Part shown: positions 1 through 64,000 of the stretch, in pieces | Numbering within the stretch: the stretch's first letter is position 1 | Layout: each line of letters starts with the position of its first letter | NCBI GenBank assembly: GCA_002838205.1 | Contig: CP017950.1 | Location: forward strand, 1,804,858 to 1,868,857 | Length of the DNA stretch: 64,000 nucleotides | Direction of reading: 5' to 3' | Origin: Tenericutes bacterium MZ-XQ | GTDB taxonomy: Bacteria > Bacillota_I > Bacilli_A > Acholeplasmatales > Acholeplasmataceae | Notes under the pieces: model-generated | The model's database searches: none | Told to the model about the DNA's origin: nothing | What the model saw: only the letters and a program-made list of their open reading frames with translations | Program-made: the position numbers and the translations under genes

Positions 1-1147
1 TTTCCTTTGTATAAATTGTTTTAGTAAATTCATCAAAATCATTTATAATGCTAGATTCATACCTATCAAATGATTTTCTTTCTTTTTGATGACCATTGAA
101 AATATTTCGTATATAGTATATAAAATCCATCCCAGCTTTTACTCTAAACTGTGAATTTAAAGTGAAATTATATGTTGGCTTTAGATCGTTGAAATCAGCT
201 CCATTCACATCAGATGGTCGAATAGACTGGTTTTCATCATAAAAGAGAATGATGTGTTTTGCTGCTAATTTAATCCAATCTAGTTCAGTACCTTGATTAG
301 ATAAACCAAATTTTTCGTTTTGGAGATCCATTGATCTATAATTGGTTATATTTTTACGTTGTCTTAAGCGATGTGCTTCATCAACAAGTAAAATATCATA
401 CTCATTAGGATTTAAATCCATAGGTCCGATTACCATAGATGATTTTAATCCATCCACATGTTTAAATGCTTTTTTTAAAGTGTTTCGAAGTGAAGTCATT
501 GAAACAATCAAACCTATTTTATTAGTTTTTAGCTCTTCATCTTGTAAAAGGTATTTTGTTAGAAATGTTGCTAAAACTGTTTTACCTGAACCTGGTAACC
601 CATTTATAAAATAAATACCTTGTTCTTGATTTTTATTTTTTTTAACAATGTCATCTCTGATAGTTTTCGTCACATCAAGTTGATCTTCACTTAATGCCTT
701 GTAAGGTGAGAATTTGAAAATGTCTGAGTTTTCAATTTCAATCAAGTCTTTATTTGCTAAACTAATCTTTCTTAATTTATTCCAAATATCGCCTATCTTA
801 TATTGATAATTGATTCTTTCATAGTAATCTGAGTTTACTAATCCTCCGGTTTTATTAGTAACTTTAAATTTGCCATCCGCAGACATATATTTAATTAATG
901 AAGATTCTATGTCTAATGTTGCAGACTTATTGAAATCAGAATCAGATATTAATTGCAACTTATTAAAAAGTTGCTTTTCTGGATTATCATAATGTTGTTT
1001 CATCCTGGAGTGGAGATTATATGTTTCTCCAATGTATATTTCTTTATGATTATGTATCAAGTAAACAACCGGCCAGTTTTGGCCGTATTTTTCTGATTTT
1101 AATATTGAGATATCTTTTGGAAAATTAAACTCTTTTATTCTAAGCAT
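1..1147 (-). CDS. GIY-YIG nuclease domain plus DUF2075 helicase-like protein (C-terminus beyond window)
   Basis: About 382 residues are visible; the gene runs off the left edge. The ATG at 1145-1147 has a strong GGGGGAGG upstream. Residues about 20-80 look like a GIY-YIG nuclease fold (WPVVYLIHN, then EIYIGET and a following Arg). A P-loop ATPase follows, with Walker A GLPGSGKT near residue 182 and Walker B LLVDEAHR near residue 251, typical of the DUF2075/Schlafen-like helicase group. The family is linked to nucleic-acid processing and is often found near restriction or defence genes. It lies downstream of the NUDIX/DUF3427 pair on the same strand but is separated by a probable terminator, so it may have its own promoter. 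The exact substrate is unknown. Confidence 0.85.
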   Translation of the reverse strand, partial: MLRIKEFNFPKDISILKSEKYGQNWPVVYLIHNHKEIYIGETYNLHSRMKQHYDNPEKQLFNKLQLISDSDFNKSATLDIESSLIKYMSADGKFKVTNKTGGLVNSDYYERINYQYKIGDIWNKLRKISLANKDLIEIENSDIFKFSPYKALSEDQLDVTKTIRDDIVKKNKNQEQGIYFINGLPGSGKTVLATFLTKYLLQDEELKTNKIGLIVSMTSLRNTLKKAFKHVDGLKSSMVIGPMDLNPNEYDILLVDEAHRLRQRKNITNYRSMDLQNEKFGLSNQGTELDWIKLAAKHIILFYDENQSIRPSDVNGADFNDLKPTYNFTLNSQFRVKAGMDFIYYIRNIFNGHQKERKSFDRYESSIINDFDEFTKTIYTKE

Positions 1148-1299
1148 GATACCTCCCCCTAAACTAACATTTCGAAAAATCCTTTTATATCTTTATTTCA
1201 ATCAATGATTTTTCTTGTTTTATATATAATAATTATGTTAAATCCATTTTACTATATAAAATAACTTATAACAAGTTCTTAATTGCTTATAAGCTAGCT

Positions 1300-1331
1300 A
1301 AAAATTATCCAGAGAAATTATGGGATAATTA
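1300..1331 (-). terminator. Probable terminator after the NUDIX gene
   Basis: On the minus strand ATTATCC and GGATAAT form a hairpin followed by TTTTTAG, just past the NUDIX stop codon. The stem is short and AT-rich, so confidence is moderate. Confidence 0.45.
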
Positions 1332-1336
1332 GCATG

Positions 1337-1735
1337 TTAAAAGTCTAATCTATTTATTAGATGTTGTATCACTGGTATATCTGCTTGAGCAAAATCATAA
1401 TTTGTCATTTCTAAAAGCGTTAACCATTTACTATCAATATGTTCACTAATGTTTAAAGATCCAGAAACAACTTCACACTCATAGCAATGCATGGTTAGTA
1501 TAAATGAGTTATATTCATGCTTTACTGTTAAAATAAAATCATTAACTTTGATATCTGTGTTTAGTTCTTCTTTTATCTCCCTGATCAAAGCTTCTTGATG
1601 TGATTCACCCAGTTCTATTTTTCCACCCGGAAATTCCCATTTTTTTGCCAACTCCCCCTTATCAGCTCTTTGAGCACAAAATATCTTATCCTCTTTTCTA
1701 ATGATTGCTGCCACAACTTCTATACTTTTTTTCAT
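1337..1735 (-). CDS. NUDIX hydrolase, MutT/8-oxo-dGTPase type
   Basis: 132 aa, the usual MutT length. The Nudix box lies at residues 38-60 (G38, E44, R52, E53, E56, E57), so the metal-binding residues are all present. Such enzymes hydrolyse (d)NTPs such as 8-oxo-dGTP, or other nucleoside diphosphate derivatives. The start codon overlaps the stop of the upstream helicase (ATGA), and AGAGG lies in the end of that gene, so the two are probably translationally coupled. Coupling to a PLD-DEAD-DUF3427 helicase suggests a joint role in DNA repair or phage defence rather than general pool cleaning. That last point is inference. Confidence 0.9.
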   Translation of the reverse strand: MKKSIEVVAAIIRKEDKIFCAQRADKGELAKKWEFPGGKIELGESHQEALIREIKEELNTDIKVNDFILTVKHEYNSFILTMHCYECEVVSGSLNISEHIDSKWLTLLEMTNYDFAQADIPVIQHLINRLDF

Positions 1736-4677
1736 ATTTCAACCTCTGTAAGTTTAATGTATAGTCCCTCTGGAATAATCTGATCAAGTTTAAACAAAAA
1801 CCTAATTGGTTTGTTTCTCTCAAAACTAATTACATTCATTTTTCCCAAATAAGTTAATTCATTACTATACCCTTTATTTATACTTTCATTACTAGCAAAC
1901 TTTCTAACCAATAAATGAATATTTATATTTCTTTTTTGATGATTGATCAAATCCTTACCAACTGAGCTAACTTGACTAGTTGAGTTGGGTGATTCCCATT
2001 GAAATAGTGATCTACTCACGAAATGGTCAGCATAATTTATGCTTTCTTTAACCGCAATTTTATTTAAATTCACAAAAACAAAAAAGTTTTTATCTATTTT
2101 GATTAAACCGCTCATGATCATCCCTTGGAAACTCTTATTAAAACGAGCTAAATGAGGGATATCGATTTTATTATAGCTATAATATGGTTTTAAAAATGGA
2201 TATCCATAATTATGATAACCAAAATCATCCATATATCTTAGTAATCCATAATCAATTGTATGTTCCACAAAATCTTTATAAACACTATCATTTAGTTTCT
2301 TCATTAAAGACTCCGCTAAAGAAATATTATCATCCTGGATAGTTATAGGTTTACCATATTTACTTTTTTCTGTAGATGAAAAATACTGATGATTTAAATA
2401 ATTTAGCGCATGATTAAAATCTTCTATACTAGGTGATTCAATATATTTCCATAGAGATTTAAATATATCTTTTCTGACCATTGATTTCTGATCTAATAAT
2501 ACTCTTAAGATTGCAAACTCATATACTCTTTTTATAGGTAATTGAGAATCAAAAAATTTAATAAATTCATGTTTCTCATTATCACCAACTATATTAATAA
2601 GATTGTCGTCATCTTCAATATCGGCTACGAATTTTAAATAAGATCCTTTTTTCTTGATCATTCTTACCGGATCGATACCCTCTAATCCAAACTGTGTGAT
2701 CATAGGATACTCATAAAGTCTATCTTCATCATAAGGCATATTTATTTTAACTTCTTGATATGCTTCCTTCAAGTACTTAATCTCATTAAAATTAACTGAT
2801 TCTAATTGTGACAAAATTCTTTGCTTTGATATTTCATCAAGTCTAATAAATGTATCGCCTGGTATGTCAAAAAAGTCCTTTTTTGTCATGAGCATCAAGT
2901 CTTCTTTATCATATGACTTATCCCCAGATAAAGCAATAGGAAGTAAAAATGTCTTGTTATGATTACCAATAAAGTCCAATACAGTCAAATATTCTTTATT
3001 TAAATAATGTCTAAGCCCTCTACCTAATTGTTGTGTAAATATAATGGGTGATTCTGTTGGTCTTAACATCAAAACTAAATTTAAACTAGGTATATCAATA
3101 CCTTCGTTAAATATGTCTATAGTAAATATATAAGAAAGTGTATCATCATCATTTTCTAATCTTTCAATAGCTATATCTCGTTCTTGATTGTCATTTTCAC
3201 CAGTTAGGTAAACTGCTGAATAACCTCTTCTATTAAACTCTTCAGCCATATATTTTGCGTGTTTTATGTTTACACAAAATCCTAATGCTTTTCTTTTTTT
3301 ACCTTTTACAACATGATCTTCAATATTCTCTATGATCATGTCAACTCTTGCCTTAATATTTAATTTTTCTGCTAATTTATCTATGTCTGATAAATTTACA
3401 TCACTTAAATCTGTTACTATATCGTTAATCCCAAAGTAATGAAAAGGAACAACAAGGTTATGATGCAAGGCTTCTCTTAATCTAATCTCAACAGCAATGT
3501 TGTGATCATATAATTTAAATATATTAAGTGCATCTGTTCTTTCAGGGGTTGCAGTCATTCCTAATAGAAACTTAGGTTTAAAGTGATTGATTATTTTTTG
3601 ATATGTGCTTGCAGCAGATCGATGTGCTTCGTCAATAATAATATAATCAAATGCTTTTTGATTATAATTATTTAAAACTTCAGTTTTACTCATCATAGTA
3701 TTTGTAGCAAAAATATAGTCTTGTTCATAATCCTTGGTGTTTCCAGTTAATAAACCCATTTTTTTATTAGGATGTATGAGTTTAAAAGCTTTGATTGCTT
3801 CTTTAAGAATTTTTTCTCTATGAACTACAAACAATACTCTCAATGGGTTTATTTGAAGAGCATCAAATGCTGCTAAAAATGTTTTTCCCGTTCCCGTGGC
3901 TGCAATCACAAGAGCTTTCGATTCTCCCTGTTTTCTAAGCTCGTGTAATCGACGTAAAGCTTGCTCTTGCATATAATTAGGCCTTGGTAACGATTTTTGG
4001 TCAATAGTAAGTTTTTGCTTTAGTTCATTTTTATCGATATCAATAAAATCAGATAGATCACTCAAAAACATGTGCGCTTCAGATTGATTCATAAATGCAA
4101 GAATTTGATTATACAATTCTTTATCATAAGAATCATATTTAGTATAATATTCTTGTTTATACTCGTCTATATAATTGGGTGTCAACTCTATAGATTCACT
4201 CCATAAATAATCAAATTCTTCTTTTATGATATCAAATAAGTTATCTGCTTTTGTAACAACAGATAAATTCCATTCTTGATTTGATTTTAATGCACTTTGG
4301 CTTAAATTAGACGATCCGATATAAATTTTAATGCTATCTCCCATATCAAATATATATCCCTTAGTATGAAATCCATTATGATGTGACGCACTGCCTGTTT
4401 GATATATTTTTGTTTCTATATTATTATATTGCAAGAGAGTTTCAAGAGCTTCTGGATCAGTTCCATTCATGTAATTTGTAGTAATAATTTTCCCGTATTT
4501 GTTACTATTATTGAAAATTTTTAACTCTTCTGATAGGATGCTTATTGCAGAATTATGTACAAAAGCAACTGAAAAATAAAACTGATTACAGTTTGAAAGT
4601 GAATCTTTCAGTTCATGATAAAACGATCTGGTAGGTTTGTTTGTTATTAAATTTAATTCAAAGTTTGCTCTTTGCAT
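1732..4677 (-). CDS. PLD-type nuclease / DEAD-DEAH helicase / DUF3427 protein
   Basis: 981 aa with three parts. An N-terminal phospholipase-D-like nuclease has the HxK motif HTKGYIF near residue 105, then GSSNLSQSAL. A superfamily 2 helicase core carries AATGTGKT near residue 257, DEAHR near 345, GMTATPERTD, and the motif VI-like QLGRGLRH. A roughly 350-aa DUF3427-type C-terminal region follows. The start at 4677 is chosen because ATAGGTGG lies 5 bases before that ATG; an upstream in-frame ATG (4707) sits inside a TATAAT-rich stretch that looks like the promoter. The family is predicted to unwind and cut nucleic acid. It is coupled to the NUDIX gene. Membership is clear, the biological role is not. 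Confidence 0.9.
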   Translation of the reverse strand: MQRANFELNLITNKPTRSFYHELKDSLSNCNQFYFSVAFVHNSAISILSEELKIFNNSNKYGKIITTNYMNGTDPEALETLLQYNNIETKIYQTGSASHHNGFHTKGYIFDMGDSIKIYIGSSNLSQSALKSNQEWNLSVVTKADNLFDIIKEEFDYLWSESIELTPNYIDEYKQEYYTKYDSYDKELYNQILAFMNQSEAHMFLSDLSDFIDIDKNELKQKLTIDQKSLPRPNYMQEQALRRLHELRKQGESKALVIAATGTGKTFLAAFDALQINPLRVLFVVHREKILKEAIKAFKLIHPNKKMGLLTGNTKDYEQDYIFATNTMMSKTEVLNNYNQKAFDYIIIDEAHRSAASTYQKIINHFKPKFLLGMTATPERTDALNIFKLYDHNIAVEIRLREALHHNLVVPFHYFGINDIVTDLSDVNLSDIDKLAEKLNIKARVDMIIENIEDHVVKGKKRKALGFCVNIKHAKYMAEEFNRRGYSAVYLTGENDNQERDIAIERLENDDDTLSYIFTIDIFNEGIDIPSLNLVLMLRPTESPIIFTQQLGRGLRHYLNKEYLTVLDFIGNHNKTFLLPIALSGDKSYDKEDLMLMTKKDFFDIPGDTFIRLDEISKQRILSQLESVNFNEIKYLKEAYQEVKINMPYDEDRLYEYPMITQFGLEGIDPVRMIKKKGSYLKFVADIEDDDNLINIVGDNEKHEFIKFFDSQLPIKRVYEFAILRVLLDQKSMVRKDIFKSLWKYIESPSIEDFNHALNYLNHQYFSSTEKSKYGKPITIQDDNISLAESLMKKLNDSVYKDFVEHTIDYGLLRYMDDFGYHNYGYPFLKPYYSYNKIDIPHLARFNKSFQGMIMSGLIKIDKNFFVFVNLNKIAVKESINYADHFVSRSLFQWESPNSTSQVSSVGKDLINHQKRNINIHLLVRKFASNESINKGYSNELTYLGKMNVISFERNKPIRFLFKLDQIIPEGLYIKLTEVEI

Positions 4678-4810
4678 ATATCCACCTATACAATCTAATG
4701 AAAACATTATAAAGCAATTATAACACGAAGAAGCTTTTTATAAAAAGTCCGTTATATTTGTTAAAGTTTTTATAAAAACTCATCATGTATTCATAATCAA
4801 ATACAGAAAT

Positions 4811-6169
4811 TTAGTTTAACTTATCAATCTCTTTAGCAATCTTTTTAATACTAAACTGATTAATCTTATTAATAACTGTCTGTAAATGCGTATATAGAAC
4901 AACTCTCGTAGCTTCTGTGATTTTATCCGCTTCTTTTTTGATGCTTTCAGCTGATTTTACAATCTCTTCCACCTTAGTTCTAATATACTCAATTGATCGA
5001 TCTAAAATCTCACTTTTCATCTGTTCAAACTCTTCCAATATATCTTGAGAGTCTTTAAACTGTTCTTTCTCAAAATTATAATCCTTAATGATATCTTTAT
5101 ATTTTAAACCTAAAGCTGTCACTATATTTAAAAACACGATAAAATATTGCGGTCTAACCATATACATCTTATCATACCCAAATACTTTTCTTATCGGAGC
5201 ATCATTTGTTGATTCCCATTCTAATTCGCTAATTAGTAATGCATATTCACAATTCTTCTTAACTCTATCTTTATCTAATTTTTCATAATGATCTGCATTC
5301 TTCTTTTTATTTGTTGACACAATGTTTTCGCTTTTAATTTCACAAGCAACTGATGTCAACAAATCAATATCTTTCTTCTCTTCTGTTGCGTATACTTTAA
5401 AGATGTAATCAGCTTTAGTGCCTTTGCTTTCACCAAGGGTTTTAATCGCTTCGTTATCTTTTTCCCATGTGCATGTTTCAAATCCATTTAAAGCGTGATT
5501 TTGGAACTCTTGATCGACCCATGTCTCTAACTCTTCACCCATCTTCTTAATATTCATCATAGTTTTCTCTAGTGTTAATCTTTGGATGAGTTGTTCTTTT
5601 TCCTTAAGAGTCTGTTCAAGTTCTTTTTCTTTTTCAAGCACTGCTTCACGCTTCTTAGATTCAGACACGTCTTCTAAAGCTTTCTTTTCTAATTTGATTC
5701 TTTCAATCTCACCACTTAGCTTATTGATTTGAACTTTTAAAACATTCTCTTTTTGAAGAATCGCTAAATCCATTTCTGATTTGAGCTCTTTTTGTAATCT
5801 TGATTTTTCATCATTTGATTTATCAAGTTTGTTTTTGAGGTCATTGATTTCTTTAGTATACATAATTTCTAACTCTTTTTTTACTAAAGCCTCTTTGTTG
5901 TTTAATTTTTCTTCAAGCTTAGAAATCATGATATCTTTTTCGCTTGATACCTTTTGAATATCACTTTGTTTTTCAATCTCAAATCGTTCTTTAATCGCTT
6001 TTAGTCTTCTTTCATATTCTTGATCTAAGTTTTGATCAATCTTCTTTTGAAGGATTGACATATCAATTTGATCAAGATCATACAAATCAATAATGTCTCC
6101 TTTTTTTGCGTCCACATTGAGTTGTAATTCATTTTTGCTTAATACAATTACTTCTTTAATATTTGCCAT
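4811..6169 (-). CDS. DUF2130 domain protein with long coiled coil
   Basis: 452 aa. Residues about 35-200 are a nearly continuous charged coiled coil rich in Lys and Glu. The following region (YIFKVYATEEKK, ACEIKSEN, then YALLISELE) fits the DUF2130 family, which has a restriction-endonuclease-like core; the acidic/Lys pattern D-x(n)-E-x-K (ACEIKSE) is visible. The start at 6169 is set by GGGAGGAA six bases upstream, not the ATG at 6181. The gene stands alone on the minus strand between NERD and helicase genes. A nuclease role is plausible from the fold but untested; it could instead be structural. Confidence 0.8.
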   Translation of the reverse strand: MANIKEVIVLSKNELQLNVDAKKGDIIDLYDLDQIDMSILQKKIDQNLDQEYERRLKAIKERFEIEKQSDIQKVSSEKDIMISKLEEKLNNKEALVKKELEIMYTKEINDLKNKLDKSNDEKSRLQKELKSEMDLAILQKENVLKVQINKLSGEIERIKLEKKALEDVSESKKREAVLEKEKELEQTLKEKEQLIQRLTLEKTMMNIKKMGEELETWVDQEFQNHALNGFETCTWEKDNEAIKTLGESKGTKADYIFKVYATEEKKDIDLLTSVACEIKSENIVSTNKKKNADHYEKLDKDRVKKNCEYALLISELEWESTNDAPIRKVFGYDKMYMVRPQYFIVFLNIVTALGLKYKDIIKDYNFEKEQFKDSQDILEEFEQMKSEILDRSIEYIRTKVEEIVKSAESIKKEADKITEATRVVLYTHLQTVINKINQFSIKKIAKEIDKLN

Positions 6170-6251
6170 ATTTCCTCCCATAATTTTTTTTAACTAATAA
6201 TGCACGACTAACATAGATATATCCATCGATCTCATTACTTTATATGAACAC

Positions 6252-7007
6252 CTACAGTTCGCCTAAACTTTTACTCTTTAACATCTTTACTTGTTCTATA
6301 TGTTTATTTTTAGTATCCTCATCCATCAATGTCTTATCCAGCAACAATCCTAAATATTTTTCAATATCAGACGGTGTAATCGTATCCTTAAAAAATCTTT
6401 CTGCTCTTTTTAAATGTTTGATAGAATCTGATAATTCTAATACCATAGTTTCTCTTTGAACATTAATTTTTTTCAATTTACTTCCGTTAGAAAAAACAAC
6501 CATAGGAATAATCGATTCTTCATGGACACCTAGATATTTTTCTAAAGCTTTTGTGTGTGCATAATTTTGTCTAATAGGATTATAAAACTTATGCTTCGTT
6601 CTTAAGTTTAATACTTGAGTCCAATGTGTATCTTTTTCAGAACCATAAATATATCCTGCATAATTTTTCATTTCAAAAACATAAATACCTTTTGTAGAAA
6701 TAGCTAATACATCAATTTCTGTTGTATCTGTGTTTTTTCCTTCTAAATATATATTAGTCAAGACATACTCTTTCTTAAAAATTCTTATGACTTTTCTATA
6801 TAAAACAAACTCACCATAATTGCCTTTATTGAAATAGGTTCTTAAGAAAATATTCCCGGATTTCTTTTTGTACCCAGATGTATAGAAAGTTATTAGGTCA
6901 TAAGTGAACAAAATAAACCTATATATAAAGTAAACTAAAAAAGCGATAAGTTCTGAAATAAGAATTATCAATTGTTCTAAAGGACTTTTACTTCTTCTTC
7001 TAGACAT
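6252..7007 (-). CDS. Membrane-anchored NERD-domain protein
   Basis: 251 aa from the ATG at 7007, which has AGGGGAAC just upstream; the ATG at 7058 lacks a site. A very basic N-terminus (MSRRRSKS) is followed by hydrophobic residues about 10-40, then a NERD (nuclease-related) domain with GEFVLYRKV, TEIDVLAIS and IYVFEMKNYAG, the D...E-x-K pattern of the fold. NERD proteins are thought to process DNA, often with helicases. Two neighbours also have nuclease-like folds, which strengthens the view that 1-7007 is a nucleic-acid-processing block. It is probably a single-gene unit. Confidence 0.85.
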   Translation of the reverse strand: MSRRRSKSPLEQLIILISELIAFLVYFIYRFILFTYDLITFYTSGYKKKSGNIFLRTYFNKGNYGEFVLYRKVIRIFKKEYVLTNIYLEGKNTDTTEIDVLAISTKGIYVFEMKNYAGYIYGSEKDTHWTQVLNLRTKHKFYNPIRQNYAHTKALEKYLGVHEESIIPMVVFSNGSKLKKINVQRETMVLELSDSIKHLKRAERFFKDTITPSDIEKYLGLLLDKTLMDEDTKNKHIEQVKMLKSKSLGEL

Positions 7008-7363
7008 GTTCCCCTCCATAGTATAAATCACTTTTATTATAGCACTATATTGTTTCAAAAAGGCTTCAATATTAGTAATACCCTCATTTGGATTAGATAT
7101 TCTCTTAGTTAATACTATAATAGATTGTTTAAGATACTATTACATGATAAGGTGTCATCAAAAACATTGTGTTCTAATAGTGAAACATATCAACATAGTC
7201 TGTGTAACTTAATAAGTGATTGTGATGAAACCTCATACACAAAAAAGAAATAACATAATTTTGGGTAATATGTTGAATTAGAATCCTTTTTCAAACATTA
7301 TGCGCATATATCAATTATTATGTTATAATGTTTCTAAATAAATGAAATGAAGGGGGAATTAAA
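7008..7363. other. Intergenic region between divergent genes
   Basis: About 355 bases between the NERD gene and the lipoprotein gene. A TATAAT at 7324-7329 is a likely -10 box for the lipoprotein gene, but no good -35 is seen. The rest is AT-rich with no convincing ORF, RNA gene or repeat. Confidence 0.4.
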
Positions 7364-8998
7364 ATGCTTAAAAAATTTTATTGTCTGTCAATTATCTTAT
7401 CAGTGATGTTTTTTCTTTCTGCTTGTAGCCAATCATTAAAGATTAATCAAGATGTGATCAATCACAACATCAATCATGCGTACATAAAACCTGATCACAA
7501 TGAAATATCTATTAATCGTGTTGCCTTTGCAGATACAAAATATAATCTCTTACATAACTTTACTTACGAGTATCCATCAGAAGGATTACTTCATCTACGA
7601 AATTTAGAACATGAAGAGGCAATCTATTCTATATTCGAACAAAAATTCTTAATTGAGTTTGACGATCACAACATCCAAGTCGAAACAGATCTGGCAAACG
7701 GCGCTTATATCTATGTCTATTATAAGAATCAAACTGAAGCTGTATTCGACATCAACGGTACTCAGATAGTTCCTACAGATGATTATCATATCTTAGATAT
7801 AGAAGGTAGTTTATCTAATGTTAAAGGTGTTTATGATCAAGTTATTGGCTATACTCACTATGAAACCATAACAATTCTGAAAAAAAGTGATGTTCAAGAT
7901 GGAATCCTTACCCCATCAACATCTAAATATCAAATAGACTTTCAAACAGGCGAAAGAACTCTAGTTGAAGATGAAAGCGAAAACAGCTATAATGTTGGAG
8001 ATCAATTAGGCCTAGAAACATTTGGAACAACCTCTTTAAAACAAATCGGTTTAGATGGATACACAATGACAAGCATTAGTGGTGTTTACCACGTTTACAA
8101 CAAAGATCAAAATTTGATTGCTAAGTTTGATCATCTTAATCCATATAATGTTACATTATTCGGCATGTTTGATGGTGTCATTTTATATCAAACACTTACT
8201 CAAGTTCCTGAAACAGAAGAAAACTACACATACATAAATGATAATCAAAAATATACATTAAACACATATGCGATTGATATTCTAACTGGTTCTATCCATG
8301 AGATAGACTTCAATTACGTACTAGCAAGTATATATCCTTTTAAAGATAAAGAAGGTATTTCCACATATGCAAGCGTTGCAGTCTATCCAATCGATTCAAA
8401 ACTTCTTAAAGAAGAAATGCCTGAATACTATATCATTAACGGGCAAGGAAAAATTGTAGAAACATATAATTTAATGATCAATAAACAAATCACAAGACTT
8501 GATGAATCTACTTTATATAAACCATCTAATCATACCTTCTATGATAACGACCTTAATCCAATGTTTCAAGTATCTTCAGATGCACTGATTGATACACAAG
8601 AAAAACTCATCATTACAAAACATAATAATCATTATGGTGTCGTTAGTTACCAAGGTGATGTCCTTATTCCTTTTGAATATATATCAATTGATCCAAACTT
8701 CTTTAATGGCTATACACTTGCTTATAACTCTATGAATCAACGAGTCATTATTGGTATTGATGGATCAGTAGCATACATAACTCCATCTACTACAGTGCAA
8801 GTTCCAGGATTATATATACCATCTACATCCGGTAACTTCTATAGATTTTATGACTATCAGATGAATGAACTGATTGGTTTTGATAGTGTTGCTTATCAAA
8901 TTGATAGACACCGTATCAATCATCCGTCATTTGAAGGTTATGTACTTGACTTTAAAAAATATGATGGTTATGATTATTTCATCATCGAGTATGTGTGA
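7364..8998 (+). CDS. Lipoprotein with WG-like repeat region, function unknown
   Basis: 544 aa. A lipoprotein signal peptide ends in LSAC, so the mature protein should be lipid-anchored outside the membrane at Cys21. AGGGGGAA lies six bases before the ATG. The C-terminal half has the pattern NHYGVVSYQGDVLIPFEYISI, which resembles a WG repeat (an extracellular beta-repeat), and the whole protein looks beta-rich. It is a single-gene unit with its own probable -10 box and a strong terminator. The function is not recognised; surface binding or envelope upkeep would fit. Confidence 0.75.
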   Translation: MLKKFYCLSIILSVMFFLSACSQSLKINQDVINHNINHAYIKPDHNEISINRVAFADTKYNLLHNFTYEYPSEGLLHLRNLEHEEAIYSIFEQKFLIEFDDHNIQVETDLANGAYIYVYYKNQTEAVFDINGTQIVPTDDYHILDIEGSLSNVKGVYDQVIGYTHYETITILKKSDVQDGILTPSTSKYQIDFQTGERTLVEDESENSYNVGDQLGLETFGTTSLKQIGLDGYTMTSISGVYHVYNKDQNLIAKFDHLNPYNVTLFGMFDGVILYQTLTQVPETEENYTYINDNQKYTLNTYAIDILTGSIHEIDFNYVLASIYPFKDKEGISTYASVAVYPIDSKLLKEEMPEYYIINGQGKIVETYNLMINKQITRLDESTLYKPSNHTFYDNDLNPMFQVSSDALIDTQEKLIITKHNNHYGVVSYQGDVLIPFEYISIDPNFFNGYTLAYNSMNQRVIIGIDGSVAYITPSTTVQVPGLYIPSTSGNFYRFYDYQMNELIGFDSVAYQIDRHRINHPSFEGYVLDFKKYDGYDYFIIEYV

Positions 8999-9006
8999 AA
9001 CGTCTT

Positions 9007-9033
9007 AGAGATGCAAATGCATCTCTTTTTTTA
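9007..9033 (+). terminator. Intrinsic terminator after lipoprotein gene
   Basis: AGAGATGC and GCATCTCT form an 8-bp stem with a short AAAT loop, followed by a run of T. Confidence 0.9.
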
Positions 9034-9084
9034 TTGCACTAGGTTTATGAGTTTGCTATAATAATTTCATAGGAGAAAAAGCTT

Positions 9085-9864
9085 ATGAAATTTCATTTAT
9101 GGTCATTTTTACATTATTTCATGATGATATCCCCATTTATCATCGCATACATCTTAAATATCACAACAAAAAATAAATCAGAATCATATAAACAAAACAT
9201 AGGAATCATCTTATCCGTAGTAGCAGTCTTGCTTCTAGTCTTAAGAAACATAGAAATCTTTGTGGTTGGTGGTTATGCATTCAACATGGAACTTGTCCCA
9301 CTTCAAATCTGTCATTTCGCAAACTTCGTTTTACTCTTTGCGTATATCAAGAGAAACGATACTTTATTTGGACTCGCATTCCTATTTAACCTTCCACTGG
9401 CTTACCTATCTTTAGTATTTGCTGATGGACTTGAAAACTATTCAACCATCATCAACTTTAGAGGTCAAGCATACATCTGGGGACATATGCTCATTGTCAT
9501 CATTACACTATACGCATATCTAACAGGTTTTGTGAAAGTTGATTTAAAAAGATATATCTCTGTTGCTAAACTTGTTACATTCTTATATATCTTAAGTGTT
9601 TTTGTAAACAATATCTTTAGACTATATCTAAATGCGCCATCAAATTATTTTTACACAGAACACCCAGAAAAAGGAACACCCTTAGAGTTTTTCTTTTCAC
9701 TAGGAAAAGTATCAACAATCGGTAGTTTTGAAGTTAATATCATATATATGATTTCATTACTCTTATTTGGTTACTTTGTCATCTTTATATTTTACATCTT
9801 ATGTTTTGAACTACCTTATTATCTCAAACATAAAGAACTTAGACTCATTAAGAAGAACACATAA
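9085..9864 (+). CDS. YwaF/TIGR02206-family integral membrane protein
   Basis: 259 aa with about seven hydrophobic segments. Family-like features are HLWSFLHYF at the start, VPLQICHFANF near residue 75, and the ...INFRGQAYIWGHMLIVI stretch near residue 135, where YwaF-type proteins have a conserved polar/His motif. AGGAGA precedes the ATG and a strong terminator follows, so it is monocistronic. The role of the family is not established. A transport or sensing role in the membrane can be guessed but not shown. Confidence 0.75.
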   Translation: MKFHLWSFLHYFMMISPFIIAYILNITTKNKSESYKQNIGIILSVVAVLLLVLRNIEIFVVGGYAFNMELVPLQICHFANFVLLFAYIKRNDTLFGLAFLFNLPLAYLSLVFADGLENYSTIINFRGQAYIWGHMLIVIITLYAYLTGFVKVDLKRYISVAKLVTFLYILSVFVNNIFRLYLNAPSNYFYTEHPEKGTPLEFFFSLGKVSTIGSFEVNIIYMISLLLFGYFVIFIFYILCFELPYYLKHKELRLIKKNT

Positions 9865-9865
9865 A

Positions 9866-9906
9866 AAGAACAATGCCACAGATTTTGGCATTGTTCTTTT
9901 TTTTGT
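9866..9906 (+). terminator. Intrinsic terminator after YwaF-like gene
   Basis: AAGAACAATGCCA pairs with TGGCATTGTTCTT (13 bp, 7-base loop), followed by a T run. It would also work, less well, in the reverse direction. Confidence 0.93.
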
Positions 9907-9972
9907 AATTAAAATTAAGTTGATTTCATACAGATCCTAGACTCAAATAAAATCAATCCTAAAGATACAAAC

Positions 9973-10785
9973 TTATTTTCCTTCTGCTTTTTTTAAGTCT
10001 AAGGTAATCCATGTTCCATAAGGTTTAAATCCTTTATCCAAATACATCTTAGCTGCAATCGGATTATCATAATATAGGATTAGCTCTTTTCCTTTTATGG
10101 TTATGTAATCATAAATGATTCTATCAATTAACTTTCTAGCATATCCTTTATTTCTATAATCATTTTTTGTAGCTACACCATTAATGACTGCGTGCTGCTT
10201 GGTTTCTGATAATGCGCTTGCTGTTGAACATAACTGATTATGATCAAATAATCCATATGTTTGTCCTGCTTCATGAATAACTTTCTTCTCACTTATAAAC
10301 TCATCTACTGTTAAAGATTTAACATTAAATTCATGGATATCTACAAGCATGTGATAAAGATCTTTAATCTCTTGTTCACTTTCTAAAACTTTAATGTCTA
10401 AACTTGTAAACTCATGATCAACTTTATGATCATCAGAAAGTACCGCTAACATATACTCCGTTTCTTTATCAAAATTTAAATTTTTCATCAGTCGACTGAT
10501 AGAATCTCTACTTCCAGATATAGAAGCCAACTGCTTGCTCAAAATGAGATCGATCATATCTCTATCAACCTCATCTGTTTGACTACTGTAAAATGCATAG
10601 CGATCAAAAATCATGCATACACTTTTTACTTCATCTTGATGAAAAACGCCATACAAAGACAAATAAGGGTGATCTACTCCCAATGTTTCAATATCACTAA
10701 TGATATAACAATTATAGATCGGGTCTTTATATAAAAACTTAAGTACATCATTTAAATGTTGATTTTCTATTCTTTTTAGCATCAT
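9973..10785 (-). CDS. GNAT-family N-acetyltransferase
   Basis: 270 aa. The C-terminal half (residues about 125-265) has the GNAT acetyl-CoA motif as GVATKNDYRNKGYARKLIDRI, followed by LILYYDNPIAAKMYLDKGFK, the classic strand-helix end of the fold. The N-terminal half is a degenerate second GNAT-like lobe. AGGAG lies directly before two tandem ATGs; spacing favours the second (10782) slightly. The substrate cannot be told from sequence. Confidence 0.85.
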   Translation of the reverse strand: MMLKRIENQHLNDVLKFLYKDPIYNCYIISDIETLGVDHPYLSLYGVFHQDEVKSVCMIFDRYAFYSSQTDEVDRDMIDLILSKQLASISGSRDSISRLMKNLNFDKETEYMLAVLSDDHKVDHEFTSLDIKVLESEQEIKDLYHMLVDIHEFNVKSLTVDEFISEKKVIHEAGQTYGLFDHNQLCSTASALSETKQHAVINGVATKNDYRNKGYARKLIDRIIYDYITIKGKELILYYDNPIAAKMYLDKGFKPYGTWITLDLKKAEGK

Positions 10786-10987
10786 TAACTCCTTATATAT
10801 CTATTTTTTATTCATTATTATACATTGAATTTTTGTTTTAAGATATATCAAAATCGTAATTTTATATACATTTGTATCACCAAGCAAATGTCGCAAACTC
10901 TTAACTCAAAAAACATAAAGACATGTAAGCGTGTAATAAATGATAAGACACATTTATCTGATGAAAAAAATTTGATAATGCATAATC

Positions 10988-11389
10988 TTAATATGGATAG
11001 TCTTTATATTTTTTTGCTTTCTCAAGATCTTGATCCCAACTTGCTTTACTATCATAAAAAATATGACCACTAGGTTTAATCTCAACTTCTGAATCTAGAC
11101 TCCCTGCTGGAACTACTAGTAAATTCCCATCCATTTGGATATTGGGTAAAGCAGAGCCGCAAATCTCACAAAAGCTTTTGATATGTCCTTCGTTAAGGTG
11201 ATTATATGTTCTTACCTTATCTTGCCCATTTAGCCACTTCAATTTTGCTTTAGAAGAAAATAGGTTTGCAGCATGTGCAGACCCTGTATCTTTTCGACAT
11301 TTTTCACAATGGCATAAATAAAAGTGCTCAAAATCACCCTCAACTTCAAACTTGACATGTCCACAAAGACATGATCCTAAATATTTCAT
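10988..11389 (-). CDS. GFA/CENP-V family zinc protein
   Basis: 133 aa, the normal family length. Zinc-binding cysteines are visible as CLCGHVKFEV near residue 7, CHCEKCRKDTGS near residue 28 and FCEICGSALP near residue 93. The family is named after glutathione-dependent formaldehyde-activating enzyme, but most bacterial members have no proven activity, and Tenericutes usually lack glutathione. A formaldehyde role should therefore not be assumed. AGGGGG lies 8-9 bases upstream. Single gene. Confidence 0.88.
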   Translation of the reverse strand: MKYLGSCLCGHVKFEVEGDFEHFYLCHCEKCRKDTGSAHAANLFSSKAKLKWLNGQDKVRTYNHLNEGHIKSFCEICGSALPNIQMDGNLLVVPAGSLDSEVEIKPSGHIFYDSKASWDQDLEKAKKYKDYPY

Positions 11390-11438
11390 TGATGATTACC
11401 CCCTTTATATATCTATCATATCGCAAAAGTTAAATTAA

Positions 11439-11478
11439 AACAAAAAACAAGGCACTATGATTACATAGTGACTTGTGT
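11439..11478 (-). terminator. Intrinsic terminator after the 33-codon gene
   Basis: On the minus strand ACAAGTCACTATG pairs with CATAGTGCCTTGT (one mismatch) around a TAAT loop, followed by TTTTTTG. It ends the small-ORF transcript. Confidence 0.85.
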
Positions 11479-11514
11479 AAAAGTTCTAATAAAAGTTAAT
11501 GCTAATGATTAAAA

Positions 11515-11616
11515 TTATTTTTTGCCTGCAGGTTTAACTGGTTGTGCTGGTTTTTGAGCTGGTTTTGTAAAACTTGGTTTAGCTTGAACTTTTGGAGCTG
11601 GTTTTTGGTTAGCCAT
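11515..11616 (-). CDS. 33-residue Pro/Ala/Lys/Gln-rich peptide
   Basis: A short gene of 33 codons plus TAA. The peptide is strongly basic and repetitive, built on KPA/QKPA units (for example KPAQKPAQPVKPAGKK at its end), and contains no cysteine or hydrophobic stretch. AGGTAGGTG lies about 8 bases before the ATG. A consensus-like promoter (TTGCTT, 17 bp, TATGAT) lies about 170 bases upstream and a strong terminator follows, so it is a complete unit. The composition recalls the unstructured basic tails of ribosomal or nucleoid proteins, but it may be a free RNA/DNA-binding peptide. Function unknown. Confidence 0.65.
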   Translation of the reverse strand: MANQKPAPKVQAKPSFTKPAQKPAQPVKPAGKK

Positions 11617-11757
11617 ATATTTTTCACCTACCTTTCTTATATCATTTCAGACATAACCAAATGGTGTGGTAGGCGATAGAATTTCAATCATTTTTATGTG
11701 ATTTAATTGGATGTCTAGCACCACTTTTTACTCGTGAATGAGAAGTTCTTAAACTTC
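11617..11757 (-). ncRNA. Structured 5' leader with possible pseudoknot upstream of the 33-codon gene
   Basis: On the minus strand the roughly 140-nt leader starts with a hairpin (GAAGTT-taag-AACTTC). AGACATCCAA (complement of 11707-11716) can pair with TTGGTTATGTCT (complement of 11649-11660) with a 2-base bulge. GTGGT (complement of 11720-11724) lies outside that stem and can pair with ACCAC (complement of 11666-11670) inside its loop, giving an H-type pseudoknot. The pairings are read by eye; no covariation is available. Confidence 0.4.
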
Positions 11758-11763
11758 ACCTTA

Positions 11764-11792
11764 ATCATACGCTTAATACAGTTAAAAAGCAA
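11764..11792 (-). promoter_or_regulatory. Promoter of the 33-codon gene
   Basis: On the minus strand: -35 TTGCTT (11787-11792), 17-bp spacer, -10 TATGAT (11764-11769). Transcription would start near 11757. Confidence 0.6.
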
Positions 11793-11820
11793 TCATTTTT
11801 CATCCGATTTATAGCAAACT

Positions 11821-11844
11821 TTAAGCGTGATTAATCACGCTTAA
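11821..11844. repeat. 24-bp perfect palindrome between convergent/tandem units
   Basis: TTAAGCGTGATT and its exact reverse complement lie back to back immediately past the stop of the DHFR-like gene. It probably ends that minus-strand transcript, although the T run after the stem is poor. A protein-binding site is the alternative. Confidence 0.55.
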
Positions 11845-11850
11845 AATTGC

Positions 11851-12375
11851 TTATTTATTTTCTTGTTTTTTAGTGTAAACCATCTCTGCAAACTGTCCAT
11901 ATTGATTCACTTCTTTTAAATCAAATCGCTTTACTGCTTCTTTTTGTGTGAATAATGGTATACCATCACCAAGCAACACTGGTGCAATCTGCACGATCAT
12001 TACATCAATCAAATTCTGATCCAATAATGGTGCTAAGATAGTGTTCCCACCAACAATCCAAACATGCTTGTTTTTATCTATATTTTTAACGAACTCTACA
12101 ACATCATGATCAACAAATTTAAAGCCCTCATATCTTAACGATTTATCATGTGTAAAAACATAGTTAATAGTCGTTGGATAAAACACTTTTGGCTCTCCCA
12201 TTTTCACCACTTCATTAAATGTTTTCTTACCCATGATGACAATATCCATTTGTTTATAAAAATCATCATAACTCGTTTCATCCGAACTTCCTGATTGATG
12301 TAGCCAATCAAGATTATGATGCTTATCTGCGAGATAACCATCAAGTGTCATGCATCCATAAAAATAAATACTCAT
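11851..12375 (-). CDS. Dihydrofolate reductase-like (RibD C-terminal domain) protein, YyaP/YwjB type
   Basis: 174 aa, the usual length. It has MTLDGYLAD near residue 10, MGKKTFNEV near residue 50, and the NADPH-binding pattern WIVGGNTIL near residue 108, then VMIVQIAPVLLGDGIPLF near residue 130. These mark the RibD-C/DHFR fold. YyaP-type proteins are distinct from FolA and their substrate is unknown, so a folate role is not claimed. AGGAGGTG lies seven bases before the ATG. Confidence 0.88.
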   Translation of the reverse strand: MSIYFYGCMTLDGYLADKHHNLDWLHQSGSSDETSYDDFYKQMDIVIMGKKTFNEVVKMGEPKVFYPTTINYVFTHDKSLRYEGFKFVDHDVVEFVKNIDKNKHVWIVGGNTILAPLLDQNLIDVMIVQIAPVLLGDGIPLFTQKEAVKRFDLKEVNQYGQFAEMVYTKKQENK

Positions 12376-12579
12376 CTGACACCTCCTACTACTCTAATAC
12401 TATCATACTTTCTTAATGATATATGATTTGATACTAATATCTTGATTGTTTACAATCATAGTAAACTTTAAATCTTCATAAAACCCGACCAAGTACATAG
12501 AAGACTTTAAAAACAGTGAAGCCTTCAAGTATAGATTTTTAATATGTTATGAACTTTTTTTATATGTTAACATTATAAA

Positions 12580-12612
12580 AACACTACCGTATAAAAACGA
12601 TATAGTAGTGTT
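12580..12612 (-). terminator. Terminator after lipoprotein gene 12674-13423
   Basis: On the minus strand AACACTAC and GTAGTGTT form a stem around a long AT-rich loop, followed by TTTTATAATG. It lies about 60 bases past the stop codon. Confidence 0.55.
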
Positions 12613-12673
12613 GCTTATGTTTTTATATTGTTTTTTTACATCGGCCATCAAATGGAGGGCAGTCTTAAAAATT

Positions 12674-13423
12674 TTACTCCATTAACATGATGTTTACACT
12701 ATCATCTAAAGCATCTTTAAATAGTGATTGGATGATTTCCTTAAATTTTTGCTGACTTACATAGCTATTTACTACACCCATCGACAATTCTAAATTTTCT
12801 CTTTGAGGGTTAGTCTTTAAAAGCATAACTGCTCTTTCTGTTAACAAACTTAAATCAACCATCATCTGGTCACGATAAGAAAAAATCATCGGTAAGTAAT
12901 CACAGATTTCATATAAAAATTCATCAAAGTCATTTTCTAATTGCTCAATAAAAACGATTAACTGCTCATATCCGCTTGATCCTATTTTTAAAAAGACAAC
13001 ATCAAGAAGTTCATCTTGATAAGTAAAGATAAAACGTGTTCTAAGTTCTATATGCATACTAGAATCAAACTTAAAAATATCTGCTTTAGCATCTAAAAAT
13101 TTATCGTAAAGTTTATGTAAATCTGTTAGTGTTTGATTATAATCATATGTATCAAGTTGATAAGTCATTTCGATATAAATCAACTCACCAGTACCAAATT
13201 CATCGTTCATATGAACATCAAAATCATATCCTTCAATCTCATAGTCTCTAGATGAGTTTTTTTCCAAATCTTCAAAATAGTTTGCAATCACTGTGTTTTG
13301 TTTTCTTTGACTACAACCACCATTTAAACACTGAATGAGTTTTTCCTCACTCGATGTCCTTTGACATCCATGCATACATAAGACTAAACAAAAAATTAAC
13401 GCGCTATAAATGAACTTCTTCAT
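12674..13423 (-). CDS. Predicted lipoprotein, function unknown
   Basis: 249 aa from the ATG at 13423, which has GGGGAG six bases upstream (the in-frame ATG at 13435 is less likely). A basic start (MKKF), a hydrophobic stretch and the lipobox MHGC at residue about 20 predict an extracellular lipid-anchored protein. A second Cys pair (QCLNGGC) follows. The rest is acidic and has no recognised domain. Probably a single-gene unit. Confidence 0.7.
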   Translation of the reverse strand: MKKFIYSALIFCLVLCMHGCQRTSSEEKLIQCLNGGCSQRKQNTVIANYFEDLEKNSSRDYEIEGYDFDVHMNDEFGTGELIYIEMTYQLDTYDYNQTLTDLHKLYDKFLDAKADIFKFDSSMHIELRTRFIFTYQDELLDVVFLKIGSSGYEQLIVFIEQLENDFDEFLYEICDYLPMIFSYRDQMMVDLSLLTERAVMLLKTNPQRENLELSMGVVNSYVSQQKFKEIIQSLFKDALDDSVNIMLME

Positions 13424-13729
13424 GATACTCCCCATTGAACTCAGATTATATTTTAATATTTGCTTATATTATATCACCGTAGTTTATCTTTTATATCCGA
13501 TGAAATGATTTCAAATGCAAAATAAACAACCTCTTTGGCATGAGTTACTACAAAAAAACAGTGACTAAAAACAGTCATGTTTATCAAAAATTATTGCATT
13601 TTTTTGTTTTTTATATTCACAAAAATAATACGAAAGTTATATACATATAAATATGTATATAAAAAAAGAGATTTTTAACAGAAAAAACCTTAATTTTTGA
13701 AATCCGAAAAAAAATTTATTTTAAAAGTG

Positions 13730-13757
13730 TTGACTTTTTTCAAATTTATAGTATTAT
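13730..13757 (+). promoter_or_regulatory. Promoter of the aspartate/polyamine operon
   Basis: -35 TTGACT (13730-13735), 16-bp spacer, -10 TATTAT (13752-13757). It predicts a start near 13764, just before the leader RNA. Confidence 0.75.
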
Positions 13758-13763
13758 TTTAGT

Positions 13764-13861
13764 GACACACTCATAGAAATATGGGGTCGTCTGAACTATT
13801 AGGGTCTAAAGGATATTATCCAATGACAGCCAGGGTACCTGGTTATCATTGGATTTTTTTT
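13764..13861 (+). promoter_or_regulatory. Unassigned leader RNA with intrinsic terminator (attenuator/riboswitch candidate)
   Basis: Between the promoter and the first gene lies a roughly 55-nt G-rich segment (ATGGGGTCGTCTGAAC, then AGGGTCTAAAGG) directly followed by a full terminator. In the terminator CCAATGA (13820-13826) pairs with TCATTGG (13846-13852), with an inner CCAGG/CCTGG stem and a T8 run. A small hairpin GGATattATCC (13811-13821) shares two bases with the terminator stem, so the two could be alternatives. A terminator placed before the operon means read-through must be controlled. I compared it from memory with purine, lysine, TPP, preQ1, ZTP, fluoride and guanidine-I classes and found no match. 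Confidence 0.7.
13820..13861 (+). terminator. Leader terminator upstream of the polyamine operon
   Basis: Two-part stem (CCAATGA/TCATTGG and CCAGG/CCTGG) followed by eight T, ending about 25 bases before the first start codon. Confidence 0.85.
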
Positions 13862-13886
13862 AAGAAAAAATTAGGAGGAATTAAAC

Positions 13887-15098
13887 ATGTCAAAAGTATT
13901 AGTTATCGGGTGTGGTGCAGTTGCATCTGTTGCCATCCAAAAAGTTGCTCAAAATCATGAAACCTTTAGTGAAATGATTATCGCAAGCCGTACGGTGAGC
14001 AAATGTCAAGCATTCGCAGAAAAATTAAACAGTGATAAGATCAAAGTCACTGCAGAACAACTTGATGCAGATGTAGTTGAAAACATCGTAAAGATCATCG
14101 AGAAACACAATCCAGATGTAGTGCTTAATGTTGCACTTCCTTATCAAAATATTCCAATCATGGAGGCATGCATCCAAACAAAGACACATTATGTAGATAC
14201 AGCATGTGCTGAAGTTAGAGATCACGCAGGTTTCGAATACGGTACACAATGGGTCTATGATCAAAAATTCAAAGAAGCTGGTGTTATGGCACTTTTAGGT
14301 TCAGGGTTTGATCCAGGTGTAACTTCTGTCTTTTCAATGTATGCGAAAAAACATTATTTCGATACCATCGACACCATTGATATCTTAGATGCAAATGGTG
14401 GTGATCATGGATATCCTTTCGCAACCAACTTCAATCCAGAAATCAACATTCGTGAAATCACACTTCCAGGACGTTACTATGAAAACGGGAAATATGTAAC
14501 CATTCCTGCATTATCTAAAAAACATACATATCCACTAGCAGAAATTGGACCTAGAGATATGTATCTCATGTATCATGAAGAAATCGAATCACTTGCTAGA
14601 TTTATTCCAGAAGTTAAACGCATACGTTTCTACATGAGTTTTGGTGAAAGTTATTTAAGACATTTATTCGCACTTAAAAATGTTGGTATGACAAGTGTTG
14701 AACCGATTAAGTTCCAAGGACAAGAAATCGTACCACTACAGTTCTTACGTGCAGTCTTACCAGATCCTGCATCTCTTGGACCAAGAACAGTTGGTAAAAC
14801 CAACATTGGTTGTATCGTATCTGGACATAAAGACGGTGTTAAGAAAAATTATTATGTCTATAATACATGTGATCATCAAGAAGCTTACAAAGAAACTGGT
14901 TCTCAAGCAGTTGCTTATACAACAGGTGTACCAGCAATGATTGGTACTGCATTAATTGCTAAAGGTATATGGAAAGGTGCTGGTGTTTTCAACATGGAAC
15001 AGTTTGACCCAGATCCATTTATGGATATGTTAAACAAATGGGGCTTACCATGGAAAGAAAACTTTGACCCAGTCATGGTCCCAGACGATGCAAATTAA
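13887..15098 (+). CDS. Carboxynorspermidine/carboxyspermidine dehydrogenase (saccharopine dehydrogenase family)
   Basis: 403 aa. The N-terminal Rossmann motif GCGAVASVA is at residues 8-16. Family-typical blocks follow: NVALPYQNIPIMEACI, ALLGSGFDPGVTSVF and NGGDHGYPFATNFNPEIN, which match carboxynorspermidine dehydrogenase rather than true saccharopine dehydrogenase. The enzyme condenses aspartate-semialdehyde with putrescine or 1,3-diaminopropane using NADPH to give carboxyspermidine or carboxynorspermidine. AGGAGG lies eight bases before the ATG. It is first in a four-gene operon, and the gene that makes aspartate-semialdehyde is last, which supports the assignment strongly. Which diamine is used cannot be told. 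Confidence 0.92.
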   Translation: MSKVLVIGCGAVASVAIQKVAQNHETFSEMIIASRTVSKCQAFAEKLNSDKIKVTAEQLDADVVENIVKIIEKHNPDVVLNVALPYQNIPIMEACIQTKTHYVDTACAEVRDHAGFEYGTQWVYDQKFKEAGVMALLGSGFDPGVTSVFSMYAKKHYFDTIDTIDILDANGGDHGYPFATNFNPEINIREITLPGRYYENGKYVTIPALSKKHTYPLAEIGPRDMYLMYHEEIESLARFIPEVKRIRFYMSFGESYLRHLFALKNVGMTSVEPIKFQGQEIVPLQFLRAVLPDPASLGPRTVGKTNIGCIVSGHKDGVKKNYYVYNTCDHQEAYKETGSQAVAYTTGVPAMIGTALIAKGIWKGAGVFNMEQFDPDPFMDMLNKWGLPWKENFDPVMVPDDAN

Positions 15099-16215
15099 TA
15101 AAAACCTAAAAACACCATATTACTTACTTGATGAAGCAAAGCTTATCAAAAACTTAGAAATTATCAAAACGATTAAAGAACGCTCAGGTGCAAAAGTTTT
15201 GCTTGCACAAAAAGCATTTTCTAACTTCTACTTCTACCCCTTAATGTCAAAATATCTAGATGGGACAACAGCAAGTGGTCTTTATGAAGCAAGATTAGGT
15301 TATGAACATTTCAAAGGTGAAGTTCATGTATATGCACCTGCATATAAAGATGATGATTTTAAAGAGATCTTACGCTATGCAGATCACATCGTCTTTAACT
15401 CAATCACACAATTAAACCGTTATAAAGATTTATCTAAGGCTCATGGTAAAACCATAGGCCTTAGAATCAATCCAGAAATTTCAACACAAGACTCAGCACA
15501 TGAAATGTATGACCCATCATCTCCAACGTCTCGTATGGGCACACGCTTGGTTGATTTTGATCCTGAAATCATCAAAGATATCTCAGGTCTACATTTTCAT
15601 ACCCTTTGTCAACAAAACGCAGATGCACTTGAAATTACCTTAAAGGTTGTTGAAGAAAAGTTTGGCAAATACTTACATGACTTAAAATGGATTAACTTCG
15701 GTGGCGGACATCATTTAACTAGAGATGATTATGATATCGATCTATTAGTCAAACTCATCAAACATTTTAAAGAGACTTACAATTTAGAAGTCTATTTAGA
15801 ACCAGGTGAAGGTGTTGTTTTAAATGCAGGATATTTTGTTGCTCAAGTCTTAGATATCGTTAAAAACGACATGCCAATCGCGATCCTAGATACATCTGCA
15901 ACATGTCACATGCCAGATGTCCTTGAAATGCCATTTATGCCGCCTGTAACAAGCGCAATCAAAAAAAGCCAATACCAATACCGTCTATCAGGATACACCT
16001 GTCTAACGGGCGATAATATCGGTGAATATTACTTCGAAAAACCATTATCTATTGGAGACCATATCATCTTTGAAGATATGGCATTATACACCATGGTTAA
16101 AAACACAACATTTAACGGGATTCCACTCCCATGGATTTACGTAAGAAAAACTGATGGCACAGATGAATTAATTAAATCATTTGGGTATTTAGATTTCAAA
16201 AACAAACTGTCTTGA
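15088..16215 (+). CDS. nspC: Carboxynorspermidine/carboxyspermidine decarboxylase
   Basis: 375 aa from the ATG at 15088, overlapping the previous gene by 11 bases; a TTG at 15064 is an alternative start. It is a PLP-dependent fold-III (alanine-racemase-like) decarboxylase. The Schiff-base lysine is expected in LLAQKAFSNF near residue 38. The motifs LHFHTLCQQ, GGGHHLTRDDYD, LEPGEGVV and FEDMALYTMVKNTTFNGIPLP are typical of NspC. It removes CO2 from carboxy(nor)spermidine to give spermidine or norspermidine. Overlap with the dehydrogenase implies coupled translation. Confidence 0.93.
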   Translation: MQINKNLKTPYYLLDEAKLIKNLEIIKTIKERSGAKVLLAQKAFSNFYFYPLMSKYLDGTTASGLYEARLGYEHFKGEVHVYAPAYKDDDFKEILRYADHIVFNSITQLNRYKDLSKAHGKTIGLRINPEISTQDSAHEMYDPSSPTSRMGTRLVDFDPEIIKDISGLHFHTLCQQNADALEITLKVVEEKFGKYLHDLKWINFGGGHHLTRDDYDIDLLVKLIKHFKETYNLEVYLEPGEGVVLNAGYFVAQVLDIVKNDMPIAILDTSATCHMPDVLEMPFMPPVTSAIKKSQYQYRLSGYTCLTGDNIGEYYFEKPLSIGDHIIFEDMALYTMVKNTTFNGIPLPWIYVRKTDGTDELIKSFGYLDFKNKLS

Positions 16216-16223
16216 GGTGAATC

Positions 16224-17549
16224 ATGAAAAAATATAAAGTAGCAAAATTTGGTGGCACCTCGCTAGCAACTCCAGAAGCTTTAAAAGAGGTCATATCCAT
16301 TATCCAGTCTGATGAAGAAAGAAAATACATTGTCGTATCTGCACCAGGCAAAAGATTTAAAGAAGATATCAAGGTTACAGATCTTTTGTATCAGCTTGCT
16401 GATGAAATCATCATCGGTCAAAAAGTTGATACATATGAACTGATCAAACAAAGATACTTATCTTTAACAAAAGATTTTAAACTCTCATTCTCATTAGAGG
16501 ATCTCCTTGATCATATTTTAGCTGAAATGATTGAAGAAGAAACTGTTGAGTTTATAGTCTCAAGAGGTGAATATATCACTGCAATTATTCTTGCAGATCT
16601 TTTAGGTTTCACATTTGTAGATGCAAAAGAACTTGTTAGATTTAGGGGATCAAAAGTTGATTATACCCAAACACAGAAAATCGCAAGAAAATATTTAAGA
16701 GATAAAGAAAACGTCGTCATTCCTGGCTTTTATGGATCAACTCTTAAAGGCGATTTGAAGCTCTTATCTAGAGGTGGCGCAGATGTCACTGGTGCATTAA
16801 TATCTGCAGCTGTTCATGCGAAGATGTATGAAAACTGGACAGATCAAGATGGCTTTTTAATGTGTGATCCACGCATCGTTGAAGAACCACATCTCATTGA
16901 TGTCATGTCTTATAAAGAACTTAGAGCTCTATCTTTTATGGGTGCTTCTGTCATCCACAGTGATACATTCTATCCTGTGGCTAAAGCAGGCATTCCCATT
17001 AACGCAAGAAATACTTTTAACAGAGAAGCTAAAGGTACATTCATCTATGATTATGTACCTGCAAGCAAAGGTAGACATGTGGTTACTGGTATTGCAGGTT
17101 TAAATGATTTTACTTTAGTAGTCATTGAAAAACATTTAATGGATGAGACCAGCGGTTTTGACAGAAAAGTACTTCTCATTTGTGAAAAATTTGATATTCA
17201 AGTTGAACATTTTCCTAGTGGTACAGATACATTTTCATTAATGATTGAATCTAAATATCTAAAAGATGGAAAACTTGATTTATTAATTGCTCAAATCAAA
17301 AAACTATTAAAGCCTGATACTGTTGAAGTTCATGAAAATATCTCATTAATCTCAATCGTTGGTAGAAACTTAATGGCTAATAAGTATAACATGTTAAAAC
17401 TATTTAGTGCGCTTGTTAATACAAACATTACACTGCGTATGATTGATTATGGTTCAAATGGAACTAATATCGTCATCGGTGTTGATGACATCGATTACGA
17501 ATACGCAATCAACGCGGTTTATAATGAATTTGAAAGAGATGATGAATAA
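16224..17549 (+). CDS. lysC: Aspartate kinase
   Basis: 441 aa. The catalytic amino-acid kinase domain begins with KFGGTSLA at residues 8-15 and has SRGGADVTGAL near residue 188. Two ACT domains (residues about 300-440) close the protein, the second with VGRNLMANKYNM. It phosphorylates aspartate to aspartyl-phosphate. GAGGTG lies six bases before the ATG; the gap to the decarboxylase is 8 bases. No lysine, threonine or methionine genes are nearby, so the product is probably aimed at polyamine synthesis. ACT domains suggest feedback control, but by which ligand is unknown. Confidence 0.95.
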   Translation: MKKYKVAKFGGTSLATPEALKEVISIIQSDEERKYIVVSAPGKRFKEDIKVTDLLYQLADEIIIGQKVDTYELIKQRYLSLTKDFKLSFSLEDLLDHILAEMIEEETVEFIVSRGEYITAIILADLLGFTFVDAKELVRFRGSKVDYTQTQKIARKYLRDKENVVIPGFYGSTLKGDLKLLSRGGADVTGALISAAVHAKMYENWTDQDGFLMCDPRIVEEPHLIDVMSYKELRALSFMGASVIHSDTFYPVAKAGIPINARNTFNREAKGTFIYDYVPASKGRHVVTGIAGLNDFTLVVIEKHLMDETSGFDRKVLLICEKFDIQVEHFPSGTDTFSLMIESKYLKDGKLDLLIAQIKKLLKPDTVEVHENISLISIVGRNLMANKYNMLKLFSALVNTNITLRMIDYGSNGTNIVIGVDDIDYEYAINAVYNEFERDDE

Positions 17550-17550
17550 C

Positions 17551-18537
17551 ATGAAAAAGATAAATCTCGCTATTGTTGGCGCAACCGGTGTGGTTGGTCG
17601 TAAGTTTTTAGAAGTCATCGACGAAAGGAAAATTCCGTTTGAAAATCTATATCTGTTCGCATCTAAAAAAAGTGCTGGCAAAGACATAAGTTTCCAAGGA
17701 AAAACATATACAGTTATTGAACTTAACGAAGAAAACATAAAAAAACATGACATTGATTTTGCACTCTTTAGTGCTGGTGGTTCTACTGCCCTTACTTACG
17801 CACCAATCTTTGCAAAACAAAAAACAATTGTCATTGATAACTCGAGTGCATTTAGAATGGATAAGAATGTCCCATTAGTTGTTCCTGAAGTAAATAAGGA
17901 TGCTGCGTTTAAACATAGCTATATCATCGCAAATCCAAACTGTTCAACCATTCAAGCAGCATTAGTTTTAAAACCACTTCATGATCAATACAATCTCAAA
18001 AGAGTTGTCATGTCTACTTACCAAGCAGTAAGTGGCGCTGGTATTGATGGAATCCATGACTTAGAAAACGAACTTAAAACCGGAGAAACTAAAAAATTCC
18101 CATATCAAATTTATCATAATGTCATTCCTCAAATTGACATCTTCCTAGAAGATGGCAATACCAAAGAAGAAGAAAAAATGATGAATGAAATGAGAAAGAT
18201 ATTGAATCTTCCAGACTTAAAAATAACAGCTACTGCTGTTAGAGTACCTGTTGTTCATGGGCATAGCGAAAGTATCAACATTGAGTTTAACCAAGATTTT
18301 GATATCAATCATGTTAAATCCATCTTAAAACAAGCACCTCATGTTGTCGTCTATGATGATCCAAGTGAACTCAAATACCCGATGCCTATTTTAGCAGAAG
18401 GCAAAGATGAAGTATTTGTGGGAAGAATTAGACGTGATCAATCTTTAGATTACGGAATGAACTGCTTTGTTGTTGCTGATAACATTAGAAAAGGTGCAGC
18501 AACCAATGCAGTACAAATCTTAGAGTTATTTTTATAA
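17551..18537 (+). CDS. asd: Aspartate-semialdehyde dehydrogenase
   Basis: 328 aa from the ATG at 17551; in-frame ATGs at 17539 and 17542 overlap the kinase gene and cannot be excluded. GATGVVG near the start binds NADP(H). The catalytic cysteine sits in NPNCSTIQ near residue 128, with the active-site His in VVHGHSESINIEF. It reduces aspartyl-phosphate to aspartate-semialdehyde, the co-substrate of the first gene in this operon. The gene ends the operon and is followed by a strong terminator. Confidence 0.95.
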   Translation: MKKINLAIVGATGVVGRKFLEVIDERKIPFENLYLFASKKSAGKDISFQGKTYTVIELNEENIKKHDIDFALFSAGGSTALTYAPIFAKQKTIVIDNSSAFRMDKNVPLVVPEVNKDAAFKHSYIIANPNCSTIQAALVLKPLHDQYNLKRVVMSTYQAVSGAGIDGIHDLENELKTGETKKFPYQIYHNVIPQIDIFLEDGNTKEEEKMMNEMRKILNLPDLKITATAVRVPVVHGHSESINIEFNQDFDINHVKSILKQAPHVVVYDDPSELKYPMPILAEGKDEVFVGRIRRDQSLDYGMNCFVVADNIRKGAATNAVQILELFL

Positions 18538-18548
18538 CATACTATAAT

Positions 18549-18584
18549 AAAGAGCTATGGGAATGATTCCCAAAGCTCTTTTTT
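18549..18584 (+). terminator. Terminator of the polyamine operon
   Basis: AAAGAGCT and AGCTCTTT form the outer stem with GGGAAT/ATTCCC inside, followed by T6. It abuts the stop codon of the convergent lipoprotein gene. Confidence 0.9.
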
Positions 18585-19838
18585 CTATTCTAGACCCATC
18601 ATTTTCATAAAATAATTATAGCTCATATCAAATGTCCGATCCATATGTGCGATTTCTAAAATTAAAGGATAGATATGGATAAAGTATGCTTCTTGTTCTA
18701 AAAAATATGCCATAGAATAAGGCGCATCTAAACCAAATCTAGACATGTTTAAGATATCATCTGGGATAACACTTTCTTCACCATCATAATCGTAAGATAC
18801 ATAATCCCCTTCAGTCACCGCAAGTTCAACTAAAATATCGTCAATCAGCATTTCATTTTCATCATATAATTGAAACTCAAATCTTGGTTGACTTGATTCT
18901 AATCGTTCGATATAACTCCATCCATCTAATGCATTTAAATTGATTTTAAACCGACGCTTAAAAGGATTTAACTCAACGAGTTTTATATTTCCATCATAAG
19001 CTTCATAGAGACCAAGTTCTGCTTCACCGTCATCTATAATTCCCCAATAAAACTCATTTGTTCTACCACTTAAGAGTTTAATCATATAACTATGATCTTC
19101 CCCTTGATAGATATATTTCCTGCCTCCCGTAAAAAAATTAACAGCCGAATATTTCAACCAACCAGTGCGTTCACTTATGTTACATAAAGCACATGTATAT
19201 GCGATTTCACCGACACCTTCAATGAGTGTCGTCTTAGTGATGTAGTCATATTCTATTTGATCGATGTCCCTATTGTAATGTGTATACTCAAAAACCTTCT
19301 CATCTAGTTCATTAGTATAATAATACATCTTTTGAAGATGTTCACTTGTTCCATTGATAACATCATTATACTCAATGTAGGCTTCGTCTCCATCAACATA
19401 ATACAACAGATACTGAATTTGATCAGTGGCATAGCACTTCACACCTTCTTGAATATCATCACAGTATAAATCTTCAAAAATCGATATCCATGAATCAAAA
19501 CGATAAAAATAAATGTCTGAACCTTCAATCAGATAACTTCTATTATCTGTTAGATCATAGTTAATCATATCTTCTTTATAAATCTTTCCAGTTTGATCAT
19601 ATAACACGTAATCGTTAAGGTGTTGTATACTTCTTGTATCTCGAGGATAAGTCGATCCCAAGTATTGCTCATAACTATCAGAAATAAATCGATCATACTC
19701 ATTTAAAACATCCCATAAAACACTGATATCATCATCTTCTTCATTCTCAAAATAAGCATTGATTAAGTGCTCTTTATCGCTACAGCCAGATAGCGATAAA
19801 ATAAATATAAACATGATTGAAATTATAATTTTTTTCAT
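18585..19838 (-). CDS. Lipoprotein, paralogue of the next gene
   Basis: 417 aa with a lipoprotein signal ending LSGC (Cys19). AGAGG precedes the ATG. It aligns along most of its length with the upstream gene (19872-21128): both start ...SLS(G/S)CS, then (A)FFEN-type and LTDNRSYL blocks, share a CxxC-like segment (CALCN / CLNCD) and end with (S)RFGLDAPY / RFELESPYDL. The pair lies 33 bases apart and is probably one operon and an old tandem duplication. No domain is recognised. A cell-surface role is likely from the lipobox. Confidence 0.75.
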   Translation of the reverse strand: MKKIIISIMFIFILSLSGCSDKEHLINAYFENEEDDDISVLWDVLNEYDRFISDSYEQYLGSTYPRDTRSIQHLNDYVLYDQTGKIYKEDMINYDLTDNRSYLIEGSDIYFYRFDSWISIFEDLYCDDIQEGVKCYATDQIQYLLYYVDGDEAYIEYNDVINGTSEHLQKMYYYTNELDEKVFEYTHYNRDIDQIEYDYITKTTLIEGVGEIAYTCALCNISERTGWLKYSAVNFFTGGRKYIYQGEDHSYMIKLLSGRTNEFYWGIIDDGEAELGLYEAYDGNIKLVELNPFKRRFKINLNALDGWSYIERLESSQPRFEFQLYDENEMLIDDILVELAVTEGDYVSYDYDGEESVIPDDILNMSRFGLDAPYSMAYFLEQEAYFIHIYPLILEIAHMDRTFDMSYNYFMKMMGLE

Positions 19839-19871
19839 AACAACCTCTAAAATGTTAAAGTTTTATCCATC

Positions 19872-21128
19872 TCATTGAATATGATTTAATCTTAAATACT
19901 CCTTATAATCAAGTAGAAGTGTCTCAAACGGATCTGCCATACCTGCTTCTTCAATCAAATCTTGAGCAATTGTAGAGAAATACTCTACTTCACTTGAATA
20001 AAATTGAAGATCATATGGCGATTCTAATTCGAATCTTGATAAATCTAAAATATCATTTGGTACTACTTCTTTGAAATTACTATATTCATAATAAATATAT
20101 TCACCAGTTCTCGTTTCTAGATGAACAGTCATTGTCTCACTCGTTGATGTGTTACTTCTTATCAGTTCATAGTTTGTTGGATAATCATTGCCATCGATTT
20201 CATAAATCCTATCCCAACCATCAATGGGTATCATATTAAGTTTATAATAACCTCTTTCAGGATTCATTTTCACTAACATAATAGATTCATCGTAAACTTC
20301 AATATAATTCATGGTTATATCAGTAAGTTCAACTTCAGCATTATAATATGTTTGTTTATCTACATCAAAATACTTAACCTGATATAATTTGTTTTTGTTT
20401 GCTAAAACAGATACATAAGTTCCATCTAAAAAATTTTTGTATGCATACTTAAGTCCAACATTTCCATCTTCATCATCACAGTTTAAACATGTGTAACTTG
20501 TTTCGCCCTCATCTTCCACAAGGATAGTTTTATAAACATTATTCCCTGGTAATACAGGCTCAGAAGATATTGATTTCACTAAAAACTCAAAAACTTTCTT
20601 GTCATCTTCATTTGTATAAAAGAGCATTTCATATTGATAAGTCGTATAGCTATTTACCACTTGTCCATAACTCATATATGCTTTTCCGTCATCAACAAAA
20701 TAGGTGAAATACTCATCCTCAGTCTCACCCAAACAAGTCATACCTTCTTTAATGTCTTGACATTGTTGACTTACAAAATCTTTGTGTTTACTCACTTCTA
20801 AATAGGAATAGCTTAAAGACCCTTCAAGATAACTCCTATTATCTGTAAGCTGGTAATTTATCAAATCTTCTTTATAAACAACACCATCAAAATCAACTGG
20901 TACATATGCACTTAAAGTATTTATAGCTTCATTGCCATAAGCTGTTTTTGAATAGGTTAGATAACTATCATTGATAAACTCATCATATGTATCTACAAGT
21001 TCCCAAAGCGCTTGGATATCATCGCTTTTTTTGTTTTCAAAAAATTCGTTTTTTAACGCTTCATTACTACTACAACTAGATAAAGATAGCATAAGTAAAA
21101 AAAGGATGAATAAGGTTAATTTTTTCAT
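19872..21128 (-). CDS. Lipoprotein, paralogue of the downstream gene
   Basis: 418 aa from the ATG at 21128, which has GGGGAA six bases upstream (an ATG at 21140 is in frame but badly placed). Lipobox LSSC. The protein is acidic and rich in Tyr, with the same layout as 18585-19838, including the LTDNRSYL block and the double-Cys block CLNCDDEDG. The tandem paralogues are diverged enough to be long established. Function not recognised. Confidence 0.75.
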   Translation of the reverse strand: MKKLTLFILFLLMLSLSSCSSNEALKNEFFENKKSDDIQALWELVDTYDEFINDSYLTYSKTAYGNEAINTLSAYVPVDFDGVVYKEDLINYQLTDNRSYLEGSLSYSYLEVSKHKDFVSQQCQDIKEGMTCLGETEDEYFTYFVDDGKAYMSYGQVVNSYTTYQYEMLFYTNEDDKKVFEFLVKSISSEPVLPGNNVYKTILVEDEGETSYTCLNCDDEDGNVGLKYAYKNFLDGTYVSVLANKNKLYQVKYFDVDKQTYYNAEVELTDITMNYIEVYDESIMLVKMNPERGYYKLNMIPIDGWDRIYEIDGNDYPTNYELIRSNTSTSETMTVHLETRTGEYIYYEYSNFKEVVPNDILDLSRFELESPYDLQFYSSEVEYFSTIAQDLIEEAGMADPFETLLLDYKEYLRLNHIQ

Positions 21129-21177
21129 ATGATTCCCCACATATATATGTATTTTTTATCAGTATATCACGTTTTTA

Positions 21178-21217
21178 AAAAAAAGAACTCCGATTTTTAA
21201 AATCGAAGCTCTTTTGC
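21178..21217 (-). terminator. Terminator after the 1301-aa surface protein
   Basis: On the minus strand AAAGAGCTTCGATTTT pairs imperfectly with AAATCGGAGTTCTTT, followed by a T run. Confidence 0.75.
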
Positions 21218-21221
21218 TACA

Positions 21222-24200
21222 TTATCTAATAAAATTAACATCTACATCAATCGTAACTGATGCATTATTTTTTGTAATACTGATCGTAAATGTAGAATTA
21301 TTTCGATCAACTCTTACATTATTAAGTACTGTAATATTAACACCTAAACTACTTACAAGATTATTTGCTTCAATTAAGAATGCATCTTCTTTTATTGTGT
21401 TGCTATTTAACCTTGAAACAACGACAGAATTTTGTGCAAAATAATTCACAATCAATTGACTTGCTTGTGTAACATCTATGTTATCTTGAACAGCATTTAA
21501 TCTATTTTCAAGGTCAGTGGTTACGAATCCTGCAGTTAACTGATTGACGACTACCCATGCTGCATCTACATCTGCTTGTACGTTTGAACTTTCAGCTTGA
21601 ATAACCAAAGCAGTTGCAATAATGACATTTGCAAGCTCGCTCTCAGCAGCAACCAACACATTAAGATTCGTTACTAATCCTTTTTGAATTGTTGTTAAAG
21701 CCTGATAAGCAGATCTTGCTGCAATGATGTCAGCTTCATCACTTAATGCAATGGAGCCAGGCAGTGGTAAGGCTGATATTAAACCATCAACAGTTTGTGC
21801 TTGATTTATGTTAATTTGATTTTGGACTGCAACTAATCTGTTTAATAAATCCGTTTGATCACTACCCGCATCAAGATTATTGACAAGCAACAATGCTTGG
21901 TCATGATCTGTTTGTAAATAAGTTGTCTCAGCTAAAACAACAGCTTCTGTCGCTTCTAGTAAGTCAATTTCTAATATTAGACTATCAAGAAGTGCTTTTT
22001 CACTTGTCAACTGTGCTTTTGCGTCATTCGTGAGCAAATCATAATCAACTAAAGCGAGTTCTACAATCAAACGATCCGAGATGCTAACAGTACCAATAGT
22101 AAGAGATAACGCAACTTGATGTTCAGCTAAAAACTCAGAAACGAGCGTAGCTGTTGGAATTTGGTTATTTATTTCTATTAATAAACTGTCTAGAAGTGCC
22201 TTATCTGTAGTTAATATGTTTTGTGCTGACATACTTAATGTTAAATAATTAGCAATTGCATCTTCTACATCTGTCTTATCAGTCACTGTGACTGTTCCTA
22301 CTGTCAAACTTAAGACACTTTGATAAGTTGTTTCAAATAAGCTTACCTCATTAATAACACTTTGAACATTTGTTAAGCGGTTTAATAGGTCCGTCTTTTC
22401 TATACTACTTGGCAATGCATTTACAAGCGCTAATGCTTGATTATGATCCACTTGCAAGTAAGTTGTTTCAGCAAGCTCTACAGCTACAGTAGCCTCTAAA
22501 ATATCTTCTTGTAATTCTATTTCTAAAAGAAGATTATCTAATAAAGACTTTTCAGCTGTCAAATCTGCTTTGGCATCAACCGATAATAAGTCATATGCAG
22601 CTAATGCTTGTTCTACTGCTTCTTTATCGCTAACATCTACAGATGCCACATTCAAAGCCAATACGCCTGCATAAACAGTTCTAAATGTAGTTACTTCTAG
22701 TTCACTTGAGACAACATACTCATAAATTCTAATATTGTCTAAGTTAATATAATCAGTCGTGTTACTAATCACAGGTGTAAATCTAATATTGATAGATGAT
22801 GTTACATTGATATCAATCTCTTCAAATGTGAGCGGATCACCTGAAATCACATCAATAATCAAATCAGTTCCACCTTCTTGAACTGTAATCCAAGTTCCAG
22901 GATTAGACGCAAGTTCGTACTCAATCTTAAATGCAAAACTTGAACCATTATTATAATTTAATGCTCCGTGATATAAAGTAATCTTATCAATACCATTTAT
23001 GAAGAAATCCTCTGATTCGAAATATGAACCAGATTTTAATGCTAGTGATCTTTCATCAATCCAAACATCATATGCTGGTGCATTCGATATTGCAATAACA
23101 TTACCAAACCAAGTTCTACCATCTATGCTGACATTACCAGTATAAAGTGAATCATAGACACTATTTTCAAAATCGAGATAAATACTATTTTCAAATGTTA
23201 TAATTTCAGCTAATAAATTTAATAATAATGTTTCTTCTGATGTGAGTTTGGTTTTTGCTCTTTCACTTAATAAACCATATGATGCTAAAGCAGCTTCAAC
23301 ACCTGGTTTATCAGAAACTAATACAGTTTCAATCGTTAAATTTAAAACATCATTATAAGTTGTTTCAAAATCAAGAATGCTATCAATGTCATCTTGAACT
23401 TCTGCCAAACGGTCTAAAAGATCTGTTTGCTCGGTTCCACTCGGAAGTGCATTGACTAAAGCAAAGGCTTGATCATGATTGAGTTGTAATAATGAGGTTT
23501 CTGCTATTTCTACAGCTAGAGTCGCTTCAACAACATCGATTTGATAAAGAAGATTATCTAATAAAGCTTTTTCTGATAGCAATAGATTTTGGGCATCAAC
23601 TGTTAATACATCATATGCTGCTAAAGCTAACTCTACAATATTTCTATCTGTTGGAAGCACTGTACCAACAGTAAGTGATAATGCTGTTTGATGTTCAGCA
23701 AGGAAGTCAGCAACCAATGTTGAGGTTGGAATTTGATTATTAATTTCAATTAATAAACTATCCAGTAATGCTTTTTCAGTTGTTAATTTTGCTTTAACAT
23801 CAGAACTTAATAAGACATAATCTTGAAGTGCTGATTCTACATCTGCCTTATCAGCTGTTGTAACTGTACCTACTGTTAAGGATAATGCATATTGATGAGT
23901 TGTCTCAAAAAGCATCATAGCATTAATCTTATCCTGAACAATACTTAATCGATTAAGAAGATCTGTTTTTTCTAATCCACTAGGAAGTGCATTAACTAAT
24001 ATCAGTGCGTCATCATAATCCATTTGTAACAATGAACTTTCTGCAGTTAAAACAGCAGATGTTGCGTCTATGATATCTTCTTGCCATTCAATTTCTAATA
24101 ATAAATCATCTAGTAGTGCTTTTTCTACTGCCAATTCAGTTTGTGCATCTAGTGATAATAAATCAAATGCCGTTAGTGCTTCTTGTACGACTTCTTTATC

Positions 24201-25127
24201 TAAGATATCTACAGTTAAAGTTGTAAGAGCTAAAACACCTGAATAAACGGTTCTAAATGTTTGTGCTTCAAGTACGCTACCAACCACATGCTCATAAATT
24301 CTAATATTGTCTAAGTTAATATAATCAGTTGTTGTTGATATGATCGGTGTGAATCTGATATTAATCGCATCAGTGATATTTACAGGTATTTCTGTAAATG
24401 AAAGTGGGTCTGATGAAATCACATCTACTATTAAATCAGATCCTCCATCTTGTAAGGTTAACCATGTGCCAAGATTTGTTGATAACTCATACTCCACTTT
24501 AAACTGATAACTCGTACCATTGCCTATATTCAAAGCACCATGATAAACGGTAATCTTATCAATACCGTTAATAAATAAATCATCCGATTCGAAATATGAA
24601 GTCGATCTTAAGGCTAAAGATCTTGTGTCTATCCAAACATCGTAAGTAGGATCATTTGAAATAAATACATCATTGGCAAACCATGTTCTACCATCTATAT
24701 CTAAAGTACCTGTCAAACCTTGATCATAAGGATATGCTTCAAAATCTAGAAATACACTATTTTCTAAAGCAATGATTTCATTTAGCAAACTCATGAGTAA
24801 GTTATACTCAGGAACAAGTTCGGCTTTCACTGCTTCACTTAACAGTCCATATGCTGCTAAAGCAGCTTCAACATGAGTTTTATCTGTGATATCAACAGTA
24901 GAAGGCGTTAATGCTAAAACTGTTGCATAATCTGTTCTAAATTGATTTGTTACAAGCGCAACATCTTCAAAGTCCCACTCACCAACTTCAACCATTGGTG
25001 TTGATATAACCTCACTACCTTGGATATTGCTTGCCCAATAAGCAAAAGAAAGACTAAAATTGCTAAAAAAAAGAATTAGCAATAATATGTGTATGATTCT
25101 TTTTTTTCTAGATAAAAATGTTTTCAT
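21222..25127 (-). CDS. Large secreted repeat protein (adhesin-like)
   Basis: 1301 aa. A signal peptide (basic start, hydrophobic core, then SFAYWASN) resembles the FAYWA-type leader of TasA/camelysin-like proteins. Two tandem modules of about 525 aa (starting near residues 121 and 645) each hold a beta-sandwich-like domain of about 150 aa (DGRTWF, YDVWID, FINGIDKIT, INIRFTPVIS, YINLDNIRIYE) followed by several helical repeats of about 70 aa. These helical repeats alternate two types: one built on DKxxVExALAAYxLLS with EKALLDSLL, the other on QxDxDxALxLVNALP with KTDLLNRL and VQ. No LPXTG motif or C-terminal membrane segment is seen, so it is secreted or retained otherwise. Confidence 0.8.
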   Translation of the reverse strand: MKTFLSRKKRIIHILLLILFFSNFSLSFAYWASNIQGSEVISTPMVEVGEWDFEDVALVTNQFRTDYATVLALTPSTVDITDKTHVEAALAAYGLLSEAVKAELVPEYNLLMSLLNEIIALENSVFLDFEAYPYDQGLTGTLDIDGRTWFANDVFISNDPTYDVWIDTRSLALRSTSYFESDDLFINGIDKITVYHGALNIGNGTSYQFKVEYELSTNLGTWLTLQDGGSDLIVDVISSDPLSFTEIPVNITDAINIRFTPIISTTTDYINLDNIRIYEHVVGSVLEAQTFRTVYSGVLALTTLTVDILDKEVVQEALTAFDLLSLDAQTELAVEKALLDDLLLEIEWQEDIIDATSAVLTAESSLLQMDYDDALILVNALPSGLEKTDLLNRLSIVQDKINAMMLFETTHQYALSLTVGTVTTADKADVESALQDYVLLSSDVKAKLTTEKALLDSLLIEINNQIPTSTLVADFLAEHQTALSLTVGTVLPTDRNIVELALAAYDVLTVDAQNLLLSEKALLDNLLYQIDVVEATLAVEIAETSLLQLNHDQAFALVNALPSGTEQTDLLDRLAEVQDDIDSILDFETTYNDVLNLTIETVLVSDKPGVEAALASYGLLSERAKTKLTSEETLLLNLLAEIITFENSIYLDFENSVYDSLYTGNVSIDGRTWFGNVIAISNAPAYDVWIDERSLALKSGSYFESEDFFINGIDKITLYHGALNYNNGSSFAFKIEYELASNPGTWITVQEGGTDLIIDVISGDPLTFEEIDINVTSSINIRFTPVISNTTDYINLDNIRIYEYVVSSELEVTTFRTVYAGVLALNVASVDVSDKEAVEQALAAYDLLSVDAKADLTAEKSLLDNLLLEIELQEDILEATVAVELAETTYLQVDHNQALALVNALPSSIEKTDLLNRLTNVQSVINEVSLFETTYQSVLSLTVGTVTVTDKTDVEDAIANYLTLSMSAQNILTTDKALLDSLLIEINNQIPTATLVSEFLAEHQVALSLTIGTVSISDRLIVELALVDYDLLTNDAKAQLTSEKALLDSLILEIDLLEATEAVVLAETTYLQTDHDQALLLVNNLDAGSDQTDLLNRLVAVQNQININQAQTVDGLISALPLPGSIALSDEADIIAARSAYQALTTIQKGLVTNLNVLVAAESELANVIIATALVIQAESSNVQADVDAAWVVVNQLTAGFVTTDLENRLNAVQDNIDVTQASQLIVNYFAQNSVVVSRLNSNTIKEDAFLIEANNLVSSLGVNITVLNNVRVDRNNSTFTISITKNNASVTIDVDVNFIR

Positions 25128-25288
25128 GCGTCTTTCCTCATATTTATTAGAAATTTAAGTATTTCTTAATAAATTATACCATAAGTGCAAATATTTTTAT
25201 GTATAACATAAATCAATGCATCCTTATCGAAGCCAAAAACACTGTTTTTTACAAAATATATACATTTTTTTAAAAAAAATAGACCTTT

Positions 25289-26773
25289 TTAAGATCTATC
25301 TTTTCTTTGTTTTTTCATCTCATAAAGGGCATCATCAGCAAGCCTTAGAACTTTAGCGATTGTTTGTTCATCTGCGTTTAGATGTGCACCATATGAATAG
25401 CCCATACAATGATTGTTGTTTTGTTCTTTTATGAAAGTGTTAATATCTTCAATAATTTTATTTTTATCAAACATGATCTGATTTTCGACGATGAGTAAAA
25501 ACTCATCCCCACCAAGTCTTATCGCGGTTGCTTTTTGAAGTGTTTTAGCCACTTCTTTCAAACTGTTCGCGAAGCAAATCAACAACTGATCTCCTGCTTC
25601 ATGTCCATGTGAATCATTTGTTCTTTTAAGTCCATCCAGATCAAATATGATAACACCGTAAGGTTCTTTTGAGTTATTCAATATTTCTTTGTAATCTTCA
25701 AAAAAATTTCTATTATACAAATCTGTCATTAAATCATGATAATAAACATCATTCAACTCATTCAATAAGTGTTGATGCTCAGTTTCATCATAATACAAGA
25801 ACAATTTTCCTGAATACTTGAAAAGCGGTAAGTTGATTCTTTCTTCTTTCATGTGTAGATAGATTTTATCCTTTTGAAAGGTTTGATCAACTTTTATCGA
25901 GTCTGAATAGATAATCGCTTTTTGATGCATCATCTGTGTAATCTCATCAAATGAAATGTTGCTCAAATCGCCTAAATCAAACTTTGTCTTCAACTCATCA
26001 GAGGCATTAACAACCATACCATTAATATCAACGATTAAATACATTTCCCGATAATGATCTAAAATAAACTGATTATTATTGAGTTGAGATATCAAATTTA
26101 AGTCTCTAATGATAGATATAATAGAGAGTGACCCCATAAACATAACAAAAATGATTAATGTCGGATCAATGTTGAACTCATATACAAACAAATGAATTAA
26201 ATTAACTGCTAAACCAGAAATAAAGCACAGTGAAATTAGCAACAACGGTACAAAGTCTCTACTGTTTCTAAACTGATTCAAAAAGTATCTTGATAACTTG
26301 AAAAAAACATATGCAAGCAAAATATAAGATATGATGGTATGTATAAAGAAACCAAATCCAACATCTGCGTCATTAAACATCCTTAATGTGACGTTTTGGT
26401 CATAACTTAGTTTTATAATCAATTGATGTGTTGTATTTGTCAAAACAGTAACAGCATTAATAACCCACATGATTAGCAAACTAGTTTTTAGCCAAATTCC
26501 ATTCTTAATAACTAGATAATCTCGTATTGCTAAAACGAGTAAAATGACCAATCCAAAAACAATAGGATATATACTTAGTGAAGCATAATATGTAAATATA
26601 TTATTGGATACTACGAATCTTAATCCAATCATAAGTGTCCATAATAATAGTCCAATATTGATATAAAGGAATTTACGATACTTTTTAAATTTGAAATATA
26701 AATCTACTCTTAAAAATAAAAACATGACAAAAATAATCAAGATAGCATATATAAACCAAATGTAATCCTTCAT
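25289..26773 (-). CDS. Membrane-bound diguanylate cyclase (7TM-PAS-GGDEF)
   Basis: 494 aa from the ATG at 26773, set by GGGAGG eight bases upstream. About seven membrane segments (residues 1-225) resemble the 7TM sensor region found in front of histidine kinases. A PAS-like region follows (MYLIVDINGMVVNAS near residue 245), and a C-terminal GGDEF domain has an intact RLGGDEF active site near residue 432. It should make cyclic di-GMP from two GTP. No RxxD inhibitory site is obvious five residues before the GGDEF motif. Monocistronic. Confidence 0.9.
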   Translation of the reverse strand: MKDYIWFIYAILIIFVMFLFLRVDLYFKFKKYRKFLYINIGLLLWTLMIGLRFVVSNNIFTYYASLSIYPIVFGLVILLVLAIRDYLVIKNGIWLKTSLLIMWVINAVTVLTNTTHQLIIKLSYDQNVTLRMFNDADVGFGFFIHTIISYILLAYVFFKLSRYFLNQFRNSRDFVPLLLISLCFISGLAVNLIHLFVYEFNIDPTLIIFVMFMGSLSIISIIRDLNLISQLNNNQFILDHYREMYLIVDINGMVVNASDELKTKFDLGDLSNISFDEITQMMHQKAIIYSDSIKVDQTFQKDKIYLHMKEERINLPLFKYSGKLFLYYDETEHQHLLNELNDVYYHDLMTDLYNRNFFEDYKEILNNSKEPYGVIIFDLDGLKRTNDSHGHEAGDQLLICFANSLKEVAKTLQKATAIRLGGDEFLLIVENQIMFDKNKIIEDINTFIKEQNNNHCMGYSYGAHLNADEQTIAKVLRLADDALYEMKKQRKDRS

Positions 26774-26946
26774 AATGAACACCTCCCTAGGTAAGTTAAA
26801 GAGTTTAAATACTTTTATGGGTATTTCTATTATACTTAAATCTTTCATTTTTGAAAAACATTCTTACTGAACTTAATAAAATCTTAATAAAAAAACTTAT
26901 AAAAATCACATTATTTATAAGTTTTATAAGTTATTAACAAGATGGA

Positions 26947-27918
26947 TTATTTAAATGTCTTGATATTTTCATCTATACGTCTTGTAAGGGATATTGAATA
27001 AGGTCTAAAGTGTTTGCTCCAAAATTGATTAGCGTTTGGATTTATGGACTCATAATCAACACCTATAAACTGATATCCATGTTGATTTAAATCTTCGATG
27101 ATGCTATGTAGCATTTGGCTAGCAATCTTTTGACCTCTATATGCTGGATCAACGAAAGCTCCTGTGATACTCATCATTTTTTTTGAGGTTGTGATCACTG
27201 ATTCTCCTACTTCTTGTATACGCATATAACCAACAACTTTGTCATCAATATAGGCTCCAAAGAGTTTTCTGTGATCAACACTCAACCATTCAAGTAAGTC
27301 TGTCTTTGGATCCTCATCTTCATTAGGCATAAAAATCGGTGATGTTCTATAATATAGATTATGCGCTTGATGTAAAGTTAATATATCATCTATGTCTTCT
27401 TTAGATATTTGTTTTATTTTTATTTTATTATTGTCAAAAACAATATCTTCTAAATCTCTTATCGCATCTACACAGCGCATACCAAATCCATTTTGGAACC
27501 AAAAAGATTTCAATTTTTCATCATGTGCAAATATTGAGATTGCTATTGAGTAGATATCATTTTTGGTCCAATGGCTTGCCGCATGATTAAAAAGCATCTG
27601 ATAAATAACATCTTTATGTTCAAGGATTGATCCATGTCCATGCAATGGCACAAAAGTACCCAAGTCTTTTCCAAAAAGAGGTCCTGTTTCATATCCAATC
27701 ATATAACCTACAATTTGATCATTAAGTGTGACAGACCATCCATTAAGATTTTCAAGCATATAAGTTAACTTTTGAGAAATCTCATTCTCGATGTCATCAT
27801 ATGAAACAAATGTTTTGAATGTAGCTTGCTCCATCATATAGTTAAACTTAAAAATTGTCATTATAGAGGATAAGTCACGAATATCTAGTTTTTTTATTTT
27901 ATATTGATCTAATTGCAT
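26947..27918 (-). CDS. Tandem-GNAT acetyltransferase
   Basis: 323 aa with two GNAT lobes. The C-terminal lobe (residues about 160-320) has the acetyl-CoA motif AFVDPAYRGQKIASQMLHSI; the N-terminal lobe is degenerate. The ATG directly follows the stop of the ABC permease gene, and the AGGCAAC site lies inside that gene, so it is the last gene of the ABC exporter operon. Co-transcription with an exporter suggests a modifying or self-protection enzyme for the exported compound. That is inference. Confidence 0.85.
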   Translation of the reverse strand: MQLDQYKIKKLDIRDLSSIMTIFKFNYMMEQATFKTFVSYDDIENEISQKLTYMLENLNGWSVTLNDQIVGYMIGYETGPLFGKDLGTFVPLHGHGSILEHKDVIYQMLFNHAASHWTKNDIYSIAISIFAHDEKLKSFWFQNGFGMRCVDAIRDLEDIVFDNNKIKIKQISKEDIDDILTLHQAHNLYYRTSPIFMPNEDEDPKTDLLEWLSVDHRKLFGAYIDDKVVGYMRIQEVGESVITTSKKMMSITGAFVDPAYRGQKIASQMLHSIIEDLNQHGYQFIGVDYESINPNANQFWSKHFRPYSISLTRRIDENIKTFK

Positions 27919-28707
27919 TTAGTTGCCTGCACTCTCATAAGTTTTAAGTCCATACTTCCAAAAACGATAAGCAATAAACATACTAATACTTGCAACAACT
28001 ACAGCTTGAATCGTAATCGTTAGTGGATCATATAATCCAAGTAAATATGCACTAGGAAAATATGAAGTAAACGCAAATGGAATGACATTTCTTAATACGA
28101 ATTGGAATGCCTTAGGGTAAATACTTAATGGTTGTTTCGTGAAATCTGCGATGTCATAAAAAATAACCATGATACTATTAGAGTTTTTAATCCAGAAAGC
28201 TAGAGTTGCAGTTAATAATTTTATTGATGTGTAAATAACAGCCCCAGATATTAATAATAGTGGAATAACGATTAAATCGTATAAGGCAAAATCAATAGAC
28301 AATTGCGGAATAATATAAATCAAAAGTCCAATCCCTACAATCAGTTCACCAAACGCTTCAATCTGAAATCGTTCTGAGATGATGGAATAAAGTACATTTA
28401 AAGGTTTTAATAAGTACTTGTCAAACTCTCCGATAATAATATATCTAGGAATCAACCAAATATTATCAGTAAGTAAATGATCGATACCTCTTGGTATTTG
28501 AAACATTGCATAAATTAAGATTAACTCTTCAAATGTCCATCCATTAATCGCAGTAATATGTTGGAAAATTAAATATAAAAACAGTAATCCACTAATTTGA
28601 ATAAATACAAACGATAAGATACCAATTAAAAAATCAACACGGTATTCAATCAATCGTTTTAAGTGCTGTGATACAAAATACTTATATATGGTTAAATGTC
28701 TCTTCAT
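27919..28707 (-). CDS. ABC-2 type exporter permease (ABC2_membrane_6-like)
   Basis: 262 aa with six predicted membrane helices. It starts with TIYKYFVSQHLKRLIEYRVDF, like the DUF990/ABC2_membrane_6 permeases that work as a heterodimer with a second permease. GGGAGG precedes the ATG and the gap to the upstream permease is two bases. With 28710-29531 and the ATPase at 29524-30522 it forms a complete ABC-2 exporter. The substrate is unknown; related systems export drugs or lipids. Confidence 0.85.
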   Translation of the reverse strand: MKRHLTIYKYFVSQHLKRLIEYRVDFLIGILSFVFIQISGLLFLYLIFQHITAINGWTFEELILIYAMFQIPRGIDHLLTDNIWLIPRYIIIGEFDKYLLKPLNVLYSIISERFQIEAFGELIVGIGLLIYIIPQLSIDFALYDLIVIPLLLISGAVIYTSIKLLTATLAFWIKNSNSIMVIFYDIADFTKQPLSIYPKAFQFVLRNVIPFAFTSYFPSAYLLGLYDPLTITIQAVVVASISMFIAYRFWKYGLKTYESAGN

Positions 28708-28709
28708 AC

Positions 28710-29531
28710 TTAACCTCCCAAAACGACAAGTCTATGAACAACTTTTTTCCAGAAAAATACTGCAAGCACATAAAGAATAACAATCCACATTGCTTGGAAT
28801 AAAAGCGCATAAAGTATGTCTAAATTAGTTTCATAGTTGCCCATAATAATTCTAATTGGTACATATAAACCTTGCATAAAAGGTAAGAATAGTGCAATTT
28901 GATAAAGCCATTCCGGAAAGAAATGTAGTGGGATAATCACACCACTAAATATCCCTTCTATCGCTCTTCTAAGCTGGAAAATACCAAAACTATTAATCGT
29001 CAAAAAGATGATCAATCCAAAAATATAACCAATAAAGAATCTAATGGTAAAGGCAAAAAGAATGGACAAAATAAAAGCTAAAATGACAGGTAAAGTAAAC
29101 GTCATTTCTAAATCAACAAATAAAGCGACTATGACAAGTGTAATGGTAATTGGTATAACAAAGAACACGATACTGTTTACAATATCACCTAACGATTTAA
29201 AAAATAGTTGTGTTCGATAATTAATCGGTTTGATCAAATTCATTGCGATCGCACCACTTCGAATATCATCACTGATATAACCGCTTGGCATCACAAATGT
29301 CAAACTTGATACCACTCTAACAAGTAACACATAAGTAATCATCCCAATAAATGAATATCCATTAATGACATCATTTGGTGAATTATCATAAATAGCTTTC
29401 CAAATAAAATATTGTAACACTAAAAACATGAACTCCATGAGCACCCAAACAACTGCGTGCGCACGATAGTTCACAAATTCTTGCATCTGAGCCTTTGAAA
29501 ACGGCAAATATTTCTTAAAAAAACTATGCAT
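28710..29531 (-). CDS. ABC-2 type exporter permease
   Basis: 273 aa from the ATG at 29531; a second in-frame ATG at 29546 lies further inside the ATPase gene. Six membrane helices, with the family-like early stretch KAQMQEFVNYRAHAVVWVLMEF and a cytoplasmic GYISDDIRSGAIAMNLIKPI segment. It pairs with the next permease to form the membrane part of the exporter. It overlaps the ATPase gene by 8 bases. Confidence 0.85.
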   Translation of the reverse strand: MHSFFKKYLPFSKAQMQEFVNYRAHAVVWVLMEFMFLVLQYFIWKAIYDNSPNDVINGYSFIGMITYVLLVRVVSSLTFVMPSGYISDDIRSGAIAMNLIKPINYRTQLFFKSLGDIVNSIVFFVIPITITLVIVALFVDLEMTFTLPVILAFILSILFAFTIRFFIGYIFGLIIFLTINSFGIFQLRRAIEGIFSGVIIPLHFFPEWLYQIALFLPFMQGLYVPIRIIMGNYETNLDILYALLFQAMWIVILYVLAVFFWKKVVHRLVVLGG

Positions 29532-30522
29532 ATTGACCCTTTTCATAAATATTTCTTACAATATCTTCAATGGAAGTTTCAGAAATATTGATATCTGTGA
29601 CAAATGCGTGTTTCATCACAAAATGAGTAATCTCAGATACAGATATTTTATTTTTATTAAATTGAACACTTATTTTATTTAATTCTCTATTAACTTTCAA
29701 ATCTTCTTCACTTAAGTTGTACTTGTTTTTGAAATCTAACTCTACTTCTTCTTTAATCTCAAATTCTACTTGCCTCATAAATCCAAAATCTTTTTTGATC
29801 TTATCAATAGAACCATCGTAAATGATTGTACCTTCATCGATAATCATAATTCTTTCGCATAACTCTTCAATATCATCAAGGTCATGTGTTGTCAAAATAA
29901 CGGTTGTCTGAAATTTATGATTCATCAGTTTAATAGCTTCTCTCATTTTTTGTTTAGCTACAACATCTAAACCAACAGTTGGCTCATCTAGAAACAATAC
30001 TTTAGGGTTATGTAGCAGGCTTGCTGCAATATCTGCTCTCATGCGTTGACCTAAAGATAAAGTTCTAACAGGACTTTTAATGAAACTATCTAAATCTAAG
30101 ACTTCATTAAAAAACGCCATACGTTCTTTATAATCTTCATCACTTACATTATAAATTTCTTTTAATATCCCATAAGTTTCGATTAATGGTAGATCCCACC
30201 ATAATTGTGTTCTTTGTCCAAAAACAACACCGATATTATATGCATTTTTGATGCGATCTTTTTTTGGATTGTTTCCATCAACAATCACTTCACCACTTGA
30301 TGGTGTTAAAATACCCGCAAGCATTTTGATGGTTGTAGATTTTCCAGCACCGTTTGCACCAATATATCCAACAATTTCACCCTTTTCAATTCTAAAAGAA
30401 ATGTTATCAACAGCTTTCTTCTCAACTTTTTTAGCCTTAAAAAAAGTCTTTAGCATTCCTTTAAGACCAGTTCCTTTTTCATACTTTATAAATGTTTTAC
30501 TTAAGTTTTTTGCTTCAATCAT
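29524..30522 (-). CDS. ABC exporter ATP-binding protein
   Basis: 332 aa from the ATG at 30522 (AGGTG six bases upstream). Walker A GANGAGKST near residue 57, signature SLGQRMRAD near residue 157, Walker B VLFLDEPTVGLD near residue 177 and the H-loop TTHD near residue 211 are all intact. The length, with a C-terminal extension, fits the group that works with ABC2_membrane_6 permeases (often annotated daunorubicin/viologen-type). It powers export by the two downstream permeases. Confidence 0.93.
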   Translation of the reverse strand: MIEAKNLSKTFIKYEKGTGLKGMLKTFFKAKKVEKKAVDNISFRIEKGEIVGYIGANGAGKSTTIKMLAGILTPSSGEVIVDGNNPKKDRIKNAYNIGVVFGQRTQLWWDLPLIETYGILKEIYNVSDEDYKERMAFFNEVLDLDSFIKSPVRTLSLGQRMRADIAASLLHNPKVLFLDEPTVGLDVVAKQKMREAIKLMNHKFQTTVILTTHDLDDIEELCERIMIIDEGTIIYDGSIDKIKKDFGFMRQVEFEIKEEVELDFKNKYNLSEEDLKVNRELNKISVQFNKNKISVSEITHFVMKHAFVTDINISETSIEDIVRNIYEKGQYA

Positions 30523-30653
30523 ATGTTTCACCTACTTTTTTCCAAAAATATTATATCATAGCATTTTTAATCCATATATTCATTTTTGCATTTTGTTTAT
30601 TTTTTTTATAAAAATGATTTAAAAATGCAAAAAAATAAATAAAACTATAAAAA

Positions 30654-30690
30654 AACATGACAAATTCAGGAGATTTGTCATGTTTATTAA
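30654..30690 (-). terminator. Terminator after GNAT gene 30703-31443
   Basis: On the minus strand ACATGACAAAT pairs with ATTTGTCATGT, followed by T6. Confidence 0.9.
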
Positions 30691-30702
30691 ATATTTACAT
30701 CT

Positions 30703-31443
30703 TTATTTTATCGTAATAATTTGATACTTAGTTATATACTTAAATCCTATTTTTTGATAGAGTTCTTTAGCTGTGTCATCCAAATCAGTAACTAAATAAA
30801 CATAATTAATTCCTGTTTTTTTAAGATACTCAATCACATCATGCATTAGCTTAGATCCATAACCCTTTTTTTGATAATCATCAGCAATCGTAAAATCATC
30901 AAGTTTGGCCATATGACCATTGATACAATAATTAAGTGTACCTATGACTTTTTCATCAACTTTAATCATGAAATAGCCATAAATGTTTTTAGCTTCTTCA
31001 AGTACTTGTTTTTGTCTTATGGTATTACCTATAGCATATGATTCGCCATAATTTTTACTGTCTTGATATAAGAAATCAAAAAAATCTTCATCTTTGTCCG
31101 GATCAACTCTACTTACTGTAGCATCAACTTTAACTTTAAATTTTAAGTCTTCTACAGGTGCACCATAAATACCATTAGTATCTATGGTTGCGTCTTTAAT
31201 CATAGCTTGATCAATTTCTATATCTTCTTCAGTTCTTATAACAGAAAAGCCATGAACTTTTGTTTTATTGATATACGCAAGAATATCTTCATTTGTAAAC
31301 GTCTCGTTCGTGATATTTAAGTAATTATGATAGTACTTATCTCTTTGACTCATATCTTCTGTTTCATAACCAAATGCATGTTCTGTGATTTTTGAAAACA
31401 TGCTTACGTAAATTTTCTCGTGATTTAATGTTTTTTGTTTCAT
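30703..31443 (-). CDS. GNAT-family N-acetyltransferase with extra N-terminal domain
   Basis: 246 aa. The C-terminal half carries the GNAT motif FTIADDYQKKGYGSKLMHDV and the closing YLVTDLDDTAKELYQKIGF. The N-terminal roughly 110 residues are not recognised. GAGGG precedes the ATG; the gap to the P-loop kinase gene is 9 bases, so the two form an operon ended by a strong terminator. Substrate unknown. Confidence 0.85.
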   Translation of the reverse strand: MKQKTLNHEKIYVSMFSKITEHAFGYETEDMSQRDKYYHNYLNITNETFTNEDILAYINKTKVHGFSVIRTEEDIEIDQAMIKDATIDTNGIYGAPVEDLKFKVKVDATVSRVDPDKDEDFFDFLYQDSKNYGESYAIGNTIRQKQVLEEAKNIYGYFMIKVDEKVIGTLNYCINGHMAKLDDFTIADDYQKKGYGSKLMHDVIEYLKKTGINYVYLVTDLDDTAKELYQKIGFKYITKYQIITIK

Positions 31444-31452
31444 AAATTCCCT

Positions 31453-32004
31453 CTATAATTTAAAATATTCTTTGATTTTTATTGCAACTTCTTCTGGTGA
31501 TAAGTGTTCATTATCAATCTTTACATAGTTTTTAAAATCTATTTCTCCCTCATATGAATTTAACCGGTATTTGGCATCTTCAAGCAAAATTCTTTGTTTT
31601 GACAATTCTGTATTTTGCTTAGATTTTTTTTGGGATAATCTATTGGGAGTGACATTTCTTTTTAATCTTTCATCTTGTGAAGCCTCTAGTTCTACAAAAA
31701 ATACTTCAGCTCCTTGTTTCTCAAACATATTTTTATATTTCTCAACTAAATTCCAGTCTTCTTGGTGGTCTAATGCCCACATAAAAGTAAAAATAAGTCC
31801 TTCTTGATCTGTCTTTAAAAACTCCTCGAAAATAACATCTCTTAGTCTTGTAATGGCTTCGCCTCTAAACGATCCAAAAAGATCTAATACAAGTTCAATT
31901 GTCATATGGTTATGGAAAAGTCTTAGTTCTGTAATTTTTGTAAGTTCTTGACCAACCGTCATTTTACCGACTGATCCTGGTCCAAAAATAATAATTAGTT
32001 TCAT
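31453..32004 (-). CDS. Small P-loop nucleotide-binding protein, shikimate-kinase-like
   Basis: 183 aa. The Walker A motif GPGSVGKMT is at residues 8-16, and the layout (short parallel core, LID-like ERLKRNVTPNRLSQKKSK segment) resembles shikimate or gluconate kinases and AAA_17/33 proteins. GGAGG precedes the ATG. It is the first gene of a pair with a GNAT, a combination seen in stress or resistance contexts. The phosphate acceptor is unknown. Confidence 0.75.
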   Translation of the reverse strand: MKLIIIFGPGSVGKMTVGQELTKITELRLFHNHMTIELVLDLFGSFRGEAITRLRDVIFEEFLKTDQEGLIFTFMWALDHQEDWNLVEKYKNMFEKQGAEVFFVELEASQDERLKRNVTPNRLSQKKSKQNTELSKQRILLEDAKYRLNSYEGEIDFKNYVKIDNEHLSPEEVAIKIKEYFKL

Positions 32005-32225
32005 GAAAACCTCCGCAAAATGATATTTCGATTATATCATTAATGGAACTTATTATAAACTCTCAGCAAAAATTATGAAAGAAAAACTAAAAAATATATA
32101 CTTAAGTATATAAACATTTTGTCTAACTTTTTCATATCTTTTCAGCATTTTTTTTGTTATATTTAAATTGAAAATAGATGAGGTGACTAACTATTAAAAG
32201 TCAAGTACTTTTATTAGACATACTG

Positions 32226-32260
32226 TAAAAACCTCCTATAGCAGATAAAATATGGAGGTT
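32226..32260 (-). terminator. Terminator inside IS110 right end (copy 1)
   Basis: On the minus strand AACCTCC pairs with GGAGGTT across a 17-base loop, followed by T4. Confidence 0.6.
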
Positions 32261-32312
32261 AGCTTATATTACAGATGACTTTTTACTTAACCGCCACAGT
32301 TTAAGTAATCAG

Positions 32313-33473
32313 TTATTTGAGTTTAGAAGAATCAAAATCTTCATGATGAGTTTCCAAATGATGAATCACTCTAATCAGTTTTTTGGCGAGATGAATAAGT
32401 GCGACACGGTGATGTTTCCCCTCTTGTTTCTTCTTGGTGTAATAATCATAGAACACAGGGTTGTGAGTCATAACCATCAGGCAAATATTAACGAGCGTAG
32501 AACGTAGATATTTACTACCGCGTTTGACAAGTTTACCTGTAGAAGACATGGTGCCAGATTGTTTGATGGTTGAATCTAGACCTGCATAGGATAACATTTC
32601 AGAGGGATTTGAGAAAAGCCGAATGTCTCCGTATTCACATATAATAATAGCTGCTGAAATGATGCCAATACCCATAATTGTTTGAATCTTTGTTGGATAC
32701 CGTTCCATTAAAGAAGTGATTTGTTTCTCAGTTTCTTCGATATCAGTGTTAAGTTTCTCAACATATGAGATTGAGGTCTTTAATTTAAAGAGTTGATGAT
32801 CTTGAGTGACACCAATGGTTGATTTCGCGAGGTCTTTCAGCTTCACAAACTTAGGATAATTGAACTTACCCTTTGATAGTCTTCGAAGTTTATCGAAATG
32901 ACTATCGGTCATCTTAGCGATTTTATCTGGAGAAGAAAAACGTTTTAAAATGTGCAAAGATGTACCACTATAGCCTTGTTCTCGCATAAAAGGCTTATAT
33001 TCAGGAAAGATGACATCTAAGACCTTAGTCATCATATTGTAGTGCTTTGTCCGTATAGAAATGAGTTTAAATCGTAACCTAGTCAGTGATTTTAAAGCAC
33101 TTATATGATAAGATTGATGATGATAGGCTTTGTAGTCTACAGATCTCATATAAGTTGAAATCAATTGAGCATCTTTCTTATCCGTCTTTGTTTTTCTTAG
33201 TGAATGGGCTTCTCCAAACTTCTTCACTAGAAAAGGATTAATCTCCATGAACGAATAGCCATGGAGGGTAAGAAATGACTTAAGATTTTCACCATAATGA
33301 CCTGTAGCCTCTAAGCCTATTATCATTTCTTGCTTCACATAGGGTTTAAAATGCTCTAAAAGTTCTTTAAACCCGGACTGACTGTTCTCAAATGAGAACT
33401 GATAATCAACTGTTTCGGTGGCGATGAAACAGTCGTGCTTGTACTTTGAAATATCGATACCGATATAGATCAT
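32313..33473 (-). CDS. IS110-family transposase (copy 1)
   Basis: 386 aa, identical in protein sequence to copy 2. The N-terminal RuvC-like DEDD domain shows D in GIDISKYKHD, E in GLEATGHYG and the DxxD pair in KTKTDKKDAQLIS. The C-terminal Transposase_20 domain has MGIGIISAA and the likely catalytic serine in STIKQSGTMSS. GGAGG lies eight bases before the ATG. IS110 recombinases are guided by an RNA made from the element end, which pairs with both donor and target DNA. Intact and probably active. Confidence 0.97.
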   Translation of the reverse strand: MIYIGIDISKYKHDCFIATETVDYQFSFENSQSGFKELLEHFKPYVKQEMIIGLEATGHYGENLKSFLTLHGYSFMEINPFLVKKFGEAHSLRKTKTDKKDAQLISTYMRSVDYKAYHHQSYHISALKSLTRLRFKLISIRTKHYNMMTKVLDVIFPEYKPFMREQGYSGTSLHILKRFSSPDKIAKMTDSHFDKLRRLSKGKFNYPKFVKLKDLAKSTIGVTQDHQLFKLKTSISYVEKLNTDIEETEKQITSLMERYPTKIQTIMGIGIISAAIIICEYGDIRLFSNPSEMLSYAGLDSTIKQSGTMSSTGKLVKRGSKYLRSTLVNICLMVMTHNPVFYDYYTKKKQEGKHHRVALIHLAKKLIRVIHHLETHHEDFDSSKLK

Positions 33474-33732
33474 AAGTACACCTCCTTAAAATTATGTGTA
33501 CATGTGGTAAGTCCAGCTAATCTTTATCTCATAATCATGTAATAAGCGTCTTGCGCTAACTAACTATTGCTGATTAAAATAAAGACCGTGGTAAGCGTCA
33601 CCTCGAAATAGTCTAAGCTATATAAAAATGAAACAAATCCACAGTACATTATTATTATATTAAATTAGAAAGAAAGGGGAAAGATTTAAATCCGTCTTAA
33701 GTACTAACTTAATACAGTTTAAATCTTACATG
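33474..33732 (-). ncRNA. IS110 left-end non-coding region, predicted bridge-RNA source (copy 1)
   Basis: IS110-group elements carry their guide (bridge) RNA in the non-coding DNA before the transposase gene, and a 259-bp left end fits. It has a 10-bp inverted repeat near the tip (AAGATTTAAA/TTTAAATCTT) and a short AGCG-CAAGA-CGCT hairpin. The base at 33543 differs from copy 2 directly after that hairpin. Exact RNA ends and loops cannot be read by eye. Confidence 0.5.
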
Positions 33733-33738
33733 TTATAA

Positions 33739-33945
33739 GTGAATTATAAAATGAAATCAAAAAGAGTGCTTCTAGGATTATCTCAAGAAGACCTTGCCAA
33801 ACAAATTGGTGTTTCAAGACAGACGATTATACTTATTGAAAAGGAAAAATATAATCCTTCATTAAAACTTTGCATTGCCATTTGTAAAGCACTAAACACA
33901 ACATTAGATGAATTATTTTGGGAGGAAGAAGAAAGTGAAAGATGA
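33739..33945 (+). CDS. Small XRE-type HTH transcriptional regulator
   Basis: 68 aa from GTG at 33739, or 64 aa from ATG at 33751; family members often begin with a short MxxKxKxKR lead, which fits the GTG. The HTH is LSQEDLAKQIGVSRQTI, followed by EKYNPSLKLCIAICKALNTTLDELFW, which is diagnostic of this short XRE group. These small regulators usually sit in front of a membrane-protein gene they control, as here (11-base overlap). No ribosome binding site is visible, because IS110 copy 1 lies only 6 bases upstream of the GTG. Confidence 0.9.
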   Translation: MNYKMKSKRVLLGLSQEDLAKQIGVSRQTIILIEKEKYNPSLKLCIAICKALNTTLDELFWEEEESER

Positions 33946-35296
33946 ACGTATTGCAAAAGAAATGAATCAGGTTAAAAAATATGTTTTATTATATGTTTTT
34001 ATAGCCTCAATTGTTTTAGCAGTTTTAAAACTATTAGTGTTTGGATTTAACATGCGTATGTTTTATGTAGAAGGATTTATCATTTTATCATCTATGATTC
34101 TATTTTCGATAGTTTCATTGAAACAAGTTGGGGATTATGATGAAAGAATCGAAAGAAGCATAAGTAAAACATATCATATCGGTTTTATCTTTATTTTTAT
34201 TGGAGGTTTGTGGGTTCATTTTTATCAAGTTTTATCAAGTACACTAGCACAGTCAACAGTAGTCAATATGACGAATACACTCATTTTAATAGGGTTTATT
34301 GTTGCAATGATATTTCTGAAAAGAAAAGGACTTTATGCAAACTATAAGTATATAGAGTCTTCTAAATCTAATTATTATAGCCATGTATTTTTGAATGTTT
34401 TGATCATATTATTAACATTTGGTTTGATCTATGTGACTGTTTTATTCACTATAAATAAAGCGATTGACTTTACAAGTAATATTTATTTTCTTTTGAGCAT
34501 TATCATATCATTTATCATGGTGTCTGTAGAATATATATTATTTTCCATTTATGAGAAAAATCATTACGATGAAGTGATTGCATTTGAGGAAAACAGATCA
34601 AACATAATGTCTAAAAATGCCTTTTTGTTTCAACTCATCTTGTTTGTGTTTGCGGTTTTCTCTGGATATGTAAACTATAGACTGATGATTATTACTTCAG
34701 GAAGCTTGCTAGAACAAAGAGAATCATTTAATACATGGATGACAATACAAACATTTACGAAGTTGGTTGCTTTAGATTTTACGATTTTAAGTTTGATCTC
34801 AAGTTTGATTATTTGTTACTTTTTGAGAAAACTAATTGGTAAGCATAAAATACTTTCCCTCTTCTTGAGTATAAGTATTGTTTCGTTTGTTATTCAAGTG
34901 CTCCAGTATTTTCATGCTTTATTTTTACCGTTATTGCAAAATGTTATAGAACCACATGAAGCATTTATTCAATGGGTAATGACCTATGGTCGAATCAATC
35001 TGGGAATTATGGTTGTTTTTACACTGATATATATAACCATTGGTATATATTTATATATCAAAAATGTCCCATTTAAGCGAATGTTTTTGATTTACAGTAT
35101 CCTTTTATTGGGAAGTAATCCACTTATTTCAGACATCCTATTTAAGAGTGATCTTCAAACGCTTTATACATTAAGATTTTTGTTTAGCACACTGCAAGGC
35201 GCTTATCTCTTGCTCTTGATTGGTGTTTTGGCTTATAACAAGTATCCCAAGTGTAATTATACTAAAAAGATTGAGTTCGAAGGTGAATTTGAATAA
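33935..35296 (+). CDS. Multi-pass membrane protein coupled to HTH gene
   Basis: 453 aa starting with GTG at 33935; GGGAGGAAG lies about eight bases upstream inside the HTH gene. About eleven to twelve hydrophobic segments are spread along the protein. No transporter signature is recognised. The overlap with the regulator gene implies co-expression and probably regulation by it. The function is unknown; HTH plus membrane-protein pairs of this kind are common in Firmicutes. Confidence 0.75.
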   Translation: MKDERIAKEMNQVKKYVLLYVFIASIVLAVLKLLVFGFNMRMFYVEGFIILSSMILFSIVSLKQVGDYDERIERSISKTYHIGFIFIFIGGLWVHFYQVLSSTLAQSTVVNMTNTLILIGFIVAMIFLKRKGLYANYKYIESSKSNYYSHVFLNVLIILLTFGLIYVTVLFTINKAIDFTSNIYFLLSIIISFIMVSVEYILFSIYEKNHYDEVIAFEENRSNIMSKNAFLFQLILFVFAVFSGYVNYRLMIITSGSLLEQRESFNTWMTIQTFTKLVALDFTILSLISSLIICYFLRKLIGKHKILSLFLSISIVSFVIQVLQYFHALFLPLLQNVIEPHEAFIQWVMTYGRINLGIMVVFTLIYITIGIYLYIKNVPFKRMFLIYSILLLGSNPLISDILFKSDLQTLYTLRFLFSTLQGAYLLLLIGVLAYNKYPKCNYTKKIEFEGEFE

Positions 35297-35390
35297 GTAT
35301 ATGAATAGCATAATCTTTTGAACTTTCATTTAAATGAAATGCACTGAGCTCCTTTTAGATGTATAATATAAAAAAGTGAGGTGTTTTATC

Positions 35391-36704
35391 GTGAAATACA
35401 TTAAAATGCAGTTAGAAAAGATGTATGTAAAGTTTATAATTTGCATTTTACTATTTGTTGGATTATCTTTTGCAGGATATTATGTAGATATCAATATCCA
35501 AAACTCTAGCTTTTCTAATACATTCAGTTTTTCTAAAGAGTTTACAGAAACTCTAGCTGTCATGGTGATTGGCGCAATCATCACAATCATCACAATAACA
35601 TTTTCTTCAATATTGGTTGTGATGACTTTATATAGTGGACAGTTTTCACCTAGAACGTTAAGTGACTTTTTACAAAGAAAAGTACCAGTGAATGTTTTAG
35701 CTTTCTTTATCGGTATGAGTGCATATACATTACTTAGTTTAATGTTGATCAATAGGCATGTGGTTGATATCTATCCACTAACGACACTTATGATGATGAT
35801 TTTCTTTGCATTAGGCTTATCTATATTTGCATATTATATTCAGTATGTATCAAAAGCGGTAAGAGTGAATGTCTATATGGATGAACTCGTAAAAGATTCC
35901 GTTAAGAGGATCGAGGCCTATAAAAAAAATATCGATGAGAACGAAAGGATAACATTGCTCAAAGATATTGATTTTGAAATTAAAGATACTAAAGAGTATC
36001 ATTCACCAGTATCTGGATATTTCGTTGATTTAAACTATGATAAATTACTTGCATATCTCAAAGAAGAAAATGCATATATGTCGGTTTCAATACCTTTTAA
36101 TGAACATATCTTTGAAGATGATATTATATTCGAGTATAAAGGAAAGAAAGAGAGTTTTAATTTTGATGCTGAAAAATTAAAAGAGTTTTTTGTGATCGGA
36201 AATGAACCACAAAATCATGAAGAGTATTTAAATAAAACACAAAAACTTATTGAAATCGCAGTAAGAGCATTATCACCTGGTGTTAATGATCCAGTAACTG
36301 CGATGAATTGTATTGATCAATTAGGTTTTATCTTAATGAAACTATCGGATGGTTTTGATAGTTTGGTATATAAAGATGATGAAGATGAACCAAGATTAAA
36401 ACTTAGAACGATTAGTTTTGAAGATTTGCTTTATGATCACTTTTCTCAAATATATTTGTATGGATACAAAGATTTAAAAGTTTTAGCATCTATGATTAGA
36501 GCATTAACAAGAATATCAAGTGATAGTAATTATATGATGAAAGATGCAATATGGAACTTCTTTTTATATATCATGAAGGATACTGATTTTGATAAACTTC
36601 ACGTATATGATCGAAAATTATTAATTACTGAAATAAAAGATTTAGCACACAAGGCTAATAAACTAGAAGCTTTCAAAAAATGGATCAAAAAAGATGAAAA
36701 CTAA
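35391..36704 (+). CDS. DUF2254 predicted membrane protein
   Basis: 437 aa from GTG at 35391, with GAGGTG about seven bases before it; the GTG at 35376 is the binding site itself. Four membrane helices occupy residues about 10-165 (LAVMVIGAIITIITITFSSILVV, VLAFFIGMSAYTLL). A soluble C-terminal domain contains the family hallmark ALSPGVNDPVTAMNCID near residue 300. The molecular role of DUF2254 is not known. Monocistronic, followed by a bidirectional terminator. Confidence 0.88.
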   Translation: MKYIKMQLEKMYVKFIICILLFVGLSFAGYYVDINIQNSSFSNTFSFSKEFTETLAVMVIGAIITIITITFSSILVVMTLYSGQFSPRTLSDFLQRKVPVNVLAFFIGMSAYTLLSLMLINRHVVDIYPLTTLMMMIFFALGLSIFAYYIQYVSKAVRVNVYMDELVKDSVKRIEAYKKNIDENERITLLKDIDFEIKDTKEYHSPVSGYFVDLNYDKLLAYLKEENAYMSVSIPFNEHIFEDDIIFEYKGKKESFNFDAEKLKEFFVIGNEPQNHEEYLNKTQKLIEIAVRALSPGVNDPVTAMNCIDQLGFILMKLSDGFDSLVYKDDEDEPRLKLRTISFEDLLYDHFSQIYLYGYKDLKVLASMIRALTRISSDSNYMMKDAIWNFFLYIMKDTDFDKLHVYDRKLLITEIKDLAHKANKLEAFKKWIKKDEN

Positions 36705-36710
36705 AAAAAG

Positions 36711-36741
36711 TAGAGCTTGAACAAAACGTTCAAGCTCTTTT
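36711..36741. terminator. Bidirectional terminator between DUF2254 gene and ABC operon
   Basis: GAGCTTGAAC pairs with GTTCAAGCTC around a five-base loop. T runs on both strands let it end both convergent transcripts. Confidence 0.9.
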
Positions 36742-36745
36742 GATG

Positions 36746-37780
36746 TTAAAAACCATTCATCATAACGCCTATGATCATACCAATCAAAGTCGGTATAAGG
36801 ACATATGCTGTATCGACCCATGTAATTTTTAAGCCTCTTTTATAAATGAAAAATCCAATAAAGCCAGCAGAAACAAAAATGATCACCAATACAAATGTAA
36901 CGGCACTTCCGATAAAGAAAATGCTTTGAATAGCTGTAATTAATATTGCAGGGATATAAAATTTGTAACCTAGCTTACTACTGCTAATCTGACCGATTGA
37001 CTCTGTTTTGGTTTCATTGATTTGACGATAACTATATAGGAACGCAAATACAGCTGAAGATGCATAAAAAATCGTATTTATAATGATAAATAAGGATGCA
37101 TTTTCAAATCTTACTTGATCGTTAGAACTGATTTGATTAGACAGTTTAGTCATGAAAGCTGTGAGCTCCGCAACTGAGTAATATGGATTTAAAAAGAAGG
37201 GTTCGCTAAAATTGGTATTAAATAAAAAGACTCTACCAGTAAAAAAGATGGCTACAAACAAAAATAAAACATTAAAAAGAATTATGAATGCAATGCCGTC
37301 AAAGATGGTGTTTGCTCTTAAAAATACAAACACAGTGATACTATATAAAATGATGATATAAAATAAAGCAATGAAATAGATTAAGAATAACCAGCCTTCT
37401 GCATAACCTCCATTAGTCTTAGCAATAACTGTGATTAATGAGAAGAAATAGAGAATGGTCCAAACAAATATCACTTGTAACAATCCATAAATAAAATGGG
37501 TCAAGAATAATTTTTGTCTAGAAATTGGAAGTGCATAATATAGATCAACTTCTTTAGCACTTCTGAGTGATGAGAATCTAAAGATGACAATTACAATCAT
37601 CACGATCATCATAAATATGATAGAAATCAGTAGTTCACTAGGATCTCTAAATCCACCACTTGAGTATCTAGCGAACCTTGAAGAGGTTATAATAAGTACC
37701 ATAATAAGTGTTGGAATAATCGTCATAACAAGTGTTTGGAGCCATTTCTTATGAATGAGATAGTCTAGATATTTTTTCAT
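36746..37780 (-). CDS. ABC transporter permease of YtrA-type operon
   Basis: 344 aa with about nine to ten hydrophobic segments and the stretch LYYALPISRQKLFLTHFIYG typical of ABC-2-like permeases of Firmicutes. It overlaps the ATPase gene by four bases (ATGA). AAGGAGG precedes the ATG inside the ATPase gene. It forms, with the ATPase, a transporter probably involved in envelope stress or antibiotic response, as for B. subtilis YtrBCDEF; this is family inference. Confidence 0.82.
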   Translation of the reverse strand: MKKYLDYLIHKKWLQTLVMTIIPTLIMVLIITSSRFARYSSGGFRDPSELLISIIFMMIVMIVIVIFRFSSLRSAKEVDLYYALPISRQKLFLTHFIYGLLQVIFVWTILYFFSLITVIAKTNGGYAEGWLFLIYFIALFYIIILYSITVFVFLRANTIFDGIAFIILFNVLFLFVAIFFTGRVFLFNTNFSEPFFLNPYYSVAELTAFMTKLSNQISSNDQVRFENASLFIIINTIFYASSAVFAFLYSYRQINETKTESIGQISSSKLGYKFYIPAILITAIQSIFFIGSAVTFVLVIIFVSAGFIGFFIYKRGLKITWVDTAYVLIPTLIGMIIGVMMNGF

Positions 37781-38649
37781 GATTTGCCTCCTTTTTGTGT
37801 AATCATAAAATATTCTTCAAAAGAAATAGGAAGTTCATCAACAACATGATACAAATCATTTGAGATATATTCATCTAAAGTGTGATTGCACTCTATGACT
37901 ATTGTAAGGATTCTGCCATTTTGATGGTGATAAACGGCTTTTGATAGCGGTTTATCAGATGTGATAGGTGTCAAATCATTTAATATGATTTGGTATTTTT
38001 TAAGTTTACTTAACTCGTGTGAAAGATCCCCAAATCTTGAAAAATGGCCTTCATCAATCATACCAAATGAATCACAAATATCTTCAAGTTCTCTAAGTGA
38101 ATGACTTGTAACCATGATGATTTTATCTTTGTGTTCATCTGAGATCATGAGTTTTTTGAATTTAAGTCTTGCAGCAGGATCTAAACCATCAAAGACTTCG
38201 TCAAGGAGTAAATATTTAGCTCCTGATGCAAATGCTAAAGCAATATATCCTTGTCTTTTCATGCCTTTTGATATTTGTGATAAATTTTGATGTGGGTTTA
38301 ATCCAAACATAGCTAATATACTTATAAATGTATCATCTTCAAAAGGATAAAATATTTTGTATAAATCAGCTAAATCTTTAAATGTCATTTGATGATTAAA
38401 AGGGGGTTGATCAGAAAGGTAGAATAAGTTTTTCTTAATGTCATCGTGATACAAAACAGATTTACCATCGATGTATATATCGCCTTTAGTGGGCTTTAGT
38501 ATACCCATGATGAGTCTTAAAAAAGTTGATTTACCAGCACCATTGATACCAATGAGACCGAAGACTGTACCTTTTTCAAGAATTAAATTTAAGTTATTTA
38601 ATACAAGATGACCATTAAACCATTTATAAATATTTTTAACTTCAATCAT
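37777..38649 (-). CDS. ABC transporter ATP-binding protein of YtrA-type operon
   Basis: 290 aa. Walker A GINGAGKST near residue 37, signature ISKGMKRQG near residue 134 (a variant of LSGGQ), Walker B YLLLDEVFDGLD near residue 153, and H-loop TSHS. The glutamate after the Walker B aspartate is present. It overlaps the GntR gene by four bases (ATGA), with GGGGGAG as binding site. It powers the permease at 36746-37780. Confidence 0.92.
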   Translation of the reverse strand: MIEVKNIYKWFNGHLVLNNLNLILEKGTVFGLIGINGAGKSTFLRLIMGILKPTKGDIYIDGKSVLYHDDIKKNLFYLSDQPPFNHQMTFKDLADLYKIFYPFEDDTFISILAMFGLNPHQNLSQISKGMKRQGYIALAFASGAKYLLLDEVFDGLDPAARLKFKKLMISDEHKDKIIMVTSHSLRELEDICDSFGMIDEGHFSRFGDLSHELSKLKKYQIILNDLTPITSDKPLSKAVYHHQNGRILTIVIECNHTLDEYISNDLYHVVDELPISFEEYFMITQKGGKS

Positions 38650-38990
38650 AAAGCATCTCCCCCTAGATAATTTTTAACGAACTTAACGAGATCATTAACA
38701 TCTCTTTTTTGCTTGAGTTCATCTAATAAATGTTTTAAAGCATCAATTAAATGTTGATCACTCATCTCATATTGTTTTACATAAGCCCCTTTTTTTGGTA
38801 ATACTTCAATAAGTCCATCACTCTCTAATGCTTGATATGCTTTTTGAACAGTGTTGGGATTAACGCCTAAATCAAGTGCAGCGTTTCTTACGCTTGGTAA
38901 AGGTTCACCTACTAGGTAAGCCCCCTTTTCGATTAAGGATTTAAAATGATGCTTAATCCTCATGAAAACATCTATTTTAGAATCTGACAT
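38646..38990 (-). CDS. GntR-family regulator, YtrA subfamily
   Basis: 114 aa: a short GntR protein with only the winged HTH (GEPLPSVRNAALDLGVNPNTVQKAY, then GLIEVLPKKGAYV) and a short dimerisation tail, as in YtrA. It is the first gene of the operon it most likely represses. A near-consensus promoter lies upstream and a 9-bp tandem repeat lies between the promoter and the start codon. Confidence 0.92.
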   Translation of the reverse strand: MSDSKIDVFMRIKHHFKSLIEKGAYLVGEPLPSVRNAALDLGVNPNTVQKAYQALESDGLIEVLPKKGAYVKQYEMSDQHLIDALKHLLDELKQKRDVNDLVKFVKNYLGGDAL

Positions 38991-39004
38991 TAACTCACTT
39001 CCAA

Positions 39005-39022
39005 TCTGTATTATCTGTATTA
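39005..39022. repeat. Tandem 9-bp direct repeat, candidate YtrA-type operator
   Basis: TCTGTATTA occurs twice back to back, between the -10 box and the start codon of the GntR gene. The position suits a repressor site. YtrA-type operators are usually palindromic, so this is tentative. Confidence 0.4.
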
Positions 39023-39027
39023 TCTAA

Positions 39028-39056
39028 ATTGTATCAATTATAATTTGGGTTGTCAA
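39028..39056 (-). promoter_or_regulatory. Promoter of the GntR/ABC operon
   Basis: On the minus strand: -35 TTGACA (39051-39056), 17-bp spacer, -10 TACAAT (39028-39033). Confidence 0.8.
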
Positions 39057-39145
39057 TGTTTCATAGATATTAAGTTTTTATTAACTGTTTGCAAATGAAT
39101 TTTATTTAAGTTATTGAAGTGATAAAATGTAGATAAGGTGAACCT

Positions 39146-41599
39146 ATGAAAATTTTTGCGCATCGCCAATTCTATATATCTATGCTGTTTCTTGTTCTAT
39201 CAGCGCTATTGTTTTTTGCAATCTACTTTTTTGCAGCTCATACAATAAGAAATAGACAAGAAGCTTTATTGTCACTTGAAATGAATGCTGTGTCTGCGGA
39301 TGTTCATCATTTTTATGATGATTTTTTCATTACGCTTGAGGGAGTTTCTAGTTATATTAAAATCTATGGCACTGATGAATTACTTCATTTTATGGTTGAA
39401 ATAGATGAAGATAATCCTTGGATAGAATCCATGTATTTTGGTAATCCAGATAATCAAATGATTAATTCAAGTGGCTTTGTTCCAGGACCTGGATTTGATT
39501 TGAGAACTAGACCATGGTATCAATCAGTACTAAGTGAAGACCAAACTATTGTAACACCAGTGTTCTTAAATGCAACAGAGGATAAGTTGATTACAACAGT
39601 TGCAACTCCTGTTTATGATCAAACAGATAATTTTGTTGGTGTTTTAGCAGTTGATATTGATATAGAATCTATAAAGCTTTATTTCGAAAATAAGACGGTT
39701 GGAGACACAGGATTTGCGTTAATTATTGATGGAAACGATCATGTTGTTGCCCACCCAGAACTTGATATGTTTTCAAATGAACTCATCGATTTAGATACAT
39801 TAGGCATTTCATTTGATGGGTTAAATGAATTTTCAGTACATGAGAAAATACAACTAGGCAGTTTTTCTGGTTCTGCATTATGGTCTCGAGTATTAGGAAA
39901 TGACTATAAACTCTTAATTTTCATGCCTGAGAAAGAATACTATGACACCCTTAACCAATTTATGAATTATTTCATAGTTGTTTACAGTATGGTTGTTTTA
40001 ATGACTTTAACATATTTATGGATGAATTTTAATAAGATTTTTAAACCAATCAATCATCTTGTGGATGATCTATCTCAAATTAATGTGAAAGATAACATCG
40101 GATATCGATTGGCAATGGATAATAATGATGTATTAGATGAGATAAGAGACACAGTAAATAAGGCACTTCAGAGTTCTGAAGAGTATTTTGATGAAGCTAA
40201 ATTAAAGGCAGACCAACTTTTTTTGGAGAACCAACGATTTAAACATCTAATAAATTCGACACAGGACTTTATTATTCATTTAAATACAAATGGTTTTATC
40301 GTATACGCTTCAGGGTCTGGTCTTGAGAAGATTGATGTGAAATCAGAAGATCTTATAAATAAACATGTTGAATCATTTAATCACGAGTTGTTTAGGTACC
40401 AAGAAACGAAAGATCATTTTATGTTTGATTGGAAATATAAGAAATACTTTTTTGAAACATCAATTTCACCAATCTATGATCAAAATCATAACATCATAGG
40501 ATCTGTGTTGATATCAAGAGATATCACTGACTATAAGAAACGTCAAGCTGAAATTGATTACATTAATCAACATGACTTTTTGACGGATCTTTATAATAGA
40601 AGAATGTTTATTGAAAAATTTAATGAGTTAAACGAACAAAAAGCATTTCCGATTACTGTAATGATGATGGATTTAAATGGGTTGAAGATGCTTAATGATG
40701 CATTTGGTCATCAAGTTGGTGATGAGGCACTTGTTGAAGTATCAAATGCATTTAGAAAAGTTTTTAAAGATCACTTTTCAGCAAGAATTGGTGGAGATGA
40801 GTTTGCTGTAATTTTGACAGGGCTTGAGAAACATGAAATAGAATATATAAAGCACAATTTTAGAAAAGTCGTTAGTGCGATTATAATCAGTGATATCTCA
40901 TTGTCAATTTCAGTAGGATACCACATGGTATATGAAGAATGTCGCAATATAAATGATGTTTTAAAAGAAGCTGAAAACAATATGTATAGACATAAAGTTA
41001 TTGAAAGTATGAGTGTTAGAAACCAGGCGATTAGAGCAATTCATAAGACGCTTACTGATAAATATAAAGAAGAGCGCATTCATTCAGAAAAGGTTAGTAT
41101 GATTTGTTATGTCATGGGATTAGCAATGGGTATAAAAGATGAGCAGTTAGAAGAACTAAAAATGGCTGGTTTATATCATGATATTGGTAAGATTGCCATA
41201 CCTGATGCCATCCTTGATAAGCCAGGACCGCTAACTAATGACGAGTTTGAACTCATGAAAACACATACTGAAATCGGTTATCAGATCTTAAGAGCTGCAG
41301 ATGATTATTCTAGACTCGCAGAGTATGCTTTATCTCATCATGAAAGATGGGATGGAAAAGGTTATCCTAGAGGTATAGAAAAAGAAGATATCCCTTTATT
41401 TGCGAGAATAATATCACTTGCCGATTCATATGATGCAATGACAACGAATCGGGTTTATCGCTCGAAAATGACAAAAGATCAAGCGATCCAACAACTTATC
41501 AAAGGTTCTGGAAAACAATATGATCCAAAGCTTACAAAACTATTCATAAAAGAAGTATTGAAAAGACCAAAAGAAACAGAAAAGGTTGAGATATTTTAA
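39146..41599 (+). CDS. dCache-PAS-GGDEF-HD-GYP cyclic di-GMP protein
   Basis: 817 aa. An extracellular dCache-type sensor (residues about 35-270, with the RTRPWYQSV hallmark near residue 120) lies between two membrane helices. A PAS domain (about 365-470), a GGDEF domain with intact IGGDEF near residue 550, and an HD-GYP domain follow. The HD-GYP domain has YHDIGKIAIPDAIL near residue 677, HHERWDGKGYPRG and the metal-binding HD and GYP residues. It may both make and break cyclic di-GMP. AAGGTG precedes the ATG. Monocistronic. Sensed ligand unknown. Confidence 0.92.
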   Translation: MKIFAHRQFYISMLFLVLSALLFFAIYFFAAHTIRNRQEALLSLEMNAVSADVHHFYDDFFITLEGVSSYIKIYGTDELLHFMVEIDEDNPWIESMYFGNPDNQMINSSGFVPGPGFDLRTRPWYQSVLSEDQTIVTPVFLNATEDKLITTVATPVYDQTDNFVGVLAVDIDIESIKLYFENKTVGDTGFALIIDGNDHVVAHPELDMFSNELIDLDTLGISFDGLNEFSVHEKIQLGSFSGSALWSRVLGNDYKLLIFMPEKEYYDTLNQFMNYFIVVYSMVVLMTLTYLWMNFNKIFKPINHLVDDLSQINVKDNIGYRLAMDNNDVLDEIRDTVNKALQSSEEYFDEAKLKADQLFLENQRFKHLINSTQDFIIHLNTNGFIVYASGSGLEKIDVKSEDLINKHVESFNHELFRYQETKDHFMFDWKYKKYFFETSISPIYDQNHNIIGSVLISRDITDYKKRQAEIDYINQHDFLTDLYNRRMFIEKFNELNEQKAFPITVMMMDLNGLKMLNDAFGHQVGDEALVEVSNAFRKVFKDHFSARIGGDEFAVILTGLEKHEIEYIKHNFRKVVSAIIISDISLSISVGYHMVYEECRNINDVLKEAENNMYRHKVIESMSVRNQAIRAIHKTLTDKYKEERIHSEKVSMICYVMGLAMGIKDEQLEELKMAGLYHDIGKIAIPDAILDKPGPLTNDEFELMKTHTEIGYQILRAADDYSRLAEYALSHHERWDGKGYPRGIEKEDIPLFARIISLADSYDAMTTNRVYRSKMTKDQAIQQLIKGSGKQYDPKLTKLFIKEVLKRPKETEKVEIF

Positions 41600-41665
41600 A
41601 AGCTCTACCTTTTGTTTTAGGCACTATGTTATAATGATTACGAAAAGCTTTGGAGGTATATCTAT

Positions 41666-42538
41666 ATGTATGATGTTTATCATTATCCTAAAGAAAAAGG
41701 ATATCAAAATGATTTTTTTAGAGTTATTGATTTTTTAAATAATTTCAATGACAAGTATGAGTTTATATTTATGCATTGGTCAAGATTTGAATGGATGTTT
41801 GGAAGAGACTCTTTTAAAGCTGAGGATTTAGAAAATATTACAATGTTCCAAAAAGATGGAGATATCAAAGGAATTCTACTATTTGAAGATGATCCTAAGG
41901 ATGTATATTTTGCAGTTTATGAAGATGACGATACCTTAAAAAAAGAGATGGTTGAATATTTTGTTAAGCATCATCCAGAAAGCGACATGATCATTCCAGA
42001 AGACGAGACAATGAAAAATCTATTAGCAAACCATGGTTTTGAAAAAACCGATTGGATTGATCCTGTTACTAAATTTTCTAGAATTGATTTTGAAACACCT
42101 AATACAAATGGATATGAAATTATACCATTATCAGAAGATTATAGATTGGATCAAGTCAATTATGCACTTCATAGAGGATTTAATCATGGAGATGATGTGG
42201 ATTATAGTGAGAAGACATTAGAAGAAAGAAGACATATGACTTCTACACCTAACTATAACAAAGATTATACTTATGTCGCAAGATATCATGGTAGGTTTGT
42301 TTCTTTCGTGAACTTGTTTTATAAAAAAGGTACAAAAAGTGCTTTAGTAGAGCCAGTAGCAACTGTTCCTGAGCATAGAAGAAAGTATTTAGCTAGGGCT
42401 TGTATTTATAAAGCGATTGAAGCTGTGAGAGGCGATGGAGCTAAAGAAGTTTTTGTTGGATCAAATCGAGATGTTTATTTAAATATGGGGTTTCAGCCAT
42501 TTGATCAAGCAACTAGATATAAAAGAAAAAAGAAATGA
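41666..42538 (+). CDS. GNAT-family N-acetyltransferase
   Basis: 290 aa. The C-terminal lobe has the GNAT motif EPVATVPEHRRKYLARACIYKAI and ends VGSNRDVYLNMGFQPF. The N-terminal lobe is a degenerate repeat. GGAGG lies about ten bases before the ATG. A terminator follows. Substrate unknown. Confidence 0.85.
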   Translation: MYDVYHYPKEKGYQNDFFRVIDFLNNFNDKYEFIFMHWSRFEWMFGRDSFKAEDLENITMFQKDGDIKGILLFEDDPKDVYFAVYEDDDTLKKEMVEYFVKHHPESDMIIPEDETMKNLLANHGFEKTDWIDPVTKFSRIDFETPNTNGYEIIPLSEDYRLDQVNYALHRGFNHGDDVDYSEKTLEERRHMTSTPNYNKDYTYVARYHGRFVSFVNLFYKKGTKSALVEPVATVPEHRRKYLARACIYKAIEAVRGDGAKEVFVGSNRDVYLNMGFQPFDQATRYKRKKK

Positions 42539-42544
42539 AACAGG

Positions 42545-42579
42545 TAACGCTTGTGGTTGACATAAGCGTTATTTTTTTT
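42545..42579 (+). terminator. Terminator after GNAT gene 41666-42538
   Basis: TAACGCTT pairs with AAGCGTTA, followed by T8. Confidence 0.85.
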
Positions 42580-42590
42580 ATATCAAATAG

Positions 42591-42619
42591 TTGACAAGAT
42601 ATCAAATCAGAGTTATAAT
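42591..42619 (+). promoter_or_regulatory. Consensus promoter of hsp20
   Basis: -35 TTGACA (42591-42596), 17-bp spacer, -10 TATAAT (42614-42619): a perfect sigma-A-type promoter. Confidence 0.88.
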
Positions 42620-42628
42620 ATAGTTGAA

Positions 42629-42655
42629 ATGGCACATAAGACGTTAGAGTGCCAA
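42629..42655 (+). promoter_or_regulatory. Degenerate CIRCE (HrcA operator) candidate
   Basis: ATGGCACAT, nine bases, GAGTGCCAA. The CIRCE consensus is TTAGCACTC-N9-GAGTGCTAA. The right half matches 8 of 9 and the left half 5 of 9, and the spacer is exactly nine. It lies just after the start point of the hsp20 promoter, the normal HrcA position. It also forms an RNA hairpin before the ribosome binding site. Confidence 0.5.
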
Positions 42656-42674
42656 ATTAAAAGGAGGTATAGTT

Positions 42675-43115
42675 ATGTTTGGAGTAACGCCATTCAACCG
42701 TAATGTGGTTAGCCGTAAGGGTAAAGACCCATTTAGTGAAATGATTGATGATTTCTTTGGAGATGACTTCTTCCCAATCAGAAATCTTCGCTATGACACC
42801 TTTAAGGTTGATATCAGAGAAGAAGATAATGCTTTTATGATTGAAGCAGATATGCCAGGTGTTAAAAAAGAAGATATTCACTTAGATTATCACGATGGTC
42901 TACTAGATATTTCTATTGAACATGAAGAATCTAAAGAAGAAGAAAAGAAAAACTATGTTCATAAAGAAAGAAGACAATGTTCAATGCATCGTACACTTAA
43001 TTTAGGTGACTTAGATTCTGATAAGATTGAAGCAACCCTTAAAGATGGTATATTAAGCATTAAAGCTCCAAAAGCTGAAATCATTGAAAACAAGAAACGT
43101 ATTCAAATTAAATAA
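42675..43115 (+). CDS. hsp20: Small heat-shock protein, Hsp20/alpha-crystallin family
   Basis: 146 aa. The alpha-crystallin domain (residues about 40-135) has FMIEADMPGVKKEDIHLDY and ends in the A-x-x-x-n-G-I-L motif ATLKDGILSIKAPK. It is an ATP-independent chaperone that holds unfolding proteins. AAGGAGG lies seven bases before the ATG. A consensus promoter with a CIRCE-like site suggests HrcA-type heat control. Confidence 0.96.
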   Translation: MFGVTPFNRNVVSRKGKDPFSEMIDDFFGDDFFPIRNLRYDTFKVDIREEDNAFMIEADMPGVKKEDIHLDYHDGLLDISIEHEESKEEEKKNYVHKERRQCSMHRTLNLGDLDSDKIEATLKDGILSIKAPKAEIIENKKRIQIK

Positions 43116-43131
43116 AGGCTAACAAAGGACA

Positions 43132-43167
43132 AAAAAAGGATATGCATATCTAAGCATATCCTTTTTT
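43132..43167. terminator. Bidirectional terminator between hsp20 and convergent lipoprotein
   Basis: AAAAAAAGGATATGC pairs with GCATATCCTTTTTT. The A run on one side and T run on the other serve both strands. Confidence 0.92.
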
Positions 43168-43177
43168 GTAAGGTTTG

Positions 43178-43669
43178 TTATTCTACTGTAATCGATTCAG
43201 CCCAAGTAAAGAATTGATCTTTACTATCATCTAAATTTGATTCTAAACATCCAAAATTCATTGTGTAGAAGTGAGATTCACCTTGCATCGTTATAAGCAT
43301 ATATCCATATTCCATATCTTCAACAGTTGCAGTATAATATGCATAATGATATAAAACGTTATCATCATCATCTGTTATTGTTTCAACAGTAGATGAACTA
43401 TGACCATTGTTTGCTAGAACTGCATTAACATAATCATCTAAAGTAGTAATGCCATATGCAGCAAGTTCAGTTGAGCTTTCTCTAAGTCCCATAAAGATAT
43501 AGTCTAATGACTCTAAATACAAAGGCGCTTGTATCACTTGTTTTTCAACAAATGATTCGTCAAGTGTAACATTTATACCTGCACCAGAGAATTCTTTAGC
43601 TTCTGCTTTACATGCTGACAGCGTAAAAGCAAATAAAAAAACAAAAAGTAAAAATGTAATTTTTTTCAT
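43178..43669 (-). CDS. Small lipoprotein, function unknown
   Basis: 163 aa from the ATG at 43669 (GGGAG upstream; the in-frame ATG at 43711 is unlikely). Lipobox LSAC at residue about 19. The rest is acidic, with no recognised domain; one further Cys lies near the C-terminus. Predicted to sit on the outer face of the membrane. Single gene. Confidence 0.72.
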   Translation of the reverse strand: MKKITFLLFVFLFAFTLSACKAEAKEFSGAGINVTLDESFVEKQVIQAPLYLESLDYIFMGLRESSTELAAYGITTLDDYVNAVLANNGHSSSTVETITDDDDNVLYHYAYYTATVEDMEYGYMLITMQGESHFYTMNFGCLESNLDDSKDQFFTWAESITVE

Positions 43670-43852
43670 ATTCTTCTCCCAAGTTTTTATTCTATGATAT
43701 GATTGTAACACATCGAAAAAGGCTTTACAAGATTATTTTAGTTTAAAACAATATAAGTTAAAAATCTGAAACTAATCTGAAAGAAACGAATCATTTTTAT
43801 ATTATTAGCATAGATGTTATACTGAAGAAAAGAAGTAAGAAGGTGTTCTTAA

Positions 43853-44494
43853 ATGAAAGGGATTATATTTGATTTAGATGGAGTGATCATACATACCGAT
43901 TACTATCATTATCTTGCATGGGAGAAAATGGCAAGTCGATTTCATTTATCTTTTGATGAAATATTAAATGATAAATTAAGAGGAATTTCAAGAATGGAGA
44001 GTTTAAATACTATTCTCGAGTATAATAAAGCATCTTATCCTTATGAAAAAAAGGAAATGATGGCAGACATAAAAAATACTTATTATCAATCGTTTTTAGA
44101 TGATTTGACCGAGGGTGATTTAGATCAAGAAATAAAAGATACTTTAGATAAACTTAAAGCAATAGGCTATAAACTTGCGATCGGATCATCAAGTAAGAAT
44201 GCAAAACTGATTTTGAAAAATATTGGTCTTATGGATTTCTTTGATGCAATTAGTGATGGCACAAACATTGAGAAATCAAAGCCAGATCCTGAGGTGTTCT
44301 TAAAAGCATCTGATATGCTTGGTTTAAGTCCAAAAGATTGTTATGTGATTGAGGATGCAGATGCTGGTATAGAGGCTGCTAAGAATGCTGGAATGATTGC
44401 TATCGGTTATGGAAATGCTAAAGATAGTGATTTGACAGACATTAAACTCGAATCATTTAGGGATCTCATAGATATTGTAAAAAAAGAGGATTAA
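43853..44494 (+). CDS. pgmB: Beta-phosphoglucomutase (HAD family)
   Basis: 213 aa. The HAD motif I FDLDGVI (Asp8 nucleophile, Asp10) is at the start, motif II SSSKNA near residue 114, motif III KSKPDPEVF near residue 144, and motif IV IEDADAGIEAA near residue 168. The HxxxW-like cap residues YYHYLAWE fit beta-PGM. It converts beta-glucose 1-phosphate to glucose 6-phosphate. It lies convergent to the sucrose-type operon, so a link to that pathway is possible but not operonic. Confidence 0.85.
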   Translation: MKGIIFDLDGVIIHTDYYHYLAWEKMASRFHLSFDEILNDKLRGISRMESLNTILEYNKASYPYEKKEMMADIKNTYYQSFLDDLTEGDLDQEIKDTLDKLKAIGYKLAIGSSSKNAKLILKNIGLMDFFDAISDGTNIEKSKPDPEVFLKASDMLGLSPKDCYVIEDADAGIEAAKNAGMIAIGYGNAKDSDLTDIKLESFRDLIDIVKKED

Positions 44495-44510
44495 GCCATG
44501 GCTTAATCCT
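44479..44510 (-). terminator. Terminator of the sucrose-type operon
   Basis: AGGATTAAGCCA and its exact complement form a 12-bp palindromic stem; on the minus strand it is followed by a T7 run. The stem overlaps the stop codon of pgmB on the other strand. Confidence 0.8.
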
Positions 44511-44513
44511 GAA

Positions 44514-46340
44514 TTATTGTTTTAACCAAAGGTATTCATAGGGGTATAAATTGAGTTGATCTTTTTGAAGATCAATTTTTTTCTTTTGAAACATATCTAT
44601 ATATATACCTTTTAATCCTTGAGCTCTTAAATGGTTCAAGTCTAAAACTTGATGATTTTCTGAGAAGTTGTAAATCAATAATAATGAGCTTTCAAGATTG
44701 GTCTTATAACCTACATAGATGTGATTATGCTTAGAATCAATGACTCTTTGCTCAATCTTATTATTGAATAGTTTCTCGTTTTTTCTTAATGATATCAATG
44801 TTTTTATATGACTAAAAACTTTTCCTGAAGGTGTTTGAGGATTGTTAAATTCCTTTTCCTTGTTCCACGGGAATTTTGGTCTATGTAGCCATCTGCCATC
44901 TAATTTAGAAATTTCTTGATGATGACTATAATCATTTAAAATCGCAACTTCATCACCACTATAAATCAGTGGAAAGCCAGGCATTGAAAACATGTAAGTA
45001 TTTAGTATGTTGATACGTTTAATTGATTCTTCTATACCAAAAGCATCGCTTTCTTGAAGTGCTTTTTCGAGTCCTGCAAGTGATGCGAATGTACCGTTGG
45101 TTCTTGCGTCTTGAGTTCTCGCATTAAATTGGTAGTTTTCACCTCTTGCAAAGCTATTTATGAACGATCCATTATAAAAATTTATCAAGAACTGTTTATG
45201 TCTAAAAGGGTCAAATCCCATAGATTTTAATGCTTCTTCATTTAATCCCCAACCAATATCATCATGACATCTGACATAGTTGATCCATGTTCCATGGTGT
45301 GGCAAATCAAATCTTTGATTATCTATGGATAGCAATCTTTGATCTCTTGTGGCTATTGCGTTCCAAAGATTAACCATCATGTTTGCGTTATACATTAGTT
45401 GACATTCTGGTTTTTCATTGGTTCCAAAATATCTGACAATCTCATGAGGTTCGACAATTGCTTCACCTAAAATAACTACACTTGGACAAACGTAATCCTT
45501 TGCAAGATGAAAGAGATGCATGAACTCGTGTACTTTTGGTAGATTTCTGCAAGTTGTGCCTAATTCTTTCCATATGAAGGGAATTGCATCAAGTCTAATA
45601 ACATCAACACCTAAGTTTGCTAGAAAGAAAAAGATATCCAAAATTTCTTCTAAAACGATTGGATTTCGAAAATTCAAATCCCATTGGAATTCACTAAAAG
45701 ATTTAAATACATATTTACCAAATGATTGATAATATGTGAAGTTGCCAGGGTAGATGTCTGGTAAGACTTCAGGGACAGTTTCATTGAACTTGTTGGGGAT
45801 CTCATCAGAATCATACATCATATACATATTTTGATAAAATGGATCACCTTTTGCAGCTTTTTTTGCCCATTCGTGTTCCTTTGCAGTGTGATTGATTACA
45901 AAATCAATTGCGATATTGATATCAGCTTCATGCATTTTTTCAACAAGTTTTTTAAAATCTTCTAGAGTGCCTAAATTTGGATTGATATCTCTATAGTCTT
46001 CTACAGCATATCCACCATCGTTGTTGCCTTCTCTAGGTTTTAAAAGTGGCATTAGATGAATGAATGTGATGCCTAAGGATTTGAAATAAGGTATTTTTTT
46101 GATAAGACCTTTAATATTGTTTGAGAACAAATCAACATATAAAGTCATACCGACTATTTTTTCGGATTGATACCAATCTTTTTTTCTTCGATCTCTTGTT
46201 TTTAGTGATGTTGTTCTATTCAATTTTGCTTGTTCTATTTTGTCCATGAAACGTTTATAATCATCATCATTAAACCCGATGGGTTCATAGATGTTCATAT
46301 ATGTTTTATGGAGTGATTTTAATATTTTTTCTTTGGTCAT
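44514..46340 (-). CDS. GH13 amylosucrase-like (sucrose-acting) enzyme
   Basis: 608 aa. The catalytic barrel shows DFVINHT, the nucleophile Asp in VIRLDAIPFIWK near residue 235, the acid/base Glu in VILGEAI near residue 281, and the third acid in RCHDDIGW near residue 352. FIWK, HDDIGW and the long helical N-terminus (about 90 aa) fit the amylosucrase/sucrose hydrolase branch (GH13_4). It would release fructose from sucrose, with glucose going to water or an alpha-glucan. No signal peptide, so cytoplasmic. It is last in an operon with a sugar importer, LacI and PfkB kinase, which supports sucrose. AAGGAG precedes the ATG. Confidence 0.85.
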   Translation of the reverse strand: MTKEKILKSLHKTYMNIYEPIGFNDDDYKRFMDKIEQAKLNRTTSLKTRDRRKKDWYQSEKIVGMTLYVDLFSNNIKGLIKKIPYFKSLGITFIHLMPLLKPREGNNDGGYAVEDYRDINPNLGTLEDFKKLVEKMHEADINIAIDFVINHTAKEHEWAKKAAKGDPFYQNMYMMYDSDEIPNKFNETVPEVLPDIYPGNFTYYQSFGKYVFKSFSEFQWDLNFRNPIVLEEILDIFFFLANLGVDVIRLDAIPFIWKELGTTCRNLPKVHEFMHLFHLAKDYVCPSVVILGEAIVEPHEIVRYFGTNEKPECQLMYNANMMVNLWNAIATRDQRLLSIDNQRFDLPHHGTWINYVRCHDDIGWGLNEEALKSMGFDPFRHKQFLINFYNGSFINSFARGENYQFNARTQDARTNGTFASLAGLEKALQESDAFGIEESIKRINILNTYMFSMPGFPLIYSGDEVAILNDYSHHQEISKLDGRWLHRPKFPWNKEKEFNNPQTPSGKVFSHIKTLISLRKNEKLFNNKIEQRVIDSKHNHIYVGYKTNLESSLLLIYNFSENHQVLDLNHLRAQGLKGIYIDMFQKKKIDLQKDQLNLYPYEYLWLKQ

Positions 46341-46356
46341 CGTGTATACTCCTTAA

Positions 46357-47262
46357 CTATTTAATAGATCCAGCAACCATACCTTCGATAATATATTTTT
46401 GTGCAAATAAGAATAATACAAGGACTGGTGCCATTGCCATTAAGACTGCTGTTAATAAGTATTGCCACTGAACAATAAATGCACCCACGTAATTTGCGAT
46501 TGCAAGTGGAACAGTTTGAATGTCAGTACCTTTACCTAATACAAGAAGTGGTAATAAGAAGTCATTCCAAATCCAAATACCATTTAAAAGAAGTACAGTG
46601 ATTGTAATTGGTTTTAAGATTGGTAAAACGATATAAATAAATGTTTGAAACTTATTACAACCATCGATTTGTGCAGCTTCTTCAAGTTCATATGGAATGG
46701 ACTTGATAAATCCATGATAAAGAAATATGGATAGTGGAGCTCCAAATCCAATATATGCAACAACCATACCAAAGTAGGATCTTAAAAAGGGAATACCTGT
46801 CCAATCTCTTAAGGCTCTAAACCACGAGACTAATGGAAGCATAACGACTTGGAATGGTATAATCATTGCAGCTACAAATAGATAAAAAACGATATTTGAA
46901 GCTTTGGTTTTTCTTCTTACTAATGCCCAACCAGCCATAGATGATACAACAACAATCGATATGAGTGAAAGTGAAGTAACAATCAGTGAACTGACAAATG
47001 CTGATTGGAAATTGATGTTTGGATTACTCCAAACTTCTTTAATATTTTCTAGTAAAATTGAAATTTGGGCAACATCTAAATTGAGTGGATCACTTGTAAC
47101 TAAGAATGAAGAACCTTTTGCAGCATTGATGATGACTAATACAATAGGCATGAAAAAGATAATAAAAAGTAATACACCTAATGCTTCAAGTGCAATATTT
47201 CCCCATTTGATCATTGAAGAACGTTTCATGCGTCTTTTCGGAGTGTTTAGTTCATTTGTCAT
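46357..47262 (-). CDS. Sugar ABC transporter permease, MalG type
   Basis: 301 aa with six membrane helices. The EAA loop, EEAAQIDGCNKFQTFIYIVLPILKP, near residue 195 contacts the ATPase. GAGGTGG precedes the ATG, which overlaps the stop of the partner permease by one base. It forms the import channel with 47262-48194. No ATPase gene is in the operon, so a shared MsmK/UgpC-type ATPase elsewhere must serve it. Confidence 0.93.
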   Translation of the reverse strand: MTNELNTPKRRMKRSSMIKWGNIALEALGVLLFIIFFMPIVLVIINAAKGSSFLVTSDPLNLDVAQISILLENIKEVWSNPNINFQSAFVSSLIVTSLSLISIVVVSSMAGWALVRRKTKASNIVFYLFVAAMIIPFQVVMLPLVSWFRALRDWTGIPFLRSYFGMVVAYIGFGAPLSIFLYHGFIKSIPYELEEAAQIDGCNKFQTFIYIVLPILKPITITVLLLNGIWIWNDFLLPLLVLGKGTDIQTVPLAIANYVGAFIVQWQYLLTAVLMAMAPVLVLFLFAQKYIIEGMVAGSIK

Positions 47263-48194
47263 TAGATTTCCACCTCTTTACTCTTAGAATATCTTACTTG
47301 AGCAATAGATACGATGGTGAGTAAGATGAAAAAGATAATGGCCATCGATTGCGCTAGTGCCGGACGTAAGGCTTCTGCATAAGTATCATAGATTTGCATT
47401 GGGATGAGTTTTGTTCCCCAGATGGAAGATCCCATAAATCTAGTCACCGGCCCACCTTGTGTTAGTGAGTAGTTCACATCAAATTGTTTAAATGAATTGA
47501 TGAGCGTCAAGAATAATGTTACTGTAAACGCAGGTGCAACCATAGGTAATGTAATATTTCTTAATCTTTGGAAGCTTGATGCACCATCAATTTGAGCAGC
47601 TTCAATTAAGTCTTTTGGAATGTTTTGGATTGCAGTCACATAAATCATCATGATATATCCTGCATATTGCCAAGCCCAAGCAATTGAGATTGCTAAGACT
47701 GCAGTGTTTCTATCTGATAACATAAGAAGATCGCCTAGTCCAGAACTTCCTATGGCCTGTCCAATACTAGGGAGGGCATTATTAAAGATAAATTGCCAAA
47801 TGTAACCTAAGATTAATCCACCGATAAGGTTTGGTAAGAAAAATCCAAGGCGGTAAACATTTTGGAATTTTAATTTTCTTGTGACTAGTAAAGCTAATGA
47901 AAATGAAACTGTATTGATTAATATAATATTAATGAATGAAAATACAATGGTGATAATGATTGAATATATAAATGCGGGGTTTAGTGAAAAAACTTCAATG
48001 TAATTGGTGAATCCAATCCAAGTGATTTCTCTTCCGGTTGCATCCCAATCGGTAAACGAATAATAAAATCCGATAACAAAAGGAACAACAATCACTAAAG
48101 TAAATGCAATGAGTGCTGGAAGTACAAAAACCCAAATACTGTTTTTTCGCCAATAACTCTTTAATTTTAATTTAAAATCTAACTTTGAATCCAT
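47262..48194 (-). CDS. Sugar ABC transporter permease, MalF type
   Basis: 310 aa with six membrane helices. The EAA loop EAAQIDGASSFQRLRNITLPMV is near residue 200. The cytosolic N-terminus (MDSKLDFKLKLKSYWRKN) precedes the first helix. AAGGAG lies about ten bases before the ATG. It partners the MalG-type permease and the binding protein upstream. Confidence 0.93.
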   Translation of the reverse strand: MDSKLDFKLKLKSYWRKNSIWVFVLPALIAFTLVIVVPFVIGFYYSFTDWDATGREITWIGFTNYIEVFSLNPAFIYSIIITIVFSFINIILINTVSFSLALLVTRKLKFQNVYRLGFFLPNLIGGLILGYIWQFIFNNALPSIGQAIGSSGLGDLLMLSDRNTAVLAISIAWAWQYAGYIMMIYVTAIQNIPKDLIEAAQIDGASSFQRLRNITLPMVAPAFTVTLFLTLINSFKQFDVNYSLTQGGPVTRFMGSSIWGTKLIPMQIYDTYAEALRPALAQSMAIIFFILLTIVSIAQVRYSKSKEVEI

Positions 48195-48219
48195 GGGCTT
48201 TCAGCTCCTTATCATAAAT

Positions 48220-48246
48220 GAAAAGTAGGGGAGATGCCCTACTTTT
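48220..48246 (-). terminator. Intra-operon hairpin between binding protein and permease genes
   Basis: On the minus strand AAAAGTAGGG pairs with CCCTACTTTT, with a weak T tail. Such hairpins after binding-protein genes stabilise that message and lower downstream expression. Confidence 0.65.
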
Positions 48247-48277
48247 CTATTTATATGTGTTTCTTTTTGTTTAATAA

Positions 48278-49534
48278 TTATGCCAAACCTTCAAAAGCTG
48301 TTGTCATTTCATCAATGAATTCTTGTTTAGCCGTAGCTTCAGCATCAAGCACTGCAGAAATGAATGTTGCATAGATTGGTCCTAAAGTGTTTGATCTAAA
48401 GTCTGATGTAAAATAATATTGGTTCCAAGCATAAATCTTACCAGCTGACATCCATTCAGCTACTGAAACTGAAAGTGGAGCACTAGGTTGTAATGTTACT
48501 GATTTAAATGCTGGGATTGCACCGATTTCATTTACCATATAGTTATGACCTTCTTCAGAAGTAGCCATATATTCTAAGAAATCTAGTGCGCCTTGTAAGT
48601 TGTTTGAATCTTTATTAACAACATACCAAGATGGAGCTGAAACAAATATACCGTCAGTTACAGCATCTAATGTACCATGAGGTGCATAAGCACGATCGAA
48701 TGTTACATTTGCAGCTGCTAGGTTTGGTTCAATCCAGTTACCTTGGTGAATAAATACTGCTTTTTCTTCAGCAAATGCGTTAACTTGTGCATCATAATCA
48801 CCTGTAGATAATACTGTTGGATCTGCATATTCAAATAATAGTTCAACCCAATTTGCATATTGTTCTAAGCGAGAAGCATTAACAGTGCCATCAAGTAAAG
48901 CATTAACGACTGATAAGTCATCATAAGCTAGACCTGCAGATAGAAGTGAGTTAAAGTTATGGTCAGCAGTTACCCAACTCATACCAGAAGCACCACCAGC
49001 CATAGATACTACTGAATCAATACCTAAAGTTGCTTTCATGCCATCTAATTTTGCGAATGCAGCAGCATATGCAGCATAGTTATTTAAAGTAGCTGGGTCA
49101 ATATCAGCTTCTTCAAGTAAATCAGCATTGTATGCAAGACCCCAACCTTCAACAGCAATTGGAAAACCATAAACTGATCCATCATAAGTAAATGCTACAT
49201 CAGTATCATCAACCCATGCTTCGTCTGATAAGTCGTATAAAATATGATCGTATTGTTCATATGCTGCAAGACCATCAATAACAAAGATGTCTGGTGTTTC
49301 ACCAGCAGCGATATCTGATTGTAATTGGTTTGCTAATTGACAAGCATCTCCACCACAAGATACGACGTTAACTGTTACACCGTATTCTTCTTCGTAAAGT
49401 TCAGCAAAAGCCTTTAATTGAGTGTCAATTTCAGGTTTGTTTTGAAGCAGATAGATTTCTTCTGATCCGCCACCACAAGCAGCAAGTGTAATTGCTGTTG
49501 CAAGAAGTACAAATAAAACTAAAAATTTCTTCAT
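48278..49534 (-). CDS. Sugar-binding lipoprotein of ABC importer
   Basis: 418 aa. Signal peptide with lipobox LAAC at Cys20, then a family-1 solute-binding fold (YEEEYGVTVNVV, DIFVIDGLAAYEQY, AFAEEKAVFIHQGNW). It captures the sugar at the membrane surface for the two permeases. AAAGGGAG precedes the ATG. It has its own promoter flanked by two LacI-type operators. Sucrose or a related oligosaccharide is the likely ligand from the operon content. Confidence 0.92.
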   Translation of the reverse strand: MKKFLVLFVLLATAITLAACGGGSEEIYLLQNKPEIDTQLKAFAELYEEEYGVTVNVVSCGGDACQLANQLQSDIAAGETPDIFVIDGLAAYEQYDHILYDLSDEAWVDDTDVAFTYDGSVYGFPIAVEGWGLAYNADLLEEADIDPATLNNYAAYAAAFAKLDGMKATLGIDSVVSMAGGASGMSWVTADHNFNSLLSAGLAYDDLSVVNALLDGTVNASRLEQYANWVELLFEYADPTVLSTGDYDAQVNAFAEEKAVFIHQGNWIEPNLAAANVTFDRAYAPHGTLDAVTDGIFVSAPSWYVVNKDSNNLQGALDFLEYMATSEEGHNYMVNEIGAIPAFKSVTLQPSAPLSVSVAEWMSAGKIYAWNQYYFTSDFRSNTLGPIYATFISAVLDAEATAKQEFIDEMTTAFEGLA

Positions 49535-49567
49535 TTTCTCCCTTTCCTTTCGTGGTCTACTTAAATG

Positions 49568-49581
49568 TGTAAACCTTTACA
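49568..49581. promoter_or_regulatory. LacI-family operator 1
   Basis: TGTAAACCTTTACA, a perfect 14-bp palindrome, lies downstream of the -10 box of the binding-protein promoter. Confidence 0.85.
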
Positions 49582-49594
49582 TATTTATATTTTT

Positions 49595-49623
49595 ATCTTA
49601 CTACACTTGAAAATAAATGTCAA
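49595..49623 (-). promoter_or_regulatory. Promoter of the sugar-transport genes
   Basis: On the minus strand: -35 TTGACA (49618-49623), 17-bp spacer, -10 TAAGAT (49595-49600), between two operators. Confidence 0.8.
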
Positions 49624-49632
49624 TAACTTTTA

Positions 49633-49646
49633 TGTAAAGGTTTACA
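49633..49646. promoter_or_regulatory. LacI-family operator 2
   Basis: TGTAAAGGTTTACA, the same palindrome as operator 1, lies just upstream of the -35 box. Centres are 65 bp apart, about six helical turns, which would allow looping. Confidence 0.85.
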
Positions 49647-49690
49647 TATTTTGTTTTTTGTGTTTTTTCTATGTTTTTCTGTGGAAAATG

Positions 49691-49713
49691 AAAAAAACGG
49701 CATAAAGCCGTTA
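49691..49713 (-). terminator. Terminator after lacI-type gene
   Basis: On the minus strand AACGGC-tttat-GCCGTT is followed by T8. It separates the kinase/LacI unit from the transport unit. Confidence 0.88.
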
Positions 49714-49732
49714 TCTCAGTTTTAAAGAGTAG

Positions 49733-50701
49733 TTATAGCGTTTCACCTTTTTTTAAAGAAACTGGAATAATTTTGTGATCGACATGCTTACCTTTAATTT
49801 TTTTAATTAGAGTATCTACAAGTTCTTTAGCAATTTTTGTCCGATTTTGGTATATAGAAGTTATGATTAATCCTGTATTTAAACTGTCATCCATACCATC
49901 AAAGCCGATAATCTTTAAATCTTGTGGGATATTGATTTGTTGATGTTTTGCTTCTCTAATGATTTTTGTAGCTAAGAAATCAGAAATTGCGAATATGCCA
50001 TCGTGAACTTTTTCTGATAAAACTGTTCTAATAGTATCTTCTATAGGTGTGTTTTTAGGAAATTCTAAGACATCACAGGTTAGATGGTGTTCTTGACAAT
50101 AATCTAAAAATCCTGATTTTCTTTTTGAGACCTCTGTTGCAAAATGACCTTGAGATACATACGAGTCATCTCCTAAATATAATAAATGCTTGGACCCTGC
50201 GTTTGATAAAGATTTTGCTGCTAGTCTTCCGCCATCATAATTATCACAAGCTACATAAGGTGTGTGTTTGAAATGCCTATCAAATGAAACGATTGGCAGT
50301 TCACCTTCGATTAAGTCTTCGATTTCATTATCTGAAATGATGATTAGGCCATCCACTTTATTTTGTTTGAGCATCTCTAAATATTCAACTTCTAATCCTA
50401 AAGGAGAAGAAGAGTTTGTGATTAACATCTTGAAGCCATGTTGATCAAGTTCTTGCTCAACATGATGAGCGATATCAGCAAAAAAAGGATTGTATAGTCC
50501 AGGTACAATCATCGCAATTAACTTGGTCTTTTTCTTTAACATACTTCTTGCAAGTTCGTTTGGGACATAGCCAAGTGCTTTTATAGATTCTAATACTTTT
50601 TCTCTTGTTGCTTGATTCACGTAACCGCTGCTATTTATGACTCTGGATACAGTAGCTATACTTACGCCAGCTTTTTTTGCAACATCAATGATACTAGCCA
50701 T
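49733..50701 (-). CDS. LacI-family repressor of the sugar operon
   Basis: 322 aa from the second of two tandem ATGs (AGGAG is seven bases before it). The N-terminal HTH ASIIDVAKKAGVSIATVSRVI with the hinge LARSMLKKK is followed by a periplasmic-binding-like sensor domain (VDGLIIIS, IIGFDGMDDS). It should bind the two TGTAAA palindromes downstream and let go when the sugar is present. It follows the PfkB kinase gene by 37 bases and both are ended by a terminator. Confidence 0.95.
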   Translation of the reverse strand: MASIIDVAKKAGVSIATVSRVINSSGYVNQATREKVLESIKALGYVPNELARSMLKKKTKLIAMIVPGLYNPFFADIAHHVEQELDQHGFKMLITNSSSPLGLEVEYLEMLKQNKVDGLIIISDNEIEDLIEGELPIVSFDRHFKHTPYVACDNYDGGRLAAKSLSNAGSKHLLYLGDDSYVSQGHFATEVSKRKSGFLDYCQEHHLTCDVLEFPKNTPIEDTIRTVLSEKVHDGIFAISDFLATKIIREAKHQQINIPQDLKIIGFDGMDDSLNTGLIITSIYQNRTKIAKELVDTLIKKIKGKHVDHKIIPVSLKKGETL

Positions 50702-50738
50702 CATATCACTCCTAAAACAATTATATCAATGTTAAGAC

Positions 50739-51716
50739 TTAACTCATATGTTTTTTAGAATTATGTTTTTTTATGAAACGGCCGACCTCTTCGTGTGATG
50801 GTAAAGCGGAGATTGCACCGTGCTTTGTTGTGGTGATTGCTGCCGCTGCATTTGCGAAATTAAGTATATCTAGGACTTGTTCATCAGAGAGTTGATCGAT
50901 AGATTCGTGGTTTGCAATTTGTGATAAGAAAGCACCAATCCATGAATCACCAGCTCCAGTAGTATCAACAACCTTTACTTTAAATCCCTTTCGGTGTAGC
51001 GTTCTGTTCTTATCGATAAAAGTAACTCCATCTTTACCTCTGGTGATGATTAAGTATTTAATACCGAGACTAAATAGATAATTGATTGCATCATACTCAT
51101 TATCTTTTTTGGTAATAAATGTAAGTTCATCATCTGACACTTTTAATATATCTGTATATGCCATAAAATCAATAATGACTTTTTGATAAGTCTTGTGGTT
51201 TTTAAATAAAGACAATCTTAAATTAGGATCAAAACTGATTAAGTTATTATTTACTTTGTTACGTACAAGTAAATCTCTAATTGCATCTCTTAATGGATAG
51301 TCATCTAAAGATAGAGAGCAGAAGTGGAAGATACTATTTTCTACATCAATGTGATTGACTTGAGAAGAGTTTAAGATTTGATCTGCGCTTGGATTTCTGT
51401 AAAAGATAAAATCCCTTTCTCCTTCATTCGAAAGAGTAACAAATGCTAAAGCAGTATTTGCGTGTTCTGTTTGATATAAATGACTTACATCAACTTGATG
51501 ATTGATTAATGTTTGTTTTAAGAAATCACCAAACCCATCTTTACCAACTTGTCCTATGAATTTTGATGGTGTATTTAGTTTTGCTGCTTGAACGCAGACA
51601 TTAGCTGGTGCACCACCTGGTTTTTTAATAAAAGAGTCGATGTCTTTAATTCTTTTTCCTTTTTCTTTTGGGATGAAATCGATTAAGAGTTCCCCACAGC
51701 TTATAATCCTTTTCAT
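50739..51716 (-). CDS. scrK: PfkB-family sugar kinase, probable fructokinase
   Basis: 325 aa. It has the PfkB signatures GGAPANVCVQAAKL near residue 34 and DTTGAGDSWIGAFL near residue 250, with the catalytic Asp in GAGDS. It probably phosphorylates fructose released by the amylosucrase-like enzyme. It is the first gene of the unit, but IS110 copy 2 lies only five bases upstream of the ATG, and no ribosome binding site is visible. Expression may therefore be low or driven in an unusual way. Other ketose/ribose substrates remain possible. Confidence 0.88.
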   Translation of the reverse strand: MKRIISCGELLIDFIPKEKGKRIKDIDSFIKKPGGAPANVCVQAAKLNTPSKFIGQVGKDGFGDFLKQTLINHQVDVSHLYQTEHANTALAFVTLSNEGERDFIFYRNPSADQILNSSQVNHIDVENSIFHFCSLSLDDYPLRDAIRDLLVRNKVNNNLISFDPNLRLSLFKNHKTYQKVIIDFMAYTDILKVSDDELTFITKKDNEYDAINYLFSLGIKYLIITRGKDGVTFIDKNRTLHRKGFKVKVVDTTGAGDSWIGAFLSQIANHESIDQLSDEQVLDILNFANAAAAITTTKHGAISALPSHEEVGRFIKKHNSKKHMS

Positions 51717-51721
51717 ATATT

Positions 51722-51980
51722 CATGTAAGATTTAAACTGTATTAAGTTAGTACTTAAGACGGATTTAAATCTTTCCCCTTTCTTTCTAATTTAATATAAT
51801 AATAATGTACTGTGGATTTGTTTCATTTTTATATAGCTTAGACTATTTCGAGGTGACGCTTACCACGGTCTTTATTTTAATCAGCAATAGTTAGTTAGCG
51901 CAAGACGCTTTTTACATGATTATGAGATAAAGATTAGCTGGACTTACCACATGTACACATAATTTTAAGGAGGTGTACTT
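51722..51980 (+). ncRNA. IS110 left-end non-coding region, predicted bridge-RNA source (copy 2)
   Basis: 259 bp before the transposase gene. A hairpin near the tip has a 10-bp outer stem (51727-51736 with 51764-51773) and an inner TTAAGT/ACTTAA stem. A second small hairpin AGCG-CAAGA-CGCT is followed here by TTTT, whereas copy 1 has TATT. Location fits the bridge RNA of IS110-group elements. Confidence 0.5.
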
Positions 51981-53141
51981 ATGATCTATATCGGTATCGA
52001 TATTTCAAAGTACAAGCACGACTGTTTCATCGCCACCGAAACAGTTGATTATCAGTTCTCATTTGAGAACAGTCAGTCCGGGTTTAAAGAACTTTTAGAG
52101 CATTTTAAACCCTATGTGAAGCAAGAAATGATAATAGGCTTAGAGGCTACAGGTCATTATGGTGAAAATCTTAAGTCATTTCTTACCCTCCATGGCTATT
52201 CGTTCATGGAGATTAATCCTTTTCTAGTGAAGAAGTTTGGAGAAGCCCATTCACTAAGAAAAACAAAGACGGATAAGAAAGATGCTCAATTGATTTCAAC
52301 TTATATGAGATCTGTAGACTACAAAGCCTATCATCATCAATCTTATCATATAAGTGCTTTAAAATCACTGACTAGGTTACGATTTAAACTCATTTCTATA
52401 CGGACAAAGCACTACAATATGATGACTAAGGTCTTAGATGTCATCTTTCCTGAATATAAGCCTTTTATGCGAGAACAAGGCTATAGTGGTACATCTTTGC
52501 ACATTTTAAAACGTTTTTCTTCTCCAGATAAAATCGCTAAGATGACCGATAGTCATTTCGATAAACTTCGAAGACTATCAAAGGGTAAGTTCAATTATCC
52601 TAAGTTTGTGAAGCTGAAAGACCTCGCGAAATCAACCATTGGTGTCACTCAAGATCATCAACTCTTTAAATTAAAGACCTCAATCTCATATGTTGAGAAA
52701 CTTAACACTGATATCGAAGAAACTGAGAAACAAATCACTTCTTTAATGGAACGGTATCCAACAAAGATTCAAACAATTATGGGTATTGGCATCATTTCAG
52801 CAGCTATTATTATATGTGAATACGGAGACATTCGGCTTTTCTCAAATCCCTCTGAAATGTTATCCTATGCAGGTCTAGATTCAACCATCAAACAATCTGG
52901 CACCATGTCTTCTACAGGTAAACTTGTCAAACGCGGTAGTAAATATCTACGTTCTACGCTCGTTAATATTTGCCTGATGGTTATGACTCACAACCCTGTG
53001 TTCTATGATTATTACACCAAGAAGAAACAAGAGGGGAAACATCACCGTGTCGCACTTATTCATCTCGCCAAAAAACTGATTAGAGTGATTCATCATTTGG
53101 AAACTCATCATGAAGATTTTGATTCTTCTAAACTCAAATAA
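51981..53141 (+). CDS. IS110-family transposase (copy 2)
   Basis: 386 aa, the same protein as copy 1, with the full DEDD set (IDISKYKHD, GLEATGHYG, TDKKDAQ) and the C-terminal serine region (QSGTMSS). AAGGAGG precedes the ATG. Both copies are intact, so either could supply the recombinase for both elements. Confidence 0.97.
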   Translation: MIYIGIDISKYKHDCFIATETVDYQFSFENSQSGFKELLEHFKPYVKQEMIIGLEATGHYGENLKSFLTLHGYSFMEINPFLVKKFGEAHSLRKTKTDKKDAQLISTYMRSVDYKAYHHQSYHISALKSLTRLRFKLISIRTKHYNMMTKVLDVIFPEYKPFMREQGYSGTSLHILKRFSSPDKIAKMTDSHFDKLRRLSKGKFNYPKFVKLKDLAKSTIGVTQDHQLFKLKTSISYVEKLNTDIEETEKQITSLMERYPTKIQTIMGIGIISAAIIICEYGDIRLFSNPSEMLSYAGLDSTIKQSGTMSSTGKLVKRGSKYLRSTLVNICLMVMTHNPVFYDYYTKKKQEGKHHRVALIHLAKKLIRVIHHLETHHEDFDSSKLK

Positions 53142-53193
53142 CTGATTACTTAAACTGTGGCGGTTAAGTAAAAAGTCATCTGTAATATAAGCT

Positions 53194-53228
53194 AACCTCC
53201 ATATTTTATCTGCTATAGGAGGTTTTTA
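53194..53228 (+). terminator. Terminator inside IS110 right end (copy 2)
   Basis: AACCTCC pairs with GGAGGTT, followed by T4. Same as in copy 1. It should insulate the element from the gene beyond. Confidence 0.6.
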
Positions 53229-53354
53229 CAGTATGTCTAATAAAAGTACTTGACTTTTAATAGTTAGTCACCTCTTTACTATCAATTATATATTATATAT
53301 GACTAAATGTAAATTATATATTACATATATCTGTAAAAAAATTAACTATATTAT

Positions 53355-53660
53355 CTACTCTGGTTTGTTTTCCGGAGCTTTTCTAGTTATTTTTATCACA
53401 ACTGAGGATGCCATGGTCCCTACAAATATCAAAAATGAAAACATCCCCATAACAAAAAACACAATAGGACCAAAACTTTCAGCTAACAATCCCATGATCA
53501 TCAATAAAATCCCTAGTATCGCAAACAGTGTTGGTATGAGAAAAATAAGCTTCTGACTGATTTGAGAAAGAAGCCAACTCATTGGAAGACTTATTAAAAA
53601 TGATAAAAAGATAAATAGACTAAATCTAATGATATCTGCGCTTATGAGCATATAAGGCAT
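53355..53660 (-). CDS. Small membrane protein, paralogue of 54581-54880
   Basis: 101 aa with three to four hydrophobic segments and a basic tail. AGAGGTGG precedes the ATG. It is similar to the 99-aa protein at 54581-54880: QISQKLIFLIPTLFAI against KISKKLVFALPVLFLI, and both end with an SS-x-x-I-K motif. Function unknown. Confidence 0.65.
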   Translation of the reverse strand: MPYMLISADIIRFSLFIFLSFLISLPMSWLLSQISQKLIFLIPTLFAILGILLMIMGLLAESFGPIVFFVMGMFSFLIFVGTMASSVVIKITRKAPENKPE

Positions 53661-53713
53661 ATAACCACCTCTAACTTAAGTATATGCCTTATGATTCAAT
53701 AAATCAACTCAAT

Positions 53714-54463
53714 TTAAATTGTGATTAAATCATTTATGTGTCTATAAAACTCTTGATTCACACTAAAATTTTCGTTCAAAAACTCAAGTATATTTTTTGC
53801 AGATGACTTATTATGTTCTATACCTTGTCTCATGGACTTAAGAAGTTCTAATTGATTGGGAAACCTTCTCTCAATTCTTCGTTCAAAAACATATGGATCA
53901 ATGTTTATCTTTTCTTCTTCAAAAACTTTTGGAAACAACTCAATGACTAGACCATAGGCATAACTTTGAATAAATGTCATCGCAGATGATTTTTCACCTC
54001 TTAAATCCCTAAGCAAACCAATATAAAGATTAGTCATCGCTTCATTTACATTAAAATCCACATTAACTGTTTTATGTTTGGGTTCAAACTTAGGTTGAAT
54101 AAGTTCAAGATCAAAATCATCCTTATGATAGTAAACAGTCCCACCAGTAAATCTAGCTGTTTTCATTTCTTCTTCATCAAAAACTGCAAATTCCGCAAAC
54201 ACCCCATCATGATAAAGTGCTTTATATCCATCTTTGGTATTTCTAAATACATATACTAATGGTTTTACTTCTAGCCAGTCTAATTTTTCTATAAATTTAT
54301 CTTTATATCCATTTTCCACGATTAAGAAAAAATCGATATCTGAATATTGATCGAGTCTTTCTTTTTCTGAGATACTCCCTAAACCTAAAAGACATCTAAC
54401 CTTATCATCCTTCGATACATAATCACTTAAATCCAACATCCGTTGGTATACTTTATTCATCAT
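53714..54463 (-). CDS. Nucleotidyltransferase, lincosamide-resistance (Lnu)-like
   Basis: About 249 aa; two tandem ATGs (54463, 54460) follow AAGGATGGTGG, and an ATG at 54472 is too close to the site. The nucleotidyltransferase motif GLGSISEKERLDQYSDIDFF near residue 28 has the DxD metal pair, as in Lnu(B/F)-type enzymes. The C-terminal half is helical. Such enzymes add AMP to lincosamides, but many relatives have no known drug target, so resistance should not be assumed. Confidence 0.75.
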   Translation of the reverse strand: MMNKVYQRMLDLSDYVSKDDKVRCLLGLGSISEKERLDQYSDIDFFLIVENGYKDKFIEKLDWLEVKPLVYVFRNTKDGYKALYHDGVFAEFAVFDEEEMKTARFTGGTVYYHKDDFDLELIQPKFEPKHKTVNVDFNVNEAMTNLYIGLLRDLRGEKSSAMTFIQSYAYGLVIELFPKVFEEEKINIDPYVFERRIERRFPNQLELLKSMRQGIEHNKSSAKNILEFLNENFSVNQEFYRHINDLITI

Positions 54464-54563
54464 AACCACCATCCTTATAATTAATATATATCAAAAAATA
54501 TCTTAAGAAAATTCAAGAACCCTTTCCATATTGAACACATATATAGTTTTACTTGTTAAAAGA

Positions 54564-54594
54564 AAAAAATAAGGACTTTTTTAGTCCTTATTTA
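54564..54594 (-). terminator. Terminator overlapping the stop codon of 54581-54880
   Basis: On the minus strand AATAAGGAC pairs with GTCCTTATT, followed by T6. The 5' arm includes the last codons of the gene. Confidence 0.88.
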
Positions 54595-54880
54595 TGTCTT
54601 TAATCTTTTTAAAATAAATCAGTAATGATGATCCCAGTGATCCTAAAAGAACAATCACGGATACGACTGCGATAATTAAATATCCTAACGCTCCCCAGTC
54701 TGTAGAAAGTAGTCCTGCTGTCCAAAAATATATAGATGCAATCAAAAACAACACCGGCAATGCAAACACCAATTTCTTACTGATTTTAATTAGTAAAAAA
54801 GTGATTAAATAACTTGCGCCAAATGCAATCAATAATGATGCACCCATAATTAACACTTGATTAAAAAGACCATCTTCCAT
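54581..54880 (-). CDS. Small membrane protein, paralogue of 53355-53660
   Basis: 99 aa with three hydrophobic segments. GAGG precedes the ATG by eight bases. Same pattern as the paralogue at 53355-53660. It is a single-gene unit with a strong terminator. Function unknown. Confidence 0.65.
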   Translation of the reverse strand: MEDGLFNQVLIMGASLLIAFGASYLITFLLIKISKKLVFALPVLFLIASIYFWTAGLLSTDWGALGYLIIAVVSVIVLLGSLGSSLLIYFKKIKDINKD

Positions 54881-54940
54881 ATATATACCTCATCTATTTT
54901 ATAGATAGATTATACACTCAACGTTTTTAATGTTCAAATA

Positions 54941-56278
54941 TTATGATTTATCCACTTTAATTTGATTTGCTGCAACCAACAAAGGATCCCATACTGGTGA
55001 AAATGGTGGTGCATATGCGAAATCTAACATAGAAAATTCAGCTGCAGTTAAATTTTTTGTAATCGCTAAAGCCATAATGTTAATCCGATCAGCAACACCT
55101 TTTTCACCAACAAGTTGAGCACCTTTTATGATCCCTGTTATTTTCTCAAAAACCAAACGGACATAGAGATCAGTTGCACCTGGATAATAAGAGGTTTGTT
55201 GCTTTGCTGTAATTTCAACAAAATCATAATCTAAATCTAACTTTTTAGCTTCATCGAAGCCTAATCCTGTTTTTGCAAACGCTAAATCTCCTACCTTTAT
55301 AATATTGGATCCTATGATACCCGGAAAAGCACTCTTTAATCCAAAAATATTTTCAGCAACTATTCTTCCTGTTTTATTTGCGTGGGTACCCAGTGGTACA
55401 TAAACATAATCTTTTAAAATTTGGTGATAATATGCTGCACAGTCACCCGCAGCATAAATATTCGATAAAGATGTTTCACAATATTCATTAATAATTATTG
55501 CCCCATTTTCCATCATGTTAAGTCCAATATCTTTTACAAAACTTGTATTCGGAGTAACACCTATGGATTCGATAACAAAATCAGCGTTATAGGTTGTTTG
55601 GTCTGTAACTACAACCGTTTTGTTATCTTTCTTTTGATAAGCTTTTAAATGCTCATTTAAATGAATCTTGACACCTCTTATTTCTAAAGCATCTTTGGCT
55701 TTTGTTGCAACATCATAATCATAAACATTTAAAAGTTGATTGCCCCGTTGAATAATATGAACTTCAAGTCCTTGAAGTGCTAAATTCTCAGCAACCTCAA
55801 CACCAATATATCCACCGCCTATAATCACAACTACTTTTCCTGAAATAATCTCAGGTTTGATTGCTCTCATATCTGGAAGTTGGTTTAAGACATACAAATT
55901 AGCATCTTTACTTCCAGGCACATGTGTCCTATTAGCTGTTGTTCCAGTGCCAATCACAAGTTTATCATAAGTATCAACAAACGTTTTTCTTGTCTTTAAG
56001 TTTAATACTGTAACACTTTTTTGTTCTGGCTGGACCGAGATTACTTCATGAGATAAAAAAACATCAATACCTTGTTTCTTAAAATCATCTTGATATCTTG
56101 CAATAAGTTTGCTTTCATCAGTTACTATATCACCTAAAAAATAAGGCATGCCACAGCCACTATAACTTAAATCATTTCCTTTTTCATAAACATGAATCTC
56201 ATGATTTGGATCGAGTCTTTTTAGTTTCGCTGCTGCTGTCATCCCAGCTGCAACCCCTCCAACAATGATTATTTTCAT
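54941..56278 (-). CDS. CoA-disulfide reductase / NADH oxidase-like flavoprotein
   Basis: 445 aa from the ATG at 56278, with AGGTGAG about nine bases upstream. The FAD motif GGVAAGMTAAAKLKR is at residues 7-21. The single redox cysteine is Cys42 in YSGCGMPYFLGD, as in CoA-disulfide reductases and NADH oxidases. The NAD(P)H motif VVIIGGGYIGVEVAE is near residue 150, and IYAAGDCA near residue 277. It either reduces CoA disulfide or oxidises NADH with O2. Family membership is certain, the exact activity is not. Confidence 0.88.
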   Translation of the reverse strand: MKIIIVGGVAAGMTAAAKLKRLDPNHEIHVYEKGNDLSYSGCGMPYFLGDIVTDESKLIARYQDDFKKQGIDVFLSHEVISVQPEQKSVTVLNLKTRKTFVDTYDKLVIGTGTTANRTHVPGSKDANLYVLNQLPDMRAIKPEIISGKVVVIIGGGYIGVEVAENLALQGLEVHIIQRGNQLLNVYDYDVATKAKDALEIRGVKIHLNEHLKAYQKKDNKTVVVTDQTTYNADFVIESIGVTPNTSFVKDIGLNMMENGAIIINEYCETSLSNIYAAGDCAAYYHQILKDYVYVPLGTHANKTGRIVAENIFGLKSAFPGIIGSNIIKVGDLAFAKTGLGFDEAKKLDLDYDFVEITAKQQTSYYPGATDLYVRLVFEKITGIIKGAQLVGEKGVADRINIMALAITKNLTAAEFSMLDFAYAPPFSPVWDPLLVAANQIKVDKS

Positions 56279-56484
56279 ATCACATCTCACCTTTTGTATG
56301 TTATTGTTTATCTTAAACATATTTCATGTTGATGATTTATAACGATTATACGCCTAATCATTTTCACATTCAATCAATAAAAATCCGCGTCTTCAAGGCA
56401 CGGTTTTTCTCATCGCCTTCAAGGCACATTACTGGCGACCCCCATTTGAGGGTCTTTTTATTTGCCCAATTGCCTTTGTCACCC

Positions 56485-56991
56485 TTACTTACACGTAAAC
56501 GGGTCCCTATACTCTTTTAGACTTCTCTTGTCTTTAACTTGGTCTTCTAATTCTTGATTCCTGATGTAGTTTTCGACTGTTTTTTTGTTTAGACCTACGG
56601 TCGAAACATAGTAACCTTCTGACCAGAAGTGCCTAGATCCATAGTTATATTTCAAGTTTGCATACTCGTCAAATATAATCAAGCTGCTTTTGCCTTTCAA
56701 ATATCCCATGAATGAACTTACTGCTAGTTTTGGTGGTATCTTGACGAGCATATGTATATGATCACTCATGTCATGTGCTTCGACTATCTCTACGCCTTTG
56801 TATTTACAAAGCCGTCTCAAATATCTACCTATATCACTTCTTAGCTTACCATAGATTGCTTTTCGTCGATATTTCGGACAAAATACAATGTGATATTGGC
56901 AGTTCCATTTTGTGTGTGATAAACTACTAGTGTCATCGTTTCTCTTGACATCGGTGATAGAATCCTCCTTGGTTTGATTGGTGTAAGGCAA
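56485..56991 (-). CDS. tnpA: IS200/IS605-family TnpA transposase, probable frameshift at the start
   Basis: The conserved core runs from TKWNCQYHIVFCPKYRR through the HUH motif DHIHMLV to the catalytic tyrosine region GYYVSTVG. Normal IS200 TnpA is about 150 aa and starts a few residues before TKWNCQYH. The natural ATG (56949-56951), after AAGGAGG, is one base out of frame: ATGTCAAGAG reads correctly only if one A is added (giving MSKRNDDTSS). The upstream TTG at 56991 keeps the frame but lies before the binding site. The copy is likely inactive unless frameshifting occurs. Confidence 0.85.
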   Translation of the reverse strand: MPYTNQTKEDSITDVKRNDDTSSLSHTKWNCQYHIVFCPKYRRKAIYGKLRSDIGRYLRRLCKYKGVEIVEAHDMSDHIHMLVKIPPKLAVSSFMGYLKGKSSLIIFDEYANLKYNYGSRHFWSEGYYVSTVGLNKKTVENYIRNQELEDQVKDKRSLKEYRDPFTCK

Positions 56992-57027
56992 TTGGTTATG
57001 TCCATTATACCAACCAAGAGGATTCTT
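56959..57027 (-). promoter_or_regulatory. IS200 5' leader hairpin covering the tnpA ribosome binding site
   Basis: On the minus strand AAGAATCCTCTTGGTT (57012-57027) pairs with AACCAAGGAGGATTCT (56959-56974), with a one-base bulge. The second arm contains the AAGGAGG site. IS200 elements are known to limit TnpA translation in this way. Confidence 0.75.
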
Positions 57028-57102
57028 TTTGTTTATCGCTTCCGCTTTTCTGGTCTCACCCGCATTGCAGGTGGTTTTATGTTACTCTTCGAGCAACATA
57101 AC

Positions 57103-57138
57103 AAAAACACTCATCATTTAAGTCTATAGATGAGCGTT
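57103..57138 (-). terminator. Terminator of the operon ending in the second GntR gene
   Basis: On the minus strand AACGCTCATC pairs with GATGAGTGTT, followed by TTTGTT. It lies about 25 bases past the stop codon and next to the IS200 tip. Confidence 0.7.
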
Positions 57139-57162
57139 TCTAATTTTTTAGTATGATATGAT

Positions 57163-57942
57163 TTATTTTTTATAGTAATCCATGAGTTCGTCTCGATGAA
57201 TTAATGCTTGAAAGTAATAACTACTTGTCGAGTGACTGCGTCCAAAGTCAATTAAGCGATCTTGATGATCATATATTCTATTGGTAGATTGAATACAAGC
57301 TGCATTTTTTCTTTCTCCTAAAATAGAAGCAAGTTCAGCAGTCAAATTAACAGCTTTTGTAATACGATGCGATAGTTTTGCTTTGATATGATAAGTCTTT
57401 TCCATATATGCATTGAGTGGTTCAGTTCCCATAAACTTTTGATCCATTTCATTAAATATGGATAAAGGCAGGTAATTTTCTAGAATAATAATCGGCTTAT
57501 CATCACCTTTATAAATTCTATTGATGTATAAGAATTTTCCACCAGATTTAAACCCCATCATATCAAGTTGTTCTTTACTTAATGCTACAACTTTTTTATC
57601 CAAGCACTCAATAGAAGGTTTCATACCTAAGGCTCTGATTGCATCATATACCGCAACATTTCGATAAAAGAAATAATTCGTAAGTTCATAGAATGCTACA
57701 ACATATGTTTGATCATTGTCTTTTTTGATAAATCTTTCTTCTACCAATTTATTAAAAGCTTGAGTAACCTGTGTTAAGTCAACTTTTAAATGGTTTGCAA
57801 GTTCACTTGGGGAAGGAAGCACAGACTGATAATAAAATGTTTGATCAAGGATATTCGCTTTAATACTTTCTTTAATTTGTTCATTGATAGAAACTGATGA
57901 TCTGCGATCAATTGAAATCAAATCAACTTTGTTCGATTGCAT
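57163..57942 (-). CDS. GntR/UTRA-family regulator 2
   Basis: 259 aa. Winged HTH in the first 75 residues (LPSPSELANHLKVDLTQVTQAF) and a UTRA sensor domain (GMKPSIECLDKKV, KGDDKPIIILENYLP). It overlaps the upstream GntR gene by 20 bases and has GAGGTG before its ATG. The HTH is less canonical than that of regulator 1. UTRA domains bind small sugar-like or phosphorylated ligands. Likely controls the operon upstream together with regulator 1. Confidence 0.9.
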   Translation of the reverse strand: MQSNKVDLISIDRRSSVSINEQIKESIKANILDQTFYYQSVLPSPSELANHLKVDLTQVTQAFNKLVEERFIKKDNDQTYVVAFYELTNYFFYRNVAVYDAIRALGMKPSIECLDKKVVALSKEQLDMMGFKSGGKFLYINRIYKGDDKPIIILENYLPLSIFNEMDQKFMGTEPLNAYMEKTYHIKAKLSHRITKAVNLTAELASILGERKNAACIQSTNRIYDHQDRLIDFGRSHSTSSYYFQALIHRDELMDYYKK

Positions 57943-58675
57943 AAACCATCACCTCGAATTCAGTAAATTCTCCAGGGAAAAAATTAGATACATATCCTAT
58001 GATTCTATCTTTATCATCAATGATAATAGATCTTACCGAATAGATTGCATCATCTGGATTAATCTTAAGTAATAAAGCTTCATCTGAACTAGCATTGATT
58101 GCATTAAACGTATTTTGCATATGTTTAATCTTATAACCATATGTTTGCTCAATAAACTCGAATAAGCGTGTCGAAGATTCGAATTTCTCATTTAAGTCTG
58201 GAAAATACTTCTCAGGTAAATATATTTTTTGGAACAATACTGGATTTTGTTGGTTTTTAATAATGCGAATGATGTAATAACATTTCTCATTTCTTTTAAG
58301 TTCTAACATCCGATATGCTAATATATCGTGATCAACTAAATCAATCATGATCATTTGATATGCATACTTAAGGTCATTATCATTTAAATGACTTTCAAAT
58401 TGATAAAATTCATTCACTGGTGTGAATAAATGAAATCTATTGGTCACAAAAGTACCTTTGCCTTTAATTCTTTTGATCATATGTTCTTGTATCAAAGTTT
58501 CATATGCCATTTTAACAACCGTAGGACTAATAGAAAACATACGACATATTTCTTTTTCTGTTGGCAAGCGATCATCATATTTTAAAATACCTGATTTGAT
58601 TGCTTCTGTGATTGATTGTGCAATTTGCTTATAAATAGACACTTTCAATGTTTTATCAACAAAAATATAATCCAT
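57923..58675 (-). CDS. GntR/UTRA-family regulator 1
   Basis: 250 aa. HTH with RLPTEKEICRMFSISPTVVKMAYETL and IKGKGTFVTNR, typical of the HutC group, then a UTRA domain (NPVLFQKIYLPEKYFPDL). A TATAAT lies in the 62-base gap after the SucD-like gene, so the regulators may have their own weak promoter. Overlap with regulator 2 suggests equal production, and perhaps a heterodimer, which is inference. Confidence 0.92.
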   Translation of the reverse strand: MDYIFVDKTLKVSIYKQIAQSITEAIKSGILKYDDRLPTEKEICRMFSISPTVVKMAYETLIQEHMIKRIKGKGTFVTNRFHLFTPVNEFYQFESHLNDNDLKYAYQMIMIDLVDHDILAYRMLELKRNEKCYYIIRIIKNQQNPVLFQKIYLPEKYFPDLNEKFESSTRLFEFIEQTYGYKIKHMQNTFNAINASSDEALLLKINPDDAIYSVRSIIIDDKDRIIGYVSNFFPGEFTEFEVMVYAIEQS

Positions 58676-58737
58676 ATTGATTCCCCGATTTCTGTTTACG
58701 TAATGTTCTAATCTCTTTGATTATAACATAAAAACAA

Positions 58738-59628
58738 TTAGCTCTTTTGAACTTTCAATTTCTCAAGTAGTCTACCGACCATTCGTGGACGTTCTGCAAC
58801 AAGGGCACCAACAGCAGTTAATGCCTGAATTTTATCTTCTACTGAGCCTTTACCACCGGTGATGATTGCACCTGCATGTCCCATTTTTTGTCCCTTAGGC
58901 GCAGTTCTACCGCCTAAAAAGGCAACCAAAGGTTTTGTAAAAATTCCTTTTTCAATGGCTTCAGCAACTTCTTCTTCCATGGTTCCACCCAGTTCACCAA
59001 TAATGACAACTGCATGTGTTTGTTCATCCTTTTCATAAAAAGGTAACATCTCTGCGAAACGTGTTCCTGGTACTGGATCTCCACCAACACCAATGAGTGT
59101 AGATACGCCGTATCCAGCTTCTACGATCATTGAAGTCACTTCATTTGTCAGTGAACCACTTCTAGTCATGACTCCAATATTTCCTTTTTTATAAACTCTT
59201 TTTATCCAATGAGGGAAACTACCCATCATCGCAACTTCAGGTGAAATCACACCAGATGTATTTCCACCAACAACCATTGCTTGATGTTCTTTTGCTGCTT
59301 GTCTAATTAATACCATATCGTGCAAAGGTATACCATCGGCAATCGTTACAATTTTTTTGATCCCTGCATTTAGTGCTTCCATGACTGCATCTTTCGTAAG
59401 CAGTGGTGGGACAAAGACCATTGAAGCATCAACTTCATGGTGTTTAAGGGCATTTTTAATTGTGTGATAGACGGGTTTCCCTTCTATTTCTTGTCCTTCT
59501 TTACCTGGTGTTACACCACAAACAACTTTCGTACCCAGATCGATCATGTGCTTTGTCCAAAAACTACCTTCACTTCCGGTAATCCCTTGAACAAGAACTT
59601 TTGTTTTATCATCTATAAAAATACTCAT
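58738..59628 (-). CDS. SucD-family CoA ligase alpha subunit, probable sulfoacetate-CoA ligase subunit
   Basis: 296 aa. It has the CoA-binding N-terminus (LVQGITGSEGSFWTKHM), IGVMTRSGSLTNEV near residue 150, and the phospho-histidine loop GHAGAI near residue 250. With the beta subunit upstream (ATGA overlap) it forms an ADP-forming acyl-CoA ligase, which runs from acyl-CoA plus ADP and phosphate to acid plus ATP. No TCA-cycle genes are near. Next to a CoA-acylating aldehyde dehydrogenase the substrate is probably sulfoacetyl-CoA (SqwKL). Succinyl-CoA or another acyl-CoA cannot be excluded. Confidence 0.88.
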   Translation of the reverse strand: MSIFIDDKTKVLVQGITGSEGSFWTKHMIDLGTKVVCGVTPGKEGQEIEGKPVYHTIKNALKHHEVDASMVFVPPLLTKDAVMEALNAGIKKIVTIADGIPLHDMVLIRQAAKEHQAMVVGGNTSGVISPEVAMMGSFPHWIKRVYKKGNIGVMTRSGSLTNEVTSMIVEAGYGVSTLIGVGGDPVPGTRFAEMLPFYEKDEQTHAVVIIGELGGTMEEEVAEAIEKGIFTKPLVAFLGGRTAPKGQKMGHAGAIITGGKGSVEDKIQALTAVGALVAERPRMVGRLLEKLKVQKS

Positions 59629-60749
59629 GATTGTTCTCCCTTAGAAAGTCTAACTGCTTTTCTGACAGCTTCTTCAGTGTCATATATTGGTTCTAATCCA
59701 GCAGCTGTTAAAATCTTATTGGCTTCAACTTCATTCGTACCTCTAATGCATGTAACAATTGGACGATTTGGTTTAAGCTTTTCGATTGCATCTACTACAC
59801 CTTGAGCCATAACATCAGCTCTCGCAATCGTTCCAAAAGTTACAACCAATATGACTTTAGAATCTACTTTTAAACATATTTCCATAGCCTTGACAGCTTT
59901 TTTATAATTAGGTCCACCAAACTCTAAATAGTTCGCTACACTTCCACCCTCGTAATGAATTAAATCATATACGGTAGTTGTAAGTCCAGCACCTGCACAC
60001 ATTAAGCCAATATCTCCATCAAACTCAATGAAAGGGATACCTTCTAACATAGCATCATATTCAGCTTCGCTTTTATAGTCATCATATACTTTTTCAAAAC
60101 GTTTTTGTCTGTGTAAAGAATTATCATCGATCATTAACTTGCCGTCACCAGCAATGAGTTCTTGATTTTTATTAACGAATAACGGATTTATTTCCACTAG
60201 TTCTGCATCATATGTCTTAAATGCTTCATATAGTTTTATTAAAAGTTTCGCCATCGATTTTGCAAGTGTATGATCTAAATTTAATGCATATGCTACAGAT
60301 AATGCTTGAAAAGGCATTAATCCATATCTCATATCAATTGGTTCTTTAATAATTTTGTCTGGTTGTTCTACAGCAAGGGTTTCAATATCAATACCACCTT
60401 CACTGCTTGCGATTAATAAAGCAGTTGCTTTTTCTGGATCAACAGTGATAGATACATAAATCTCTTTATCAATGTCTACTGCTTCTTCAACTAATAACTT
60501 TTTAATCTTAAGCGGATGATCAAACAACCTTTTTGTCTCTTCTAAAGCTTTCTCTTGTGTCTTTACAAAAGAAATAAGTCCAGCTTTACCACGACCGCCA
60601 CTTAACACCTGTGATTTTATCACACATGGAAAGCCGATTTCTTGAGTTGCATCTATTAATGATTCTACATTTTCTATGATTTTGCTTTGTGGAATTTTGA
60701 TTCCAATTTCCTTAAATACTTCCTTTGCTTGATACTCATATAATTTCAT
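59625..60749 (-). CDS. SucC-family CoA ligase beta subunit, probable sulfoacetate-CoA ligase subunit
   Basis: 374 aa. It has the ATP-grasp domain (KLYEYQAKEVFKEIGI at the start, then KSQVLSGGRGKAGLI near residue 45) and the C-terminal flavodoxin-like domain (GGPNYKKAVKAMEI, GTNEVEANKIL). It shares a four-base overlap with the alpha subunit. It binds ADP/ATP and provides substrate-level phosphorylation. Which of SqwK and SqwL this is I do not claim. Confidence 0.88.
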   Translation of the reverse strand: MKLYEYQAKEVFKEIGIKIPQSKIIENVESLIDATQEIGFPCVIKSQVLSGGRGKAGLISFVKTQEKALEETKRLFDHPLKIKKLLVEEAVDIDKEIYVSITVDPEKATALLIASSEGGIDIETLAVEQPDKIIKEPIDMRYGLMPFQALSVAYALNLDHTLAKSMAKLLIKLYEAFKTYDAELVEINPLFVNKNQELIAGDGKLMIDDNSLHRQKRFEKVYDDYKSEAEYDAMLEGIPFIEFDGDIGLMCAGAGLTTTVYDLIHYEGGSVANYLEFGGPNYKKAVKAMEICLKVDSKVILVVTFGTIARADVMAQGVVDAIEKLKPNRPIVTCIRGTNEVEANKILTAAGLEPIYDTEEAVRKAVRLSKGEQS

Positions 60750-60757
60750 ATCAATAC

Positions 60758-62161
60758 CTACTTTATACTTTCTAAATAATCACCAAAGATATCATCATCT
60801 GATGGTCTGATTGGATCAAAATATTCTGATAACCAAGTAACATTTAAGAAATGTTTATAATTAATATTTTCAGTTGTAATATTTCCACCCCAAGTACCAC
60901 ATCCTAATGATACAGTTGATGGCATACCATTAAAGAAGGCACCACCATTTGCAGGTGCTTGAGCTTGGTTAACCATGATTCGACTGGTTCTCATAAACTC
61001 GCCTAAATGGTTGATATATGTTTGGTTTTTCGTATGGATTCCGCAAGAATGTCCAGTACCATAATTATCTGTAAGTCTTACTAATATTTCGAAACCTTTT
61101 TCAAATGTGTCATATTTAAAAACAGTAAGTACTGGAGAAAGTTTTTCTTGTGAGAAGAAATCATTTTCAATATCTTTAGCACCCTCAACGAGCAACACTT
61201 GTATGTGATCACCGACATCTATACCAGCATCATGCGCAATTTTTTTAGCAGATTGTGCAACAATACCACCATGAATTGAACGATAGCCTTTAGCATTTAC
61301 TGGCCACATATAAGCTTCTAATTGATTTCTTTCTTCAGGCTTGATTAAATAGCTTCCTAGTGTTTGTAATTCTTGAATTAAATCATCATATATAGATTCA
61401 TGAATAATAATAGAGTTTTCACTTGAACAAGATGTCGCATGATCAAATTTTTTGCTTAAAAAGATTTTAGCTGCTGCATCTTTAACATCTGCATCTTCTG
61501 CAACAATTTGAACTGTGTTTCCAGGTCCTACTCCATAGGCAGGTCTTCCTGATGAATAAGCTGCTTTGACCATTGCTGAACCACCAGTAGCTAAAACAAC
61601 ATCAACCTGTTTCATAAGTTCATTGGTAAGTTCAATTGAAGGTTCTTCAATGATTTGAATCAAATCTAGAGGAGCACCAACTTTTCTTAAGCCGTCTCTC
61701 ATAAAATCAACAGCCATTTTAGATGCTACTTTAGCTTTTGGATGTGGAGCGAAAATAACTGCGTTTCTACCCTTTAATATCGTAACTGCATTGCTCGAAG
61801 GCGTTGCTGTTGGATTGGTAACTGGTGTGAGTGCACCAACGACACCTACAGGTTTAGCATATTTTCTAATCTTCTTATCTTTATCTTCTTCAATAAGTCC
61901 TACAGATTTCTTACCCTTAACATCAGCAAGCACCCCTAAAACTTTATTCTTATGTTTTAAAACCTTATCTTTAACATTACCCATCTTGGTTTCTTCAACT
62001 GCTTTTTCAGCAAGCTTTTGGATGTTTTCGTCATTATAAACTTCCCAACCAATTGCAACACACACACGATCAATTTCTTCTTGTGTATAGTTGCTGATTT
62101 TTTCTTGAGCAATTCTAGCTTTTTCAATATAACTAGCTATAATTTCTTTTGATGTTTCCAT
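60758..62161 (-). CDS. sqwD: CoA-acylating aldehyde dehydrogenase, probable sulfoacetaldehyde dehydrogenase
   Basis: 467 aa, the length of EutE/SauS-type enzymes. NAD-binding region GVVGALTPVTNPTATPSSN near residue 105, GGSAMVKAAYSSGRPAYGVG near residue 194, and the catalytic Cys in DHATSCSSENS near residue 243. C-terminal NQAQAPANGG and SLGCGTWGG match the acylating group. It would oxidise sulfoacetaldehyde with NAD and CoA to sulfoacetyl-CoA, which the next two genes turn into sulfoacetate plus ATP. AAGGAGG precedes the ATG. Other short aldehydes (acetaldehyde, succinate semialdehyde) are alternatives; the symbol rests on context. Confidence 0.82.
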   Translation of the reverse strand: METSKEIIASYIEKARIAQEKISNYTQEEIDRVCVAIGWEVYNDENIQKLAEKAVEETKMGNVKDKVLKHKNKVLGVLADVKGKKSVGLIEEDKDKKIRKYAKPVGVVGALTPVTNPTATPSSNAVTILKGRNAVIFAPHPKAKVASKMAVDFMRDGLRKVGAPLDLIQIIEEPSIELTNELMKQVDVVLATGGSAMVKAAYSSGRPAYGVGPGNTVQIVAEDADVKDAAAKIFLSKKFDHATSCSSENSIIIHESIYDDLIQELQTLGSYLIKPEERNQLEAYMWPVNAKGYRSIHGGIVAQSAKKIAHDAGIDVGDHIQVLLVEGAKDIENDFFSQEKLSPVLTVFKYDTFEKGFEILVRLTDNYGTGHSCGIHTKNQTYINHLGEFMRTSRIMVNQAQAPANGGAFFNGMPSTVSLGCGTWGGNITTENINYKHFLNVTWLSEYFDPIRPSDDDIFGDYLESIK

Positions 62162-62173
62162 GAATCTTCCTCC

Positions 62174-63415
62174 TTATAATATGATATTTAATGCATTCAT
62201 AAACCATAGCAAAAAAGCTATAAATATGAGTGCCAAAAATGAAGCTATAAATAAATTTTTAAATAATAATTTTTTATTGACTTCTTCTGGAGAACTAGCA
62301 AGTGCTAATGCTCCCATGGTTGAAAATGGACTCACTGTAACAATATGAGATGCTACTGCGATTGAAATTGTTAAAACCGTTGGTGTCACAACACTTCCTA
62401 ATTCTTGAGATAATTCAACTGTTGTTGGGATTAAAGTTGGCATAACAACACCTACAGCTGATGAAAATATCGACATCACACCTGATAATATAGACATGAT
62501 TGGAATAGCAGTATGCTCGTTCATCAGTGTTGCTAAAAATGTTGTTAGAAGTGAAACACCACCAACTTCATCGGCAACTCTAATTAAAACTGCAGTTCCA
62601 CAAATTAATAGTATGGTAGACCAAGGCACATTAGAAATTGCTTTATGTTGATCAGCTGATTTAAATATAAATAGTATTGCAGATAAAACAAATGCTGCAA
62701 ACCCAACATTTACTTTGCCAATCATAACCCATAAAACCAACACAAGTACCATAAGTAATGTAAATATTTGTTGTTTGTTAAATCGTCCTGGTTTTTTGAT
62801 TTCTATTTTATCGCCTCTAAGTTTTAGCCCACCTAAAGCAATAAATACTAGTCCAGAAAATAATGTCATAGCTAAGACGTTATTAAAATAGATATGAAAT
62901 CCTAATTCACCTACACCATGTAATCTAGCCAATTCTAACGCTACTATACCATTAGGAGCAAGTGGTGATAATCCGCCTGCAATTGAACCTAATATAATCA
63001 AAATACTAACCATTAAAACAGATATATTTGCTTGAAAAGCAATGATGAGTCCAATGGGTAATAATAGTGCACTTGTAGATATATTTCCAGGTCCTAACGA
63101 TGCAATAATAAGTGCTAAAAAGTAAAATATAATCGGAATTAATACTTTTTTGCCTTTACTCTGGTAAATGATGGTATTGGACAATCTTTCTAATGTCCCA
63201 TTTAATTTTGCGATACTAAATAATAAAGTAATCCCAAATGTTGTGAAAAATAAAGTCATTGGCCAATATGAAATGATTTCAGATATTGGTATGCCACCAC
63301 CGTAATAGCCTATAAATAAGGCGAAAACTAAGGCAATTAAACCAACATTTACATCTTTCCAAAACCCAATAATGATTGCTACGACAATAGCAAGTAGTGA
63401 AATAATTTCAATCAT
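62174..63415 (-). CDS. SLC13/ArsB-like permease, probable organic-anion or sulfonate transporter
   Basis: 413 aa with about eleven membrane helices. Two internal repeats show typical re-entrant signatures: LGPGNISTSALLLPIGLIIA near residue 105 and SIFSSAVGVVMPTLIPTTVE near residue 315. This is the layout of dicarboxylate or anion carriers of the ion transporter superfamily (MatC-N/SLC13-like). In this operon it could export sulfoacetate or import an organosulfonate. Gaps of 12 and 29 bases to the neighbours show it is in the operon. Direction and substrate are inference. Confidence 0.8.
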   Translation of the reverse strand: MIEIISLLAIVVAIIIGFWKDVNVGLIALVFALFIGYYGGGIPISEIISYWPMTLFFTTFGITLLFSIAKLNGTLERLSNTIIYQSKGKKVLIPIIFYFLALIIASLGPGNISTSALLLPIGLIIAFQANISVLMVSILIILGSIAGGLSPLAPNGIVALELARLHGVGELGFHIYFNNVLAMTLFSGLVFIALGGLKLRGDKIEIKKPGRFNKQQIFTLLMVLVLVLWVMIGKVNVGFAAFVLSAILFIFKSADQHKAISNVPWSTILLICGTAVLIRVADEVGGVSLLTTFLATLMNEHTAIPIMSILSGVMSIFSSAVGVVMPTLIPTTVELSQELGSVVTPTVLTISIAVASHIVTVSPFSTMGALALASSPEEVNKKLLFKNLFIASFLALIFIAFLLWFMNALNIIL

Positions 63416-63444
63416 TTTATATCGACCCTCTCATATGTGATGAC

Positions 63445-63924
63445 TTACTTTTGAAAACTTCTTTTTTCGATATCTTTTACGATGACACGTGCTTTTTCTA
63501 AGTTCTTAGCACGCCAATCTTCTAAGTTCTGTGTAAAACCTGTATTTAAGAATGCTTTTGCCATCTCAACGCCCATGATTGGTGCAATAATCCATCCACC
63601 CATACATAAGACGTTTGCGTCATTGATTGCTCTACATTTTTCTGCTGCATAAACTGATTCACAAGCTGCTCCATAAACACCTTCATGTTTATTTGCAACA
63701 ATAGACATACCCATACCAGTGCCACAAATTAAAATGCCTTTTTCATAGACTTTATTTTGGATCAGTTTTGCACCCTTTTCAGCAACCTCAAAGAATGGAA
63801 ATGGTTTTTCTTCATCTAGTGTACCAATATCCTCAACTTCATAGTTATTTTCTAATAAATAGCTTTTTACAGCTTCTTTCAATTGAAATCCTGATTTATC
63901 TGAACCTATAAATAATTTTTCCAT
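63445..63924 (-). CDS. sqwI: RpiB/LacAB-family isomerase, probable 4-deoxy-4-sulfoerythrose isomerase
   Basis: 159 aa, the RpiB length. It has GSDKSGFQLKEAV near the start, GILICGTGMGMSIVANKHEGVYGA with the anion-hole loop, and the catalytic-cysteine-type position at CGTG (residues 67-70). CESVYAAEKCRAINDANVLCMGG follows. RpiB proteins swap aldose and ketose. A transketolase tail just upstream and sulfoacetaldehyde genes downstream suggest it acts on 4-deoxy-4-sulfoerythrose rather than ribose 5-phosphate. Ribose or allose isomerase is the alternative. Confidence 0.8.
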   Translation of the reverse strand: MEKLFIGSDKSGFQLKEAVKSYLLENNYEVEDIGTLDEEKPFPFFEVAEKGAKLIQNKVYEKGILICGTGMGMSIVANKHEGVYGAACESVYAAEKCRAINDANVLCMGGWIIAPIMGVEMAKAFLNTGFTQNLEDWRAKNLEKARVIVKDIEKRSFQK

Positions 63925-63936
63925 ATGCTTACTCCT

Positions 63937-64000
63937 TTATTTTTGTTTAATCACATCTAAAACTGCATCAACGATGTGATGTGCTTTTAGACCAAATTTT
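63937..64000 (-). CDS. C-terminal end of an upstream gene, probably transketolase C-terminal subunit
   Basis: Only the last 20 codons are in the window (KFGLKAHHIVDAVLDVIKQK, then TAA). An ending of the type FGL-x-A-x-x-IV is common at the C-terminus of transketolases. The gene stops 12 bases before the isomerase, in the same direction, so it belongs to this operon. The call rests on a very short segment. Confidence 0.45.
   Translation of the reverse strand, partial: KFGLKAHHIVDAVLDVIKQK

Follow-up and report, generated by a model that had tools for sequence, protein, structure and literature searches.

Does a short interval in the genome of Tenericutes bacterium MZ-XQ, in which a promoter and a long leader precede a very short open reading frame (ORF), exist for the sake of its RNA, its peptide or both? 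The window analyzed here is a stretch of 64,000 nucleotides of contig CP017950.1, in which all coordinates below are given, and the interval is flanked by the genes of a GFA-like protein (11389–10988) and a DHFR/RibD-like protein (12375–11851), both named from weak NCBIfam matches. A preliminary description took the interval for a complete gene unit encoding a small basic peptide, and every part that it named is present in a compact one-gene unit at 11792–11448, consisting of promoter, leader, ribosome site, 33-codon ORF and terminator; the strand, which had been left unstated, is the minus strand. The features, in the order of transcription, are these.

11787–11792, minus strand: −35 hexamer TTGCTT, read from the sequence, 17 bp upstream of the −10 hexamer
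11764–11769, minus strand: −10 hexamer TATGAT, identical in 4 of 4 aligned sequences
11742–11757, minus strand: P1 hairpin GAAGTTTAAGAACTTC at the 5' end of the transcript, folding better than shuffles across 21 sequences
11719–11726, minus strand: 5' strand of the pseudoknot, AAGTGGTG, from covariation
11709–11716, minus strand: AGACATCC, 5' arm of the stem proposed in the preliminary description, weak across 24 sequences and intact in 3 of them
11668–11676, minus strand: anti-ribosome-site strand TCGCCTACC, paired over 9 bp with 11632–11624 in the minimum-energy fold (duplex −16.2 kcal/mol)
11659–11666, minus strand: 3' strand of the pseudoknot, CACCATTT, 8 bp with 11726–11719, from RNAalifold and covariation
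11649–11658, minus strand: GGTTATGTCT, 3' arm of the same proposed stem, intact in 3 of 24
11624–11632, minus strand: ribosome site GGTAGGTGA, whose AGGTG core has a predicted unpaired probability of 0.00
11515–11616, minus strand: ORF for MANQKPAPKVQAKPSFTKPAQKPAQPVKPAGKK, 33 amino acids, net charge +8, stop TAA, from the ORF list and peptide comparison
11448–11474, minus strand: intrinsic terminator AAGTCACTATGTAATCATAGTGCCTTG, stem 11470–11453 followed by a T-rich tail

The promoter, TTGCTT-17-TATGAT, spans 11792–11764 and, because only 8 of its 12 positions match the consensus, is absent from the 14 sites of a consensus scan. Its 17-bp spacing, already pointed out in the preliminary description, recurs in relatives: a TTG hexamer at that distance from the −10 element belongs to the best-scoring pair in genomes G027, G080, G069, G335 and G294, and one at the same spacing is visible in the aligned G001 and G014. 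The 21 leaders compared below were cut at a TATGAT-type hexamer, so the hexamer there is no independent count. With the ATG at 11616, 147 nt from the −10 element, the leader is about 140 nt long, and AGGTG ends 8 nt upstream of the ATG. The 331-nt stretch folds better than 100 of 100 shuffles (z −3.31), and the genome holds one copy of the unit (a single leader match at E ≤ 0.05).

When 61 genomes were searched at the DNA level, 60 had matches at E ≤ 1, of which all but four were short and due to chance. The four strong ones (E ≤ 1e-22) are those of the window, of G001 (89% across the unit), of G014 and of G027. With G014 as query, 18 of 88 genomes of the window's family were found, and their leaders, together with about the first five codons, were made into a covariance model, R1. 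At E ≤ 1e-4 this model matched 21 of the 88 family genomes, each with a correctly placed Lys/Pro/Ala ORF, and a peptide profile, A6, searched at E ≤ 0.01, returned the identical 21 of the 88 and nothing elsewhere. Because most members were already in the profile (18 of the 21, or 19 counting G069, whose peptide equals a profile row), the telling part of this second search is that no peptide was found apart from a leader and none, in the 88 genomes at that threshold, as part or tail of a larger protein. Conservation in close relatives, on the absence of which the preliminary description had offered to stand down, is thus found by leader and by peptide alike.

By genus, the 21 members comprise 17 of the 20 genomes of g3, 2 of the 3 of g11 and 2 of the 5 of the genus to which the window belongs. 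One further genome, G018 (g15), is a probable member only: its leader match has an R1 E-value of 0.028, it encodes the 20-residue peptide MAVKPVAKPAGKPAPKPVKK with leader and terminator, its neighbour cluster c24 is common to G006 and G019, and the A6 profile, though built with G018, gave no match to it at E ≤ 0.01. It is the only one taken as probable among the 12 family genomes that R1 adds to the 21 at E ≤ 0.05 (33 of 88 in all). An ORF screen of the weak loci L191–L199 (in G031, G008, G007, G016, G028, G072, G018, G074 and G021), with L191, L192, L193, L195 and L196 also inspected, found a Lys/Pro/Ala ORF at the leader in G018 alone; the weak matches in G087, G036 and G076 and second matches in G008, G070, G081 and G067 lie outside that screen. 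Two observations from the same family may be recorded here. At L195:1501–1598 in G028 a weak model match precedes a 27-residue ORF, MEKKKKASFLSRLGELFLAVFLQNERN, behind which lies a possible terminator hairpin, and this locus is possibly another micro-protein unit. In G073 a second short Lys/Pro ORF, MPKNYTPKAPAQGLKQAKTIPTSKPAKPVKK, with a ribosome-site-like GAGAGGTG, lies upstream of the accepted member on the same contig (L043:2056, minus strand).

Searching 160 genomes of the order at E ≤ 0.003 gave matches in 26, the 21 together with G031, G008, G143, G144 and G123, and no member beyond the 21; the matches in G143 (E 2e-5), G144 and G123 lie at or within ordinary genes. The 10 genomes matched at E ≤ 3e-4 in a class sample of 395 comprised four family members, G335, G294 and four with ordinary ribosome sites, which were rejected and of which three presumably precede the gene for ribosomal protein S20. 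Together with a search of G335's order (90 genomes), in which the matches in G514 and G347 (L252, L253) proved to be ordinary genes, the class sample adds three members of another order, G335, G294 and G511, all of one genus (g126) and found in 3 of its 6 genomes examined. From a phylum sample of 392 genomes, 6 matches at E ≤ 5e-5 (three members, two places in f17, L247 and L250, and G313) yielded no newly accepted member. A DNA search of plasmids and phages gave no match and a peptide-core pattern had 0 matches in viral contigs; a genome-wide pattern for the ribosome-site motif, matching at least 119 stretches, was discarded as too loose. The accepted members therefore total 24 (21 of the family and 3 of another order), or 25 counting G018.

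The 24 accepted peptides are 15–43 residues long with net charges of +4 to +10, and their stop codon is TAA in 21 and TAG in 3; the window's own has 33 codons and no acidic residue. Many begin with MAxxK or MxxKK, their middles contain variable PAPK/APVQ-like repeats, and all 24 end in KK (KPAGKK in 13, KPVKK in 5, PAPKK in 2, other forms in 4). Those of the other order, MENKKTAPKAQPAKPAPKAQPTKPTGKK, MAELKKAPAKPAGKK and MAQTKAAPAKPAPAKPAPAKPAGKK, with 28, 15 and 25 residues in G335, G294 and G511, end in KPTGKK, KPAGKK and KPAGKK respectively, and because the leader model extends no further than roughly the fifth codon, the remainder of these peptides is independent support. Aromatic residues are absent from 16 of 20 peptides, the window's having a single Phe. 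At E ≤ 0.1 none of 19 peptides (from the 25 members, G018 included) matched Pfam or NCBIfam, nor did the window peptide alone, and PDB chains gave 0 matches at the same threshold. A type I toxin, a small hydrophobic membrane peptide, was considered and rejected on the net charge of +4 to +10 and the Pro/Lys/Ala make-up.

In five close pairs pooled, nonsynonymous changes affect 10 of 362 sites vs synonymous changes at 14 of 109 (pN/pS 0.21; Fisher p of about 1.4e-4). As far as codon comparison reaches, this shows the peptide to be under purifying selection in the pooled pairs, although the window's own pair, G000/G001, runs the opposite way (3 nonsynonymous changes, 0 synonymous); the peptides of G080 and G069 are identical, with three synonymous differences. 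The suggestion of the preliminary description that function may lie in the RNA instead of the peptide finds no support here, the pooled ratio, against which the window's own pair runs, being joined by the keeping of frame, charge and terminal KK in all 24 members. A broader form of that suggestion, in which a structured regulatory, scaffold or dual-function RNA is the main product and the peptide secondary, may draw on the lack of synonymous excess in the window's own pair and on a transcript structured on both sides of the ORF, with a 5' hairpin and pseudoknot and, in 12 of 20 members though not the window, a covarying 3' hairpin; set against the same selection and conservation, and against the peptide's presence at 21 of 21 family leader matches at E ≤ 1e-4, we consider it unlikely.

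The 3' hairpin in question, CTGATTGT...ACAATCAGAC, starts approximately 12–44 nt past the stop codon in 12 of 20 members examined, all of g3 (L228, L229, L225, L226, L231, L234, L240, L230, L232, L233, L241 and L238), and no hairpin of the CTGATTGT type is present in the window. Its CT and AGAC ends prove nothing, because the search pattern itself demanded a CT start and an AGAC end. The inner pairs were left free, and 6 of 8 of them have two-sided changes, in 14 cells, a result reached in 0 of 500 shuffles. A terminator-like hairpin can be seen by eye after the ORF in the 3' flanks of relatives. In G001, G014, G027, G335, G294 and G511 the terminator stem is similar to that of the window. The sharing of AAGTCRCTA-type stems by g1, g11 and the distant genus suggests that the entire unit travelled, by descent or by transfer, in one piece. 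Three loci of a different order, L245, L246 and L251, have a window-like terminator stem, AAGTCGCTA, and L245 has in addition the GGTGCTAGACATCCGATTAA of the window's sister; this likeness across orders suggests either horizontal transfer or a mis-binned contig.

Within the leader, RNAalifold picked one long-range helix from 18 aligned sequences, AAGTGGTG with CACCATTT in the window, whose strands differ together among relatives (AAATGGTG/CACCATTT, AAATGAT/ATCATTT, AAATCAT/ATGATTT, ACATGGTG/CACCATGT). In these 18 sequences 91% of the helix cells pair, and two-sided changes are seen in 12 cells, every one within the helix (0 of 500 shuffles); in 24 sequences the figures are 85% and 16 two-sided cells (again 0 of 500). 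The strands of 21 genomes pair with a mean of −7.67 kcal/mol when kept together vs −4.88 when swapped between genomes, a value matched in 0 of 5000 swaps, and the total of helix base pairs in 24 sequences is likewise reached in 0 of 5000. Six contiguous base pairs occur in 16 of 24 pseudoknots, against a swapped mean of 10.9 (reached in 24 of 5000), and the pseudoknot is very weak in G030, G014 and G073. Two of five covariation measures fail to beat shuffles: the number of pairs with two-sided change is reached in 63 of 500 shuffles with 18 sequences and 256 of 500 with 24, and the number of further pair types in 358 and 455 of 500 respectively. When the helix is slid by −3, 14 two-sided cells remain vs 16, with 53% of cells paired. 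Taken at the level of alignment, these results show a conserved and covarying pseudoknot helix in the leader family, one that was selected on the same sequences later used for testing and for which two of the five measures are null.

The pseudoknot-capable leader of the preliminary description is therefore upheld in substance and amended in detail, the covariation check that it proposed having returned a helix with a shifted partner. Its GTGGT is able to pair with ACCAC (11670–11666), but what the relatives conserve is the adjacent CACCA(TTT) at 11666–11659, which is CACCATTT, and the 0 of 5000 swaps apply to that helix. The stem that the knot had been said to cross, AGACATCC/GGTTATGTCT, does not hold up across the family, being intact only in the window, in the sister genome G001 and in the distant G335; 46.7% of its cells pair in 24 sequences, with a covariation score that is attained by 18 of 500 shuffles. 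Other local hairpins are more general. P1 has a combined z of −5.4 over 21 sequences (exceptions G071, G078 and G082) and P2 one of −8.9, with no advantage over shuffles in G000 (the window), G001, G027 and G081; in most relatives the 5' strand of the pseudoknot sits in the P2 loop, which the window lacks. A candidate competing helix, P4, between the P2 flank and the strand before the pseudoknot (213 of 5000), is suggestive only.

The ribosome site is itself predicted to be paired. In the window TCGCCTACC forms 9 bp with GGTAGGTGA, leaving the core an unpaired probability of 0.00 vs 0.34 in shuffles, and the motif AAAG..AGGTG is invariant in 24 leaders. This helix crosses the pseudoknot helix with 1 nt between them, an H-type geometry of 8 and 9 bp in which the loops of the predicted window knot, from the coordinates, measure 42, 1 and 26 nt. 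Taken together, the 21 leaders expose the site less than their shuffles do (combined z −3.1), although in 4 of them (G071, G073, G075 and G067) it is more accessible than in most shuffles. At least 5 bp of the ribosome-site helix are possible in 22 of 24 sequences, vs a swapped mean of 22.0, and its energy test is modest (55 of 5000); because no covariation was found for this helix, control of initiation by the knot is something that we infer.

A pseudoknot by the ribosome site is the usual plan of translational riboswitches, among them preQ1-II and SAM-II. The present leader resembles these two in that its pseudoknot lies at the ribosome site and plausibly controls initiation, and the covariation-supported helix to be expected of such a riboswitch is found, with the reservations about selection and null measures given above; it differs in that it has no Rfam match above cut-off and no known ligand, and in that its target is a micro-protein. 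A leader of this compact form, conserved across two orders, could be a new class of metabolite riboswitch controlling the peptide gene, yet the gene that it would control belongs to no known pathway, letters beyond the ribosome site and first codons are seldom invariant (14 invariant columns in 178), and known aptamers usually carry an invariant core. No Rfam family was matched at the gathering cut-off by the window leader or by the loci of 14 of the 21 members, and a chance mir-255 match (30.1 bits vs a cut-off of 50), outside the leader, was set aside. We regard a metabolite riboswitch as a doubtful reading. An RNA thermometer or cold-shock-type leader, for which the length of about 140 nt and the hidden ribosome site might speak, is much less probable, the window's site being predicted to stay paired from 4 to 55 °C (unpaired 0.002–0.009, by a nested model with no pseudoknot term, applied to the window alone). 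Structured leaders before a basic product are also familiar from the autoregulation of ribosomal proteins, a likeness that extends to both leader and product here, whereas the present peptide matches no Pfam or NCBIfam family, those of ribosomal proteins included.

Gene order was compared at the loci of 19 relatives (G069 and G081 being left aside), and the downstream gene differs between groups of these loci. What we take to be a NuoE-like gene follows the unit in 8 (in G073 with one ORF between), the unit presumably lies between tuf and tatD in G075, G077 and G079, and in G006, G019 and G018 it lies near a gene that we take to be DUF4256-like; the remaining loci have other neighbours again, and in the window the downstream gene is the GFA-like one. 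Because the neighbours vary, the unit is not the leader of any one downstream gene. That the ORF is a leader peptide attenuating the gene behind it, as the layout of short ORF and terminator might suggest, is for that reason refuted as a general reading, since the downstream gene varies among the 19 loci and the window, and, the ORF having no run of one regulated codon, it is hardly credible in any form.

Elsewhere in the window, at 13754–13842 on the plus strand, a c-di-GMP-I riboswitch (37.1 bits vs a cut-off of 35) lies 44 nt before a gene at 13887–15098 that matches carboxynorspermidine synthase with E 7e-122, below the model cut-off; the next gene, at 15064–16215, is nspC, for carboxynorspermidine decarboxylase, above its cut-off. 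Control of norspermidine synthesis by c-di-GMP would be of interest; at the sister locus, L218, no Rfam family reaches its gathering cut-off.

A close comparison is with the uORFC-13-1 motif of Acholeplasma, which its authors report only upstream of aroF, with attenuation by Phe incorporation suggested (PMC8632094). It too is a structured Acholeplasma RNA with promoter, ribosome site and short ORF (PMC8632094), whereas the present unit has varied neighbours, a Lys/Pro/Ala ORF and a terminator of its own. The gene downstream of the window's unit is GFA-like rather than aroF, and the neighbours in relatives, not all of them named, vary; the run of U coding for Phe given for uORFC-13-1 has no counterpart in the window peptide with its single Phe, nor in the 16 of 20 peptides that lack aromatic residues.

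The reading that we prefer, and to which we give about even credence, is that of a translation-controlling pseudoknot leader joined to an independent gene for a disordered, strongly cationic micro-protein. The 8-bp pseudoknot helix and the predicted 9-bp ribosome-site helix would together form an H-type pseudoknot enclosing the ribosome site, and this knot would keep translation down until opened or rearranged by a signal, for which a small molecule, a protein and the cationic peptide itself are all candidates. Because charge and Lys/Pro/Ala composition are kept while length and repeats vary, the peptide would work within the cell as an unstructured basic chain that binds nucleic acid or some other anionic partner; for nucleic acid in particular, it is the composition that points that way. 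Bacterial histone H1-like proteins have Lys/Pro/Ala tails, which the peptide resembles in its Lys, Pro and Ala composition and in being cationic and probably disordered, while differing from them in being free-standing, at 15–43 residues, and in containing Val and Gln as well. More speculatively, and in our estimation improbably, the leader may found a class of its own among translation-controlling pseudoknot RNAs, one dedicated to a single micro-protein. The knot would then receive feedback from the cationic peptide, or from a balance of anions or polyamines that the peptide serves, and leader and gene would amount to a self-contained circuit of about 300 nt, one that has crossed between two orders of one bacterial class.

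Gene callers and RNA surveys tend to miss units of such size, and a search of the open-access literature found no description of this one. An Rfam or Pfam entry could be built up from the alignments A6 and A8 and the models R1 and R2. What the unit brings to the biology of these bacteria is a conserved and well-bounded pair of a structured RNA and a protein of 15–43 residues, unmatched in Rfam, Pfam, NCBIfam and PDB; a natural Lys/Pro/Ala peptide that stands free and has retained its composition, charge and termini; and a short, testable system for the control of a micro-protein by its leader.

Follow-up and report, generated by a model that had tools for sequence, protein, structure and literature searches.

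A GEMM-I-derived leader with a rebuilt ligand site, probably a transcriptional riboswitch, upstream of a carboxynorspermidine synthesis operon in Acholeplasmatales-type bacteria

The operon that opens with a carboxynorspermidine synthase-type gene (CANSDH) in Tenericutes bacterium MZ-XQ is preceded by a conserved leader which, judged from its sequence and with a probability of about 0.65, is a transcriptional riboswitch derived from the c-di-GMP-I (GEMM-I) aptamer. Its ligand site has been rebuilt and would recognize either c-di-GMP in an altered mode or another ligand. In the 64,000-nt stretch of DNA analysed (the window), a promoter, a GAAA-capped hairpin, G-rich segments, a terminator, the ribosome-binding site AGGAGG and an ATG at 13887 can be read from the sequence at 13730-13889 (Table 1), and the original prediction of a good promoter, a G-rich segment, a small hairpin and a full intrinsic terminator before the first gene was accurate in each of these elements. 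Its reading of the arrangement as that of a transcription-attenuating riboswitch is supported by conservation and by the mutual exclusion of aptamer and terminator; its estimate of an aptamer of ~55 nt was an artefact of cutting the RNA at the terminator, as the conserved core measures ~73 nt.

Table 1. Coordinates, within the window, of the leader elements and of the operon genes.
Feature	Positions	Strand	Remarks
Promoter	13730-13757	+	-35 TTGACT 13730-13735, 16-nt spacer, -10 TATTAT 13752-13757
Aptamer core, GEMM-I-derived variant	13764-13836	+	RF01051, model R1, conservation; 13764 = G20 (Vc2 numbering)
P2 with GAAA tetraloop	13764-13791	+	A21-U46 (13765/13790), C22-G45, possible G20-C47 (13764/13791)
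Rebuilt junction J2-3	13791-13793	+	CUG here, UUG in five relatives; replaces A47-A48
P3	13795-13836	+	receptor side C59 = 13806, G79 = 13825; G83 = 13829
Intrinsic terminator	13818-13861	+	hairpin 13818-13854, eight-T run 13854-13861; 5' arm = P3 3' strand
Ribosome-binding site AGGAGG	13873-13878	+	sequence
Carboxynorspermidine synthase-type gene (CANSDH; saccharopine dehydrogenase fold)	13887-15098	+	NF043000, PF16653/PF03435
Carboxynorspermidine decarboxylase nspC	15088-16215	+	TIGR01047, 474 bits, above cut-off
Aspartate kinase	16224-17549	+	NF006540, 438 bits, above cut-off
Aspartate-semialdehyde dehydrogenase (asd)	17551-18537	+	NF011456, 439 bits, above cut-off

The family assignment comes from a search of Rfam, in which the c-di-GMP-I (GEMM-I) model RF01051 matched 13754-13842 at 37.1 bits, only just over its gathering score of 35. 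Two of the relatives also exceed that score (35.3 and 35.4 bits), and the three others tested lie below it. The relation is reciprocal, since RF01051 finds the variant and a covariance model made solely from orthologous variant leaders (model R1), which gives 104.1 bits at 13763-13837, finds RF01051 copies in turn: its six best other matches in a sample of 392 genomes of the phylum are all RF01051 RNAs, scored at 65-73 bits by RF01051 itself. No SAM family matched the leader, even with the threshold relaxed to E<=10, and the four-stem aptamer of SAM-I is absent from it. The description of the leader as unassigned, which the original prediction had undertaken to give up upon a significant Rfam match, can accordingly be dropped. 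The related statement that no known class fits is incorrect at the level of the family, and holds in part at the level of the ligand site, where the c-di-GMP contacts A47 and A48 have been replaced.

The scaffold of the parent aptamer is intact in all seven leaders that we identified (residue numbering and the list of scaffold and docking residues follow PMC3764141). G20, C22, A23, A25, the GAAA loop, G42, C44, G45, A49, C59, G79 and G83 are kept throughout, and these are the residues published as building P2 and P3 and docking them side by side (PMC3764141); the GAAA tetraloop, the C44-G83 docking pair and the C59/G79 receptor are thus invariant, and the variant also shares with RF01051 its place before an intrinsic terminator. 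Unlike RF01051, every variant has (C/U)UG, with one base inserted, in place of A47-A48, a compensated pair A21-U46 in place of G21-C46, C24 with U43 in place of A24 with A43, a lengthened base of P3 (AACUAUUAGG/CCAGRGU), and a G20 that can pair with the new pyrimidine at 47 (GU in five leaders, GC in two). By comparison, AAA stands at positions 47-49 in 44/44 intact ordinary G20 copies readable in the loci examined. It is because A47 and A48 were looked for and found replaced that we do not file the leader as a c-di-GMP sensor, although altered pocket residues alone do not prove a new ligand. At position 92 (J3-1) the variants have C, U or A and the ordinary copies of the order C or U, so that this position is uninformative here.

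A further difference from the parent family concerns the closing helix P1, which is missing from all seven leaders when each is read from its predicted 5' end. The -35 and -10 boxes are separated by 16 nt at all seven loci, and in every case 6 nt lie between the end of the -10 box and the equivalent of G20, so that transcription is expected to start at or within ~3 nt of 13764, that is, at about G20. P1 could not form on such a transcript, as its 5' strand would lie in untranscribed DNA. The leader folds better than 200/200 dinucleotide shuffles of itself (z = -3.94). A leader peptide was considered and rejected, the only frame being one of four codons that starts with GTG and has no ribosome site.

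Conservation is concentrated in the aptamer core, where the seven loci are on average 91% identical over ~73 nt. Identity is 42% upstream, 44% in the stretch from the terminator to the ATG and 51.5% over the third codon positions of CANSDH, and it follows that the leader is not a product of chance. The proposed structure is satisfied by 99.3% of the cells of the alignment, as against 33-48% when it is slid along the sequences (in this alignment the base inserted in J2-3 and that in P3 could sit slightly differently). Covariation is limited in these seven sequences, with one pair that changes on both sides and eight further pair types, because the sequences are close to one another.

The direction of the switch is suggested by the overlap between aptamer and terminator. 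The last 18 nt of the core fall inside the 5' arm of the terminator, and in each of the seven leaders 12-16 nt of this 18-nt 3' strand of P3 are captured by the terminator, while the downstream arms differ in sequence; because the strand is shared, aptamer and terminator are mutually exclusive, which is the layout of an ON switch. In the mechanism that we propose, the P2/P3 scaffold would fold first, and a ligand presumed to bind the rebuilt site would stabilize it, keep the P3 3' strand paired and let RNA polymerase read into the operon; when no ligand is bound, the same strand would pair with the downstream RNA and form the terminator. The ligand would in this way turn the operon from CANSDH to asd ON, and with such a layout simple feedback by a polyamine end product becomes less likely. 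The pilM riboswitch for c-AMP-GMP (GEMM-Ib), also an ON switch, has the same mutual exclusion of aptamer and terminator (PMC9262584).

The genes downstream are read, from their family matches, as the aspartate-semialdehyde route to spermidine and norspermidine together with its own precursor supply; the first of them matches NF043000 at an E value of 7e-122 but stays under the strict cut-off of that model. The leader occurs in seven related Acholeplasmatales-type genomes, namely MZ-XQ and six further carriers (MO-XQ, L060/G023; L059/G035; L056/G027; L063/G152; L062/G028; and L058), in each of which it stands immediately upstream of CANSDH and nowhere else; the leader is thus conserved before orthologous operons. 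CANSDH is followed by nspC and aspartate kinase at all seven loci, and asd comes next in the six whose sequence covers it (L058 left out). Searches of 160 genomes of the order, 392 of the phylum and 395 of the class (overlapping samples) returned no further copies, the variant leader was not found among the plasmids and phages searched, and the leader is also missing from close congeneric genomes without a CANSDH gene. The cassette of leader and operon is present in two families of the order, with a patchy distribution inside each, a pattern suggestive of the two moving as a unit. One genome (G153, L012:1240-1500) carries CANSDH and nspC in a closely similar operon (81% and 78% identical) with an unrelated upstream region that gives no match to the variant model. 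An exact-pattern search of genome and viral contigs recovered six real leaders in the genome contigs; its three other matches there and all viral ones were set aside as chance. Nine extra matches to a looser pattern (two mismatches) in the 160 genomes were rejected, all of them being in coding-type sequence that lacks the fold.

The ordinary form of the aptamer also occurs in the same organisms. MZ-XQ has five clearly ordinary c-di-GMP-I copies (56-65 bits), and such copies were also found in all six of the variant carriers searched. Three of those in MZ-XQ (L001, L003 and L004) stand in tandem at genome positions 622183-622506 before genes for secreted, surface-type proteins, and another, at 613598-613673, adjoins genes for a signal peptidase and for similar surface-type proteins. 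The genome encodes 17 GGDEF domains, and of the five with a readable signature four have the usual GH-x-x-GD; two of the 17 lie inside the window, at 25298-25741 (-) and 40568-40996 (+). In other Bacilli, two c-di-GMP-I riboswitches (L071:1492-1576 and L076:1492-1577) have position 20 changed to A, as is associated with the sensing of c-AMP-GMP.

As to the ligand, we slightly prefer a changed recognition over plain c-di-GMP sensing. That the GEMM-I scaffold has been repurposed to sense a compound other than c-di-GMP, and to switch on the synthesis of spermidine or norspermidine, is somewhat less likely than not. It is also possible, if somewhat doubtful, that the leader still works as an ordinary c-di-GMP-I riboswitch in spite of a degenerate pocket, so that high c-di-GMP would turn polyamine synthesis ON: the RF01051 match is over its cut-off, G20 is retained, U at position 92 is found in ordinary copies of the order too, the genome is rich in GGDEF domains with mostly usual readable signatures, and c-di-GMP control of a sessile programme would fit the ordinary copies before surface-type proteins and near the signal peptidase. 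Nor is the loss of P1 fatal, since Cd1 of C. difficile, a c-di-GMP-I riboswitch that likewise has no P1, binds c-di-GMP at 0.25 uM; Cd1 differs from the variant in working as an OFF switch and in the C that it carries at the ligand-pairing 3' position (PMC9262584). Against such a pocket stands the replacement in all seven leaders of A47 and A48, key recognition residues (A47 stacks with the bases of c-di-GMP) that none of the 44 intact local G20 copies has lost; the possible G20-Y47 pair would moreover occupy G20, and the altered site is invariant across genera, unlike a site in decay.

A repurposed scaffold would have precedents in rare variants of common aptamers which are tied to particular genes and have proved to sense new ligands, as in the passage from SAM-I to spermidine (PMC10853860); the only natural change of GEMM-I specificity that we found described is that to c-AMP-GMP (PMC7266159), and the present variant is not described in the open-access papers found. 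A ligand from the polyamine pathway itself (spermidine, norspermidine, diaminopropane, carboxynorspermidine, aspartate semialdehyde or lysine) would suit the fact that 7/7 copies precede this operon only, and the spermidine riboswitch is, like the variant, a rare form of a widespread aptamer before polyamine genes (PMC10853860). We nonetheless consider such a ligand unlikely, because no feature of the pocket points to it, and because the spermidine riboswitch has another parent fold and is an OFF switch whereas the layout here is of the ON type, in which feedback by an end product would act the wrong way and a precursor would be needed. It is less probable still that the leader is no small-molecule switch at all, being instead a fixed partial attenuator or a protein-bound RNA; the terminator is strong, but a core of 73 nt that is homologous to a ligand-binding aptamer and keeps certain unpaired bases conserved exceeds what a terminator needs.

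In GEMM-I the change of specificity to c-AMP-GMP is associated with that of G20 to A. A c-AMP-GMP (GEMM-Ib) riboswitch, such as known rare GEMM-I variants are (PMC7266159), is very improbable here and was rejected, since the pilM class is associated with A20 and all seven variants keep G20, and since the readable GGDEF signatures (5 of 17) look like those of diguanylate cyclases.

The variant combines a rebuilt pocket with a known parent and one target operon, and the ordinary copies in its own genome can serve as controls, so that the way in which an aptamer changes its ligand is open to direct test. Polyamines could turn out to be controlled by a second RNA route, or c-di-GMP to be linked directly to their synthesis.

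Leaders of other kinds were also sought before CANSDH genes elsewhere. In other Bacilli no Rfam leader was found upstream of the gene. In another family of the order, a different and longer conserved leader precedes it (L015:1200-1500, L016:1200-1500, L022:780-1180 and L025:780-1180; also L024), for which the Rfam search gave no convincing match; it carries the motif GCCACTTGTGAAACGGTCAATAAGAGTAGTAAAAGTA..TTTACTRTATAGACTCT followed by a terminator-like hairpin, and is possibly a further candidate leader RNA for CANSDH.
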